DNA from: an uncultured Bacteroides sp.
GTDB taxonomy: Bacteria > Bacteroidota > Bacteroidia > Bacteroidales > Bacteroidaceae
Length of the DNA: 47,554 bases
Reading direction: 5' to 3'
NCBI GenBank assembly: GCA_944322335.1
Contig: CALUOU010000012.1
Location: 1-47,554, forward strand
The stretch's first letter is position 1. Each line of letters begins with the position of its first letter. Below, in pieces: positions 1 through 47,554 of the stretch. The notes beneath the pieces are model-generated. The model was not told the DNA's origin, did no database searches, and saw only the letters and a list, made by a program, of their open reading frames with translations. Both the position numbers and the translations under genes were made by a program.

Positions 1-99
1 CGTTTCATGCCTTAAAGCTACTAATTTTTCTGCAATACACCAAATTTCTTTCTTGCTGAGTTTTGCAGAGGTCTCATGAAAGGATTTTTGCAAGAAAAA
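1..99 (-). pseudogene. possible coding fragment running off the left edge
   Basis: Read on the minus strand, one frame is open from near position 100 to the window edge and gives a peptide that looks protein-like, with segments TSAKLSKKEIW and IAEKLVALRHE. There is no ATG before it, and it abuts the end of the repeat element at 101. It could be the stump of a gene cut by that element, or chance. I do not recognise a family. A longer overlapping frame that crosses the repeat gives a low-complexity peptide and is not favoured. Confidence 0.2.
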
Positions 100-100
100 G

Positions 101-315
101 TAGGGTCAGTCCGAAAAGTCGGTTGCAAGGTAGGTGGAAGAAGTAGGTTGATCATCGGGACAAAATCCTGTCCGGGCTTTTTTTCAGCAGCATAGGTTAC
201 TTGCCAAAGTATTATTGCTGCGTTGGCCATTTTATCTTGCTTCGATGGCCAAGTATTATTGCTGCGTTGGCCAAGTATCCAATAATGCCTTGCAACCGGG
301 TTTTCGGACTGATCC
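101..315 (-). repeat. MITE-like dispersed repeat, copy 1
   Basis: A 215-bp non-coding element whose homologue lies in opposite orientation at 34039-34250; most positions match when one is reverse-complemented. Its ends are imperfect inverted repeats of about 31 bp (26 of 31 positions pair), sharing cores TCAGTCCGAAAA and CGGTTGCAAGG. Internally there are three tandem units built on TGGCCAACGCAGCAA (one reads TGGCCATCGAAGCAA). No transposase is encoded. The short frame through it codes nothing recognisable. No clear target duplication flanks this copy. Confidence 0.75.
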
Positions 316-351
316 GTTTTTCGAATGAACCCACTAGTTTGGTATGGCTGC

Positions 352-387
352 AAAAAAAGGCGGAGCCTTCGTAGGCTCTGCCTTTTT
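352..387 (-). terminator. terminator of ftnA
   Basis: A hairpin with arms AAGGCGGAGCC and GGCTCTGCCTT, a six-base TTCGTA loop and A/T runs on both sides, starting about 28 bases past the ferritin stop codon. The flanking A and T runs would let it work in either direction. Confidence 0.8.
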
Positions 388-415
388 AATCATTCATAAA
401 GTTAAAAAACAAATC

Positions 416-898
416 TCATTTACGCTCGGCCAATTTGGCATCTACAAAGAAGATGCCGGCTGTTCCCGCTTTCTTCAACATGTCAACGATGCCGGCTGCT
501 GTAGCTTCCTCTTCCACTTGTTCGCGTACAAATCCCCACAGGAAATCCTGAGTAGCCTTGTCCTTCTCAGCAGAAGCCACATCGACCAGATCATCTATCA
601 TCTTGGAAACACGGCATTCATGCTCATATACCTGCGTGAATACTTCGAGTGGTGTCCCGAACTCATTGGGCACAACGTCCACCTTGTCCAACCGGGCTTT
701 TCCTCCACGTTTGATGACGTAGGAAGCCAGCTCGCAAGCATGTCCGTTTTCTTCGTATGATTGTTTCTTCAGCCAAGATGCCATTCCGCAATAACCTTCA
801 GCTTCCATATAGAAAGACATAGCCAGATACAGGTTTGAAGACCACATTTCAGCTGCAATCTGTTCATTGATCGCATTTTGTAACTTTTCTGTTATCAT
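416..898 (-). CDS. ftnA: non-haem ferritin
   Basis: Cytoplasmic iron-storage protein: it oxidises Fe(II) at a di-iron site and stores ferric mineral inside a 24-subunit shell. The 160-residue length is close to the usual bacterial FtnA (about 165). The ferroxidase ligands are all visible and fall at the E. coli FtnA numbering: E17, E50, H53 (in EENGH), E94, Q127 and E130. No haem-binding methionine of the bacterioferritin type is evident. It is monocistronic, with its own -7 element upstream and a hairpin terminator downstream. In anaerobic gut Bacteroides ferritin is linked to oxidative stress and iron; no Fur box was identified here. Confidence 0.96.
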   Translation of the reverse strand: MITEKLQNAINEQIAAEMWSSNLYLAMSFYMEAEGYCGMASWLKKQSYEENGHACELASYVIKRGGKARLDKVDVVPNEFGTPLEVFTQVYEHECRVSKMIDDLVDVASAEKDKATQDFLWGFVREQVEEEATAAGIVDMLKKAGTAGIFFVDAKLAERK

Positions 899-927
899 AT
901 TCGTATGCTTTAAAATTAAACATCACG

Positions 928-935
928 CAAAAGTA
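928..935 (-). promoter_or_regulatory. Bacteroidetes -7 promoter element for ftnA
   Basis: TACTTTTG on the minus strand matches TAnnTTTG, about 30 bases before the ferritin ATG. No TTTG -33 element sits at the standard spacing. Confidence 0.55.
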
Positions 936-998
936 GCGATAAGTCGCCTACTCTGTACTTTTAATAACATTTTTTAAGCAAATTCAGACAAAAGAGCC

Positions 999-2159
999 TC
1001 ACACCAGTTCATCGGATATGTAGCCGACTGGCAGCTCACGGCAATTATATCCTGAGGCCATGATCTCACCGTATGCGCCGGCAGAGCGGATGGCTATCAG
1101 GTCTCCCCGGCTGACACGGTTCAGGTCGATGGCCTTGCCGAACACATCGGAAGACTCACAGATAGGGCCTACAATGTCGTAGGTATCCGTCTCCTCCTCC
1201 GAAGTCAGATTCTCTATCTTATGGTATGCCTGATAGAGAGCCGGGCGGATCAAATCTGTCATGCCCGCATCGAGAATGGCGAACCGTTTCCTAGTGCCTT
1301 GTTTCACATAAAGCACACGGGAAATCAGAGAGCCGCATTGTCCTACCACCGAACGTCCCAACTCGAAATGCAAGCTTTGGTAGGAGCGCAACTTCAAGGA
1401 GTTGTCGTAGGTCTCAAAGTAATGCCCGAAGTCAGGGATGGGCTGACGGTTAGGATGCGCATAATCTATGCCCAATCCTCCTCCCACATTGATGTAAGGA
1501 ATGCGGATGCGGCGTGCTTCCAGCTTATCCTGCAGCTCGTTCACCCGGTTACACAAGGCCACAAAATCACCCATGTCCATGATTTGTGAACCGATATGAA
1601 AGTGAAGGCCAACAAACCTCACATGCTCCAATGTAGCGGCAATATCGATCACACGATCCATATCCTCCATGCTGATGCCGAACTTATTCTCAGCCAGTCC
1701 GGTGGTGATGTTAGCATGGGTATGCGCTCCAACATCGGGATTGATACGGAAAGCCACATCGGCCACTTTTCCTTTGGCACTCGCAAGCCGGTTTATCACT
1801 TCCAGTTCGGGAATGGACTCGACATTAAAACAAAAGATGCCGTAATCCAAGGCGAGATCGATCTCCCAGTCAGCCTTTCCCACTCCAGCAAAAACGATTT
1901 TATCCGCAGGGAAACCTGCCTTGACGGCCGCCTTGATCTCTCCTCCGCTCACGCAATCCGCACCCAATCCGCTCTCCCGAATGATAGACAACACCTTCGG
2001 ATTGGCATTCGCCTTGACGGCATAGTGTACGAAGTAGTTCTCATACTTGGCTGTTTCCATGCGGATGCAAGCCAAGGTGTCACGCAAGACTTTTGTATCG
2101 TAATAATAAAAAGGAGTGCGCAACTTTTGAAATTGGTCAATAGGAAATATACCTTTCAT
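999..2159 (-). CDS. lysA: diaminopimelate decarboxylase
   Basis: Last step of lysine synthesis: PLP-dependent decarboxylation of meso-diaminopimelate. The protein has 386 residues from the chosen start. Visible signatures are the PLP lysine in HYAVKANAN (K49), the HIGSQI loop, the glycine-rich GGGLGIDY, the CESSDVFG motif that contributes an active-site cysteine, and GAYGEIMASGYN near the C-terminus. The frame opens 13 codons earlier at 2198, inside lysC, with a basic leader; the start at 2159 is preferred because GGAGGAGA lies just before it and it begins 13 bases after the lysC stop. It is the last gene of the block, co-transcribed with lysC. Confidence 0.96.
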   Translation of the reverse strand: MKGIFPIDQFQKLRTPFYYYDTKVLRDTLACIRMETAKYENYFVHYAVKANANPKVLSIIRESGLGADCVSGGEIKAAVKAGFPADKIVFAGVGKADWEIDLALDYGIFCFNVESIPELEVINRLASAKGKVADVAFRINPDVGAHTHANITTGLAENKFGISMEDMDRVIDIAATLEHVRFVGLHFHIGSQIMDMGDFVALCNRVNELQDKLEARRIRIPYINVGGGLGIDYAHPNRQPIPDFGHYFETYDNSLKLRSYQSLHFELGRSVVGQCGSLISRVLYVKQGTRKRFAILDAGMTDLIRPALYQAYHKIENLTSEEETDTYDIVGPICESSDVFGKAIDLNRVSRGDLIAIRSAGAYGEIMASGYNCRELPVGYISDELV

Positions 2160-2172
2160 TCTCCTCCGTCGC

Positions 2173-3492
2173 TTAGCTTTCTTTAAACAGAGCGTCACTC
2201 AAAGACTGCAAAGCCCGCTTCTTGTCACACTCGCGGATGAGGAAGGAAATGTTATAGTTGCTTCCTCCGAAAGAAATCATACGCACAGGGATGTCCCGCA
2301 TGGCATCCAGGGCTTTTGCCTCGAAACCGACGTTTTCCCACTCCAAGTCTCCCACCACACAGACAATGCACATATCCCTGTCCACAGTGACGGTACCATA
2401 TTTCTTCAGGTCGTCCAAAATCTCGTTCAGGTGTTTGGTGTTGTCAACAGACACAGAGACTCCCACCTCCGAGGTGCAAATCATGTCGATAGAAGTCTGA
2501 TAGCTCTCAAAGATTTCAAAGACCTTCCTCAGGAAACCGTAAGCAAGGAGCATACGGCTTGACTTGATCTTGATAGCAGTAATGTTGTCCTTAGCGGCCA
2601 CGGCCTTGATCTTGCCTTTCTCAGTGTCATTGGAGATCAGGGTGCCAGGCGCACTGGGATCCATTGTGTTGAGCAGACGGACAGGAATGTTGGCGTACTT
2701 GGCGGGCTGGACACAGGTGGGGTGCAAGATTTTCGCACCGAAATAAGCCAGCTCTGCAGCTTCCTCAAATTGCAAATGACGCACGGGAGCCGTATGATCC
2801 ACGATGCGCGGATCATTGTTGTGCATGCCGTCAATGTCTGTCCATATCTGGATTTCAGAAGCCTTGATGGCTGCCCCGATAAGGGATGCCGTATAATCGC
2901 TTCCGCCCCGTTGCAGGTTGTCTATCTCCCCATAGGCATTCCGGCAGATGAAGCCTTGCGTGATATAGATGTCGGCATCGGAATGCAAATCCAGCTGGGT
3001 CTGAAGTTTTTCTTTGATGTAGACCGGATCCGGCTCAGCGTTCTTGTCGGTACGCATGAAATCCAAAGCCGGAAGAAGAATAGAATTGACACCACACTCC
3101 TGCAGGTAATAGTTCATCATGCCTGTAGAAATCAGCTCGCCCTGAGCCAATATCACTTTTTCTTCAAACAAGGTAAACAGATCCTTGGTGTAGGAACGGA
3201 TGCAGTCAAAATGAGACTTGATCAGTTCCAATCCTTTCTGCTTATATTCAGGAGTGGAATACAGCTCACCGACATGACGACGGTAAAGTGTTTCCAGTTT
3301 ATTGATGATTTCATTGGCTCCCTCCGGATTCTTTTTATAAAGGTAATCCGAGATCTCCACCAATGTGTTTGTTGTGCCCGACATGGCAGATAGAACCACA
3401 ATCTTACGTTCGCCATCGGTAATCAATTTGGCCACTTCCTTCATCCGTTGCGCCGAACCTACCGAAGTTCCTCCAAACTTTAAAACTTTCAT
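2173..3492 (-). CDS. lysC: aspartate kinase
   Basis: Monofunctional aspartokinase, phosphorylating L-aspartate at the entry to the lysine/DAP, threonine and methionine branches. The 439 residues hold the N-terminal kinase motif KFGGTSVG, the central QRGGSDYTASL motif and a C-terminal pair of ACT-type regulatory segments (about residues 300-439). There is no fused homoserine dehydrogenase. Position directly upstream of lysA suggests this is the lysine-sensitive isozyme, but that is inference from context. No lysine riboswitch-like leader is visible; the gap to the upstream ABC gene is only 46 bases. Confidence 0.96.
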   Translation of the reverse strand: MKVLKFGGTSVGSAQRMKEVAKLITDGERKIVVLSAMSGTTNTLVEISDYLYKKNPEGANEIINKLETLYRRHVGELYSTPEYKQKGLELIKSHFDCIRSYTKDLFTLFEEKVILAQGELISTGMMNYYLQECGVNSILLPALDFMRTDKNAEPDPVYIKEKLQTQLDLHSDADIYITQGFICRNAYGEIDNLQRGGSDYTASLIGAAIKASEIQIWTDIDGMHNNDPRIVDHTAPVRHLQFEEAAELAYFGAKILHPTCVQPAKYANIPVRLLNTMDPSAPGTLISNDTEKGKIKAVAAKDNITAIKIKSSRMLLAYGFLRKVFEIFESYQTSIDMICTSEVGVSVSVDNTKHLNEILDDLKKYGTVTVDRDMCIVCVVGDLEWENVGFEAKALDAMRDIPVRMISFGGSNYNISFLIRECDKKRALQSLSDALFKES

Positions 3493-3538
3493 TCTTTCTT
3501 ATTTTTCTATTAGTGTTATTAAAATTTATCCCATTCAC

Positions 3539-4231
3539 TTAACCGTTTTCCTTGTCTTCATCAGTGATCTCCCTGAAAGAATGTCCGGCACATCGGCACA
3601 CCCTCCCCGGAAATTCATGCAACCAAAGCTGGTTGTGTGTGGCCATAACCACCAAAGAGCCTTTCCGCGACAGTCCGTGCAACAAGGCTACGATTGTCCG
3701 TCCCATATCCTCGTCCAAATTGCCGGTCGGTTCATCGGCCAAGATAATCTGGGGCTCGTTCAACATGGCACGGGCTATAGCCACACGCTGCTGCTCCCCT
3801 CCCGAAAGCTCGGACGGCCATTTATATCCTTTGTTGGTCATATCCACCAGACTCAACGTCTGATAAATGCGTTCCTTAATGGCTTCCTTGTCTTTCCATC
3901 CGATCGCATAAAGCACAAATGCCAAATTCTCATACACAGTGCGGTCGGTCAGCAACTGAAAATCCTGAAACACGAATCCCATTCTCCGACGCAAACGCGG
4001 AATCTCTCTGCGCTTGATGTGCAGCATGTCATGCTCCAGCACCTCCGCCTCGCCCATACAGACAGGCAACTCTCCGTAGAAAGTCTTCAGCAGGCTGGTT
4101 TTGCCTGACCCTACTTTTCCGATCAGGTAAACAAACTCTCCTTCGCGAAAGTCCAAGCTCACATCGCTCAGCACACACAACTCCTTCTGGCAAACGGATA
4201 CATTCTTATATCGGATCAGAGTCTTGCTCAT
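3539..4231 (-). CDS. ftsE: FtsE-like ABC transporter ATP-binding protein
   Basis: ABC ATPase of the FtsE/LolD class, 230 residues from the preferred start MSKTLIRYKN. Walker A is GKVGSGKTS, the signature is LSGGEQQR and Walker B is IILADEPTG; YENLAFVLYAIGW resembles the segment that contacts an FtsX-type membrane partner. FtsEX controls septal peptidoglycan hydrolases at division. No ftsX or other permease is adjacent; the neighbours are hisIE and lysC, so the partner must be encoded elsewhere. The frame extends to 4276, overlapping hisIE, but those extra residues do not look like the family N-terminus. Confidence 0.85.
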   Translation of the reverse strand: MSKTLIRYKNVSVCQKELCVLSDVSLDFREGEFVYLIGKVGSGKTSLLKTFYGELPVCMGEAEVLEHDMLHIKRREIPRLRRRMGFVFQDFQLLTDRTVYENLAFVLYAIGWKDKEAIKERIYQTLSLVDMTNKGYKWPSELSGGEQQRVAIARAMLNEPQIILADEPTGNLDEDMGRTIVALLHGLSRKGSLVVMATHNQLWLHEFPGRVCRCAGHSFREITDEDKENG

Positions 4232-4260
4232 GACTAATAAAACGGTTCTACAAAATTCCT

Positions 4261-4872
4261 TTAATGTCTCTTCCATGCGGGATCGTGCCGTGCCTGCAAT
4301 TCACGGACGAGATCTTCGATGCGATAGCCTTTGGACGTGAGCAACACGATGAGATGATACAATAAATCCGCTCCTTCATAGATCAACCGCTCATCCGTAC
4401 CGTTGCATGCCTCGATGACCGTTTCCACAGCTTCCTCTCCAACCTTCTGCGCCATTTTGTTGACACCAGCACGAAACAGGCTAGTGGTGTATGAACCTTC
4501 CGGCATTTCCTCATGACGCCTGTCTATGAAGTCCTGCAACTGCTTGAGAAACATTACCGGCTCTTCATTCTTCTCTCCCCAACAAGTATCTGTGCCCGTA
4601 TGGCAGACAGGTCCTTCTGGACACGCCTCAATCAACAAGGTGTCGTGATCGCAATCTTCCTTGACCGCAACCACATGCAGGAAATTCCCGCTTTCCTCTC
4701 CTTTTGTCCACAGCTTTTGCCGGGTGCGACTAAAGAAAGTGACCTTCTTAGTCTCCAACGTCCGATCATATGCTTCTTTATTCATAAAGCCCAACATCAA
4801 TACTTTGGATGTAACCGCATCTTGTATGATAGCCGGGATTAATCCGTTCATTTTATCAAAATCCAATGCCAT
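4261..4872 (-). CDS. hisI: bifunctional phosphoribosyl-AMP cyclohydrolase / phosphoribosyl-ATP pyrophosphatase
   Basis: Fused HisI-HisE enzyme carrying out steps two and three of histidine synthesis. Residues about 1-105 are the cyclohydrolase, with the metal motif DCDHDTLL and the zinc segment PVCHTGTDTCWG. Residues about 110-203 are the all-helical MazG-like pyrophosphatase, with KVGEEAVETVIEA and YEGADLLYHLIVLL. The 203-residue length is normal for the fusion. A 177-base gap with no recognised gene or structure separates it from hisF upstream. Confidence 0.96.
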   Translation of the reverse strand: MALDFDKMNGLIPAIIQDAVTSKVLMLGFMNKEAYDRTLETKKVTFFSRTRQKLWTKGEESGNFLHVVAVKEDCDHDTLLIEACPEGPVCHTGTDTCWGEKNEEPVMFLKQLQDFIDRRHEEMPEGSYTTSLFRAGVNKMAQKVGEEAVETVIEACNGTDERLIYEGADLLYHLIVLLTSKGYRIEDLVRELQARHDPAWKRH

Positions 4873-5049
4873 ATCTATATTTCAGTAACCAATTATATTT
4901 TGTTCATCAAAAAAATCGGGCTTTCATCCCGCCGGAGATGAAGCGACTAAGCCTGCATAGCGATATAAAGCTCATCAACTTACACTTAGCGCACCTTTTG
5001 AGCTCTCATAAAAACTACCGGTTTAATTTCTCAACCCTTCTTAACACAG

Positions 5050-5805
5050 CTATCTCCTTACCTCAATTCCTTGGGCGCAAAGATACGATTTTAAATCGGG
5101 AATTTTAATCTCTCCGAAGTGAAAAACGCTGGCAGCCAACGCAGCGTCCGCTTTTCCCCTCTGAAAAACGTCCCTAAAATGCTCTTTTGCTCCAGCTCCT
5201 CCCGATGCGATAACGGGTATAGCCAAGCGTCCGGCCAGCTCCGCAAGAGCTTCGTTGGCAAATCCATTTTTGACCCCATCGTGGTCCATACTGGTAAACA
5301 ACACCTCTCCCGCTCCCCGATGCTGAGCTTCGAGTGTCCAAGAAAACAGTTCTCTGCCGGTTTCCACCCTTCCACCGTTCAGGTAACATTTCCATCCGCC
5401 TGCGGTTTGTTTGGCATCTACGGCTAACACACACACCTGTGATCCAAAATGCTTGGCAATTTCGTCTATCAGCTCCGGACGGCGGATAGCGGCAGAATTC
5501 ACCGATATTTTATCTGCTCCAGCCTCCAGCAAACGTTCCACATCGCCCAGCTCATGGATGCCTCCCCCCACGGTGAACGGAATGTTGATATTGGCGGCAA
5601 TCCGCTTCACCAGTTCCGTAAAGGTCTTACGCCCCTCAAAACTGGCGGTAATGTCCAAAAACACCAGCTCATCCGCCCCTTGTTCGCTATAGGCACGCGC
5701 CAATTCCACAGGGTCTCCCGCCTGGCGCAAATTCACAAAATTAGTGCCTTTCACGGTTTGCCCGTCTTTAATGTCCAGGCAAGGTATGATTCTTTTTGCT
5801 AACAC
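5050..5805 (-). CDS. hisF: imidazole glycerol phosphate synthase, cyclase subunit
   Basis: TIM-barrel cyclase that, with HisH, converts PRFAR and ammonia to imidazole glycerol phosphate and AICAR. The catalytic aspartates are D11 (IPCLDIKDG) and D130 (VLAVDAKQ), matching the family numbering. The phosphate-binding loops GGGIHELGD and ASGGAG are present. The 251-residue length is typical. It lies 19 bases downstream of hisA. Confidence 0.97.
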
Positions 5806-5824
5806 AAGAAATTCTTTTTTATGG

Positions 5825-6547
5825 TTAAAAACTCCAATTCGCCAATTCCTCTAACGTGATCCGCCCTTCATATAGCGCCTTGCCGAAAATGACTCCCGGC
5901 ACTCCAGCCTCATCCAGCTTTCGGATGTCATCCATGCCGCCCACACCTCCGCTAGCAATCACCTCCAAGGCTTCATGCCGTTGTCCCATAGCTTTGTAAA
6001 GCTCAACGGAAGGTCCCTGCAACATGCCGTCGCGGGCAATGTCGGTGCAAATCACTTTCCGGATTCCCTTCCGCACATAATCGTCCAAGAAGGCATAGAG
6101 ATCGAGAGAACTCTCTTCCTTCCAGCCGTTCACGGCAATCCGTCCGTCTCTCACATCTGCTCCAAGGATGATCCTCTCCGGACCATAGCGCTGAATCCAC
6201 CGACAAAACAGCTCCGGATCTGTCACAGCAATACTCCCACCCGTCACCATCTGCGCTCCGCTCCCGAAAGCAATCGCCAAATCCTCATCGCTCTTCACCC
6301 CTCCTCCAAAATCAATGACGAGAGACGTGTGAGTGGCCAGCCGCTCCAAGACGGGATAATTCACCACATGACGGGAAGCCGCACCGTCCAGATCGACCAC
6401 ATGCAGACGGCGAATCCCCACGTCTTCCAACATCCTCGCCACTTCCAAAGGATTCTCATTATATACCTTCTTGCTGGTATAGTCGCCTTGGGAAAGACGC
6501 ACACATTTTCCATCTATCAGATCTATGGCAGGTATCAATTCTATCAT
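5825..6547 (-). CDS. hisA: phosphoribosylformimino-5-aminoimidazole carboxamide ribotide isomerase
   Basis: TIM-barrel Amadori isomerase converting ProFAR to PRFAR, the fourth step of histidine synthesis. The general acid/base pair is D9 (IPAIDLIDG) and D131 (GADVRDG). DFGGGVKSD and ASGGVGG are the two phosphate-binding loops of the half-barrel repeat it shares with HisF. The 240-residue length is standard. A 121-base gap with no recognised element separates it from hisH. Confidence 0.97.
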
Positions 6548-6668
6548 AACTCACAATTATATTAAGTTCATATTTATAAAGGCCAAGTTACTTTGAAAAG
6601 CTATAGGCCAACATGTACGCAAGCCCAGCTGGCCTGACACAAAATTTCCTCGGTCGGCTCTTTGACAA

Positions 6669-7262
6669 TCAAGGCAAATCCAAAAAATTCCTCAATATGC
6701 GCTCGCCCACGCTTCCGCTCTTCTCGGGATGGAACTGGGTAGCGTAAAAATTATCCTTTTGCAAAGCCGCACTGAATGGACGGATGTAGTCCGTTACGGC
6801 CGATGTGTAAGGATTAAGAGGCACATAATAGCTATGCACGAAATAGACATACTCCTCTTGCGTGAATCCGGCAAACAAGCCCCCCTTTGGATCCAAAAGT
6901 GTGTTCCATCCCATGTGGGGCACCTTGTCTTCATGGCATCGGGGCACAAAGCGTCTCACATCCGCATCAAAAATGCCCAGACAATCCACATTGCCTTCCT
7001 CAGAATGCCGACAAAGGAGCTGCATGCCCAGACAAATCCCTAAAACGGGCTGAACAAGGCTTTTTATCAGTATGTCCATCCCTGTGGATCTAAGGAAACG
7101 CATCGTGGTCTCCGCCTCTCCCACTCCAGGAAAAATCACCCTGTCCGCCCTGCGCAATGCCGCCTCATCCGAAGTGATCTCCGCCTCTATACCTAAGCGT
7201 CGCAGAGCATAGTCCACCGAACGGATATTTCCAGCATTGTATTTTACGATTGCAACCTCCAT
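6669..7262 (-). CDS. hisH: imidazole glycerol phosphate synthase, glutaminase subunit
   Basis: Class I glutamine amidotransferase that feeds ammonia to HisF. The triad is readable: C77 in LGICLGMQ, and H178 and E180 in QFHPEKSG. The 197-residue length is typical. It starts seven bases after the purU stop codon, so it is very likely translated from the same message. Confidence 0.97.
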   Translation of the reverse strand: MEVAIVKYNAGNIRSVDYALRRLGIEAEITSDEAALRRADRVIFPGVGEAETTMRFLRSTGMDILIKSLVQPVLGICLGMQLLCRHSEEGNVDCLGIFDADVRRFVPRCHEDKVPHMGWNTLLDPKGGLFAGFTQEEYVYFVHSYYVPLNPYTSAVTDYIRPFSAALQKDNFYATQFHPEKSGSVGERILRNFLDLP

Positions 7263-7269
7263 AAATGCC

Positions 7270-8127
7270 TCAATTGAATATCACGGTTTTGTTTTTATAC
7301 GCCAATATCTTGCGCTCAATATGCTTCTGTACGGCACGCGAGAGCACAATTTTCTCCAGATCCTTTCCCTTGTTCACCAAGTCGTCTACGGTGTCCTTAT
7401 GCGTGATGCGCACCACGTCCTGCTCGATGATAGGCCCTGCGTCCAGCTCTGTAGTAACATAATGGCTAGTGGCGCCAATGATCTTCACTCCTCTTGCGAA
7501 TGCGGCATGATAAGGCTTGGCACCCACAAACGCGGGCAAGAAAGAATGATGGATATTGATGATGCGGTTGGGATATTCGTTGATCATTTGCTCAGAAACG
7601 ACCTGCATGTAGCGCGCCAGCACAATGAAGTTCACTCCATGCTTAGCCAGCAGCTCCATTTCCAAACGTTCCTGCTCCAACTTGTTCTCTTTAGTAATGG
7701 GAAACAGATAGAAAGGCACATCGAACCGCCGGGCCACTTGATGCAAATCGGGATGATTGCTTATGATAAGAGGTATCTCTACGTTCCATTCTCCCGCCGT
7801 ATAACGCGCCAGAAGGTCAAACAGACAATGTGACATCTTGGAAACGAAGATCGCCATCCGAGGTTTCTGGTCGGAAAAATAAAGCCGGAAGCTCATTTCA
7901 TACTTCTTGGCATACAAAGTGGCGAAGTAGTCTTCTATTTTCTCCTGCGGAATTAGAAAGTCTTTCAACTCCCATTCGATGCGCATAAAAAAGATGTTTT
8001 CTACATGATCCACATACTGATCCAAATATACAATGTTGCCTTTATTCACCGTGATAAAGTCCGTCACCTCTGCCAAAATGCCAGGCCTGTCAGGACAGTG
8101 AAGTAAAAGTTTGGCCGTTTTCATCAT
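7270..8127 (-). CDS. purU: formyltetrahydrofolate deformylase
   Basis: Hydrolyses 10-formyl-THF to THF and formate, balancing one-carbon units and supplying formate for formate-dependent purine synthesis. An N-terminal ACT domain (about residues 4-80, LLHCPDRPGILAEV) precedes a formyltransferase domain with the HHSFLPAF and GATSHYVTTELDAGPII signatures. Length is 285 residues. It heads the block just before hisH; because the HisF/HisH reaction releases AICAR, a formyl-THF-consuming purine intermediate, the adjacency makes metabolic sense, though that link is inference. Confidence 0.95.
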   Translation of the reverse strand: MMKTAKLLLHCPDRPGILAEVTDFITVNKGNIVYLDQYVDHVENIFFMRIEWELKDFLIPQEKIEDYFATLYAKKYEMSFRLYFSDQKPRMAIFVSKMSHCLFDLLARYTAGEWNVEIPLIISNHPDLHQVARRFDVPFYLFPITKENKLEQERLEMELLAKHGVNFIVLARYMQVVSEQMINEYPNRIINIHHSFLPAFVGAKPYHAAFARGVKIIGATSHYVTTELDAGPIIEQDVVRITHKDTVDDLVNKGKDLEKIVLSRAVQKHIERKILAYKNKTVIFN

Positions 8128-8180
8128 CCTTAAATTATTCTTTTGTTTAGTATTGTTACAATAGTTTCTTATTGAGAGCG

Positions 8181-8188
8181 CAAAATTA
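8181..8188 (-). promoter_or_regulatory. Bacteroidetes -7 element for the purU-his-lys block
   Basis: TAATTTTG on the minus strand, followed by CGC, about 54 bases before the purU ATG. It fits TAnnTTTG. No TTTG at -33 spacing was found. Confidence 0.5.
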
Positions 8189-8367
8189 ACGATTTATTAT
8201 AAAAACACGAAGTTTTGGAACAAAAAGAATAAATAAAAAGGGGAAATAATGAAAAAGAAGAAGATTTTCCCCGCTTGGCATAACAAAGAAGGAGCAAAAT
8301 CCATGAAAAAGCCACGCACACCTGCACAAAAAAGGCAAAGCTTACTTCGTATTTGGAATAAAAATAG

Positions 8368-8375
8368 TATTTTTG
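8368..8375 (+). promoter_or_regulatory. Bacteroidetes -7 element for the 8417 gene
   Basis: TATTTTTG followed by CGC, about 40 bases before the ATG at 8417. It fits TAnnTTTG; the only TTTG upstream is too close (12 bases) to be a standard -33. The 8128-8416 gap contains only this and the divergent purU promoter. Confidence 0.5.
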
Positions 8376-8416
8376 CGCATCCGTTCAATAATCATTGTTA
8401 AAAAAGAAAACTCCAA

Positions 8417-10360
8417 ATGAAAAAAAGGCTCATAGAACTCATCAAGACATACTTCCTATTTGTAGGCATTTTCGCCCTTCAGAAGCCCCTATTCATGTGG
8501 TATTACCATTCGCTCTATGCTGATGTGTCGTGGAAGGAATGGCTGGCAACGGTGTGGCACGGGCTACCGTTAGACTTGTCTATGGCCGGCTACCTGACCG
8601 CCCTTCCCGGCCTGTTGCTGATCGCCTCGGTGTGGACGCTTTCCGAGACATTACGGCGCATCAAGTGCGGCTATTTCCTGCTGGTGTCTGTATCCCTTTC
8701 AGTCATGTTTGTGGCAGACATGGCTCTCTATGGCTATTGGGGATTCCGGCTGGATGCCACCCCCTTGTTTTATTTCGCCTCCTCGCCTAAGGAATCCTTG
8801 GCAAGCGTAAGCACGGGATTCATCGCATTGGGCATCGGAGCCATGATCGGCTATGCCCTCCTCCTATACAGCTTGTTTTGGGCAACTCTCTTGCGCAAGA
8901 GAGTGTTCCTGAGCCTGAAGCTTCCCTATCGCCGGATGAGCGTCTCGCTCACCCTTTTGCTGCTGACCGGCCTTTTGTTCATTCCCATCCGAGGAGGCTT
9001 CAGCGTCTCCACCATGAACACTGGCAAAGTTTATTTCAGCACCAACCTGCGCCTGAACCATGCCGCCACCAATCCGGTGTTCAATCTCATGGAATCTCTC
9101 TCCAAACAAAAAGACTTCACCCGACAATACCGCTTTATGGGAGCCGATGAAGCCGAACGGATTTTCGCCACCCTGCTGGATCCCTCCGTGCCGGGTGCCG
9201 TAAGCGGTACAGCAGTCCGCATGAGAGCCGACACTCTCGCTACAGATTCATTGGCATCCGATTCCTTGCAGGCTTTAAAAGCCACTTCCCGCACCTTGTT
9301 CAACACCTCCCGACCCGATATTTGCTTTATCATTCTGGAAGGTTTCTCTTCCTGCCTGATGAAAACCTTGGGAGGAGAACCGGACGTGGCCGTCCACTTA
9401 GACAGCCTTGCACAAGAGGGGGTGCTTTTCACCCGTTTCTATGCCAACAGTTTCCGTACCGACAGAGGGCTGGTCTCCATCCTGAGCGGCTATCCGGCAC
9501 AGCCCACCACAAGCATCATGAAATATCCCCGAAAGACACAAAATCTGCCCTCCATTGCCCGCTCCTTGCGAGAGGTCGGCTATGAGGCACATTATTACTA
9601 TGGGGGAGACGCCGATTTCACCAACATGCGCTCTTATCTGCGCTCTTCTGGCTTTGAAACCATCGTGTCCGACCAAGATTTCCCCGTATCGGAAAGGCTG
9701 AGCAAATGGGGGGCGCATGACCACCTGGTATTCCAACGCCTTTTGAATGATCTCCAAGAGGAGTCTCGCCAGCAAACCAAAACGCAAGGGAATCCTCAAT
9801 TCCGTGTGCTACAGACATCCAGCAGCCACGAACCTTTCGAGGTGCCCTATCGACGGCTGGCTAATGACCGTCTGAACTCTTTTGCCTATACCGACAGCTG
9901 CTTAGGTGATTTCATACGCCGCTTCCGAGAACTTCCACAATGGCACAACACCGTTGTGGTGTTCGTTCCTGACCACTTGGGCGGATATCCTGAAAACATC
10001 AGCAATTTTGACCTCAAGCGTTATCATATACCTTTGTTGATGACGGGAGGCGCGGTGTGCGCCCCTCGGCGCATTGATGTCTATGGCTCCCAACAGGACA
10101 TTGCCGCCACACTCTTGGCCCAGCTGGGATTGCCGCATGACACATTCACATTCAGCAAAGACATGCTGAACCCGGACGCACCGCATTTTGCCTTCTTCAC
10201 CGTACCAGATGCCTTTGGATTGGCCTCTACGGACAATCAGCTGATTTATGACAACTTGTCTTCACGTATCGTGCTGGACGAGGGAGAACAGAAAGGGAAA
10301 AATCTCCCTCTGGGAGAAGCGTACTTGCAAAAACTGTATGATGACTTGGCAAAAAGATAA
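8417..10360 (+). CDS. LtaS-like membrane phosphoglycerol transferase / sulfatase-fold protein
   Basis: Membrane-anchored member of the alkaline-phosphatase superfamily, 647 residues. About five hydrophobic segments fill residues 1-200, followed by a periplasmic catalytic domain. The LtaS-type site can be read: E308 (FIILEGFSS), the nucleophile candidate T348 (NSFRTDRG) and D519/H520 (VPDHLGG). In Firmicutes LtaS polymerises glycerol phosphate from phosphatidylglycerol; Gram-negative homologues (MdoB/OpgB-like, EptA-like) modify glucans or lipid A. A Gram-negative host has no lipoteichoic acid, so the acceptor is unknown. It is followed 39 bases later by a PAP2 phosphatase, likely the same operon. 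Confidence 0.85.
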   Translation: MKKRLIELIKTYFLFVGIFALQKPLFMWYYHSLYADVSWKEWLATVWHGLPLDLSMAGYLTALPGLLLIASVWTLSETLRRIKCGYFLLVSVSLSVMFVADMALYGYWGFRLDATPLFYFASSPKESLASVSTGFIALGIGAMIGYALLLYSLFWATLLRKRVFLSLKLPYRRMSVSLTLLLLTGLLFIPIRGGFSVSTMNTGKVYFSTNLRLNHAATNPVFNLMESLSKQKDFTRQYRFMGADEAERIFATLLDPSVPGAVSGTAVRMRADTLATDSLASDSLQALKATSRTLFNTSRPDICFIILEGFSSCLMKTLGGEPDVAVHLDSLAQEGVLFTRFYANSFRTDRGLVSILSGYPAQPTTSIMKYPRKTQNLPSIARSLREVGYEAHYYYGGDADFTNMRSYLRSSGFETIVSDQDFPVSERLSKWGAHDHLVFQRLLNDLQEESRQQTKTQGNPQFRVLQTSSSHEPFEVPYRRLANDRLNSFAYTDSCLGDFIRRFRELPQWHNTVVVFVPDHLGGYPENISNFDLKRYHIPLLMTGGAVCAPRRIDVYGSQQDIAATLLAQLGLPHDTFTFSKDMLNPDAPHFAFFTVPDAFGLASTDNQLIYDNLSSRIVLDEGEQKGKNLPLGEAYLQKLYDDLAKR

Positions 10361-10399
10361 GACTCAAGATACGGACTAACCCTAAACACAAATCACTTT

Positions 10400-11068
10400 A
10401 TGGAAACTTTAATGGAGATTGACACAGATTTGCTGCTGGCCATCAACAGCTGGCGTTCGGAATGGGCAGATTATTTTATGTACACATTCAGCGGCAAATG
10501 GGTATGGGTTCCCATGTATGCGGCCATCCTCTATGTCATTGTGCGCAATCTGTCATGGAAACTATCACTGGCCTGCATTGTGACTATAGCCCTTACCATC
10601 ACGTTCGCCGACCAAGTGTGTGCAACCCTCATCCGCCCGCTGGCAGAGCGTCTCCGTCCCTCCAATCTGGAGAATCCGATCTCCGATGTTGTGCAGATAG
10701 TCAACGGATATCGGGGCGGACGGTACGGTTTCCCTTCCTGCCATGCCGCCAATACTTTCGGTCTGGCCTTTTACACCATCTACATTTTCAGGAACCGCCC
10801 GCTCTCCCTCTTCATGCTGATATGGGCTTTGCTCACGTGCTACTCCCGCGCTTACTTGGGTGTCCACTATCCTGGCGACCTGCTGGCGGGTGCAGTTGTA
10901 GGCATTCTGGGAGCCACGCTCTGCTGCCGTGTGTATGCATGGGCCACCAGCCGCCTCCAACGCCCGTCCACACTCAAGCATGTCTTAGCACCCGCCTGGA
11001 CAGGGGGGCTTACCATCATAGCCATAGGAATCTATGCAGGCATTTGCTTGCTGACGGCCGAAGGATAA
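10400..11068 (+). CDS. PAP2-family membrane phosphatase
   Basis: A 222-residue multi-pass phosphatase. The three PAP2 motifs appear in order: RPLAERLRP (about residue 79), FPSCHAANT (about 110; the usual PSGH is PSCH here) and SRAYLGVHYPGD (about 149). Family members dephosphorylate undecaprenyl diphosphate, phosphatidylglycerol phosphate or lipid A on the periplasmic side; the substrate cannot be told from sequence. Pairing with the upstream LtaS-like enzyme suggests a joint role in envelope lipid or head-group turnover. Confidence 0.88.
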   Translation: METLMEIDTDLLLAINSWRSEWADYFMYTFSGKWVWVPMYAAILYVIVRNLSWKLSLACIVTIALTITFADQVCATLIRPLAERLRPSNLENPISDVVQIVNGYRGGRYGFPSCHAANTFGLAFYTIYIFRNRPLSLFMLIWALLTCYSRAYLGVHYPGDLLAGAVVGILGATLCCRVYAWATSRLQRPSTLKHVLAPAWTGGLTIIAIGIYAGICLLTAEG

Positions 11069-11131
11069 GGGAAAATAAAGTTTCCAATACATTTTCCTTC
11101 CTGTCAGAGAACATTTTTGCAAACTAAACCT

Positions 11132-11139
11132 TATCTTTG
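11132..11139 (+). promoter_or_regulatory. Bacteroidetes -7 element for fbp
   Basis: TATCTTTG followed by CC, about 55 bases before the fbp ATG. The nearest upstream TTTG (11116-11119) leaves only 12 bases, short of the usual 19-21. Confidence 0.5.
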
Positions 11140-11193
11140 CCAAAAAGTTTGTGATGAACATGAATTCAACGTTTACACTTATAAAGACATCAT

Positions 11194-13179
11194 ATGGGAA
11201 ACATAACATCTGAAAGTATAGTCAGCGACTTGCGCTATCTGCAATTGCTGTCACGGAGCTTTCCGACAATAGCGGATGCCAGTACGGAAATCATTAACCT
11301 GGAAGCCATACTCAATCTGCCCAAAGGGACCGAGCACTTCCTGACCGATGTGCATGGAGAATATGAAGCTTTCCAACATGTCTTGAAGAACGGCTCAGGT
11401 GCCGTAAAGAGGAAAGTGAACGAAATCTTCGGACACACTTTGCGCGAAAGCGAGAAGAAAGAATTGTGTACCTTGATCTACTATCCGGAAGAAAAGCTCC
11501 AACTGGTAAAGGCAAGAGAAACGGATCTGGATGACTGGTACCAAATCACATTAAACCAACTGGTAAAAGTTTGCCAGAATGTTTCCTCCAAATACACACG
11601 CTCCAAGGTACGCAAATCTTTGCCTGAGGAATTCTCCTACATCATCCAAGAGCTGCTCCACGAGTCCAGTGTGGATCCGAACAAATATGCTTATATCAAC
11701 GTCATCATCTCCACCATCATTTCCACCAAAAGGGCAGATGACTTCATCATTGCCATGTGCAACCTCATCCAACGGCTCACCATCGACTCCCTCCACATCG
11801 TGGGTGACATATACGACCGGGGACCAGGCGCACACATCATCATGGACACCCTTTGCGACTATCACAAATTTGACATCCAATGGGGCAATCACGACATTCT
11901 CTGGATGGGAGCCGCCTCCGGGAACGAAGCCTGCATCGCCAATGTCATCCGGATGTCCATGCGCTATGCCAACCTGGCGACCTTGGAAGACGGATACGGC
12001 ATCAACCTTCTCCCGCTGGCCACCTTCGCCATGGACACTTACGCCGATGACCCCTGCACCATCTTCACCCCCAAAATGAACTTTGCCGATGGGTCGTACA
12101 ACGACAAGACTCTGCGCCTGATCACCCAGATGCACAAAGCCATCACCATCATCCAACTGAAGCTGGAGGCAGCCATCATAGACCGACGTCCGGAATTTGG
12201 CATGCAAAACCGGAAGTTGCTGCACCTCATTGACTATGAGCGGGGTACATTCGTCTGCGAAGGAAAAGAATACGAACTCTGTGACACCAATTTCCCCACC
12301 ATCGACCCCAACGATCCTTATAGGCTGACCGATGAGGAGCGGGATTTGATGGATAAGATCCACGCTTCATTCATGAATAGCGAGAAACTGAAGAAACATA
12401 TGCATTGCCTCTTCCGACGCGGAGGCATGTTCCAAGTGTGCAACAGTAACCTGCTCTACCATGCCTCCATCCCTATGAATGAGGACGGAAGCTTCCGGCA
12501 CGTGCGCATCGGACAAAAGGAATACTGGGGACGCAAACTCCTGCTCAAAGCTGACCAGCTGATCCGCACCGCCTATTTCGATGAGGAAAGCGAGGAAAAG
12601 CAATTCGCACAGGATTATGTGTGGTACATGTGGTGCGGGCCGGATGCCCCGTCGTTTGACAAGGACAAAATGGCCACCTTCGAACGATATTTTCTGAAGG
12701 ACAAAGAACTGCAAAAAGAAACAAAAGGATTTTACTACACCCTGCGCAACCGCGCAGACATATGTGACAACATCCTGAAGGAATTCGGAGTAGAGCCTGG
12801 GCCTCACTCGCACATCATCAACGGGCACGTGCCTGTCAAGACCATCAAAGGAGAGAAACCTATCAAAGCGGACGGCAAGCTGCTGGTCATCGACGGAGGA
12901 TTCTCCAAAGCGTACCAGCCAGAGACTGGCATCGCAGGATATACCCTGGTGTATCATTCCCACGGACTCCAGCTGGTGCAGCACGAACCGTTCCAAAGCC
13001 GCCAGAAAGCCATCGAAGAAGGGCTTGACATCAAATCGACCACCTTTGTCATCGAATTCAATTCCCAACGCATGATGGTAAAAGATACAGATAAAGGGAA
13101 AATCTTGCAGACGCAGATCTGTGATTTGGAAAAACTGCTGGTAGCCTACCGCACAGGACTGATCAAAGAAAAAGAATGA
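11194..13179 (+). CDS. fbp: class III fructose-1,6-bisphosphatase
   Basis: Gluconeogenic phosphatase converting fructose-1,6-bisphosphate to fructose-6-phosphate. At 661 residues it matches the large Firmicutes/Bacteroidetes class III enzyme (about 670) and not the 330-residue class I type. The metallophosphoesterase motifs are visible: DVHGE (from about residue 52), GDIYDRG (about 204), GNHD (231-234) and NGHVPVK (about 543). It has its own promoter; a helicase gene follows six bases after its stop, implying co-transcription. Confidence 0.96.
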   Translation: MGNITSESIVSDLRYLQLLSRSFPTIADASTEIINLEAILNLPKGTEHFLTDVHGEYEAFQHVLKNGSGAVKRKVNEIFGHTLRESEKKELCTLIYYPEEKLQLVKARETDLDDWYQITLNQLVKVCQNVSSKYTRSKVRKSLPEEFSYIIQELLHESSVDPNKYAYINVIISTIISTKRADDFIIAMCNLIQRLTIDSLHIVGDIYDRGPGAHIIMDTLCDYHKFDIQWGNHDILWMGAASGNEACIANVIRMSMRYANLATLEDGYGINLLPLATFAMDTYADDPCTIFTPKMNFADGSYNDKTLRLITQMHKAITIIQLKLEAAIIDRRPEFGMQNRKLLHLIDYERGTFVCEGKEYELCDTNFPTIDPNDPYRLTDEERDLMDKIHASFMNSEKLKKHMHCLFRRGGMFQVCNSNLLYHASIPMNEDGSFRHVRIGQKEYWGRKLLLKADQLIRTAYFDEESEEKQFAQDYVWYMWCGPDAPSFDKDKMATFERYFLKDKELQKETKGFYYTLRNRADICDNILKEFGVEPGPHSHIINGHVPVKTIKGEKPIKADGKLLVIDGGFSKAYQPETGIAGYTLVYHSHGLQLVQHEPFQSRQKAIEEGLDIKSTTFVIEFNSQRMMVKDTDKGKILQTQICDLEKLLVAYRTGLIKEKE

Positions 13180-13185
13180 ACGTAG

Positions 13186-15009
13186 ATGATGGAAGAAAAT
13201 CCCCAACTGGCACTTGCCTGGAAACTTGTGGAAAACACAGGGGCTTCCCTTTTCCTGACAGGAAAAGCTGGCACAGGGAAAACCGCTTTTTTGCGAAAAG
13301 TCCGATCTGAATCCTGCAAACGGCTGATCGTACTGGCTCCTACCGGCATTGCGGCCATCAATGCGGGAGGAGTCACGCTGCACTCCTTTTTCCAACTGCC
13401 TCTGGCACCCTACGTACCGGAAACCTCGTTCACGGCCAATGAAAAAACAGGTTACCGGTTCCGGTTCAGCAAAGAGAAAATCAGTATCATCCGTAGTATT
13501 GACCTTTTGGTGATAGACGAAATCAGCATGGTACGGGCCGATCTGCTCGACTCCATAGACCAAGTAATGCGCAAATACCGCGACCGGGACAAGCCTTTCG
13601 GAGGAGTGCAGCTGTTGCTCATCGGCGACGTCCAGCAACTGGCTCCTGTAGCAAAAGAGACGGAATGGCAGATGCTGAAAAAGTTTTATGACACGCCCTA
13701 TTTCTTCTCCAGCCGGGCATTGCGGCAAACGGACTACTGTGTCGTCGAGCTGGAAAAAGTTTACCGCCAAAATGACACACGCTTCATCAGTCTGCTCAAC
13801 AACATCCGCGAAAACCGTTGTGACAAACCGGCACTTGACCTTTTGAACAGCCGCTACATGCCTGGCTTCCATCCGCCTCAAGAAGAAGGTTACATCCGGT
13901 TAGTGACACACAACGCACAAGCACAACGCATCAACGACCTTGAACTTCAAAAACTTCCAGGACGATCATACGCTTTCCGTGCCACCATCGAAGGAAAATT
14001 CCCGGACTTCTCATACCCCGCAGACAAAGTGCTTGAACTCAAGAAAGGGGCGCAGATCATGTTCGTTAAAAACGATTCGTCCGGCGAACACCGCTTCTAC
14101 AACGGCATGATTGGCGAAGTAACTCATATCTCGCCTTCCACCATCGAAGTGCGCGGCAAAGAAAGCCCAACCCCTATCCTGCTTAAACAAGAGACCTGGA
14201 AAAATGCGAAATACGCGTTAAACGGCGAAACCAAAGAGATCACAGAAGAAGTGGAAGGAACTTTTCGCCAATACCCCATACGCTTGGCATGGGCCATCAC
14301 CGTGCACAAGAGCCAAGGGCTAACCTTCTCCAAAGCCATTATCGACATCAGCCGATCGTTTGCACACGGACAAGCATACGTAGCCCTCAGCCGATGCCGC
14401 ACACTGGAAGGGCTGGTACTCAGCAAGCCTGTCACGGCCGATGCCATCATCCGCGACAGTTCTGTAGAAATGTTCACACACGAATGCCACCGGCACATCC
14501 CCAGCGAGCAGCAATGCCAAACATTGCAACAAGCCTACTACCAAAATCTCTTGTCCGGTCTGTTCGATTTCAACCTCCTTGAACAAAGCCTGAGGCAATA
14601 CGTGCGCCTGTTGGACGAGTTTCTCTACAAACGCTACCCAAGGCTTCTGGCAGAAGGAAAGGCGGAAACCGAACGCTTCCACCAGAACCTGACTGAAGTA
14701 GCTCAGAAATTCCAGCTGCAATACACCCGCTTGGTCAATGCTTCCGCCAACTATGCAGAAGACGGATACCTGCAAAGCCGCATTCATGCCGGTGTCACTT
14801 ACTTCAAGACCCAACTGGAGCCTTTGACCCGTTACCTCGAATCAGGCACACCAGACACCAGCAATAAGGAATTGAAAAAGAGACTGAAAACCGCGCTGGA
14901 AAATCTCACAACAACCCTCCGCAACAAGCAGACACTGCTCTCCTTTGTGGAGAAAGAAGGCTTCCGCACAGACTCCTATTTGAAACAGAAAGCCATCCTT
15001 TCCCTCTGA
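13186..15009 (+). CDS. PIF1-like superfamily 1 DNA helicase
   Basis: ATP-dependent helicase of the PIF1/RecD2 type, 607 residues. Walker A is GKAGTGKT (about residues 26-33), motif Ia is APTGIAAINAGG, Walker B is LLVIDEISM (about 107-115), and the late helicase motifs are TVHKSQGLTF (about 371-380) and YVALSRCRT. The region after residue 430 is helical and charged and has no domain I can name. Such proteins unwind 5'-tailed DNA or G-quadruplexes; the role in this host is unknown. It directly follows fbp and converges with the 15025 gene. Confidence 0.9.
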   Translation: MMEENPQLALAWKLVENTGASLFLTGKAGTGKTAFLRKVRSESCKRLIVLAPTGIAAINAGGVTLHSFFQLPLAPYVPETSFTANEKTGYRFRFSKEKISIIRSIDLLVIDEISMVRADLLDSIDQVMRKYRDRDKPFGGVQLLLIGDVQQLAPVAKETEWQMLKKFYDTPYFFSSRALRQTDYCVVELEKVYRQNDTRFISLLNNIRENRCDKPALDLLNSRYMPGFHPPQEEGYIRLVTHNAQAQRINDLELQKLPGRSYAFRATIEGKFPDFSYPADKVLELKKGAQIMFVKNDSSGEHRFYNGMIGEVTHISPSTIEVRGKESPTPILLKQETWKNAKYALNGETKEITEEVEGTFRQYPIRLAWAITVHKSQGLTFSKAIIDISRSFAHGQAYVALSRCRTLEGLVLSKPVTADAIIRDSSVEMFTHECHRHIPSEQQCQTLQQAYYQNLLSGLFDFNLLEQSLRQYVRLLDEFLYKRYPRLLAEGKAETERFHQNLTEVAQKFQLQYTRLVNASANYAEDGYLQSRIHAGVTYFKTQLEPLTRYLESGTPDTSNKELKKRLKTALENLTTTLRNKQTLLSFVEKEGFRTDSYLKQKAILSL

Positions 15010-15024
15010 TCTCTCCCATCGGCT

Positions 15025-15627
15025 TCAGGGAACGGGAGGCCCCCCGAACGGCGATTTCTGTCTCACCTCCATTTCCAACCGGATTGAGAATCCGCCATCC
15101 TGTGACTTCAGTTCAAAAGCACCCTTGAAATCATTCTTTTCCCAAGGAAGCGCAGAAGGATTGGGCACCTTATATCCCTCCCGGTCGTACTCGCCGTAGG
15201 TGTTGAGCCGCATCCCATTGTTCAAGCGGAAACTGCCCATCTGCAGATTGTCCGTCGCATCCCAGATCCCCCAATTCCCGTACGGAGAAAATCCATAATA
15301 ATAAGTAGGACGCAGAAAGAAGTTGTCGGATAAGCCCTGCGTATAGACCACGCCCGGATCGAGCCGGAATATGCGGCTGTAATCCTTGCTTGCATCGGGC
15401 ACCTCCAGCTTGAAGCTGGTCAGACGAGGCAGTTTGTCCACATTCATCAAGTTCATATCCAGCATAAAAGCCCCATATTCCTTCACGCCCGAAAACACAG
15501 GGATCTCCCCCTCTGCCGATGCCGCAGGCGAAATGCGCAAGCTGTCCGCTTCCGTCTGTGAAAAGACAGGCAGACTCCCCAACAATACTCCTGCAATGAT
15601 TCCTGCTATTTGTTTCATAAGCCTCAT
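15025..15627 (-). CDS. exported protein of unknown function
   Basis: A 200-residue protein with a clear signal peptide (LMKQIAGIIAGVLLGSLPVF, cleavage likely after FSQ). The mature part is rich in aromatic residues and glycine with alternating polar/apolar stretches (FFLRPTYYYGFSPYGNW), suggesting a beta-rich periplasmic or outer-membrane protein. It ends in a proline-rich tail GGPPVP. I do not recognise a family. The start may instead be the second ATG at 15618, which has an AGG upstream. It converges with the helicase gene, only 15 bases apart. Confidence 0.75.
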   Translation of the reverse strand: MRLMKQIAGIIAGVLLGSLPVFSQTEADSLRISPAASAEGEIPVFSGVKEYGAFMLDMNLMNVDKLPRLTSFKLEVPDASKDYSRIFRLDPGVVYTQGLSDNFFLRPTYYYGFSPYGNWGIWDATDNLQMGSFRLNNGMRLNTYGEYDREGYKVPNPSALPWEKNDFKGAFELKSQDGGFSIRLEMEVRQKSPFGGPPVP

Positions 15628-15715
15628 TTTTTTTATTCCTTTCTTTTTCCGATGCGAAGTTAGTGATTTTTTTGAAAAAGCGGCCTTTTCCGATCCAACG
15701 GCTTCTAAAAAACAG

Positions 15716-15723
15716 TAATTTTG
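15716..15723 (+). promoter_or_regulatory. Bacteroidetes -7 element for the GNAT-nitrilase gene
   Basis: TAATTTTG followed by CGCC, 32 bases before the ATG at 15756. It lies inside the longer open frame that begins at 15663, which argues for the 15756 start. Confidence 0.6.
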
Positions 15724-15755
15724 CGCCGTTTTTTCAAACCCAAAGACAAAACCAT

Positions 15756-17291
15756 ATGGATTCGATCAAAATCAATAAAGTGCAGATACGCAATCTGCAA
15801 ATTGAGGACTACGACCAGCTGGCCCAGTCCTTCACACGCGTCTACACCGACGGAAGCGACGTGTTTTGGACACACAAGCAAATCGAAAAACTCATCAGCA
15901 TCTTCCCCGAAGGACAGATCGTGACCGTAGTTGACGGCAAAATCGTCGGATGCGCCCTTTCCATCATCGTCAACTATGACGATGTGAAGAATGACCACAC
16001 CTACGCCCAAGTCACTGGCAAGGAAACGTTCAACACCCACAACCCCCAAGGCAACATCCTCTACGGCATCGAGGTGTTCATCCATCCCCAGTACCGAGGT
16101 CTTCGCCTGGCCCGGCGCATGTATGACTACCGCAAAGAGCTCTGCGAGAAGCTCAACCTGAAGGCCATCATGTTCGGCGGACGCATTCCCAACTACCACA
16201 AATACGCCGACCAAATGCGCCCTAAGGAATACATCGACAAAGTCCGCCAGAAAGAAATTTACGACCCGGTGCTGACGTTCCAGTTATCCAACGATTTCCA
16301 CGTGCGCAAGGTAATGCGCAACTACCTGCCCAACGATGAAGAGTCCAAACACTACGCTTGCCTCCTGCAATGGGACAACATCTATTATCAGCCCCCCACA
16401 CAGGAGTATGTCTCCCCAAAGACCACCGTCCGCGTGGGACTAGTGCAATGGCAAATGCGTACCTACAAGACCGTTGACGACCTGTTCGAGCAGGTAGAGT
16501 TCTTTGTGGACGCCGTTTCTGACTATAAGAGCGATTTCGTGCTTTTCCCTGAGTATTTCAACGCCCCCCTCATGGCACGTTTCAACAACGAGGCGGAGTC
16601 GGAAGCCATCCGCGGGCTGGCCGCTTACACCGATGACATCCGCGAACGGTTCATCAAGCTGGCCATCAGCTACAACATCAACATCATCACAGGCAGCATG
16701 CCGCTCATCAAGGAAGACGGGCGCCTCTACAACGTAGGATTCCTCTGCCGACGGGACGGTACCTATGAGATGTATGAGAAAATACATGTCACCCCCGATG
16801 AAATCAAAAGCTGGGGGCTGAGCGGCGGACGATCCATCCAGACATTTGACACGGATTGCGCCAAGATCGGCGTACTGATCTGCTACGATGTGGAGTTCCC
16901 CGAACTTTCACGCATCATGGCCGACCAAGGAATGCAAATTCTGTTTGTCCCCTTCCTCACCGACACTCAGAACGCTTACAGCCGTGTGAGGGTGTGCGCC
17001 CACGCGCGAGCCATCGAAAACGAGTGCTTCGTGGCGATTGCGGGCAGTGTGGGCAACCTTCCCCGTGTGCACAACATGGACATACAATATGCGCAATCGG
17101 GCGTGTTCACTCCCTGCGACTTCGCTTTCCCCACCGACGGCCGACGCGCAGAAGCCACACCGAACACAGAGATGATCCTCGTTTCTGATGTCGACCTGGA
17201 TCTCCTCAATGAATTGCACACCTACGGCAGCGTGCGCAACCTGAAAGACCGCCGCAATGACCTCTATGAGGTGAAAATGAAAAACAAATAA
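15756..17291 (+). CDS. GNAT acetyltransferase fused to a carbon-nitrogen hydrolase
   Basis: A two-domain enzyme of 511 residues. The N-terminal part (about 1-215) is a GNAT-like domain with the acyl-CoA segment HPQYRGLRLARRMYDYR. The C-terminal part (about 225-500) is a nitrilase-superfamily domain with the full Glu-Lys-Cys triad: E266 (FPEYFN), K342 (YEKIHVTP) and C376 (LICYDVEFPEL). The fusion occurs widely in Bacteroidetes, but its substrate is not established to my knowledge; the two halves could act in turn on one amide or amine. The start follows a promoter element; a longer frame from 15663 is rejected. Confidence 0.92.
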   Translation: MDSIKINKVQIRNLQIEDYDQLAQSFTRVYTDGSDVFWTHKQIEKLISIFPEGQIVTVVDGKIVGCALSIIVNYDDVKNDHTYAQVTGKETFNTHNPQGNILYGIEVFIHPQYRGLRLARRMYDYRKELCEKLNLKAIMFGGRIPNYHKYADQMRPKEYIDKVRQKEIYDPVLTFQLSNDFHVRKVMRNYLPNDEESKHYACLLQWDNIYYQPPTQEYVSPKTTVRVGLVQWQMRTYKTVDDLFEQVEFFVDAVSDYKSDFVLFPEYFNAPLMARFNNEAESEAIRGLAAYTDDIRERFIKLAISYNINIITGSMPLIKEDGRLYNVGFLCRRDGTYEMYEKIHVTPDEIKSWGLSGGRSIQTFDTDCAKIGVLICYDVEFPELSRIMADQGMQILFVPFLTDTQNAYSRVRVCAHARAIENECFVAIAGSVGNLPRVHNMDIQYAQSGVFTPCDFAFPTDGRRAEATPNTEMILVSDVDLDLLNELHTYGSVRNLKDRRNDLYEVKMKNK

Positions 17292-17303
17292 TCAAAAAGA
17301 CAC

Positions 17304-17343
17304 GGGCTGGAAGCCAACGTTTCCAAGCGCAGACTTCCAGCCC
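17304..17343 (+). terminator. hairpin after the GNAT-nitrilase gene
   Basis: Ten-base perfect arms GGGCTGGAAG and CTTCCAGCCC around a 20-base loop, starting 12 bases past the stop codon. It is followed by TTATAAG and not a strong T run, so termination may be weak or Rho-assisted. Confidence 0.5.
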
Positions 17344-17503
17344 TTATAAGTAAAACGGCCGCTCTTTCCCCATCCGACTCCCGTTTCTTAGCCAGATGCA
17401 AAAACCATAAATATCGCAAATTCAAATTTCGGAAGTGCCCGATTCATCTTGAACGGCAAGAACTCTGTATGTGGAAATCTAAAGGCACAGGGTAATATAG
17501 ACA

Positions 17504-17591
17504 TTGCACATACGTATGCAAGACTTTGCATGTGCTTATGCAAAGCTTTGCACAAATGGATGCAAGATCTTGCACAAGCGTATGCAAAACA
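17504..17591. repeat. four-unit array of 22-bp palindromic repeats (TTGCA-N8-TGCAA)
   Basis: Four consecutive 22-base units start at 17504, 17526, 17548 and 17570, with no slippage in period. Every unit begins TTGCA and has ATGCAA at unit positions 13-18; the first is TTGCACATACGTATGCAA. Eleven of 22 columns are invariant. The junctions are also palindromic: TGCAAAGCTTTGCA and TGCAAGATCTTGCA are perfect, TGCAAGACTTTGCA nearly so. A period of 22 is not a multiple of three, so it is not coding. It sits between the 3' ends of two convergent genes; nothing else is seen in this 310-base gap besides the hairpin at 17304. Confidence 0.9.
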
Positions 17592-17601
17592 GTTATAACG
17601 G

Positions 17602-18021
17602 TCAAAGTTCGGAAACCACTGTCGCGACTATACTCCGCTCGCCTCCATAGTCACGAAACTCGCAAAGATAAATGCCCTGCCATGTACCCAAATTGAGCCT
17701 TCCGTCCGTAATGGGAATAGTCAGGCTCACTCCGAATAGAGAGCATTTGGCATGGGCAGGCATATCGTCAGCCCCCTCCAAAGTATGGAGGTAATAAGGT
17801 TCGTTCTCCCTTACCAGCCGATTCAATATTCTTTCCATGTCTCCCCGGACATCAGGATCCGCATTTTCATTGACAGATAAGGCGCAGGAGGTGTGCTGCA
17901 CAAACAAATGGAGGAGCCCCACCTTCGGCAAAGGACGGGGCAGATGTGACAATATCTCTCCAGTCACCAAGTGGCAGCCACGCCGCTTAGCGCTCAAACG
18001 AAAGGAAGTCTGTGAAATCAT
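17602..18021 (-). CDS. yjbQ: YjbQ/UPF0047-family protein
   Basis: A 139-residue cytoplasmic protein of the YjbQ family. Family hallmarks are visible: FVQHTSCALSVNENAD, the metal-associated DDMPAH and GTWQGIYLCEFRD near the end. Members show weak thiamine-phosphate synthase activity in E. coli and are often annotated as secondary thiamine-phosphate synthase, but the true role is uncertain. A -7 element lies at 18055-18062. It stands alone, transcribed towards the repeat array. Confidence 0.9.
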   Translation of the reverse strand: MISQTSFRLSAKRRGCHLVTGEILSHLPRPLPKVGLLHLFVQHTSCALSVNENADPDVRGDMERILNRLVRENEPYYLHTLEGADDMPAHAKCSLFGVSLTIPITDGRLNLGTWQGIYLCEFRDYGGERSIVATVVSEL

Positions 18022-18054
18022 GATAACATGTGTTTACGCAAGTATCTAAAAAAG

Positions 18055-18062
18055 CAAAAATA
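18055..18062 (-). promoter_or_regulatory. Bacteroidetes -7 element for yjbQ
   Basis: TATTTTTG followed by GC on the minus strand, 33 bases before the ATG; no -33 match was found. Confidence 0.45.
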
Positions 18063-18141
18063 ATTCAGCTGACGGGAAACGCGGACGTTTTTTATAAACC
18101 GCGCTAAAGCCCGCCAGTCTGTTTAAAAGATGTCAGCCATA

Positions 18142-18555
18142 TCAGTAACCGCTTCTCCGGAGATCCAAGCTTCGCCCTTCCTCCCAATAACCGTCCAGAT
18201 AATCCTCGTAATAACTGAAATAATTGCCAGTAATGGTACGGCGGTCGGCATAGGATCCGGTAATGCAGGCTCTGTCTCCTCGTCCGAAATCAAGAATGAT
18301 AGTGCCTGAAGGGGCGTTCCAGTAACGCTCATCCTCGAAATACCACTCGAAAGAGCCCATGTCTCCGCCTTCGATGCGCATATATCCCGTGCGGTCTTCA
18401 CTGAAGATAAACGAAGCGTCGCGATGACCGACCGTACCCGTCCAAGTGCCTGGCAACCAATATTCCGTGTCCGAATCACAAGCTGACAGAGCGAGCATCG
18501 CCCCCATCAGGCAAAACCATAATCTGAAAGAAATTTGTCTCATCATATATTCCAT
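18142..18555 (-). CDS. small lipoprotein of unknown function
   Basis: A 137-residue protein with a lipoprotein signal: basic MMRQISFR, a hydrophobic stretch, then the lipobox LSAC with the lipidated cysteine near residue 26 and an acidic DSD just after it. The mature part is rich in Gly, Trp and Tyr with short beta-like stretches (LPGTWTGTVGH, GYMRIEGGD), reminiscent of small lipocalin-like beta barrels, but I cannot assign a family. Three near-adjacent ATG codons make the start uncertain. An overlapping 118-codon frame on the same strand is rejected because it lacks these features. Confidence 0.75.
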   Translation of the reverse strand: MEYMMRQISFRLWFCLMGAMLALSACDSDTEYWLPGTWTGTVGHRDASFIFSEDRTGYMRIEGGDMGSFEWYFEDERYWNAPSGTIILDFGRGDRACITGSYADRRTITGNYFSYYEDYLDGYWEEGRSLDLRRSGY

Positions 18556-18602
18556 TTTTTAGAAAAAGAGCACACAATCGGGACACGTCCGCATCCCTTC
18601 TG

Positions 18603-18610
18603 CAAATATA
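18603..18610 (-). promoter_or_regulatory. Bacteroidetes -7 element for the 18142 lipoprotein
   Basis: TATATTTG followed by CAG on the minus strand, about 47 bases before the first ATG; no -33 at standard spacing. Confidence 0.4.
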
Positions 18611-18695
18611 GATATAATCTGCGGGATTCTACATCGGCAAAATAAAGAAAATGTTTTTCTAACTAGAAAAAGGTGTGAATGATCCGCAATTCTTT

Positions 18696-19841
18696 TTAAA
18701 GATAATGCGCTTGATATTTTTTATAAAAAATGAGGAAGAGCAAAAATCCCATGCAAGCAAAGGGAACACCGACCAATGCCGGATAACGGTAGCCGCCCGT
18801 CACCGCCCATCCGCCGACACATGCCCCAATGGCATTGCCCAAGTTGAACGCCATCTGTACGCAGGCTCCTCCCAACAGTTCCCCGCCAGGCGCCACCCTG
18901 ATGATCAGCACCTGCTCCGGACTGGACACGGCAAACAGACCTGCCGTACACAAAGCCATCAGCAAAGCGGCGCACCAAGGACTCGACGAAAGAAAAAAGA
19001 GCGCCAGCAAAACTACAGCTATCATGCCCTGCACAACCGTACCCACCTTACCGGGCGTGTAACGGTCGGACAGACGGCCGCTCGCCAGATTACCCGCCAC
19101 CATGCCAAAGCCTGCCAGCACCATCAGGGCAGTCATGCTGTTAGCACTAAAGCCAGACACTTCCGTCAGCATGGGATTGACATAACTGTACCAGCAAAAC
19201 ACACCGCCATTGCCCAAAGCCGTAGCTCCCAGAATAAGCCAAGGGGCAGGCTTCTTCAGAAAACGGAACTGCCCTTTGAAGCCGGTATCGGCCAAACCTT
19301 CCACCACAGGCACCCAACGATGGATGTAGTAGAACGTGATGACCGCCCATCCAGCCACAAGCAGGAAAGTCACCCGCCACGAAAGGGTATGACTGAGCGA
19401 TGTGCCTAATGGTACGCCAAACAAATTAGCCACCGTCATGCCCGCTATCATGATGGAAACGGCTTCCGAACTTTTGCCCTTATCGGCCAATTTGCCTGCC
19501 ACGATAGAAGCCACGCCGAAATAAGCGCCATGAGGAAGCCCCGACACAAAACGAGCAGCCAGCAACATCCAATAGCCGGAAGCAAGAGACGCACACAAAT
19601 TGCCGATCAGCATCAACGCTACCAAAGCCAGCAGAATACGCTTCAAGGCACACTTACGCGCCAGAATCAGCAAAGGAGCCCCTGCACAAACACCCAAGGC
19701 GTATGCCGAAATGAAATGCCCGGCTGTGGGGATACTGACGCCCAGATCTTGAGCCACATACGGCAAAATGCCCATCATTGTAAACTCGGCAATTCCCAGT
19801 CCAAGGGTGCCGAACGCCAACGCAATCAAACTTTTCTTCAT
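18696..19841 (-). CDS. araJ: MFS exporter, AraJ-like
   Basis: Inner-membrane major facilitator of the DHA1 type, 381 residues with about 12 hydrophobic segments. The N-terminus (TLGLGIAEFTMMGILPYVA) and the GLPHGAYFGVASIVAGKL segment closely resemble E. coli AraJ; no sugar-efflux role is proven for that family. The frame opens 38 codons further upstream, but that stretch is low-complexity and crosses the promoter element at 19882, so the start at 19841 is chosen. It is divergent from sbcD. Confidence 0.88.
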   Translation of the reverse strand: MKKSLIALAFGTLGLGIAEFTMMGILPYVAQDLGVSIPTAGHFISAYALGVCAGAPLLILARKCALKRILLALVALMLIGNLCASLASGYWMLLAARFVSGLPHGAYFGVASIVAGKLADKGKSSEAVSIMIAGMTVANLFGVPLGTSLSHTLSWRVTFLLVAGWAVITFYYIHRWVPVVEGLADTGFKGQFRFLKKPAPWLILGATALGNGGVFCWYSYVNPMLTEVSGFSANSMTALMVLAGFGMVAGNLASGRLSDRYTPGKVGTVVQGMIAVVLLALFFLSSSPWCAALLMALCTAGLFAVSSPEQVLIIRVAPGGELLGGACVQMAFNLGNAIGACVGGWAVTGGYRYPALVGVPFACMGFLLFLIFYKKYQAHYL

Positions 19842-19881
19842 ATTTTCTGATCCTAAAAACAACTTTTTCTTTTCGGGGGTG

Positions 19882-19889
19882 CAAAGGTA
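19882..19889 (-). promoter_or_regulatory. Bacteroidetes -7 element for the araJ-like gene
   Basis: TACCTTTG followed by CAC on the minus strand, 40 bases before the start at 19841. It matches TAnnTTTG exactly. Confidence 0.55.
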
Positions 19890-19910
19890 GCGGATTCGAG
19901 CGAAAAAAGA

Positions 19911-19942
19911 TTTGATTCCCTGAAAAATTCTTTCTACCTTTG
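19911..19942 (+). promoter_or_regulatory. full Bacteroidetes promoter (TTTG-N20-TACCTTTG) for sbcDC
   Basis: TTTG at 19911-19914, a 20-base spacer, then TACCTTTG at 19935-19942. Both elements and the spacing match the Bacteroides vegetative promoter. Transcription would start about 58 bases before the sbcD ATG. Confidence 0.75.
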
Positions 19943-20007
19943 AACGCTGAAACAAAAAAGAAACAGGACGTGCGCATTATGCCCTCCTAAGCTAAGACAA
20001 CAATCCT

Positions 20008-21225
20008 ATGAAGCTCCTCCACACCAGTGACTGGCATTTAGGTCATACGCTATACAACTATGACCGCAGTTATGAACAAACCGATTTCCTGGCTCAACTG
20101 GCCCGCATCGTAGCCAAGGAGCAGCCAGACGTAATGGTTATCAGCGGAGACATTTACCACTACTCCAACCCCTCTGCCGCCACCCAACGCATGTACACCG
20201 AAGGCATGCTTTCCATCCATCAGGCTTGTCCGGAAATGACCATTGTCGTTACGGCCGGCAACCATGACAGCAGCTCCAAACTGGAGATAGACAGCAGTCT
20301 GTGGAAACACTTCAGCGTACATGTCATCGGCAGCATCGAACGTTACCCCAACGGGCAAGTCAACTTAGACAAGCACATCATAGCCATCCGGCCTCCTTCC
20401 GGAGAAACAAAAGGCTACGTGGCAGCTGTCCCCCATGTCTATCCGCAGAATTTTCCACTCTTAACTCCAAACGCATCCCGCGACCAAAGGCTTAAAAACT
20501 TTTTCCATGCCCTGCTGGACAAGGCCATCCGCGAAAACGTCCGGCATCTGCCCATCGTCCTGACGGCTCACCTGTCCGTAGACGGAAGTGACAGCACGGG
20601 ACACGACGAATCGGCAGGAGGCATGGAATACGTGCCGCTCAGCGACTTAGGACAAGGGTATGACTACCTGGCATTGGGACACATCCACTGCCCGCAGACC
20701 CTGCGGAACAGCCAGCAACGGGCACGCTATTGCGGCACTCCTCTTCCGGTCAATTTCGAGGAGACCTATCCACACTCCGTCTCCTTAGTGGAAATCGAAG
20801 CTGGCCAAAAGCCGGAGATTCGCACAGTCGCCATTCACAATCCCCTGCCGCTGGTCACGCTTCCTCCTTCTCCACTTCCCTTCAACGAAGCTCTCCAAGC
20901 CTTGGAGGAATTTCCCGAAGACCGTCCTGCCTATATCCGCCTCAACGTATTGTTTGAAAGCAATTTGCCAGGATGCAACGAACGGGCCAGCCAGGCGGCC
21001 AAAGGCAAAGCCTGCAAGTTTTGCTACATCAAATCCAACCGGAAAACAGCACTTCAAGACACCATGAATCCACATCTATATAACCTGCAGGAATTCCTGG
21101 ACAAATCGCCCCTTGAAATCGCCTGCCTGTATTATCTGGAAAACGAAGGAGAAGAGATGAGCGAGGAAATGCGCCGACTGATGTCTCTTGCCATTCAACA
21201 AGTGAAACAAAAACAAACCCTATGA
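20008..21225 (+). CDS. sbcD: exonuclease subunit SbcD (Mre11-like)
   Basis: Nuclease subunit of the SbcCD complex, which cuts hairpins and protein-blocked DNA ends. The 405 residues carry the Mre11 phosphoesterase motifs in order: HTSDWHLG (residues 5-12), SGDIYH, TAGNHDSS, LTAHLSVDG and LGHIHCPQ. The region after about 270 is the capping and SbcC-contact part. It starts under a well-matched promoter and ends four bases before sbcC, so the two subunits are co-expressed. Confidence 0.96.
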   Translation: MKLLHTSDWHLGHTLYNYDRSYEQTDFLAQLARIVAKEQPDVMVISGDIYHYSNPSAATQRMYTEGMLSIHQACPEMTIVVTAGNHDSSSKLEIDSSLWKHFSVHVIGSIERYPNGQVNLDKHIIAIRPPSGETKGYVAAVPHVYPQNFPLLTPNASRDQRLKNFFHALLDKAIRENVRHLPIVLTAHLSVDGSDSTGHDESAGGMEYVPLSDLGQGYDYLALGHIHCPQTLRNSQQRARYCGTPLPVNFEETYPHSVSLVEIEAGQKPEIRTVAIHNPLPLVTLPPSPLPFNEALQALEEFPEDRPAYIRLNVLFESNLPGCNERASQAAKGKACKFCYIKSNRKTALQDTMNPHLYNLQEFLDKSPLEIACLYYLENEGEEMSEEMRRLMSLAIQQVKQKQTL

Positions 21226-21229
21226 CCCC

Positions 21230-24200
21230 ATGAAACTTCAAAGGCTCACCATCAAAAACATAGCTTCCATTGAAGATGCCTTCATCGACTTTGAGCATGG
21301 CCCCTTGGCCGAGGACTCCTTATTCCTGATTTGCGGGGAAACCGGATCTGGGAAAACCACTCTGTTAGATGCTATCTGTCTGGCTCTTTACAACGAGACA
21401 CCACGCATGGATCGGGCAGAAAATGAGAAATATAAAGACTTAGCACAGACTTTTTCCAACAAGAAAGAGTTTGTCAGTATCAATGACAGCCGCCAATTGA
21501 TGAGACGCAATACGCCCGAAGCCTGGAGCGAAGTGGATTTCATCGGATCCAATGGCGTTCCCTACACGGCCAGATGGTATGTGGCACGCGCACACAAACA
21601 GGCGGAAGGCACAATCCAGAGTTGCAAATGGACATTGGAAAATCGGAAGACCCACCTCCAACTGACCAAAAACAGTGAAATAAAAGCGGAAATACAAAAG
21701 GCCATCGGGGTGACTTTCGACCAGTTTTGCCGCACCACCCTCTTGGCACAAGGGGATTTTACGCGTTTTCTGCAAAGCAAGGGAAGCGAGAAGTCGGACA
21801 TCTTGGAGAAACTGACCGGCACAGGCATCTATTCGGAAATCGGGGCGGAGATCTTTGTCATCACACGCCAGAAACGTGCAGACTATGAAACGCAAAAACA
21901 AAAGATCGAAGGCATACGCCTGCTGACCGACACGGAAATTGCTGAAATCCAACAAGCCATGGATCAGGCAAAAGAAATCTCCTCACAGCTGAACAAGGAA
22001 AAAGAGACAACCTTTCAAAAACGGAACTGGCTGGTTCAAAAAGATGAGCTACAGGCTTCTCTGAGCAAAAAGAAATTTCTCTGGCAACAAAGGCTGGAAA
22101 CCCTAAACTCAGAATCTTTTATACAAAAAGAAAAAATCATTGCCGACTGGACACTGACCGCCGACCCGCGCCTCTGGTTGACACAAGTCCGGCAATATGA
22201 GGAAGAACAACGCGTCCAATTCCTGCAACTGGAAGAATTAAAACGGACGTTTGCCCGTTTGTCCGGAGGGTATCAATGGCAGGAAACCGAACTACAACAA
22301 CAGGAAAACTCCTTGGAAAAGGTGATTGTTTTTCTCCAGGCACAACTGCCCCTCCAATCCATGTTTGAACAGAGCCAAAGCATTCTCGAGCAATTATCGG
22401 AAGTGATTTCCACCAGCCGAAAAATGGACGAAAAACGGAAGGGATTGGCCGAATATCGGAAACAGCAAACCCTACAGACCCAAATCTGCGCGTCTCTGGC
22501 AAACACGCTCAAACAACTTATCCAGGAAAACCGACAGAAGCAGGAAATGATCAACCGAAAGAATGACTCGTTAAAGCAGATGGATCGTGAAAAATGGCAA
22601 ACGTACAAAAAACAACTTGAAAAAGAATACGAAGATCTGATCAATGCCTCGAAAGCCCTCGCCAAAGCCAAAGAGAAACGGAATGCCTTGGAGGAAGCCC
22701 AGAACAAAGAAAAAGAATTGAATACACAAATCGAGAAGCGCGAACAGAACAAGGTCTTGTTAGAAGAAAAATGCATGCAAGCACGATTGGTTTACGAGAA
22801 TCTGAAAGAAGCTTACGACCAACAAAAAGAATCACTGGAAAAATGGGCGCAAGACGCACGAGCACGTCTCCATGTAGGAGGCCGTTGCCCTGTGTGCGGA
22901 CAAGATATCACCGTGCTCCATCGCGATGAAGATTTCAAGTCGGTCATCCTCCCGCTTCAAGAGAAAATGAGACAGAAAGAGATAGAATACCGCCAAGCGG
23001 AAACCTATATGAATAAAAACTTGGCTGAACTGGCCGGATATAATGATCTCTTGAGAAAAAGCAAACTGGCTACCGAAAAAGTGTGGAAAAGCTATTGGGA
23101 AACCGCCAATCAAGTGAAGGACTTGCTGGCTCAATGTGACATCATCGCCACTGGACAACAAGCCGATGAGCTGCTTGAAAAGAAACTCGCTCACAACAAA
23201 AACACCCGTCAAGAAGTGGACCAAAAGCTGGGCGAAATCCAGCAACAGGCAGATGAAATCGCCTCCCTACAGCAAGCCAAAGACCAATGCCAGAAACAAG
23301 TAGATGACATACAAGCCCAACTGCATAATGCTGAACAAGAATTGAACAAAATCCAGCTAAACATCAAAAGCATGCAAACTCAAATAGAAAATGAGGGGCT
23401 TCGCAATCAAAACACACTCAAACAAATGGACAGCAAAATCTGCTGGAAAGACTGGAGAGAAGAATGGGAAAAAGCACCGAAAGCGTTCATGAAACGATTG
23501 GAGGAAAACGCATCCCAATATAAAACGGCTCAAGAGCGGAAAAAACAGTTAGAGCAAACTATCGCACTGACATGTAAGGAGCTGGAAAACATGGCTCACA
23601 CCCGTCAAGCACTGTGTGAGATTTTTCCTGATCTCAAACAAATCATATCAGGATCTGAAGAAAGGATTCCGGACTTGAACGGACAATGGAACCGGCTCTC
23701 GGCTCAAGCTAACCGAATAAAACAGAGCATGGATATCACTCTCTCCACCCTGAGAGAGCTAAAAAACAAACTGGAGAACTTTTTGTCACAACACACCGAA
23801 CTGTCTGAGGCTTATCTGATCCAGCTTTGCTCTTACGGAAATGACACGGTGGAATCCATGCGTCTGGCTGTGCAAAAAGCGAAAGAAGAAGCCCTCGTAG
23901 AAGAGACTGCCTATCGGGAACTTTCCAAACAGCTGGAAGCCCACCTCCTGCAACAGCCCCCTATGGAAGAAAACGAAACGCCCGAAACACTGGCCGAACG
24001 CTATCAAGAGCTGGAAACAGAAATAACCGCCAGCCAGCAATCCATCGGCCAGCAAAAAGCCCGGCTTGAAGAAAATGCCCGAAACCTGCAAAACATTCAG
24101 AAAGAAAAAGAAAAGGCCGACCAATTGTTTGACATCTATCAGAAATGGGCACGGCTATGCAAATATTTCGGTGATGAGAAAGGAAAAAACTTCCGAAACA

Positions 24201-24652
24201 TTGCCCAAAGTTTCGTTTTGAAAGAGCTGCTCAATAGTGCCAACCAATATTTAAACCGCCTGACCCACCGTTATGAACTGGAGTGCCAGGCCGGATCGCT
24301 CACCATCCTCCTGCGTGACTTCTATCAAGGAGGAGTGGCACGTCCCGCATGCACCTTATCTGGCGGGGAAAGTTTTCTGGTATCACTTTCATTGGCTTTG
24401 GGATTGTCTTCACTCAACCGCCAGAGTCTTTCAGCCGACACCTTATTTATCGATGAAGGATTTGGAAGCCTGAGCAGTGATTACCTGAACACCGTCATGG
24501 ATACCTTAGAGAAACTCCATCGGATGGGAGGCAAAAAAGTAGGAATCATCAGCCACATCGAGGGGCTGAAAGAACGCATCAAGACACAAATCCAAGTGGA
24601 AAGGGTGGATAGCTCAAGAAGCCGTATAGAAATCGTTTCCCCACTCACATAA
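21230..24652 (+). CDS. sbcC: exonuclease subunit SbcC (Rad50-like SMC ATPase)
   Basis: ATPase partner of SbcD, 1140 residues. Walker A is GETGSGKTTLLDA (about 36-48). Two long Gln/Glu/Lys-rich coiled coils flank the zinc hook CPVCGQ (about 552). The C-terminal lobe has the ABC signature TLSGGESFLVSLSLALG and Walker B LFIDEGFGSL. ATP binding opens and closes the arms and gates DNA access to SbcD. Translation is probably coupled to sbcD, whose stop lies four bases upstream. A strong hairpin terminator follows. Confidence 0.96.
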   Translation: MKLQRLTIKNIASIEDAFIDFEHGPLAEDSLFLICGETGSGKTTLLDAICLALYNETPRMDRAENEKYKDLAQTFSNKKEFVSINDSRQLMRRNTPEAWSEVDFIGSNGVPYTARWYVARAHKQAEGTIQSCKWTLENRKTHLQLTKNSEIKAEIQKAIGVTFDQFCRTTLLAQGDFTRFLQSKGSEKSDILEKLTGTGIYSEIGAEIFVITRQKRADYETQKQKIEGIRLLTDTEIAEIQQAMDQAKEISSQLNKEKETTFQKRNWLVQKDELQASLSKKKFLWQQRLETLNSESFIQKEKIIADWTLTADPRLWLTQVRQYEEEQRVQFLQLEELKRTFARLSGGYQWQETELQQQENSLEKVIVFLQAQLPLQSMFEQSQSILEQLSEVISTSRKMDEKRKGLAEYRKQQTLQTQICASLANTLKQLIQENRQKQEMINRKNDSLKQMDREKWQTYKKQLEKEYEDLINASKALAKAKEKRNALEEAQNKEKELNTQIEKREQNKVLLEEKCMQARLVYENLKEAYDQQKESLEKWAQDARARLHVGGRCPVCGQDITVLHRDEDFKSVILPLQEKMRQKEIEYRQAETYMNKNLAELAGYNDLLRKSKLATEKVWKSYWETANQVKDLLAQCDIIATGQQADELLEKKLAHNKNTRQEVDQKLGEIQQQADEIASLQQAKDQCQKQVDDIQAQLHNAEQELNKIQLNIKSMQTQIENEGLRNQNTLKQMDSKICWKDWREEWEKAPKAFMKRLEENASQYKTAQERKKQLEQTIALTCKELENMAHTRQALCEIFPDLKQIISGSEERIPDLNGQWNRLSAQANRIKQSMDITLSTLRELKNKLENFLSQHTELSEAYLIQLCSYGNDTVESMRLAVQKAKEEALVEETAYRELSKQLEAHLLQQPPMEENETPETLAERYQELETEITASQQSIGQQKARLEENARNLQNIQKEKEKADQLFDIYQKWARLCKYFGDEKGKNFRNIAQSFVLKELLNSANQYLNRLTHRYELECQAGSLTILLRDFYQGGVARPACTLSGGESFLVSLSLALGLSSLNRQSLSADTLFIDEGFGSLSSDYLNTVMDTLEKLHRMGGKKVGIISHIEGLKERIKTQIQVERVDSSRSRIEIVSPLT

Positions 24653-24688
24653 AACAGCCTCCCTTACATCATATAGTCAAAAGAAAAA

Positions 24689-24740
24689 CCTTGGCCATAC
24701 TCTTGCGTGCATGAAGCGAGTAGCGGCCAAGGCTTTTTTT
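24689..24740. terminator. bidirectional terminator between sbcC and the POT transporter
   Basis: Arms CCTTGGCC and GGCCAAGG with a second inner pairing TACTC/GAGTA, followed by CTTTTTTT on the plus strand and by a T-rich run on the minus strand. It serves two convergent genes. Confidence 0.85.
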
Positions 24741-24773
24741 AACGAAGGAATCAGAGGGTGATAACCGCTCCTG

Positions 24774-26336
24774 CTATTTTGTCACACGCTCCAACCATTT
24801 CACCATGCCCAACATGACTCCCATTGACACAAGGCAGACGGCAAAGAACACGGTCCAGCATTGCCAAATAGGCATTTTGTTGTACATCAACGGGCCAATC
24901 CACAAGAACAGATTGCCGATGGCAGTCGCGCCCAGCCACAAACCTTGACACAAGCCTTGAATATGCTTGGGAGCTACCTTGGAAACAAAGGAAAGCCCCA
25001 AGGGAGAAATGAACAGTTCAGCAACGGTCAAGAAGAAATAAGTCACAATCAGCACCCACGGTCCGGCTTTCAGCCCAGCCTTAGCGGAATCTGCTATACC
25101 CTTGAAGTCTGTGGCCGAAGGATAGCCCTGCATAGCCGAATAAACCGTCAGGAACAAGAAAGCGATGCCTGCAATGCCCATGCCGATGGCTATCTTCATA
25201 GGGGTGGAAATCTGTTTTCCACGACGGGCCAACGCGCCGAAATAGAGCATGATCAAGGGAGTGAGCACAATCACAAAGAAAGGATTGACCGCCTGCCAGA
25301 TTTCAGGTGCAATGCTATCGGTCACCACAAAGTCCCGCGCGAACAAGGAAAGAGATTGCCCGTTCTGATGGAAAGAGAACCAGAAAAAGATGACAATACC
25401 CAGCACGGCAAACAAAGCGTACATGCGTTGCTTGATCTCTTTGGCCATCTCGATCTTTTCTTCTGCGGTATAGCCCGCCAGCTCTTGCTTCACTTTCTTG
25501 CCAGGTGTGGGGAAAGTGCTTTTAAACAACATAAAAATAACCAGCGAAATCAGCATAGCCACCACAGAAGCAATGAAAGAATAATGGATGCCAGTGTTGA
25601 ACACATCGAGGTATTGAGTGCAGAAGGGAGTCAGATCAGCCGTAACGCTTCCACCCACTTTCGTGACAAGTTCAGTCAGATTGGACAGATTGTCCGAGGT
25701 CATGAACGCGCCTTCATGAATGTATTGGTGGCACAAAGCGGGCAAATCGGCATTATAAGCCAATTGGTGCGCCTTCAGCCACCATTCACGAAGCAAGGGA
25801 GCCACAAACGGAGCCACCAGTCCGCCGATATTGATAAACACATAAAAGATCTGGAATCCGGAATCGCGGCGGCTCTTAGCCAATTTTACGGCTTCGGGAC
25901 CGTCCTTTTCAGCTTCTTTCTCAAAATTATCATACATCTGGCCTACAATGGCTTGCAGATTGCCCTTGAAAAGGCCATTGCCAAAAGCGATGAAAAACAA
26001 AGCCGCACATGTCAATGGCAATAGCCAACCGATGTTATCGGCCGTGGAAAGAACAGGAACGGAAAGAATGATGTATCCCAAACACATCACAATCAAGCCG
26101 GACATAATAGTCCCTTTGTAATTTTGTGTCTTATCGGCAATAATACCTCCCACGAGGCTTAACACGTAAATGCCGCAATAGAATACAGAGTAAATGATTG
26201 AACTGGTCTCGTCGCTAAGACCAAACTTGGAGCATAGGAACAGCACCAGAACAGCATTCATGATGTAATATCCAAACCGTTCGCCCATGTTGGATATGGC
26301 AGCTGCCAATAGCCCTTTCGGATGATTTTTAAACAT
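24774..26336 (-). CDS. POT-family proton-coupled peptide transporter
   Basis: Inner-membrane importer of di- and tripeptides (PTR2/POT, MFS fold), 520 residues and about 14 hydrophobic segments. The N-terminal NMGERFGYY corresponds to the ExxERFxYY motif, but the first glutamate is an asparagine (see findings). GNGLFKGNLQAIVGQMY and the GWLLPLTCAALFFIAFG helix are typical of the family. A full promoter lies upstream, inside the end of ybaK. The ATG at 26336 is clear. Confidence 0.92.
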   Translation of the reverse strand: MFKNHPKGLLAAAISNMGERFGYYIMNAVLVLFLCSKFGLSDETSSIIYSVFYCGIYVLSLVGGIIADKTQNYKGTIMSGLIVMCLGYIILSVPVLSTADNIGWLLPLTCAALFFIAFGNGLFKGNLQAIVGQMYDNFEKEAEKDGPEAVKLAKSRRDSGFQIFYVFINIGGLVAPFVAPLLREWWLKAHQLAYNADLPALCHQYIHEGAFMTSDNLSNLTELVTKVGGSVTADLTPFCTQYLDVFNTGIHYSFIASVVAMLISLVIFMLFKSTFPTPGKKVKQELAGYTAEEKIEMAKEIKQRMYALFAVLGIVIFFWFSFHQNGQSLSLFARDFVVTDSIAPEIWQAVNPFFVIVLTPLIMLYFGALARRGKQISTPMKIAIGMGIAGIAFLFLTVYSAMQGYPSATDFKGIADSAKAGLKAGPWVLIVTYFFLTVAELFISPLGLSFVSKVAPKHIQGLCQGLWLGATAIGNLFLWIGPLMYNKMPIWQCWTVFFAVCLVSMGVMLGMVKWLERVTK

Positions 26337-26386
26337 AAAAATTGATTTTTAAAATTAGCAATTAGATTTCATTTTCTTACAATATG

Positions 26387-26417
26387 CAAAGATAAGCTTT
26401 ATTCCTCAAACAACAAA
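26387..26417 (-). promoter_or_regulatory. full Bacteroidetes promoter for the POT transporter, inside ybaK
   Basis: On the minus strand TTTG (plus 26414-26417), a 19-base spacer and TATCTTTG (plus 26387-26394). Spacing and both elements are optimal. It overlaps the last codons of ybaK, so the transporter can be transcribed separately. Confidence 0.75.
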
Positions 26418-26878
26418 CAAACGGTGGCATGTGCCTCTCCAATCAGATCCTGGGGATTCATTTTCAATTGTAACCCGCGCTGTCCGGCACTCACATAGAT
26501 GAAAGGAAAGTTCAAGCAGGTCTCATGAATGTAGGTAGGGAACGCCTTTTTCATGCCGATGGGTGAACATCCTCCGCGAATGTATCCCGTGAGCGGAAGC
26601 AGGTCTTTCATAGGAATCAGATCACACTTTTTATTGCCTGAGGCTTTGGCGGCAAGTTTCAGGTCGATCTCGTGATCACCCGGTATTACACAAACAAAAT
26701 ATCCGCTTTTGTCCCCATGAAGCACCAAAGTCTTGAACACACAACGGATGTCCTCACCCAAACTGGCCGCCACATGCGGAGCGCTCAAATCGTTTTCATC
26801 CACTTCATAAGGGATCAGCTCGTAGGCTATCTTGGCTTTGTCTAACAGCCTTGCCGCATTGGTCTTATTTATTTTCAT
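26399..26878 (-). CDS. ybaK: Cys-tRNA(Pro) deacylase YbaK
   Basis: Trans-editing enzyme that hydrolyses Cys-tRNA(Pro) made in error by prolyl-tRNA synthetase. The 159 residues are the normal single-domain length. Visible are the substrate lysine segment CVFKTLVLHGD, the GDHEIDLKLAAKASG loop and the GYIRGGCSPIGMKK motif that forms the pocket floor. No promoter matching TAnnTTTG was found in the 154 bases before it, so it may be read through from uvrA. Confidence 0.93.
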   Translation of the reverse strand: MKINKTNAARLLDKAKIAYELIPYEVDENDLSAPHVAASLGEDIRCVFKTLVLHGDKSGYFVCVIPGDHEIDLKLAAKASGNKKCDLIPMKDLLPLTGYIRGGCSPIGMKKAFPTYIHETCLNFPFIYVSAGQRGLQLKMNPQDLIGEAHATVCLLFEE

Positions 26879-27033
26879 ACTGCTTTTATTTTAAATCACT
26901 GAAAAATTATCTGTCTATAGTGCCGCACAGACCGTTCAAAACGAACCGCAGGCGAGAGGATGCGGCAAATCGTGTCTCTGCATTTTGCATGCCTGTTCTG
27001 CCTCGCTATCTATTCAAGAATCAGAAGGAGCGG

Positions 27034-29874
27034 CTATAGGCCGATACCGCCAGCGAGCTCTTCCTTCAAGAATTTGGGCGTATAGCCTTTCTCGCTTTGA
27101 GCCACTTCTTCAGGTGAGCCGCACGATAAGACCTCTCCTCCGCCCTTGCCTCCTTCAGGTCCCATGTCTATGATGTAATCTGCCATCTTGATGACATCCA
27201 GATTGTGCTCGATGACGATAACCGTATTGCCTTTGTCCACCAGCCTGTTCAATACATTCATCAACACGCGGATATCCTCAAAATGAAGGCCAGTCGTAGG
27301 CTCGTCCAATATGTAGAGCGTCTTCCCCGTGTCGCGCTTTGATAGCTCCGTGGCAAGCTTCACCCGTTGGCTTTCTCCTCCGGAGAGGGTCGTGGACGAC
27401 TGCCCCAGCTTGATGTAGCCTAATCCAACCTCCTGAAGCACCCTGATCTTATTGAGGATCTGCGGAACGTTTTCAAAGAACTCCACCGCCCGATTGATGG
27501 TCATGTCCAGCACGTCAGCAATGGATTTCCCTTTGTAACGCACCTCAAGGGTTTCCCGGTTATAGCGTTTTCCATGACACACCTCGCAAGGCACATACAC
27601 ATCAGGCAGGAAGTTCATTTCTATCGTCTTATATCCATTCCCCTGACATGCCTCACAACGTCCTCCTTTGACATTAAACGAAAAGCGTCCGGGCTTGTAT
27701 CCGCGTATCTTCGCTTCGGGGAGCCCAACGAAAAGATTCCGGATATCCGAGAACACACCTGTATATGTGGCCGGATTGGAACGCGGCGTGCGCCCCAGGG
27801 GGGATTGGTCTACATTGACCACCTTATCTATATATTCCAGCCCTTCGATGCTCCCATAAGGCAAAGGATCCTGCAAGGAGCGGTAAAATTTTTGCGATAA
27901 GATGGGTTGCAAGGTTTCATTAATCAGAGTAGATTTTCCGCTTCCGGAAACTCCGGTCACACAGATCAGGCATCCCAAGGGAAATTCCGCATCTACGTTT
28001 TTCAGATTGTTTCCCTTGGCTCCCCGCAGCCACAAACTATGTCCGTTTCCTTTTCTCCGTTCAGAAGGAACTTCAATGGCACATTCCCCGTTCAGATATC
28101 GGGAGGTCAGGGTATGCGTCTTCAGCATCTGTCGAGGGATGCCGGCAAAAACCACTTCTCCGCCCAGACATCCGGCCTTCGGCCCCATGTCGATCACATA
28201 GTCAGCCGCCAGCATCATATCCCTGTCATGCTCCACCACAATCACCGTATTCCCCACATCCCGCAAATCCTTCAGGGAGTGTATCAGGCGTTGGTTGTCC
28301 CGCTGATGCAGCCCGATGCTCGGCTCATCGAGGATGTAAAGCACGTTCACCAGCTGAGAGCCTATTTGGGTGGCCAGACGGATACGTTGGCTTTCCCCTC
28401 CAGACAGGCTGACCGAGCTCCGGTTGAGCGACAAATAGTCTAAGCCCACATCCAGCAAAAACTTCAGACGCGTGCGGATCTCCTTCAGAATCTCGCCCGC
28501 TATCTGCTTTTGCTTAGAGGAAAGGTACGGATCAAGATGCGTCAGCCACTCATAAAGCTCACTGATGTCCATACTGGAAAGCTCATAGATATTTTTGTCA
28601 TGAATACGGTATGACAGGGCTTCTCTATTCAATCTGGCTCCATGGCATTCGGGACATATGGCGGTTTTGGCAAACTGCTCCGCCCATTTTTGAGCCGTGG
28701 CAGAAGCGTCCTTTTCCTGCAACATCTGAATGTATTTCACCACTCCCTCGTAAGCCGCAAAATAGTCAGATGACGTACCCGCTAAAGAGCTTTTAATCTT
28801 AATCCGTTCGTCTGCCCCATACAGGATCTCATCAATAGCCTCATCCGGCAATTCCTTCACAGGCGTTTTCAAGGTAGCCTCATATTTCTCCAGCAAAGCG
28901 CTTATCTGCCAGAAAATCATACTGTTTTTATATTTCCCAAGAGGGGCGAACGCTCCTTCATAGATGGAAAGCCCGCGATCAGGGATCACCTTATCTATAT
29001 CAATCTGGTTGACCACTCCCAATCCTTTGCACTTGGGACAAGCACCTTGGGGAGAGTTGAACGAGAAATTGTGAGGAGCAGGCTCCCTATATGCCAGTCC
29101 CGTAGCAGGACACATCAGCCGTTTGCTGTAATGACGCAAAACACCGTTCTCCACATCCAATACCATCAAAAGCCCATCACCCTGACGCATGGCTGTAGCC
29201 ACAGTATTCTTCAAACGCACATCTTCGTGCCCTGTCACCTGCAACTTGTCTATCACCACCTCCACATCGTGGTTTTTATACCGATCCAGCCTCATGCCCG
29301 GCAAAGCCTCACGCACTTCCCCATCGACACGCACATACAGATAGCCTTTCTTGCGCACCTGATCAAACAACTCCTTGTAATGCCCCTTCCGGTTGCGCAC
29401 CAAAGGAGCAAGAATGTAAATCCTCTTCCCCTGATAATCCTTTTGGATCAGGCCAATGATTTGCTCCTCAGTATATTTCACCATCTTTTCGCCAGACAAA
29501 TAAGAGTAAGCCTCACCCGCACGCGCAAAAAGCAAGCGAAGGAAATCATACACTTCCGTAGTGGTGCCCACCGTAGAGCGAGGGTTCTTGTTGGTGGTTT
29601 TTTGCTCGATGGAAATCACCGGACTCAGTCCTGTAATCTTGTCCACATCCGGACGCTCCAAATTTCCCAAAAAATTTCGGGCGTATGCCGAAAACGTCTC
29701 GATATACCGACGCTGTCCCTCGGCAAAAATGGTATCGAAAGCCAAGGAAGACTTCCCGCTCCCGCTCAATCCCGTTATGACACTCAAGCTATTGCGGGGA
29801 ATTTCCACATCAATATTTTTCAGATTGTGCACGCGGGCACCGTACACGTGTATCTGTTCTGTCTCTTCTTGCAT
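27034..29874 (-). CDS. uvrA: excinuclease ABC subunit A
   Basis: Damage-sensing ATPase of nucleotide excision repair; with UvrB it scans DNA and loads UvrB at lesions. The 946 residues are standard. Two ABC modules are present: Walker [10 protein letters not shown] and GVSGSGKST, signatures SLSGGESQR and TLSGGESQR. The C-terminal zinc module CEACQGNG...CEVCHGKR is intact; the first zinc module has Thr at 258 where E. coli has Cys (see findings). The frame opens 25 codons earlier, but that part crosses the promoter element at 29928, so MQEETEQ is taken as the start. Confidence 0.96.
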
Positions 29875-29927
29875 AAAAAATCTCTTGTTAACACAAAATA
29901 ATTCTGTCCGGCCATACAAACATCTTG

Positions 29928-29935
29928 CAAAATTA
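29928..29935 (-). promoter_or_regulatory. Bacteroidetes -7 element for uvrA
   Basis: TAATTTTG followed by CAA on the minus strand, 53 bases before the preferred uvrA start. No SOS-box-like palindrome was recognised nearby. Confidence 0.5.
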
Positions 29936-30014
29936 ATGCTTTCTGCCAAATATCAGTGGAAAATATGCGTTTTTTCGATTCTGAAATGCAGAATATTATT
30001 TCTTAACTCATTCC

Positions 30015-30047
30015 TTTGGCTAAAATACCATAATATTCTTAACTTTG
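30015..30047 (+). promoter_or_regulatory. Bacteroidetes promoter (TTTG-N21-TAACTTTG) for the LysM gene
   Basis: TTTG at 30015-30018, 21-base spacer, TAACTTTG at 30040-30047 followed by CGC; the gene starts at 30091. Confidence 0.65.
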
Positions 30048-30090
30048 CGCCTGTTTTGGAATATTGCAAACAGAAACCAACAATTATTCA

Positions 30091-31860
30091 ATGAGAACGA
30101 TTAAACAGATATTCTTAGTATCATGGGCACTCATCAGCATATGCGGCATGAGCCTGTATGCCCAAGAGAACCAAACCTACATCTTGCACACGATTGAAAA
30201 AGGGCAGAGCCTTTATTCCATTGCCAGCATGTATGGAGTCAGCACCAAAGACATCATCCGGCTCAATCCGGGCAGTGATGACAAAATATACGCAGGACAC
30301 ACCCTCCGGATTCCCCGGAATGTGTCCAACACCCAAGAAGAGACCTATCACACCATTGTTTCCGGAGAGACCCTCTATGGCCTTACCAAAAAATACGGCG
30401 TTTCCGCCCAAGCCATTTGTGAGGCCAATCCCGGATTGAACAATCTCAATTTCCGAACAGGCCAAGTGATCCGCATCCCCACTCCCGAAAAAGAAGTGCA
30501 AACATCAGACCTGAAAACCGACACGCTGGGCATTCAAGGTCCCGTGCGTCCACGATGCCGAGACATGCATAAGGTGAAAAGGCGCGAGACTGTGTTCAGC
30601 ATCAGCCGGAAATATAACATCACAGAAGAGCAGCTGATAGCCGCCAATCCGGAAATCAAAAACAAAGAAAAGCTGAAGCGGGGAACCTTCCTTTGCATCC
30701 CTTATCCCGAAGAAGCCAAAGCCCCTGATCCAGTCAATCCGCCCACGGATAAAGAGCTTTTCACGCAAAGCCAACCAGTCCCACAAAAACTGGGAACCTT
30801 GAAGGCTGCTCTCATTCTCCCCTTCCTTCCAGATGGAAGCCATCAAGGAGAATCCGTCCGCATGATTGAATATTATGAAGGGTTTCTCATGGCGATAGAC
30901 AGCTTAAAACGGAACGGAACGTCTATAGACCTTTATACCTACAATGTCGGCTCCACCCTTCAATCTCTGAAGGCCATCTTAACCCAAGAAGAGCTGAAAG
31001 ACATGAATGTCATTTTCGGACCTTTGCAGCAACAACAGATCAAGCCTTTGGCCGATTTTGCTGAGAAACACCAGGTGAGACTGGTCATCCCATTCACGTC
31101 CAAAGACAACACCGTGTTTCAAAACCCGATGGTATATCAGGTCAACACGCCTCAGTCCTACCTCTACTCGGAAGTGTATGACCATTTCATGCGCCAGTTT
31201 CCACACGCCAATGTCATCTTCGTGGAAGCCAAGGATGGAAAAGACAAAGATGAATTTATCCAAGGACTGAAAGATGAACTAAAAGCCCGCTCCATCCCTA
31301 TGACAAGCGTAAAGGAAGGAGCCGATCTGGAAAACCTGAAGGTCTGCCTGAAAAAGGATCTGACAAACATCTTTATCCCCACTTCAGGCAGCAACGTTGT
31401 CCTTATGCAAACATTGCCCCAATTGACCTTATTGGTGCGTGAAAACCCGGAATACACCATCCAACTTTTCGGCTATCCGGAATGGCAAACCTATACTAAG
31501 GATTACATCGAGTCTTTCTTTGAGCTGGACACTTACTTCTATTCTTCGTTTTACACGAACAATCTCTTGCCTGCCGCCAAGCGTTTCACAGAAAACTATC
31601 GGAAATGGTATGGCAAGGAGATGGAAGACCGTTATCCCAAATACGGCATGTTAGGGTTTGACACAGGATATTTCTTCCTGAAAGGACTTTCCCGTTATGG
31701 GAACAACCTGGAGCAAGAGGTGCATCGCATCAATTTGGTACCCATCCAAACCGGATTCAAATTCCAGCGAGTCAACAATTGGGGAGGCTTTATCAACAAA
31801 AAAGTATTTTTCGTACACTTCACTAAAGACTATGAGCTGGTCAAGCTGGACTTCGATTGA
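30091..31860 (+). CDS. triple-LysM protein with a C-terminal periplasmic ligand-binding-like domain
   Basis: Exported 589-residue protein. A signal peptide ([19 protein letters not shown], cleaved after LYAQ) is followed by three LysM peptidoglycan-binding repeats at about 30-75, 86-131 and 160-207. A proline-rich linker leads to a type I periplasmic-binding-like domain (about 230-589), beginning [15 protein letters not shown] and including [21 protein letters not shown]. The build resembles LpoA-like envelope proteins that combine wall proximity with a ligand-binding fold, but the ligand is unknown. The start after the promoter is preferred over a frame opening at 30064. It may be transcribed with the 31985 gene, 124 bases downstream. 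Confidence 0.88.
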
Positions 31861-31984
31861 CAGGAATTGAGCAAGTGAGTTTGTGAGTTTATAAGCTCTT
31901 AGCCGCAACACATCTGGAACTTGAAAGCTCAAAAACGAAACAACTGAATTGGATGTTTTTTATAAGTATACAACAAAAGAAAAT

Positions 31985-32674
31985 ATGAAACTGGGAAAGA
32001 CAGGAATCGCTCTACTGCTCATGATATGGGGATGCGCAACAGATCTCCATGCGCAGATCGGCGAACAACGCTATAATCTTGCCGTAGGCGTCAATGGAGG
32101 CATCAACCTGAATAGTGTCAGCTTTTCTCCTTCCGTGCGCCAGAAAAACCTGATGGGCATCACGGGAGGTGTCACGGCAAGATACATCTCTGAAAAATAT
32201 TTCAGCATGATTTGCGGAGCACAAATCGAGGTGAATTTCTCGCAACATGGTTGGGATGAGTTTTACGAGGATTATCCAGAACTACAATACACACGCAAAA
32301 TGAATTATGTGGAAATTCCATTGCTGGCACACTTGGCGTTCGGAAAAGACCGGGGGCTGCAATTTTTCATTCATGCCGGTCCTCAGGTCGGTTTTTTCCT
32401 AAGCGACAGCTATACCATAAGCGGAGACTGGGATAACTTCACAGGCATCACCGTAGAACAACACGACAAAACCGTGGAAAACAAATTTGACTATGGCATT
32501 GCCGGAGGAGCAGGTCTGGAACTTCGCACCAAAGCCGGAAATTTCCTGGTAGAGGGCAGGTATTATTATGCCCTTTCCGATTTTTATAAAAGCACTAAAA
32601 AAGATTATTTCGCCCGATCGGCTCACGGAGTCATCACGGCCAAAATCACCTATTTGTTTGACTTGAGGAAATAG
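31985..32674 (+). CDS. PorT-family outer-membrane beta-barrel protein
   Basis: A 229-residue exported protein. Signal peptide (MKLGKTGIALLLMIWGCA, cleavage after LHAQ), then alternating strands typical of an eight-strand barrel: VGVNGGINLNSVSF, VEIPLLAHLAFG, FIHAGPQVGFFLS, GIAGGAGLELR and a last strand ending in YLFDL. These match the PorT/outer-membrane-barrel family common in Bacteroidetes; substrate unknown. The frame opens 12 codons earlier, but the ATG at 31985 directly precedes the signal. The aminotransferase starts 16 bases after it. Confidence 0.85.
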   Translation: MKLGKTGIALLLMIWGCATDLHAQIGEQRYNLAVGVNGGINLNSVSFSPSVRQKNLMGITGGVTARYISEKYFSMICGAQIEVNFSQHGWDEFYEDYPELQYTRKMNYVEIPLLAHLAFGKDRGLQFFIHAGPQVGFFLSDSYTISGDWDNFTGITVEQHDKTVENKFDYGIAGGAGLELRTKAGNFLVEGRYYYALSDFYKSTKKDYFARSAHGVITAKITYLFDLRK

Positions 32675-32690
32675 AAAAATTGAGCTCAAA

Positions 32691-33998
32691 ATGAATACAC
32701 CTATTGACAGAAAACTGATTGATGCCTTAATCAAGGATTTTGGCATCGAAGACTTCTCACAAGCCACCATTCGCGAAGTAAAAGCCATAGCAGCCAAAGC
32801 AGAAGAACTTTCCGGAGTGGAATTTATTAAAATGGAAATGGGAGTGCCCGGTCTCCCTCCCTCTTCTGTGGGCGTAGAGGCCGAAATAGAAGCCCTCGAA
32901 AAAGGGATTGCAAGCCTTTATCCAGACATCAACGGATTGCCAGAACTGAAACAGGAAGCCTCCCGCTTTGTCAAGGCTTTTATTGATGTTGAAATCGCAC
33001 CTGAAGGATGTGTGCCTGTAACCGGATCCATGCAAGGCACGTTTGCCTCCTTCCTCACCTGTCTGCAGTGCGATGAACGGCGTGACACCATTCTCTTTAT
33101 CGACCCCGGATTCCCGGTACAGAAGCAGCAGATTGTTGTCATGGGCAAGAAGTATGAGACTTTTGATGTTTACAATTATCGGGGGGACAAGCTCAAGGAA
33201 AAGCTGGAAAGTTATCTGAAACAAGGAAACATCGCAGCCATTATCTACTCCAACCCCAACAATCCCAGCTGGATTTGCCTCAAAGAAGAAGAATTACGCG
33301 CCATTGGCGAACTGGCCACCCAATATGATGTGATCGTTCTGGAAGACTTGGCTTATTTTGCCATGGATTTTCGCAAGGATTTGGGCACTCCCTTCCAACC
33401 GCCCTTCCAACCTACCGTGGCCCGCTATACCGACCATTACGTCTTGCTCATTTCAGGCTCGAAAGCATTCAGCTATGCCGGTCAGCGAATCGGCGTGAGC
33501 TGTATTTCCAACAAACTTTATCACCGTACCTATCCGGGATTGACCCGGCGTTATCATGGCGGTACGTTTGGAACGGTGTTCGTCCATCGGGTGTTGTATG
33601 CGCTTTCTTCCGGCACAAGCCATTCAGCGCAATATGCCATGGCCGCCATGCTCAAAGCCGCCAGTGACGGACGTTATCGCTTTCTGGACGAAGTCAAAGT
33701 ATATGGGGAACGTGCCAAACGCCTGAAAGATATCTTCTTGCGCCACGGTTTCCATCTGGTGTACGACAATGACTTGGGAGATCCCATAGCTGACGGCTTC
33801 TATTTCACCATCGGCTATCCTGGCATGAGCAGTGCTGAACTGGTGAAGGAACTGATGTACTATGGAGTCAGTGCCATTTCGCTCGTCACCACTGGAAGCA
33901 GCCAGCAAGGTCTGCGCGCCTGCACGTCTTTCATCCAAGATCATCAATACAAACTCTTAGATGAAAGAATGGCATTGTTCAACCATGAAAAGGATTAA
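32691..33998 (+). CDS. PLP-dependent class I/II aminotransferase
   Basis: Fold-type I aminotransferase of 435 residues, cytoplasmic. The Schiff-base lysine is K258 in SGSKAFSYAGQRIG. Other hallmarks are YSNPNNPSW, VLEDLAYFAMDF for the PLP-ring aspartate, and a late arginine in GLRACTSF for the substrate carboxylate. The N-terminus FGIEDFSQATIREVKAIA is family-specific but does not reveal the amino donor. It probably shares a transcript with the upstream barrel gene; no terminator separates them. Confidence 0.9.
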   Translation: MNTPIDRKLIDALIKDFGIEDFSQATIREVKAIAAKAEELSGVEFIKMEMGVPGLPPSSVGVEAEIEALEKGIASLYPDINGLPELKQEASRFVKAFIDVEIAPEGCVPVTGSMQGTFASFLTCLQCDERRDTILFIDPGFPVQKQQIVVMGKKYETFDVYNYRGDKLKEKLESYLKQGNIAAIIYSNPNNPSWICLKEEELRAIGELATQYDVIVLEDLAYFAMDFRKDLGTPFQPPFQPTVARYTDHYVLLISGSKAFSYAGQRIGVSCISNKLYHRTYPGLTRRYHGGTFGTVFVHRVLYALSSGTSHSAQYAMAAMLKAASDGRYRFLDEVKVYGERAKRLKDIFLRHGFHLVYDNDLGDPIADGFYFTIGYPGMSSAELVKELMYYGVSAISLVTTGSSQQGLRACTSFIQDHQYKLLDERMALFNHEKD

Positions 33999-34038
33999 TG
34001 AGATTGGCAAAAACAAGATGTCATTTATCACTAATTTT

Positions 34039-34250
34039 GGATCAGACGGAAAATACGGTTGCGAAGCATTATTGGATACTTGGCCAACGAAGCAATAATA
34101 CTTGGCCAACGAAGCAAGATTAAATGGCCAACGAAGCAATAATACTTTGGCAAGTAACCTATGCTGCTGAAAAAAGCCCAGACAGGATTTTGTCTCAATG
34201 ATCAACCTACTTCCAGCTACCTTGCAACCGTCTTTTCAGGCTGAACCCTA
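34039..34250 (+). repeat. MITE-like dispersed repeat, copy 2
   Basis: Second copy, opposite in orientation to 101-315. Three tandem 22-base units start at 34081, 34103 and 34125, each beginning TGGCCAACGAAGCAA; the ends pair imperfectly (GGATCAG/CTGAACC plus CGGTTGC/GCAACCG cores). CTAATTTT occurs directly on both sides (34031-34038 and 34248-34255) and could be a target duplication, though copy 1 has CTACTTTT at the same end, so it may belong to the element. It lies between convergent genes. Confidence 0.75.
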
Positions 34251-34271
34251 ATTTTACAACCGGGTACATGC

Positions 34272-34328
34272 AAAGACACGATAGCAGCCTCCGTAAGGAA
34301 AGATAGGGATGGCTACTATCGTGTCTTG
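34272..34328 (-). terminator. hairpin after the sugar transferase gene
   Basis: Arms of 17-18 bases (AAGACACGATAGCAGCC with GGCTACTATCGTGTCTT, one mismatch) around a 21-base loop, about 18 bases past the stop of the minus-strand gene. The T run is short. The rest of the 33999-34345 gap is the repeat element. Confidence 0.7.
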
Positions 34329-34345
34329 CGTTTTCTTAGCGTTGC

Positions 34346-35746
34346 TTAATAAGCGTTCTTTTCGCCTTTGAACATGTTGGCCACAGTCATAAACATGATG
34401 CGGAGGTCAAGCAGGAATGTCCAGTTTTCAATGTACCACAAATCACGGCGCACACGTCCTTCCATCTGTGAAAGCTCTTTCGTCTCTCCTCGAAAACCTG
34501 TCACCTGAGCCCATCCCGTAATGCCTGGCTTCACTAAGTGCCGCATCATGTACTTGTCTATCAGGTGAGAATACTCCTCTGTGTGTTTCAGCATGTGAGG
34601 ACGAGGACCTACAATAGACATATCACCTAAGAATACATTGATAAACTGAGGCATTTCGTCCAAATTGCTCTTGCGAAGGAAATTTCCGAACTTCGTCTTC
34701 CGAGGGTCGTCTTTCGTGGCCTGCAGGGTATCGGAATCCTTATTGACTTTCATCGAACGGAATTTATAGCACCAGAAAATTTTGCCGTTCTCACCGTTCC
34801 GCTCCTGCTTGAAAAAGATGGGGCCGGGGGAAGTCAGTTTGATGACCGCACCCACTATTATATATAGAAAAGGAAAGACAATCACCAGGAAGAGAGAGGA
34901 GCACAACAAATCAAACGTCCGTTTCACCAGCCGATTCATAGGGTTCTGCAACGGTTCTCTACGGATAGAAAGCACAGGCACCTCGCCCAACAGAGTGAGC
35001 TGCAACTGACGCTTCAAATAATTGCGCACATTGGGCACGCTATAGAAGCGGATCATATTGTTCTCACAATAACGGATCAAAGACAATACATCGTCTTTAC
35101 ATACCGAGGGAAGCCCGCAATACAATTCCTGGACGGGATGAGAAGGCAGCCACTCCTTCAAGCGTCGCATCTCCGCCTGATAACTGGGAGTGGAAGGACT
35201 AATGTCAGCATCACCCTTGAAAAAAGTGCCTTCCACCTGATAGCCGTAAGTCACGTCTCCCATAACGTCCTGTAGCTCAAACATGTTGTCACCTCCACCC
35301 ACCAAGGCCACCTTCCGAATATTGACTCCCCTGGTGCGCATGGATTTTACAAAATGACGCACACCCAACCGCCAGCAAATCAAAAGCAGACAAAAAAGAA
35401 GGTAGAAATAAAGGACATACCAACGGGAGAAATTGCTGACCTTGATCAGGATCAACATCGTCAGGAAAAACACCAAGTGAAGGCCAATGGTTCCAAACAG
35501 GCGAGCCACGATCTGCTCCGGACGCACGATACGATAGTGAAGAATAACCTTAAATATGGATATGCAAGGTATATAACATAAATTAGCCAAACCAAGATAG
35601 GTATTCAGCGGAAAGGCTACGACCAAGGGATCTGTCTTTTTCAAAATAAAATAGATGAGCAACATTGAAAAATTCAGCAACACGAAATCACCCAAGATAA
35701 CAACATTGCGAATCATTTCGGAACGTTCGGATATCAGCTGTTTCAT
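34346..35746 (-). CDS. polyprenyl-phosphate sugar phosphotransferase (WcaJ/WbaP type)
   Basis: Initiating enzyme of surface polysaccharide synthesis, moving a sugar phosphate from a nucleotide sugar to undecaprenyl phosphate; 466 residues. Four hydrophobic segments (about 15-130) precede a central Rossmann-like part and a C-terminal transferase domain from KRTFDLLCSS, with SPGPIFFKQERNG, YKFRSMKVN, SNLDEMPQFINVF and MSIVGPRPHM. KPGITGWAQVTGFRGET and the final WYIENWTF are typical. The start is the ATG at 35746; a TTG two codons earlier is less likely. No other polysaccharide genes are nearby. The sugar may be glucose, galactose or a derivative. Confidence 0.92.
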   Translation of the reverse strand: MKQLISERSEMIRNVVILGDFVLLNFSMLLIYFILKKTDPLVVAFPLNTYLGLANLCYIPCISIFKVILHYRIVRPEQIVARLFGTIGLHLVFFLTMLILIKVSNFSRWYVLYFYLLFCLLLICWRLGVRHFVKSMRTRGVNIRKVALVGGGDNMFELQDVMGDVTYGYQVEGTFFKGDADISPSTPSYQAEMRRLKEWLPSHPVQELYCGLPSVCKDDVLSLIRYCENNMIRFYSVPNVRNYLKRQLQLTLLGEVPVLSIRREPLQNPMNRLVKRTFDLLCSSLFLVIVFPFLYIIVGAVIKLTSPGPIFFKQERNGENGKIFWCYKFRSMKVNKDSDTLQATKDDPRKTKFGNFLRKSNLDEMPQFINVFLGDMSIVGPRPHMLKHTEEYSHLIDKYMMRHLVKPGITGWAQVTGFRGETKELSQMEGRVRRDLWYIENWTFLLDLRIMFMTVANMFKGEKNAY

Positions 35747-35910
35747 AACCAATCACTTTTTTTAAAAATTTAGTTGAATGCTACCATTATATAAATCTGA
35801 ATTGTTTAGAAGTCAAACAATGAACCATCCTCAACTGGCATTTTGTGCAGAAGCTCCATAACTTCTATATTCTATTTCCGTCCACTATTTTTCTCTTTTA
35901 TAATTCGGGA

Positions 35911-35918
35911 CAAAGATA
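35911..35918 (-). promoter_or_regulatory. Bacteroidetes -7 element for the sugar transferase
   Basis: TATCTTTG on the minus strand with CTTG (near TTTG) 19 bases upstream at plus 35938-35941. It predicts a leader of about 155 bases with no recognised structure. Confidence 0.55.
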
Positions 35919-35979
35919 CGAAGAATAGTATCATGGGCAAGGATATTTAACTAAATTCTTTCCATAACTAAAAAAATAG

Positions 35980-35987
35980 TATCTTTG
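35980..35987 (+). promoter_or_regulatory. Bacteroidetes -7 element for the AlaX-like gene
   Basis: TATCTTTG followed by CGC. It implies a leader of about 110 bases before the ATG at 36105; the leader contains a small hairpin ATGCGAAAAAGCAT and a weak CGGATG/CATCCG pairing. Apart from the two promoters the 35747-36104 gap holds nothing I recognise. Confidence 0.55.
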
Positions 35988-36104
35988 CGCTGTTTTTTCA
36001 GGCAATCGAAACTTGATTTTTAACTTTTCAGATGCGGATGACGCAGGTCTCAACCTCAGGTTACAGAACATGCGAAAAAGCATCCGTCGCTAAACTCTTA
36101 TTTT

Positions 36105-36578
36105 ATGGAAACAACTACCTTGCTTAACGAACACAACAAACAGGAATATCCACCCATGCACACCTGTGAACACATCGTCAACCGTACGATGATGAACTTG
36201 TTCGGGTGCGGACGGTCTGTCTCGGCACACATCGAACGGAAAAAGAGCAAACTGGACTATCGGCTGGAGACCTGCCCCACGGAGGAAGAAGTGAAACGCA
36301 TTGAGGAAACCGTGAATGAAACCATCGCCCAAAAACTGCCCGTCACCACCCAATTCATCACACAGGCGGAAGCTCAAGGACGGTTTGACCTGAAACGCCT
36401 GCCAGAAAACGCATCAGAACTGGTACGCATCGTCCGGGTGGGAGACTATGACGAATGCCTCTGCATCGGCACACACGTGACAAACACCTCGGAGATCGGC
36501 ATATTTAAGATAGTCAGCCACAGCTGGGACGAAGCGGAAAAGTGCTGGAGAATGAGGTTCAAGCTCATAGAACGCTAA
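36105..36578 (+). CDS. AlaX-like tRNA-editing protein
   Basis: Stand-alone homologue of the second additional domain of alanyl/threonyl-tRNA synthetase, 157 residues. The zinc/catalytic residues of the editing site are visible: H19 and H23 in MHTCEH, and C120 and H124 in CIGTH. Such proteins hydrolyse Ser-tRNA(Ala) or Gly-tRNA(Ala). It is shorter than full AlaX and lacks the N-terminal OB-like part, so it is of the compact type. The exact tRNA is not known from sequence. Confidence 0.85.
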   Translation: METTTLLNEHNKQEYPPMHTCEHIVNRTMMNLFGCGRSVSAHIERKKSKLDYRLETCPTEEEVKRIEETVNETIAQKLPVTTQFITQAEAQGRFDLKRLPENASELVRIVRVGDYDECLCIGTHVTNTSEIGIFKIVSHSWDEAEKCWRMRFKLIER

Positions 36579-36617
36579 CATTTTGTCATGAACGAGACCA
36601 AAAAGTCTGACCTTTCC

Positions 36618-36630
36618 TGACAGATTGTCA
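36618..36630. promoter_or_regulatory. palindrome upstream of the hsp20 sigma-54 promoter
   Basis: TGACAGATTGTCA, a perfect five-base inverted repeat with a three-base spacer, 22 bases before the -24 box. A further TGTCA (36584-36588) and TGAC (36608-36611) lie upstream. It could bind an NtrC-type activator. Confidence 0.4.
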
Positions 36631-36651
36631 AGAAAAGATCTATCTGCCGAA

Positions 36652-36667
36652 TGGCACGCCTTTTGCA
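36652..36667 (+). promoter_or_regulatory. sigma-54 (-24/-12) promoter of hsp20
   Basis: TGGCACGCCTTTTGCA matches the RpoN consensus TGGCACR-N4-TTGCW at every fixed position, with GG and GC exactly 12 bases apart. It predicts a start near 36678 and a leader of about 78 bases. No TAnnTTTG promoter is seen for this gene. Other parts of the gap show nothing more. Confidence 0.75.
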
Positions 36668-36755
36668 AAAGATAAAGCGAACACGGTTCGGAAAACCCTT
36701 CCGGACAGAGTTCAAATATCAGATGTTTAACTTATTAATATAGGAGATTTAAATT

Positions 36756-37199
36756 ATGGCACTTGTTAGAAGAAACCAAAATTGGTTACCGAGCATTTTT
36801 AATGATTTTTTTGATAACGACTGGATGGTAAAGGCCAATGCGACAGCCCCGGCTATCAATGTTTTGGAAACCGCTACCGAATACACTGTAGAAGTGGCCG
36901 CTCCTGGCATGACGAAGGATGACTTCAACATACACATTGACGAAGACAACAACCTGGTCATTAGCATGGAGAAGAAAACCGAAAACAAGACTGAGGAAAA
37001 CAACGCCGAGAAAAAGGAAAGCCGTTATCTGCGTCGTGAGTTCTCTTACTCGCAATTCCAGCAGACCATGATCCTGCCGGACGATGTGGATAAGGATAAA
37101 ATTTCTGCCCGTATGGAAAACGGTGTGCTTAATATCGATCTGCCGAAGTACACGGAGCAAGAAAAAGAAAAAGCCCATAAGGTAATCGACATTCAATAA
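36756..37199 (+). CDS. hsp20: small heat-shock protein, Hsp20/alpha-crystallin family
   Basis: ATP-independent holdase that binds unfolding proteins; 147 residues. A short N-terminal arm (NWLPSIFNDFFDNDW) precedes the alpha-crystallin domain (about 35-138) with VEVAAPGMTKDDFNIHI and the family-defining GVLNIDLPK. The insert EKKTENKTEENNAEKKE is charged and probably a loop. The gene is single, with a sigma-54-type promoter upstream and a strong terminator downstream. An RBS AGGAG lies just before the ATG. Confidence 0.96.
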   Translation: MALVRRNQNWLPSIFNDFFDNDWMVKANATAPAINVLETATEYTVEVAAPGMTKDDFNIHIDEDNNLVISMEKKTENKTEENNAEKKESRYLRREFSYSQFQQTMILPDDVDKDKISARMENGVLNIDLPKYTEQEKEKAHKVIDIQ

Positions 37200-37222
37200 A
37201 TATCGACACAACCTCAAAACAT

Positions 37223-37262
37223 AAAAGACAGCCTGTTCTGAAAAGGAGCAGGCTGTCTTTTT
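37223..37262 (+). terminator. terminator of hsp20
   Basis: Arms AAAGACAGCCTG and CAGGCTGTCTTT closed by a small loop and followed by a T run, 24 bases after the stop. Nothing else is seen in 37263-37388. Confidence 0.85.
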
Positions 37263-37388
37263 ATATCCCCTCTTCCTCCCGCCCAGCCTATCCTCGCAAA
37301 GAAACAACATCATCCCCTCTTTTTACGCCTTCCTTCGATTTTTAGCATTGTTTTTTAGCTAAAAGCTATGTACTTCCCTTTTTTTCAC

Positions 37389-37396
37389 TAATTTTG
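37389..37396 (+). promoter_or_regulatory. Bacteroidetes -7 element for pyrG
   Basis: TAATTTTG followed by CAC, about 108 bases before the pyrG start, implying a leader of about 100 bases with no clear attenuator hairpin. Confidence 0.5.
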
Positions 37397-37504
37397 CACT
37401 TTGGAAACCGGAACAGGCATTCGGATAAAGGCGACCGCAAAACATCCGGCCTCCCGCTCCAGTAAAAAATCAGAAAGAGATGTATCATAAAAACCAGTAT
37501 CATT

Positions 37505-39136
37505 GTGGGAGAAACTAAGTATATTTTTGTCACCGGAGGCGTAGCTTCCTCATTAGGGAAAGGCATCATCTCGTCCTCCATCGGTAAGTTGCTGCAAGCC
37601 AGAGGCTACAACGTAACCATTCAGAAGTTTGACCCGTATATCAACATCGATCCGGGTACCTTGAACCCTTACGAGCACGGAGAGTGCTACGTGACCGTAG
37701 ACGGGCATGAAGCCGACTTAGACTTAGGACACTACGAACGCTTCCTAGGTATCCAGACAACGAAAGCCAACAACATCACAACGGGACGCATCTACAAGAG
37801 CGTGATCGACAAAGAGCGTCGGGGCGACTATTTGGGAAGAACCATTCAAGTCATCCCCCACATCACCGATGAAATCAAGCGCAACATCAAACAATTGGGA
37901 AACAAGTATAAATTCGACTTCGTCATTACTGAAATCGGAGGCACTGTGGGCGACATTGAATCCCTGCCCTACTTGGAGAGCATCCGCCAGTTGAAATGGG
38001 AGTTGGGCAAAGATGCCCTGTGTGTGCATCTGACTTACGTGCCATACTTGGCCGCTGCCGGAGAGCTGAAAACGAAACCCACGCAACACTCCGTAAAAGA
38101 GCTTCAAAGCGCGGGCATCCAGCCGGACATTCTTGTGCTGCGCACCGAACATAAGCTGAACCTTTCCCTACGCAAGAAAGTGGCCTTGTTTTGCAATGTA
38201 GATGAAAATGCCGTCATCGAGAATATAGATGCGCCTACCATCTACGAGGTGCCCATCCTCATGCAGGAACAAGGACTGGATGCCACCATCCTCCGCAAGA
38301 TGGGACTGCCCGTAGGCGACACTCCCGGACTGGGACCGTGGCGCTCTTTCCTGGAGCGCAGGCACAAAGCCGAAAGCACCACTCCTATCCACATTGCCTT
38401 AGTAGGAAAATATGATCTGCAAGATGCCTATAAATCCATCCGCGAGGCTCTGTCGCAAGCAGGCACGTACAACGACCGCAAAATCTCCGTAGACTTCGTC
38501 AATAGCGAAAAGCTGACGGACGACAATGTAGAAGGAGCTCTGAAAGGAATGGCAGGCGTATTGATAGGTCCCGGTTTCGGTGAACGGGGTGTAGCAGGAA
38601 AGATCGTGGCCGTCCGCTACGCGCGCACCCACGACATTCCAACCTTTGGCATTTGCCTTGGCATGCAGTGTATGGCTGTGGAATTCGCACGGGATGTATT
38701 AGGATATGCCGATGCCAACTCTCGCGAAATGGACGAAAAGACTCCACACAACGTGATAGACATCATGGAGGAACAAAAGTCCATCACCAACATGGGAGGT
38801 ACCATGCGCTTGGGCGCATACGAATGCATCGTGAAAAAAGAGAGTAAGGCATATGAAGCATATGGCAAGGAACACATCCAAGAACGTCACCGCCATCGCT
38901 ATGAATTCAACAACCATTTCCGGAATGAATACGAAGCTGCAGGCATGAAATGTGTAGGCGTAAACCCGGAATCTGATTTGGTGGAAATCATTGAAATCCC
39001 CACCCTGAAATGGTTCATCGGCACTCAGTTCCACCCGGAGTATAGCAGTACCGTGCTAAAGCCGCATCCCCTCTTCTTATCGTTCGTGAAAGCGGCCATC
39101 GAGAATGCGGAAGGTGCGCCAGAAGCCGAAAGCTAA
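37505..39136 (+). CDS. pyrG: CTP synthase
   Basis: Makes CTP from UTP, ATP and glutamine; 543 residues. The N-terminal synthetase domain begins YIFVTGGVASSLGKG and has DPYINIDPGTLNPYEHGE; the C-terminal class I amidotransferase domain has the nucleophile cysteine in FGICLGMQ and the His/Glu pair in QFHPEYSS. The start is a GTG: no in-frame ATG lies close upstream and the residue pattern MGETKYIF fits the family. Terminator at 39204. Confidence 0.97.
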   Translation: MGETKYIFVTGGVASSLGKGIISSSIGKLLQARGYNVTIQKFDPYINIDPGTLNPYEHGECYVTVDGHEADLDLGHYERFLGIQTTKANNITTGRIYKSVIDKERRGDYLGRTIQVIPHITDEIKRNIKQLGNKYKFDFVITEIGGTVGDIESLPYLESIRQLKWELGKDALCVHLTYVPYLAAAGELKTKPTQHSVKELQSAGIQPDILVLRTEHKLNLSLRKKVALFCNVDENAVIENIDAPTIYEVPILMQEQGLDATILRKMGLPVGDTPGLGPWRSFLERRHKAESTTPIHIALVGKYDLQDAYKSIREALSQAGTYNDRKISVDFVNSEKLTDDNVEGALKGMAGVLIGPGFGERGVAGKIVAVRYARTHDIPTFGICLGMQCMAVEFARDVLGYADANSREMDEKTPHNVIDIMEEQKSITNMGGTMRLGAYECIVKKESKAYEAYGKEHIQERHRHRYEFNNHFRNEYEAAGMKCVGVNPESDLVEIIEIPTLKWFIGTQFHPEYSSTVLKPHPLFLSFVKAAIENAEGAPEAES

Positions 39137-39203
39137 TTTCATTTTCTCTAAAAAAGCAAAAAACAACCTATCTGCAAACAGCCAATCACAAGGAAGAATA
39201 ACA

Positions 39204-39233
39204 AAAAAGGAGGAGCCAGAAATCCTCCTTTTT
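39204..39233 (+). terminator. terminator of pyrG
   Basis: Perfect arms AAAAAGGAGGA and TCCTCCTTTTT around an eight-base loop, 68 bases past the pyrG stop; a classic intrinsic terminator. Confidence 0.88.
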
Positions 39234-39288
39234 ACTTCTTCCTCCAAATAAGACAACGAGTATTAAAAAAAACTTATAAAAAACAGAC

Positions 39289-41154
39289 ATGGACAAAAAC
39301 ACCATTACAGGTCTTGTACTGATAGCCATCTTACTGGTAGGATTCAGCATCTTAAGCCGTCCCAGCCAAGAACAAATCGAAGCACAACAACGCTACTATG
39401 ACTCGATCGCACAGGTGCAACAACGGGAGGCAGACCTGAAAGCAAAAGCTGAAGCTGCGCTGGCCAACGAAAGACTGGCCGAAGCCAATGACTCCACCTC
39501 CCTGTTCTTCAAAGCATTGAAGGGGGAAAATAAGCAAGTGACCCTCCAAAACAATGTAGCCAGACTGACCGTTGACACCAAAGGAGGACGCATCGCATCG
39601 GTAGTATTGAAGGACTACATGGAACAGGACAAAAAAACGCCTGTCACCCTCTTCAAAGGAGAAGATGCGTCGATGAATTTCCTATTTTACAACCAGGAAC
39701 AAACCATTCAGACACAGGACTATTACTTCACTCCCATCAACCAGAGTGATACAGCCGTCACCATGCGCCTCCAGGCAGATAGCGCCAGCTATATAGATTT
39801 CACCTATGCCATGCATCCGGACACCTACCTGGTGGATTTCACCATACAAGCCGTCAATATGGACGGAAAACTGGCTTCCAGCAATAAAACGGTGGACATC
39901 GAATGGAACCAGCGCGCCCGTCAGATTGAACGGGGATATGAATACGAAAACCGCCTGTCTGAACTCACCTACAAAATCAAGGATGAAGGAACAGACTACC
40001 TCTCAGCCAGCAAGGATGATGATGAGAGCATTGCGGAAAAACTGGATTGGATTGCCTTCAAAAACCAGTTCTTCTCTGCGGTGCTCCTGTCTGATGCAGG
40101 ATTTGAAAAAACTCGCCTGACCTCCCGAATGGAACAACAAGGAAGCGGTTACCTGAAAGATTATTCGGCCGAGATGAACACAGCGTTCGACCCTACAGGC
40201 CAAACTCCCACACAACTCTACCTATACTTAGGTCCTAACCACTATAAGACCCTGAGCGCACTGGACAAAGGACGCGACCAGAAGTGGGAGCTTAACAAGC
40301 TGGTCTACTTGGGATGGCCTCTCATCCGCTGGGTCAACAAACTGTTTACCATCAACATCTTCGACTGGCTCTCCGGTTGGGGATTGAGCATGGGTGTAGT
40401 ATTGCTCCTGATGACACTCATTGTTAAAATCGTAATTTTCCCAGCCACGTGGAAAACCTACATATCTTCCGCCAAAATGCGTGTGCTGAAGCCTAAGGTG
40501 GAGGAAATCAACGAGAAATATCCCAAGCAGGAGGATGCCATGAAAAAGCAACAGGAAATCATGACACTCTATAGCCTCTATGGAGTAAGTCCTATGGGCG
40601 GATGTCTGCCTCTGCTCATCCAAATGCCTATCCTGATCGCCCTGTTCATGTTCATTCCGAGCGCTATCGAGCTGCGCGGACAAAGCTTCCTGTGGGCCGA
40701 TGACCTGTCTACCTATGACAATGTGATCCATTTCCCGTTCAGCATTCCCTTGCTCGGTAACCACATCAGCCTGTTCTGCCTTCTGATGACGGTAACTACC
40801 ATCCTGAACACAGTATACATGATGAAGCAACAGGATACGGGAGCCAATCCTCAGATGGCCGCAATGAAATGGATGTCCTACCTCATGCCCATCATGTTCC
40901 TCTTCATCCTGAACAATTACCCTTCCGGATTGAACTATTATTATTTCCTTTCCACCCTGATCAGCGTAGTGACCACTCTGGTACTGAAAAAGATGACCAA
41001 CGAGGAAAAACTTCTCGCTCAATTGGAAGCAAATAAAAAAGACCCGAAGCAAATGAAAAAGAGCACCTTTGCAGCCCGTCTGGAAGCTATGCAGAAGCAG
41101 CAAGAAGAGCTGATGAAGCAAAGGAAACAAGGTTATAATAATAGAAAAAGATAA
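39289..41154 (+). CDS. yidC: membrane protein insertase YidC
   Basis: Oxa1-family insertase that works alone or with SecYEG. The 621 residues show one N-terminal transmembrane segment ([19 protein letters not shown]), a large periplasmic beta domain (about 80-330), then the conserved five-helix core starting near [21 protein letters not shown], with [18 protein letters not shown] and a lysine- and glutamine-rich tail ending NRKR that likely touches the ribosome. This layout and length are normal for Bacteroidetes. It follows pyrG after a terminator, but I found no clear promoter element in the 55 bases between. Confidence 0.97.
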
Positions 41155-41206
41155 AAAGACAGAAAGGAACGCTAAAAGAGTTCCATTACGAATGCGCTAA
41201 ATGAAT

Positions 41207-41270
41207 TGAAAGGAAGTGAGAAGGAGCTAAAAGCTAACGCTTTTGATGCTCGGCTTCTGACTCCCTTTCA
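41207..41270 (+). terminator. imperfect long hairpin after yidC
   Basis: GAAAGGAAGTGAGAAGGAGC pairs with a slightly longer GCTCGG...CCCTTTC arm, leaving a loop of about 20 bases. The T run is weak, so this is a likely but not certain terminator. Confidence 0.5.
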
Positions 41271-41347
41271 TTTCTTATGATAGTTTCTACACCTTTTTTC
41301 TATAATTTCCTATCACTCACTGAAACGATTTCCTTCTTAAAACTTAT

Positions 41348-42676
41348 ATGCGACACTATACAAACAAACAAATATGGCTCATTGCCTATCCCATCCTCAT
41401 CAGCTTGGTGATGGAACAAATGATAGGTATGACTGATACAGCCTTTCTGGGACGCGTGGGAGAAGTAGAACTGGGCGCCTCTGCCATTGCCGGCGTGTTT
41501 TACATGGTCATCTTCATGGTCGCATTCGGTTTCAGCATCGGAGCACAAATCCTGATCGCACGACGCAATGGAGAACAACGCTACCAGGAAATAGGCTCGC
41601 TTTTTTATCAAGGAATCTATTTCCAAATAGGCATGGCAACGTTAATGTTTGTGCTTTCCTATTTTTTCTCCCCTTTAATCCTGAAACGCATCATCGCCTC
41701 TGAACATATTTACGAAGCTGCGGTAAGCTATCTCCATTGGCGGGTGTTCGGGGCATTCTTCTCGTTCAACGCGGTCATGTTTCGGGCATTCTTCTTAGGC
41801 ACGACCCAAACCAAGACCTTGACACTGAACTCCATTGTGATGGTACTGAGCAATGTGGTGTTCAACTATATCCTCATCTATGGCAAACTGGGGTTCCCGG
41901 CTCTTGGCATTGCGGGAGCGGCCATCGGCTCTTCCCTGTCCGAACTGGTTTCGCTGGTATTCTTCATCGTCTATACCCACCGGCACATCGATTGCCAGAA
42001 ATATGGGTTGAACAAGATCCCGGCATTCGACTTCAGCGCCCTCAGCCGCATTCTCAACGTGTCGGTATGGACCATGCTCCAAAATGCCATCTCCATCTCC
42101 ACATGGTTCTTGTTCTTCCTCTATATCGAACACTTGGGTGAACGCCCCTTGGCCATCACCAACATTGTCCGCAATGTATCCGGACTTTTATTTATGATCA
42201 TGATGGCATTTGCCTCCACTTGCGGATCCTTGGTAAGCAACCTGATCGGAGCAGGCCATGCTGATAGCATATCTTCCACCATCCATCAGCACATCCGCAT
42301 GGCTTACTTGTTAGTGCTTCCTTTGGCTCTCCTTTTTGCAATCTTTCCGGAAGTCATTTTAGGCATTTATACAGACATGAGCGACTTGAAGCAAGCTTCC
42401 ATCCCCTCGCTCTACGTGATGTGCGTCTCCTATCTGGTGCTGGTGCCAGCCAATGTGTATTTCCAATCCGTATCAGGCACGGGCAACACACGCATGGCCA
42501 TGGCTTTGGAAATGCTGGTGCTGATAATCTATGTGGCCTACATCACATACATGATCCTGCTCCTGCGATGTGACGTGGCTCTCTGTTGGACTTCAGAAAT
42601 CGTGTATGGCTCGTTCATCCTCCTGTTTTGCTATATATACATGAAACGAGGCAAATGGAAGGAGAAAATCATATGA
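41348..42676 (+). CDS. MATE-family efflux transporter
   Basis: Inner-membrane multidrug/toxin exporter of the MATE/DinF type, 442 residues with 12 hydrophobic segments in two homologous halves. The N-terminal half has LVMEQMIGMTDTAFLGRVG and GFSIGAQILIARRNGE; the second half has ASTCGSLVSNLIGAG. Drug and coupling ion cannot be assigned from sequence. It is flanked by the yidC hairpin and the S9 peptidase gene, and appears to be a single-gene unit. Confidence 0.93.
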   Translation: MRHYTNKQIWLIAYPILISLVMEQMIGMTDTAFLGRVGEVELGASAIAGVFYMVIFMVAFGFSIGAQILIARRNGEQRYQEIGSLFYQGIYFQIGMATLMFVLSYFFSPLILKRIIASEHIYEAAVSYLHWRVFGAFFSFNAVMFRAFFLGTTQTKTLTLNSIVMVLSNVVFNYILIYGKLGFPALGIAGAAIGSSLSELVSLVFFIVYTHRHIDCQKYGLNKIPAFDFSALSRILNVSVWTMLQNAISISTWFLFFLYIEHLGERPLAITNIVRNVSGLLFMIMMAFASTCGSLVSNLIGAGHADSISSTIHQHIRMAYLLVLPLALLFAIFPEVILGIYTDMSDLKQASIPSLYVMCVSYLVLVPANVYFQSVSGTGNTRMAMALEMLVLIIYVAYITYMILLLRCDVALCWTSEIVYGSFILLFCYIYMKRGKWKEKII

Positions 42677-42830
42677 TGAGAGACATAAGAGCTTTCCAAG
42701 CGAAAAAATAGTGATATGAATTTATGTGACCAGACAAAAAGTGTTTGTGAATCGCACCCTTATTCAGAGAAAATAAAAACCATCCATACGGACACATTCT
42801 GTCGCGCTATATCAACTAAACTTTCAAAAA

Positions 42831-45008
42831 ATGAAAACTGTAAATCTATTATGTATGTCTGCAATGATCATAGCAGCAACTTCCTGCAATAGCGGTTCCA
42901 ACGCCGGACAGGAAACATCGGATGCCCCCCTCATCGGACGTTCGGACATCCAAGTGGAAACAGAACGAATGACTCCCGAGGCACTTTGGGCTATGGGACG
43001 CATAGGCGGCGTGTCGCCTTCCCCCGACGGAAAACAGGTGGCTTACACCGTGAGCTATTACAGTGTGGCTCAAAACAAAAGCAATACGGAAATCTTTGTG
43101 ATGGACGCTGACGGCTCATCGAACATGCAGCTCACCCACACTTCCTGGCATGAAGGGCAGCCTACGTGGATCAAGGGTGGCAAGAAACTGGCTTACCTAA
43201 GCAATGAAAGCGGAAGCAATCAGATATGGGAGATGAACCCGGACGGCACCGGACGTATTCAGCTCACACAATATGACGGCGATATCGAAGGCTTCGCCTT
43301 CTCACCAGACGAAAAACGGCTGCTCTTCATCTCTCAAATCAAAACGATACCCGCCACAGCTGACAGATACCCTGACCTGCCGCAAGCCAGCGGCATCATC
43401 GTGGATGACCTGATGTATAAACACTGGGATGAATGGGTAAAGACCGCTCCACATCCCTTCGTGGCCGACTTCGACGGCAAAGGGATCAACAACGTGAAAG
43501 ACATCTTGGAAGGCGAACCATATGAAAGCCCGATGAAACCCTTTGGAGGCATCGAGCAACTGGCTTGGAGTCCTTCCTCTGACAAAATAGCATACACCTG
43601 CCGCAAGAAAACCGGATTGGAATATGCCCTTTCCACCGATTCAGACATTTACCTTTATGACCTCCAAACGGGAAAGACCACCAACCTTTGCAAAGACACA
43701 GCAATCAAAAAGATGGCACCCCTCAAAATGGAAGAAGACAAGAATGAAGGCTATGACATAAACCCGCAATTCTCTCCAGACGGAAAATACATCGCGTGGC
43801 AAAGCATGGCTCGCAATGGCTATGAGAGCGACCGCAACCGACTTTATGTGGTTGACTTGGAAAAGAAGGAAAAGTTTTGCGCTGACGCCGGTTTTGACAC
43901 CAATGTGGACAGCTATGTATGGAATCCAGCTTCGGACGGCTTCTACCTCACTGCCACTTGGCATGGCACGGAACAGGTCTACTCCCTTGGTCTTCGGGAT
44001 TGGCAAGAAGGGAAGATGCCCATGAAACTGACTGACGGCATGCATGATTATGGTTCCATCGCCCTTTGTGGAGAACGCTTGATCGCCACACGCCATAGCA
44101 TGAGTCAAGCCGATGAAATTTATTCATTGCCCCTGAAGTTCGAGGGACAGTATGCAGAGCCCACCCAACTGACCCAAGAAAACAAACACATCTATGACCA
44201 AGTGGAAATGGGGCATGTGGAAGAGCGTTGGATAAAAACCACGGATAACAAAGACATGCTCGTATGGGTCATCTACCCACCCAAGTTCGACCCGAAAAAG
44301 AAATACCCCACCTTATTATATTGTGAGGGCGGCCCGCAAAGCCCGCTCAGCCAATTTTGGAGTTTCCGCTGGAATTTCCAGTTGATGGCAGCCAATGACT
44401 ACATAGTAGTAGCACCATGTCGCCGGGGCATGCCTGGTTTTGGCACCGAATGGAACGAGGCAATCAGCGGAGATTATGGAGGACAATGCATGCGCGACCT
44501 GCTGAAAGCTATCGATGAAGTCTCTAAAGAGCCGTTTGTTGACCGCGAACGTTTAGGATGTGTAGGCGCCAGCTTCGGAGGTTTTACCGTATACTGGATG
44601 GCAGGGCATCACAACCATCGTTTCAAAGCCTTCATTGCCCACGATGGCATATTCAACATGGAGATGCAATATCTGGAAACCGAAGAGAAATGGTTTGCCA
44701 ACTGGGACATGGGCGGCGCCTATTGGGAAAAAGGCAACCAAACGGCTCAACGCACTTTTGCCAATTCACCTCATCGCTTTGTGGATAAATGGGACACACC
44801 CATCCTCTGCATTCATGGAGAAAAAGACTATCGCATCTTGGCCAACCAAGCCATGGCTGCTTTTGATGCAGCCAAAATGCGTGGCATACCTGCCGAACTA
44901 CTCATCTTCCCCGATGAGAATCATTGGGTGTTGAAGCCACAAAACGGAGTCCTCTGGCAACGGACATTCTTCGCTTGGCTGGACAGATGGCTGAAGATTA
45001 AGGAATGA
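42831..45008 (+). CDS. S9-family lipoprotein peptidase (prolyl oligopeptidase-like)
   Basis: Exported serine peptidase of 725 residues. The N-terminus is a lipoprotein signal with lipobox AATSC (C19), so it is probably tethered in the periplasm or on the surface. A seven-bladed propeller (about 45-450, with PDGKQVAY, PDEKRLLF and PDGKYIAWQ repeats) is followed by an alpha/beta hydrolase domain. The triad is S581 (GASFGGF), D666 (HGEKDYRI) and H698 (DENHWV). This matches the acylaminoacyl/dipeptidyl peptidase group; it would supply peptides to importers such as the POT protein, though that link is inference. Confidence 0.93.
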   Translation: MKTVNLLCMSAMIIAATSCNSGSNAGQETSDAPLIGRSDIQVETERMTPEALWAMGRIGGVSPSPDGKQVAYTVSYYSVAQNKSNTEIFVMDADGSSNMQLTHTSWHEGQPTWIKGGKKLAYLSNESGSNQIWEMNPDGTGRIQLTQYDGDIEGFAFSPDEKRLLFISQIKTIPATADRYPDLPQASGIIVDDLMYKHWDEWVKTAPHPFVADFDGKGINNVKDILEGEPYESPMKPFGGIEQLAWSPSSDKIAYTCRKKTGLEYALSTDSDIYLYDLQTGKTTNLCKDTAIKKMAPLKMEEDKNEGYDINPQFSPDGKYIAWQSMARNGYESDRNRLYVVDLEKKEKFCADAGFDTNVDSYVWNPASDGFYLTATWHGTEQVYSLGLRDWQEGKMPMKLTDGMHDYGSIALCGERLIATRHSMSQADEIYSLPLKFEGQYAEPTQLTQENKHIYDQVEMGHVEERWIKTTDNKDMLVWVIYPPKFDPKKKYPTLLYCEGGPQSPLSQFWSFRWNFQLMAANDYIVVAPCRRGMPGFGTEWNEAISGDYGGQCMRDLLKAIDEVSKEPFVDRERLGCVGASFGGFTVYWMAGHHNHRFKAFIAHDGIFNMEMQYLETEEKWFANWDMGGAYWEKGNQTAQRTFANSPHRFVDKWDTPILCIHGEKDYRILANQAMAAFDAAKMRGIPAELLIFPDENHWVLKPQNGVLWQRTFFAWLDRWLKIKE

Positions 45009-45070
45009 TCATATGGTTTGCGAATAAAACCATTGCCTACCCGGAAAGAAAAGCCGTTCATACGGACAGA

Positions 45071-45115
45071 GCGTGCGGGGAAACACGAATCCATCGTATT
45101 CCTCGCACGCCTTTT
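45071..45115 (+). terminator. terminator after the S9 peptidase
   Basis: Arms GCGTGCGGGGAA and TTCCTCGCACGC (one G-T pair) with inner ACGA/TCGT pairing, followed by CTTTTC. It lies 62 bases past the stop and converges with the PspC gene. Confidence 0.8.
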
Positions 45116-45128
45116 CATTCATAACTGC

Positions 45129-46163
45129 TTATACCCATCCCCTCAACAACAACTCTGGAAAAGCAAACCCTTGCATAATAAAACAAAGGCCGAAGATAAG
45201 AGCGCACACTGCCCAGAGGCTTAACAACGTCCATTTCAGTCCATTGCTCATAGGACGCCAACCCAACATCGGGCGCAACACAACAAATATCAGAGAAATT
45301 AAAGGAATGCCTGCCAGCAATACTCCCATGATGTACATTACGATAGCCGAAATAGGTTCATCCGGTATCACAAACTCGCTGCTCATGGGAAAAAGAGCAA
45401 ACAAAGCCCCACTTCCGTCAATCAGGATAACCACCCCTATGACCATTAGCAACACAAAGAGGAAGAAAAGCAAGAGCAACACCGGCGCACAAACTATGGC
45501 CAAAATAAGGACAAACACCTTGACAACCACTAACAACACTTCCCCAATCCGTTGCAAAAATGTTTTAGGTTTGGCTTGACTGGCAGCGGCACCACCGCCC
45601 GAATGCTCAAAACCATCAGTCACCGTCTTTCCGATGTTCTCCATGGTGACGGCTTCGCCCCTCATGCTCAGCTTTTCGGAAGCAGTACGGGCTTCAGGCA
45701 CAATGATCCAGCAAATAATATATGCAGGCAGCAAGTATTGGGCTGCAAACAGCAACAAGAGCACAAATACCAAACGGCAAATGGTCACATCCCAACCCAT
45801 ATAAGCGGCCAGTCCGCCTATCACTCCTCCCAACAGCTTTCCGTCAGGATTGCGGTAAAAACGTCGGCGCGGACGTACTTTCTCTTGAGCGGGAGACTCT
45901 TCTGCCTCCATCTCTTCAGGACTCCCCAAGCGAACGATCACTTCTTCCACGTCTTCCAGCGTGATCACTTGTTTGCCCGTACCTAATTTCTCCGTAAAAA
46001 GCTCGGATATGCGCCGTTCGATGTCTCCCACGATTTCATCAGCATCCGTTTCACGACGGAAATGCTGTTTCAGATTGTTCAGATAGTTATCCAACAGGCG
46101 ATAAGCGTCCTCATCTATGTGGAAAACGATGCCACCCAAATTCACTGTTAATGTTTTTTTCAT
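45129..46163 (-). CDS. PspC-domain membrane protein
   Basis: A 344-residue membrane protein. The N-terminal cytoplasmic part (about 1-95) is a Bacteroidetes-type module beginning MKKTLTVNLGG, with FHIDEDAYRLLDNYLN and ITLEDVEEVIVRLG. A PspC domain (about 110-175) follows with FYRNPDGKLLGGVIGGLAAYMG, then several hydrophobic segments to the C-terminus. PspC senses envelope stress in enterobacteria; in Bacteroidetes it is usually paired with a PadR regulator, as here. The frame starts 21 codons earlier, but those residues are low-complexity; the start at 46163 fits the family. Confidence 0.88.
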   Translation of the reverse strand: MKKTLTVNLGGIVFHIDEDAYRLLDNYLNNLKQHFRRETDADEIVGDIERRISELFTEKLGTGKQVITLEDVEEVIVRLGSPEEMEAEESPAQEKVRPRRRFYRNPDGKLLGGVIGGLAAYMGWDVTICRLVFVLLLLFAAQYLLPAYIICWIIVPEARTASEKLSMRGEAVTMENIGKTVTDGFEHSGGGAAASQAKPKTFLQRIGEVLLVVVKVFVLILAIVCAPVLLLLFFLFVLLMVIGVVILIDGSGALFALFPMSSEFVIPDEPISAIVMYIMGVLLAGIPLISLIFVVLRPMLGWRPMSNGLKWTLLSLWAVCALIFGLCFIMQGFAFPELLLRGWV

Positions 46164-46332
46164 TGCATCTCGTTTTTTAGTTTTTGAGTTCATAGATTGT
46201 AAGCTTTTGGATTTATAAGTTTCCATCTTATGCCCATTTCAAAGACTCCATATCTTACAAGCTAATAGACTCGCCAGTTATTCATTTTGTTTATACATTC
46301 TCATTTTTCTCAAGACCTATTCAAGCAGAAAG

Positions 46333-46665
46333 TTATGCCTCGGCCTTAAGCCGATCAACAGTCCCATTCAGTTCCCTCCACGACTGATCCAATTCTTTCA
46401 ACACATCCTCACCTTTCTCTGTCAGCCTATAATACTTCCGAGGTGGGCCTTGTGTTGACTCCTTCCACTCATAAGCCAGCAGTCCATCATTCTTCAGACG
46501 GGTAAGCAAAGGATAAAGCGTCCCTTCCACCACAATCAGCCTGGCATCTTTCAGCTTCAGGATAATGTCTGAAGCATACGCCGATTCTTTATGCAAGAGC
46601 AACATGATGCAATACTCCAACATTCCCTTACGCATCTGTGATTTTACATTATCCACATTCATCAT
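46333..46665 (-). CDS. PadR-family transcriptional regulator
   Basis: A 110-residue winged-helix regulator of the short PadR-s2 type. MRKGMLEYCIMLLLHKESAYASDIILKL is helix 1-2, VVEGTLYPLLTRLKNDGLL the recognition helix, and GPPRKYYRLTEKG the wing. The last 25 residues form the dimer helix. It precedes the PspC gene by 169 bases and probably represses its own operon. No MocR-like or ligand-binding part is present, so the signal is unknown. Confidence 0.93.
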   Translation of the reverse strand: MMNVDNVKSQMRKGMLEYCIMLLLHKESAYASDIILKLKDARLIVVEGTLYPLLTRLKNDGLLAYEWKESTQGPPRKYYRLTEKGEDVLKELDQSWRELNGTVDRLKAEA

Positions 46666-46697
46666 TCATATGCTATTTATTGTGTTACAAAAGTTAT

Positions 46698-46745
46698 TTG
46701 CATGGCACAAATATATGCAATATATAAGTACCTTGCATTACAAGG
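46698..46745. promoter_or_regulatory. candidate PadR operator palindromes
   Basis: Two inverted repeats lie 33 bases or more upstream of padR: TTGCAT-N11-ATGCAA (46698-46720) and CCTTG-N5-CAAGG (46731-46745). They are placed where autorepression would act. The first resembles the half-sites of the 17504 array but has a wider spacer. Confidence 0.35.
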
Positions 46746-46801
46746 AACTAAACATTAACACTATTTAGCTAATATTTCTATATATTCTATCACATAGTTC
46801 G

Positions 46802-46809
46802 TATTTTTG
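46802..46809 (+). promoter_or_regulatory. Bacteroidetes -7 element for the 46971 acetyltransferase
   Basis: TATTTTTG followed by CAA. It implies a leader of about 155 bases; nothing else is recognised in the rest of the 46666-46970 gap. Confidence 0.4.
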
Positions 46810-46970
46810 CAAAAACGGCATTCAGCTTTCGCAAGCTCAAGTTTTACCCAACAAACAAAGGCCAAACTATTGTCCTCTTCCCCTCCCGGGCGGAACGATA
46901 ACTCTTTATAGCCCCTACTACATCATATAAACCATATAAAATCAGTTACAAAGAAAAACAAATAAGCAAT

Positions 46971-47468
46971 ATGTACACAATTAGAAAAGCGACTATAGCC
47001 GACTGCGAGTTAATACATAAACTGGCTCAACAGGTTTTCCCTATGGCCTATCAGGAGATTCTGTCTCCAGAACAGATTGACTATATGATGGAATGGATGT
47101 ATGCCCCCTGCAACATCCGAAAACAGATGGAAAAGGAAGGCCACGTCTACCTCATAGCTTACAAAGGAGGTGAGCAGGCTGGCTATGTATCCGTGCAGCC
47201 GCAAGGGGAAACTGTGTTTCACCTGCAAAAGATTTATGTGCTTCCCCACTTTCAAGGGATGCGTTGCGGAAGCTTCTTGTTCCACGAAGCCATCAGGTAT
47301 ATCAAGGAAGTGCATCCCGCTCCATGCCTGATGGAACTAAACGTAAACCGCCACAACAAAGCCATCCACTTCTATGAGCACATGGGCATGAGGAAATTGC
47401 GCGAAGGTAATTTCCCCATCGGAAACGGATATTACATGAACGACTACATCATGGGGCTGGACATATAG
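46971..47468 (+). CDS. GNAT-family N-acetyltransferase
   Basis: A 165-residue single-domain acetyltransferase. It begins MYTIRKATIADCELIHKLA (motif C), has the acyl-CoA loop LQKIYVLPHFQGMRCGSFLF, where Q/G-x-G pattern is QGMRCG, and the late motif B NRHNKAIHFYEHMGM. GNAT substrates are too diverse to call; protein N-terminal or small-molecule amine targets are both possible. It has its own weak promoter and no partner genes. The 86 bases to the window end hold nothing I recognise. Confidence 0.9.
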   Translation: MYTIRKATIADCELIHKLAQQVFPMAYQEILSPEQIDYMMEWMYAPCNIRKQMEKEGHVYLIAYKGGEQAGYVSVQPQGETVFHLQKIYVLPHFQGMRCGSFLFHEAIRYIKEVHPAPCLMELNVNRHNKAIHFYEHMGMRKLREGNFPIGNGYYMNDYIMGLDI

Positions 47469-47554
47469 AGGGAAACTTTCTTTCCGCACAGGCCATTTTT
47501 TCTGCCCCACAATCCCCCCAAAAGCGATTGATCGCATCTCCCCAGACCCGGTTA

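Follow-up and report, generated by a model that had tools for sequence, protein, structure and literature searches.

A periodic palindromic array between convergent genes of a Bacteroides genome, a candidate multi-site target for DUF6078-type proteins

The window analysed here is a single stretch of 47,554 nucleotides from an uncultured Bacteroides sp. Between two of its genes lies a short array of the palindromic unit TTGCA-N8-TGCAA. The earlier note on this DNA had described four exact units in 22-bp steps without drift, and this is what we find at 17504-17587. The array and its surroundings are composed as follows:

15663..17291, + strand: neighbouring gene, GNAT + carbon-nitrogen hydrolase; its 3' end is 213 bp from the array
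17480..17503, - strand: opposite common flank, approximately CACCTGTGTCACACTGTGTCTT on the - strand
17504..17587, - strand: whole array, four 18-bp palindromic TTGCA-N8-TGCAA units with a 22-bp period
17504..17521, no strand: unit a, TTGCACATACGTATGCAA, exact match
17526..17543, no strand: unit b, TTGCATGTGCTTATGCAA, exact match
17548..17565, no strand: unit c, TTGCACAAATGGATGCAA, exact match
17570..17587, no strand: unit d, TTGCACAAGCGTATGCAA, exact match
17588..17607, - strand: flank common to most arrays of the genome, approximately TTGACCGTCATAACCGTT on the - strand
17602..18021, - strand: neighbouring gene, UPF0047 (PF01894); its 3' end is 15 bp from the array

The two genes are neighbours of the array and not parts of it. 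Their ends at 17291 (+) and 17602 (-) confirm the convergent setting that had been described, and the flank at 17588..17607 overlaps the stop codon of the UPF0047 gene. The minus strand given for the array is the orientation common to the other arrays of this genome. Shuffles of the window contained a mean of 0.08 units, and none of 100 reached four. Two details of the earlier description require adjustment: the start of the array was placed correctly, but its core stops at 17587 and not at 17591; and of the three junctions said to form a second palindromic register, two (TGCAAAGCTTTGCA and TGCAAGATCTTGCA) are perfect 14-bp palindromes while the third, TGCAAGACTTTGCA, is not palindromic. The rejection of a CRISPR holds, as the period is 22 bp with inner spacers of 8 bases and outer spacers of 4, an arrangement distinct from constant repeats separated by unique spacers of like length.

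The array had been presented as a lone oddity, a view that did not survive a search of the genome and of the genus: it belongs to a genus-wide system whose architecture recurs with other half-sites. Within its own genome, exact TTGCA-N8-TGCAA units number 83 per strand and the reversed pattern 1; most of the units sit in arrays, and a few occur singly. In total, 24 array loci were found, a count to which further, more degenerate arrays may have to be added. Nineteen of them consist of four units; the others have five (one locus), three (three loci) or two (one locus). Among the short ones, one three-unit array lies at a contig start and the two-unit array at a contig end. When placed in the common orientation, most arrays have the same short flanks on both sides. 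Nineteen of the 24 were used for the analyses of flanks, identity and covariation. In all 19, which have four units each, positions 3-5 and 14-16 of the unit are invariant, and mean pairwise identity is 0.95 in the half-sites, 0.62 in the inner eight bases and 0.61 in the four-base junctions, a contrast that is partly built in because the arrays were located via the half-site; in the flanks it is 0.48 and 0.44.

After exclusion of the two loci at contig ends, the gene setting was determined for the remaining 22. Four arrays lie between convergent genes, nine between tandem genes, six between divergent genes and three at edges; the convergent setting seen in the window is thus no rule for this class. 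Only 4 of the 22 lie within 40 bp of a stop codon, so that a 3' bias is absent, although the gene caller behind these counts missed the UPF0047 gene beside the window array, whose 3' distance is therefore wrong in them. Subsets of the arrays have flanks of 33-163 bp in common. For example, L045, L049 and L061 (G000 C1, C8 and C50) are TTGCA arrays with longer common left flanks of 95-118 bp; L045 and L049 additionally have a common right flank of 112 bp, and L061 is cut off at a contig end. A 16/18 inverted repeat surrounds the array of L049.

Outside this genome, the exact two-unit motif was found in 0 of 40 relatives, literally the absence that had been named in advance as counting against the pattern; the architecture is nevertheless common in the genus with other half-sites. 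Allowing up to two mismatches, the two-unit TTGCA motif was present in 20 of 158 genus genomes (own genome included) and its reversed control in 2 of 158, so that some single two-mismatch matches may be chance. True four-unit TTGCA-like arrays with different inner letters were found in the genomes G135, G136, G004 and G007. In named genomes, a three-unit search returned six stretches, two of them from Parabacteroides and one each from a Bacteroides, a Prevotella, a Prevotellaceae and a Firmicutes record. Fourteen further TTGCA-like arrays from other genomes comprised 3 in convergent, 7 in tandem and 4 in divergent settings, and 5 of them had a stop codon no more than 40 bp away.

In G135, G136 and Parabacteroides sp. 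An277, a TTGCA array lies behind a gene of the family PF19555 (DUF6078), and such a gene is missing from five of the six loci of the three-unit search. DUF6078 genes were detected in 126 of 158 genomes of the genus, with up to 13 genes per genome, and in 4 of 296 genomes sampled across the phylum, three of the four being from this genus. We scanned 600 bp on each side of DUF6078 genes for tandem periods of 14 to 40, using no motif. The 94 loci taken, which were the better-scoring of the listed profile matches plus L079, L083, L094 and L103 and hence not a random sample, were reduced to 89 by dropping two duplicates (L189, L159) and three loci with less than 300 bp downstream (L118, L123, L191). 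Downstream of the gene, an array was detected at z>=6 in 77 of 89 cases, with a period of 22 (70) or 23 (7); excluding three loci that had been entered through their arrays, the count is 74 of 86. One further gene had a downstream period of 15. Upstream, a period of 22 or 23 reached z>=6 within 600 bp in 0 of 89; other periods appeared at two loci, and L171 reaches z 5.6 at period 22. The maximum z among 445 shuffles was 5.5.

The arrays behind DUF6078 genes start at a median of 46.5 bp past the stop codon. Thirty-one of the 77 have five units, 27 have four and 19 some other number, counts that are approximate since the register is off by half a unit in some (e.g. L094) and three arrays scored 0. 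The window array has the features of this type, namely a 22/23-bp period and about four palindromic units. A 22/23-bp array was not detected behind 12 of the 89 genes. Eleven array-less genes (L104-L107, L110-L112, L117, L153, L188 and L192), several of which are among the best PF19555 matches, perhaps form a subgroup working without an array.

The pairing of gene and array extends beyond this sample. Nine DUF6078 genes were examined later: those of two phage records and four plasmids, one from an additional Bacteroides, and two from G452, which belongs to another genus. A 22-bp array was clear behind seven of them; the remaining two, on a second P. distasonis plasmid and on a Treponema plasmid, had their peak at 22 but stayed below threshold (z 5.6 and 4.7, respectively). 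The array of the phage record MT835733 is close to those of sampled Bacteroides loci and hence not independent. DUF6078 matches were found in five phage records and four plasmids, of which two phage records and all four plasmids were scanned. Among 17 DUF6078 genes from seven genus genomes (3 seen before), 15 had an array at z>=6.6, one reached 5.6 and one had none. In G136, five DUF6078 genes (L194, L201, L206, L208 and L210) each have a different half-site behind them, L206 with z 5.6. A viral origin was also considered: one viral contig matched the two-unit pattern, yet no array passed the four-unit listing threshold. A scan of that pattern-matching locus detected no DUF6078, an alignment search of viral contigs with DUF6078 found no relative, and two single-protein searches gave one 22-residue match and none, respectively. 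PADLOC and PHROGs returned no match for 20 DUF6078 members.

The weak point of the pairing lies in the window's own genome. One DUF6078 gene was detected there (C185); the contig that carries it is 3.1 kb long, and the array behind the gene is of the TTACC..GGTAA form, with about six units. A search with TTGCA-type proteins found no second, TTGCA-type DUF6078 gene in this assembly, which is 88.67% complete. Because of this incompleteness, and because one contig begins inside a TTGCA array without the usual flank (L044), the partner of the window array may lie in an assembly gap; it may also have been lost.

The one-sidedness of the pairing bears on whether such arrays are ordinary promoter operators of a transcription factor. 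Palindromic multi-operator arrays are typical of regulators, and 6 of the 22 arrays in the window's genome, together with 4 of the 14 other TTGCA-like arrays, do lie between divergent genes. However, arrays beside DUF6078 genes were downstream in 77 of 89 and upstream in 0 of 89 at the same threshold, the arrays of the TGCCA class described below are divergent in 1 of 20, and the window array sits behind two genes. We therefore regard control of a promoter as a decidedly poor candidate for their function.

The half-site TGCCA defines the second class that we followed across genomes. Its two-unit pattern with one mismatch was found in 59 of 158 genomes, with up to 65 matches per strand, while the reversed control had no match in any genome listed. 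These arrays were present in 56 of 126 genomes with DUF6078 and in 3 of 32 without a detected DUF6078 (G103, G105 and G107; p=1.7e-4, the species not being independent). In G004, a TGCCA-class array lies behind the single DUF6078 gene, and the dispersed TTGCA-like arrays there are therefore mixed forms of that class. Twenty TGCCA arrays were taken from five genomes, those listed first in the pattern search: sixteen have four units, three have five and one has three. Fifteen of the 20 have a stop codon no more than 40 bp away. Nine are convergent, ten tandem and one divergent, compared with 2, 14 and 7 for the other gaps of the same loci. A rule that arrays always lie between convergent genes is thus partly true for the TGCCA class and fails for the class of the window. 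The idea that an array substitutes for a terminator was rejected, with 2 of 21 against 4 of 51 and 0 of 5 against 3 of 39 showing no difference, few terminators being detected overall.

Eight of these twenty arrays make up four orthologous pairs between species and allow constraint to be compared along the unit. The earlier note had suggested selection on the half-sites, and in the four pairs half-sites are identical at 141 of 160 positions against 38 of 96 in the inner spacer, with 50 of 72 in the junctions; this bears the suggestion out, though in part by construction, as the arrays were found by the half-site pattern and units were paired by index (the register of L221/L226 may be off). For gene-adjacent arrays, which were found without a motif, identity was 0.85 in array-conserved columns against 0.66 in variable ones, over 71 ordered and overlapping pairs.

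Dispersed palindromes of this kind could be mobile. In a REP/REPIN-like reading, the arrays are non-autonomous miniature elements which DUF6078 maintains or moves, as RAYT does for REPs. Dispersed intergenic copies with a partner gene beside a like repeat are what REP/REPIN-RAYT systems display. Arrays of the TGCCA class lie mostly at 3' ends, a placement comparable to that described for REPs in PMC3733652, and the subset-shared flanks in the window's genome, with the inverted repeat at L049, point the same way. Against this, the H-hydrophobic-H motif of HuH tyrosine transposases was found in 0 of 80 DUF6078 proteins, and neither a GTAG nor a CGTC tag occurs on either strand of 17494-17600 around the window array. 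In addition, flanking inverted repeats are at chance level at the other 21 of 22 loci, which also disposes of a MITE with terminal repeats; the window's own class lacks the 3' bias; and in the four array pairs, which come from two pairs of species, position is retained although the spacers have changed. Mobility is thus an unlikely explanation, and for the window array it is not needed.

As a structured RNA, an option that the earlier note had allowed, the array would be transcribed and act as a hairpin (a 3' UTR element, small RNA or processing site). Both strands of the window array give good folds (z -3.4 and -4.9), and on the minus strand the fold is one long hairpin in which unit 1 pairs with 4 and 2 with 3; such folding is as expected from a run of palindromes. 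Covariation, however, was absent from the 19 arrays of the genome: 84.3% of cells pair, compared with 85.0% when the 3' letters are dealt among sequences, 471 of 500 shuffles had a covariation score at least as high, and halves from different arrays pair as well as halves of the same array. Among 110 TGCCA-type units, 0 of 15 half-site changes were compensated, a weak result since 0.5 would be expected by chance, and in the 76 units of the own arrays positions 1/18 are C-A 11 times and C-G never. Rfam gave 0 matches at gathering threshold in the window, and matches to miRNA families (E 0.04-0.9) were far below threshold. As pairing is no better than after exchange and changes go uncompensated, recognition as DNA is the better reading, and we consider a structured RNA very improbable.

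What protein would recognise this DNA is suggested by the variety of half-sites behind DUF6078 genes, which include GTTTC/GAAAC, TGCCA/TGGCA, TTGCA or CTGCA, TTTAC/GTAAA, TTCTC/GAGAA, TCCC/GGGA and TTACC/GGTAA. By eye, each half-site class tends to pair with one form of a C-terminal segment around conserved tyrosines, a segment which we take to resemble the recognition helix of Xre proteins. The invariance and profile analyses used 80 of 92 proteins. Ten of the 80 have weak matches to PF20432 (Xre-like-HTH; best E 1.4e-4), while an unrelated EGF family matches 7 of the same 80. Nine positions are invariant, four of which are cysteines (80/80) in the N-terminal half, which suggests a metal or iron-sulfur site. 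A structure model from a single sequence had a mean pLDDT of 41, too poor for a fold search.

We asked how well 12-residue windows of the protein predict the half-site, using only neighbours with less than 40% identity elsewhere (44 proteins). The helix window ranked first of all windows, scoring 0.41 where the median window scored 0.16 and the rest of the protein 0.23; it had been fixed before the test, but after being viewed beside the half-sites. With neighbour limits of 35% and 45% identity, the helix did no better than the rest (0.16 vs 0.16 and 0.43 vs 0.51). Proteins without a distant neighbour of the same class were omitted, leaving 44 to 55 depending on the identity limit. Half-site class also tracks protein clade: the partial r is 0.36 for the protein outside the helix and 0.26 for the helix itself, after five of 77 loci without a class and then near-identical proteins (72 to 56) had been removed. 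The prediction result is thus support, not proof, that the helix segment would encode the half-site class.

The arrays, their period and dispersal, the one-sided pairing with genes, the link between protein type and half-site and the lack of RNA covariation support the reading of the window array as a protein site that the earlier note had offered. We propose that it is probably a DNA target with several sites for a DNA-binding protein of the DUF6078 type. Physical binding of DUF6078 at the arrays, as dimers and with cooperativity, is what we infer: each 18-bp unit would be the site of one dimer, and the 22-bp steps, close to two helical turns, would place the four dimers on one face of the DNA, where cooperative binding is possible. 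A DUF6078 gene would typically have one array just past its stop codon, with arrays of the same class in intergenic DNA elsewhere, and paralogues would differ in the Xre-like recognition helix together with the paired half-site. Array and protein would function as operator arrays do, or in the manner of REP palindromes and their partner gene, though here the protein lacks the HuH motif. More loosely, we conjecture that a bound stretch may act between transcription units, as a boundary or nucleoprotein block, and that the array behind its own gene may provide feedback on DUF6078 output.

The same complexes might instead organise the chromosome, with DUF6078 bridging or condensing DNA at the arrays as partition-type sites; matS and parS are the systems for comparison. 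The many dispersed arrays of other species (up to 65 two-unit matches per strand), with several operators per site, would suit such a role. Yet there are up to 13 DUF6078 genes per genome, sites differ between paralogues (five in G136), and the family is absent from 32 of 158 genomes, which makes an essential housekeeping role unlikely. We doubt this alternative about as much as mobility; it is compatible with a multi-dimer DUF6078 target, from which it differs only in what the complex does.

Comparison with known systems places the arrays near several of them. Iterons of plasmid replicons likewise have a period of about 22 bp and few copies beside the gene of the binding protein; here, however, the units are palindromic and are dispersed in the chromosome too. 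Xre/Cro-type proteins with operator arrays are similar in the helix segment (..YYxxxRxGE.xP), in the weak PF20432 matches and in palindromic sites two turns apart, whereas DUF6078 has a four-cysteine N-terminal half, belongs to PF19555 and has its array behind the gene rather than in the promoter. REP/REPIN-RAYT systems (REPtrons) share with the arrays short dispersed intergenic palindromes, by stop codons in the TGCCA class, and a repeat beside a partner gene; they are unlike them in that here the period is fixed at 22 bp, units mostly number four or five, the half-site varies between genes, the protein lacks the HuH motif, the array lies only behind the gene, and the window array has no GTAG/CGTC.

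BrickBuilt, a minisatellite-MITE of Porphyromonas gingivalis, was considered because some of its ends have TTTGCA, letters similar to those of the window array; it too consists of short tandem repeats dispersed in intergenic DNA of a Bacteroidales species. PMC4596501 gives 19 copies in ATCC 33277, a 23-nt unit (AGAYCATARTATCCTCTCRTRTG) in 1 to 22.8 repeats, and IS5-like terminal inverted repeats (GAGACCTTTGCA/TGCAAAGGTCTC). The unit sequence, the variable unit number and the ends all misfit, and the candidate was dropped. The repeat AGAYCATARTATCCTCTCRTRTG has 0 matches in the window at up to 3 mismatches; the ends GAGACCTTTGCA/TGCAAAGGTCTC, at up to 2 mismatches, have 4 in the window, none near the array, with 4.57 expected.

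In the open-licence literature searched, no paper names DUF6078 or PF19555, and nothing fitting was found on such repeats in Bacteroides among the listed matches. Sequence-specific DNA binding would be a first testable role for a family found in 126 of 158 genus genomes, and for most members it would predict a binding site from the DNA behind their gene. If this is right, nature has supplied helices matched with operators that could yield a recognition code, and intergenic sites form a layer spanning the genome in an important genus of the gut. We suggest, tentatively and with less than even confidence, that DUF6078 and its arrays may compose an undescribed, diversifying DNA-recognition system of Bacteroidales, in which each gene has its own address array behind it, the address is written in the helix and intergenic arrays across the chromosome serve as nucleoprotein boundary nodes.

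Other repeats of similar period were seen in passing. L069, L073 and L074 (from G045, G066 and G074) are direct-type 22-bp repeats with CTATATAT cores, a different motif. The window itself holds two copies, at 34040-34235 (+) and 115-314 (-), of a repeat element of about 196 bp that contains 3.3 units of a different 22-bp tandem repeat. This element has 50 BLAST matches in the genome, about a dozen of them nearly full-length at 90-95% identity, and many copies lie at contig ends; at L060 (G000:C38:1-282), a copy directly adjoins a TTGCA array.
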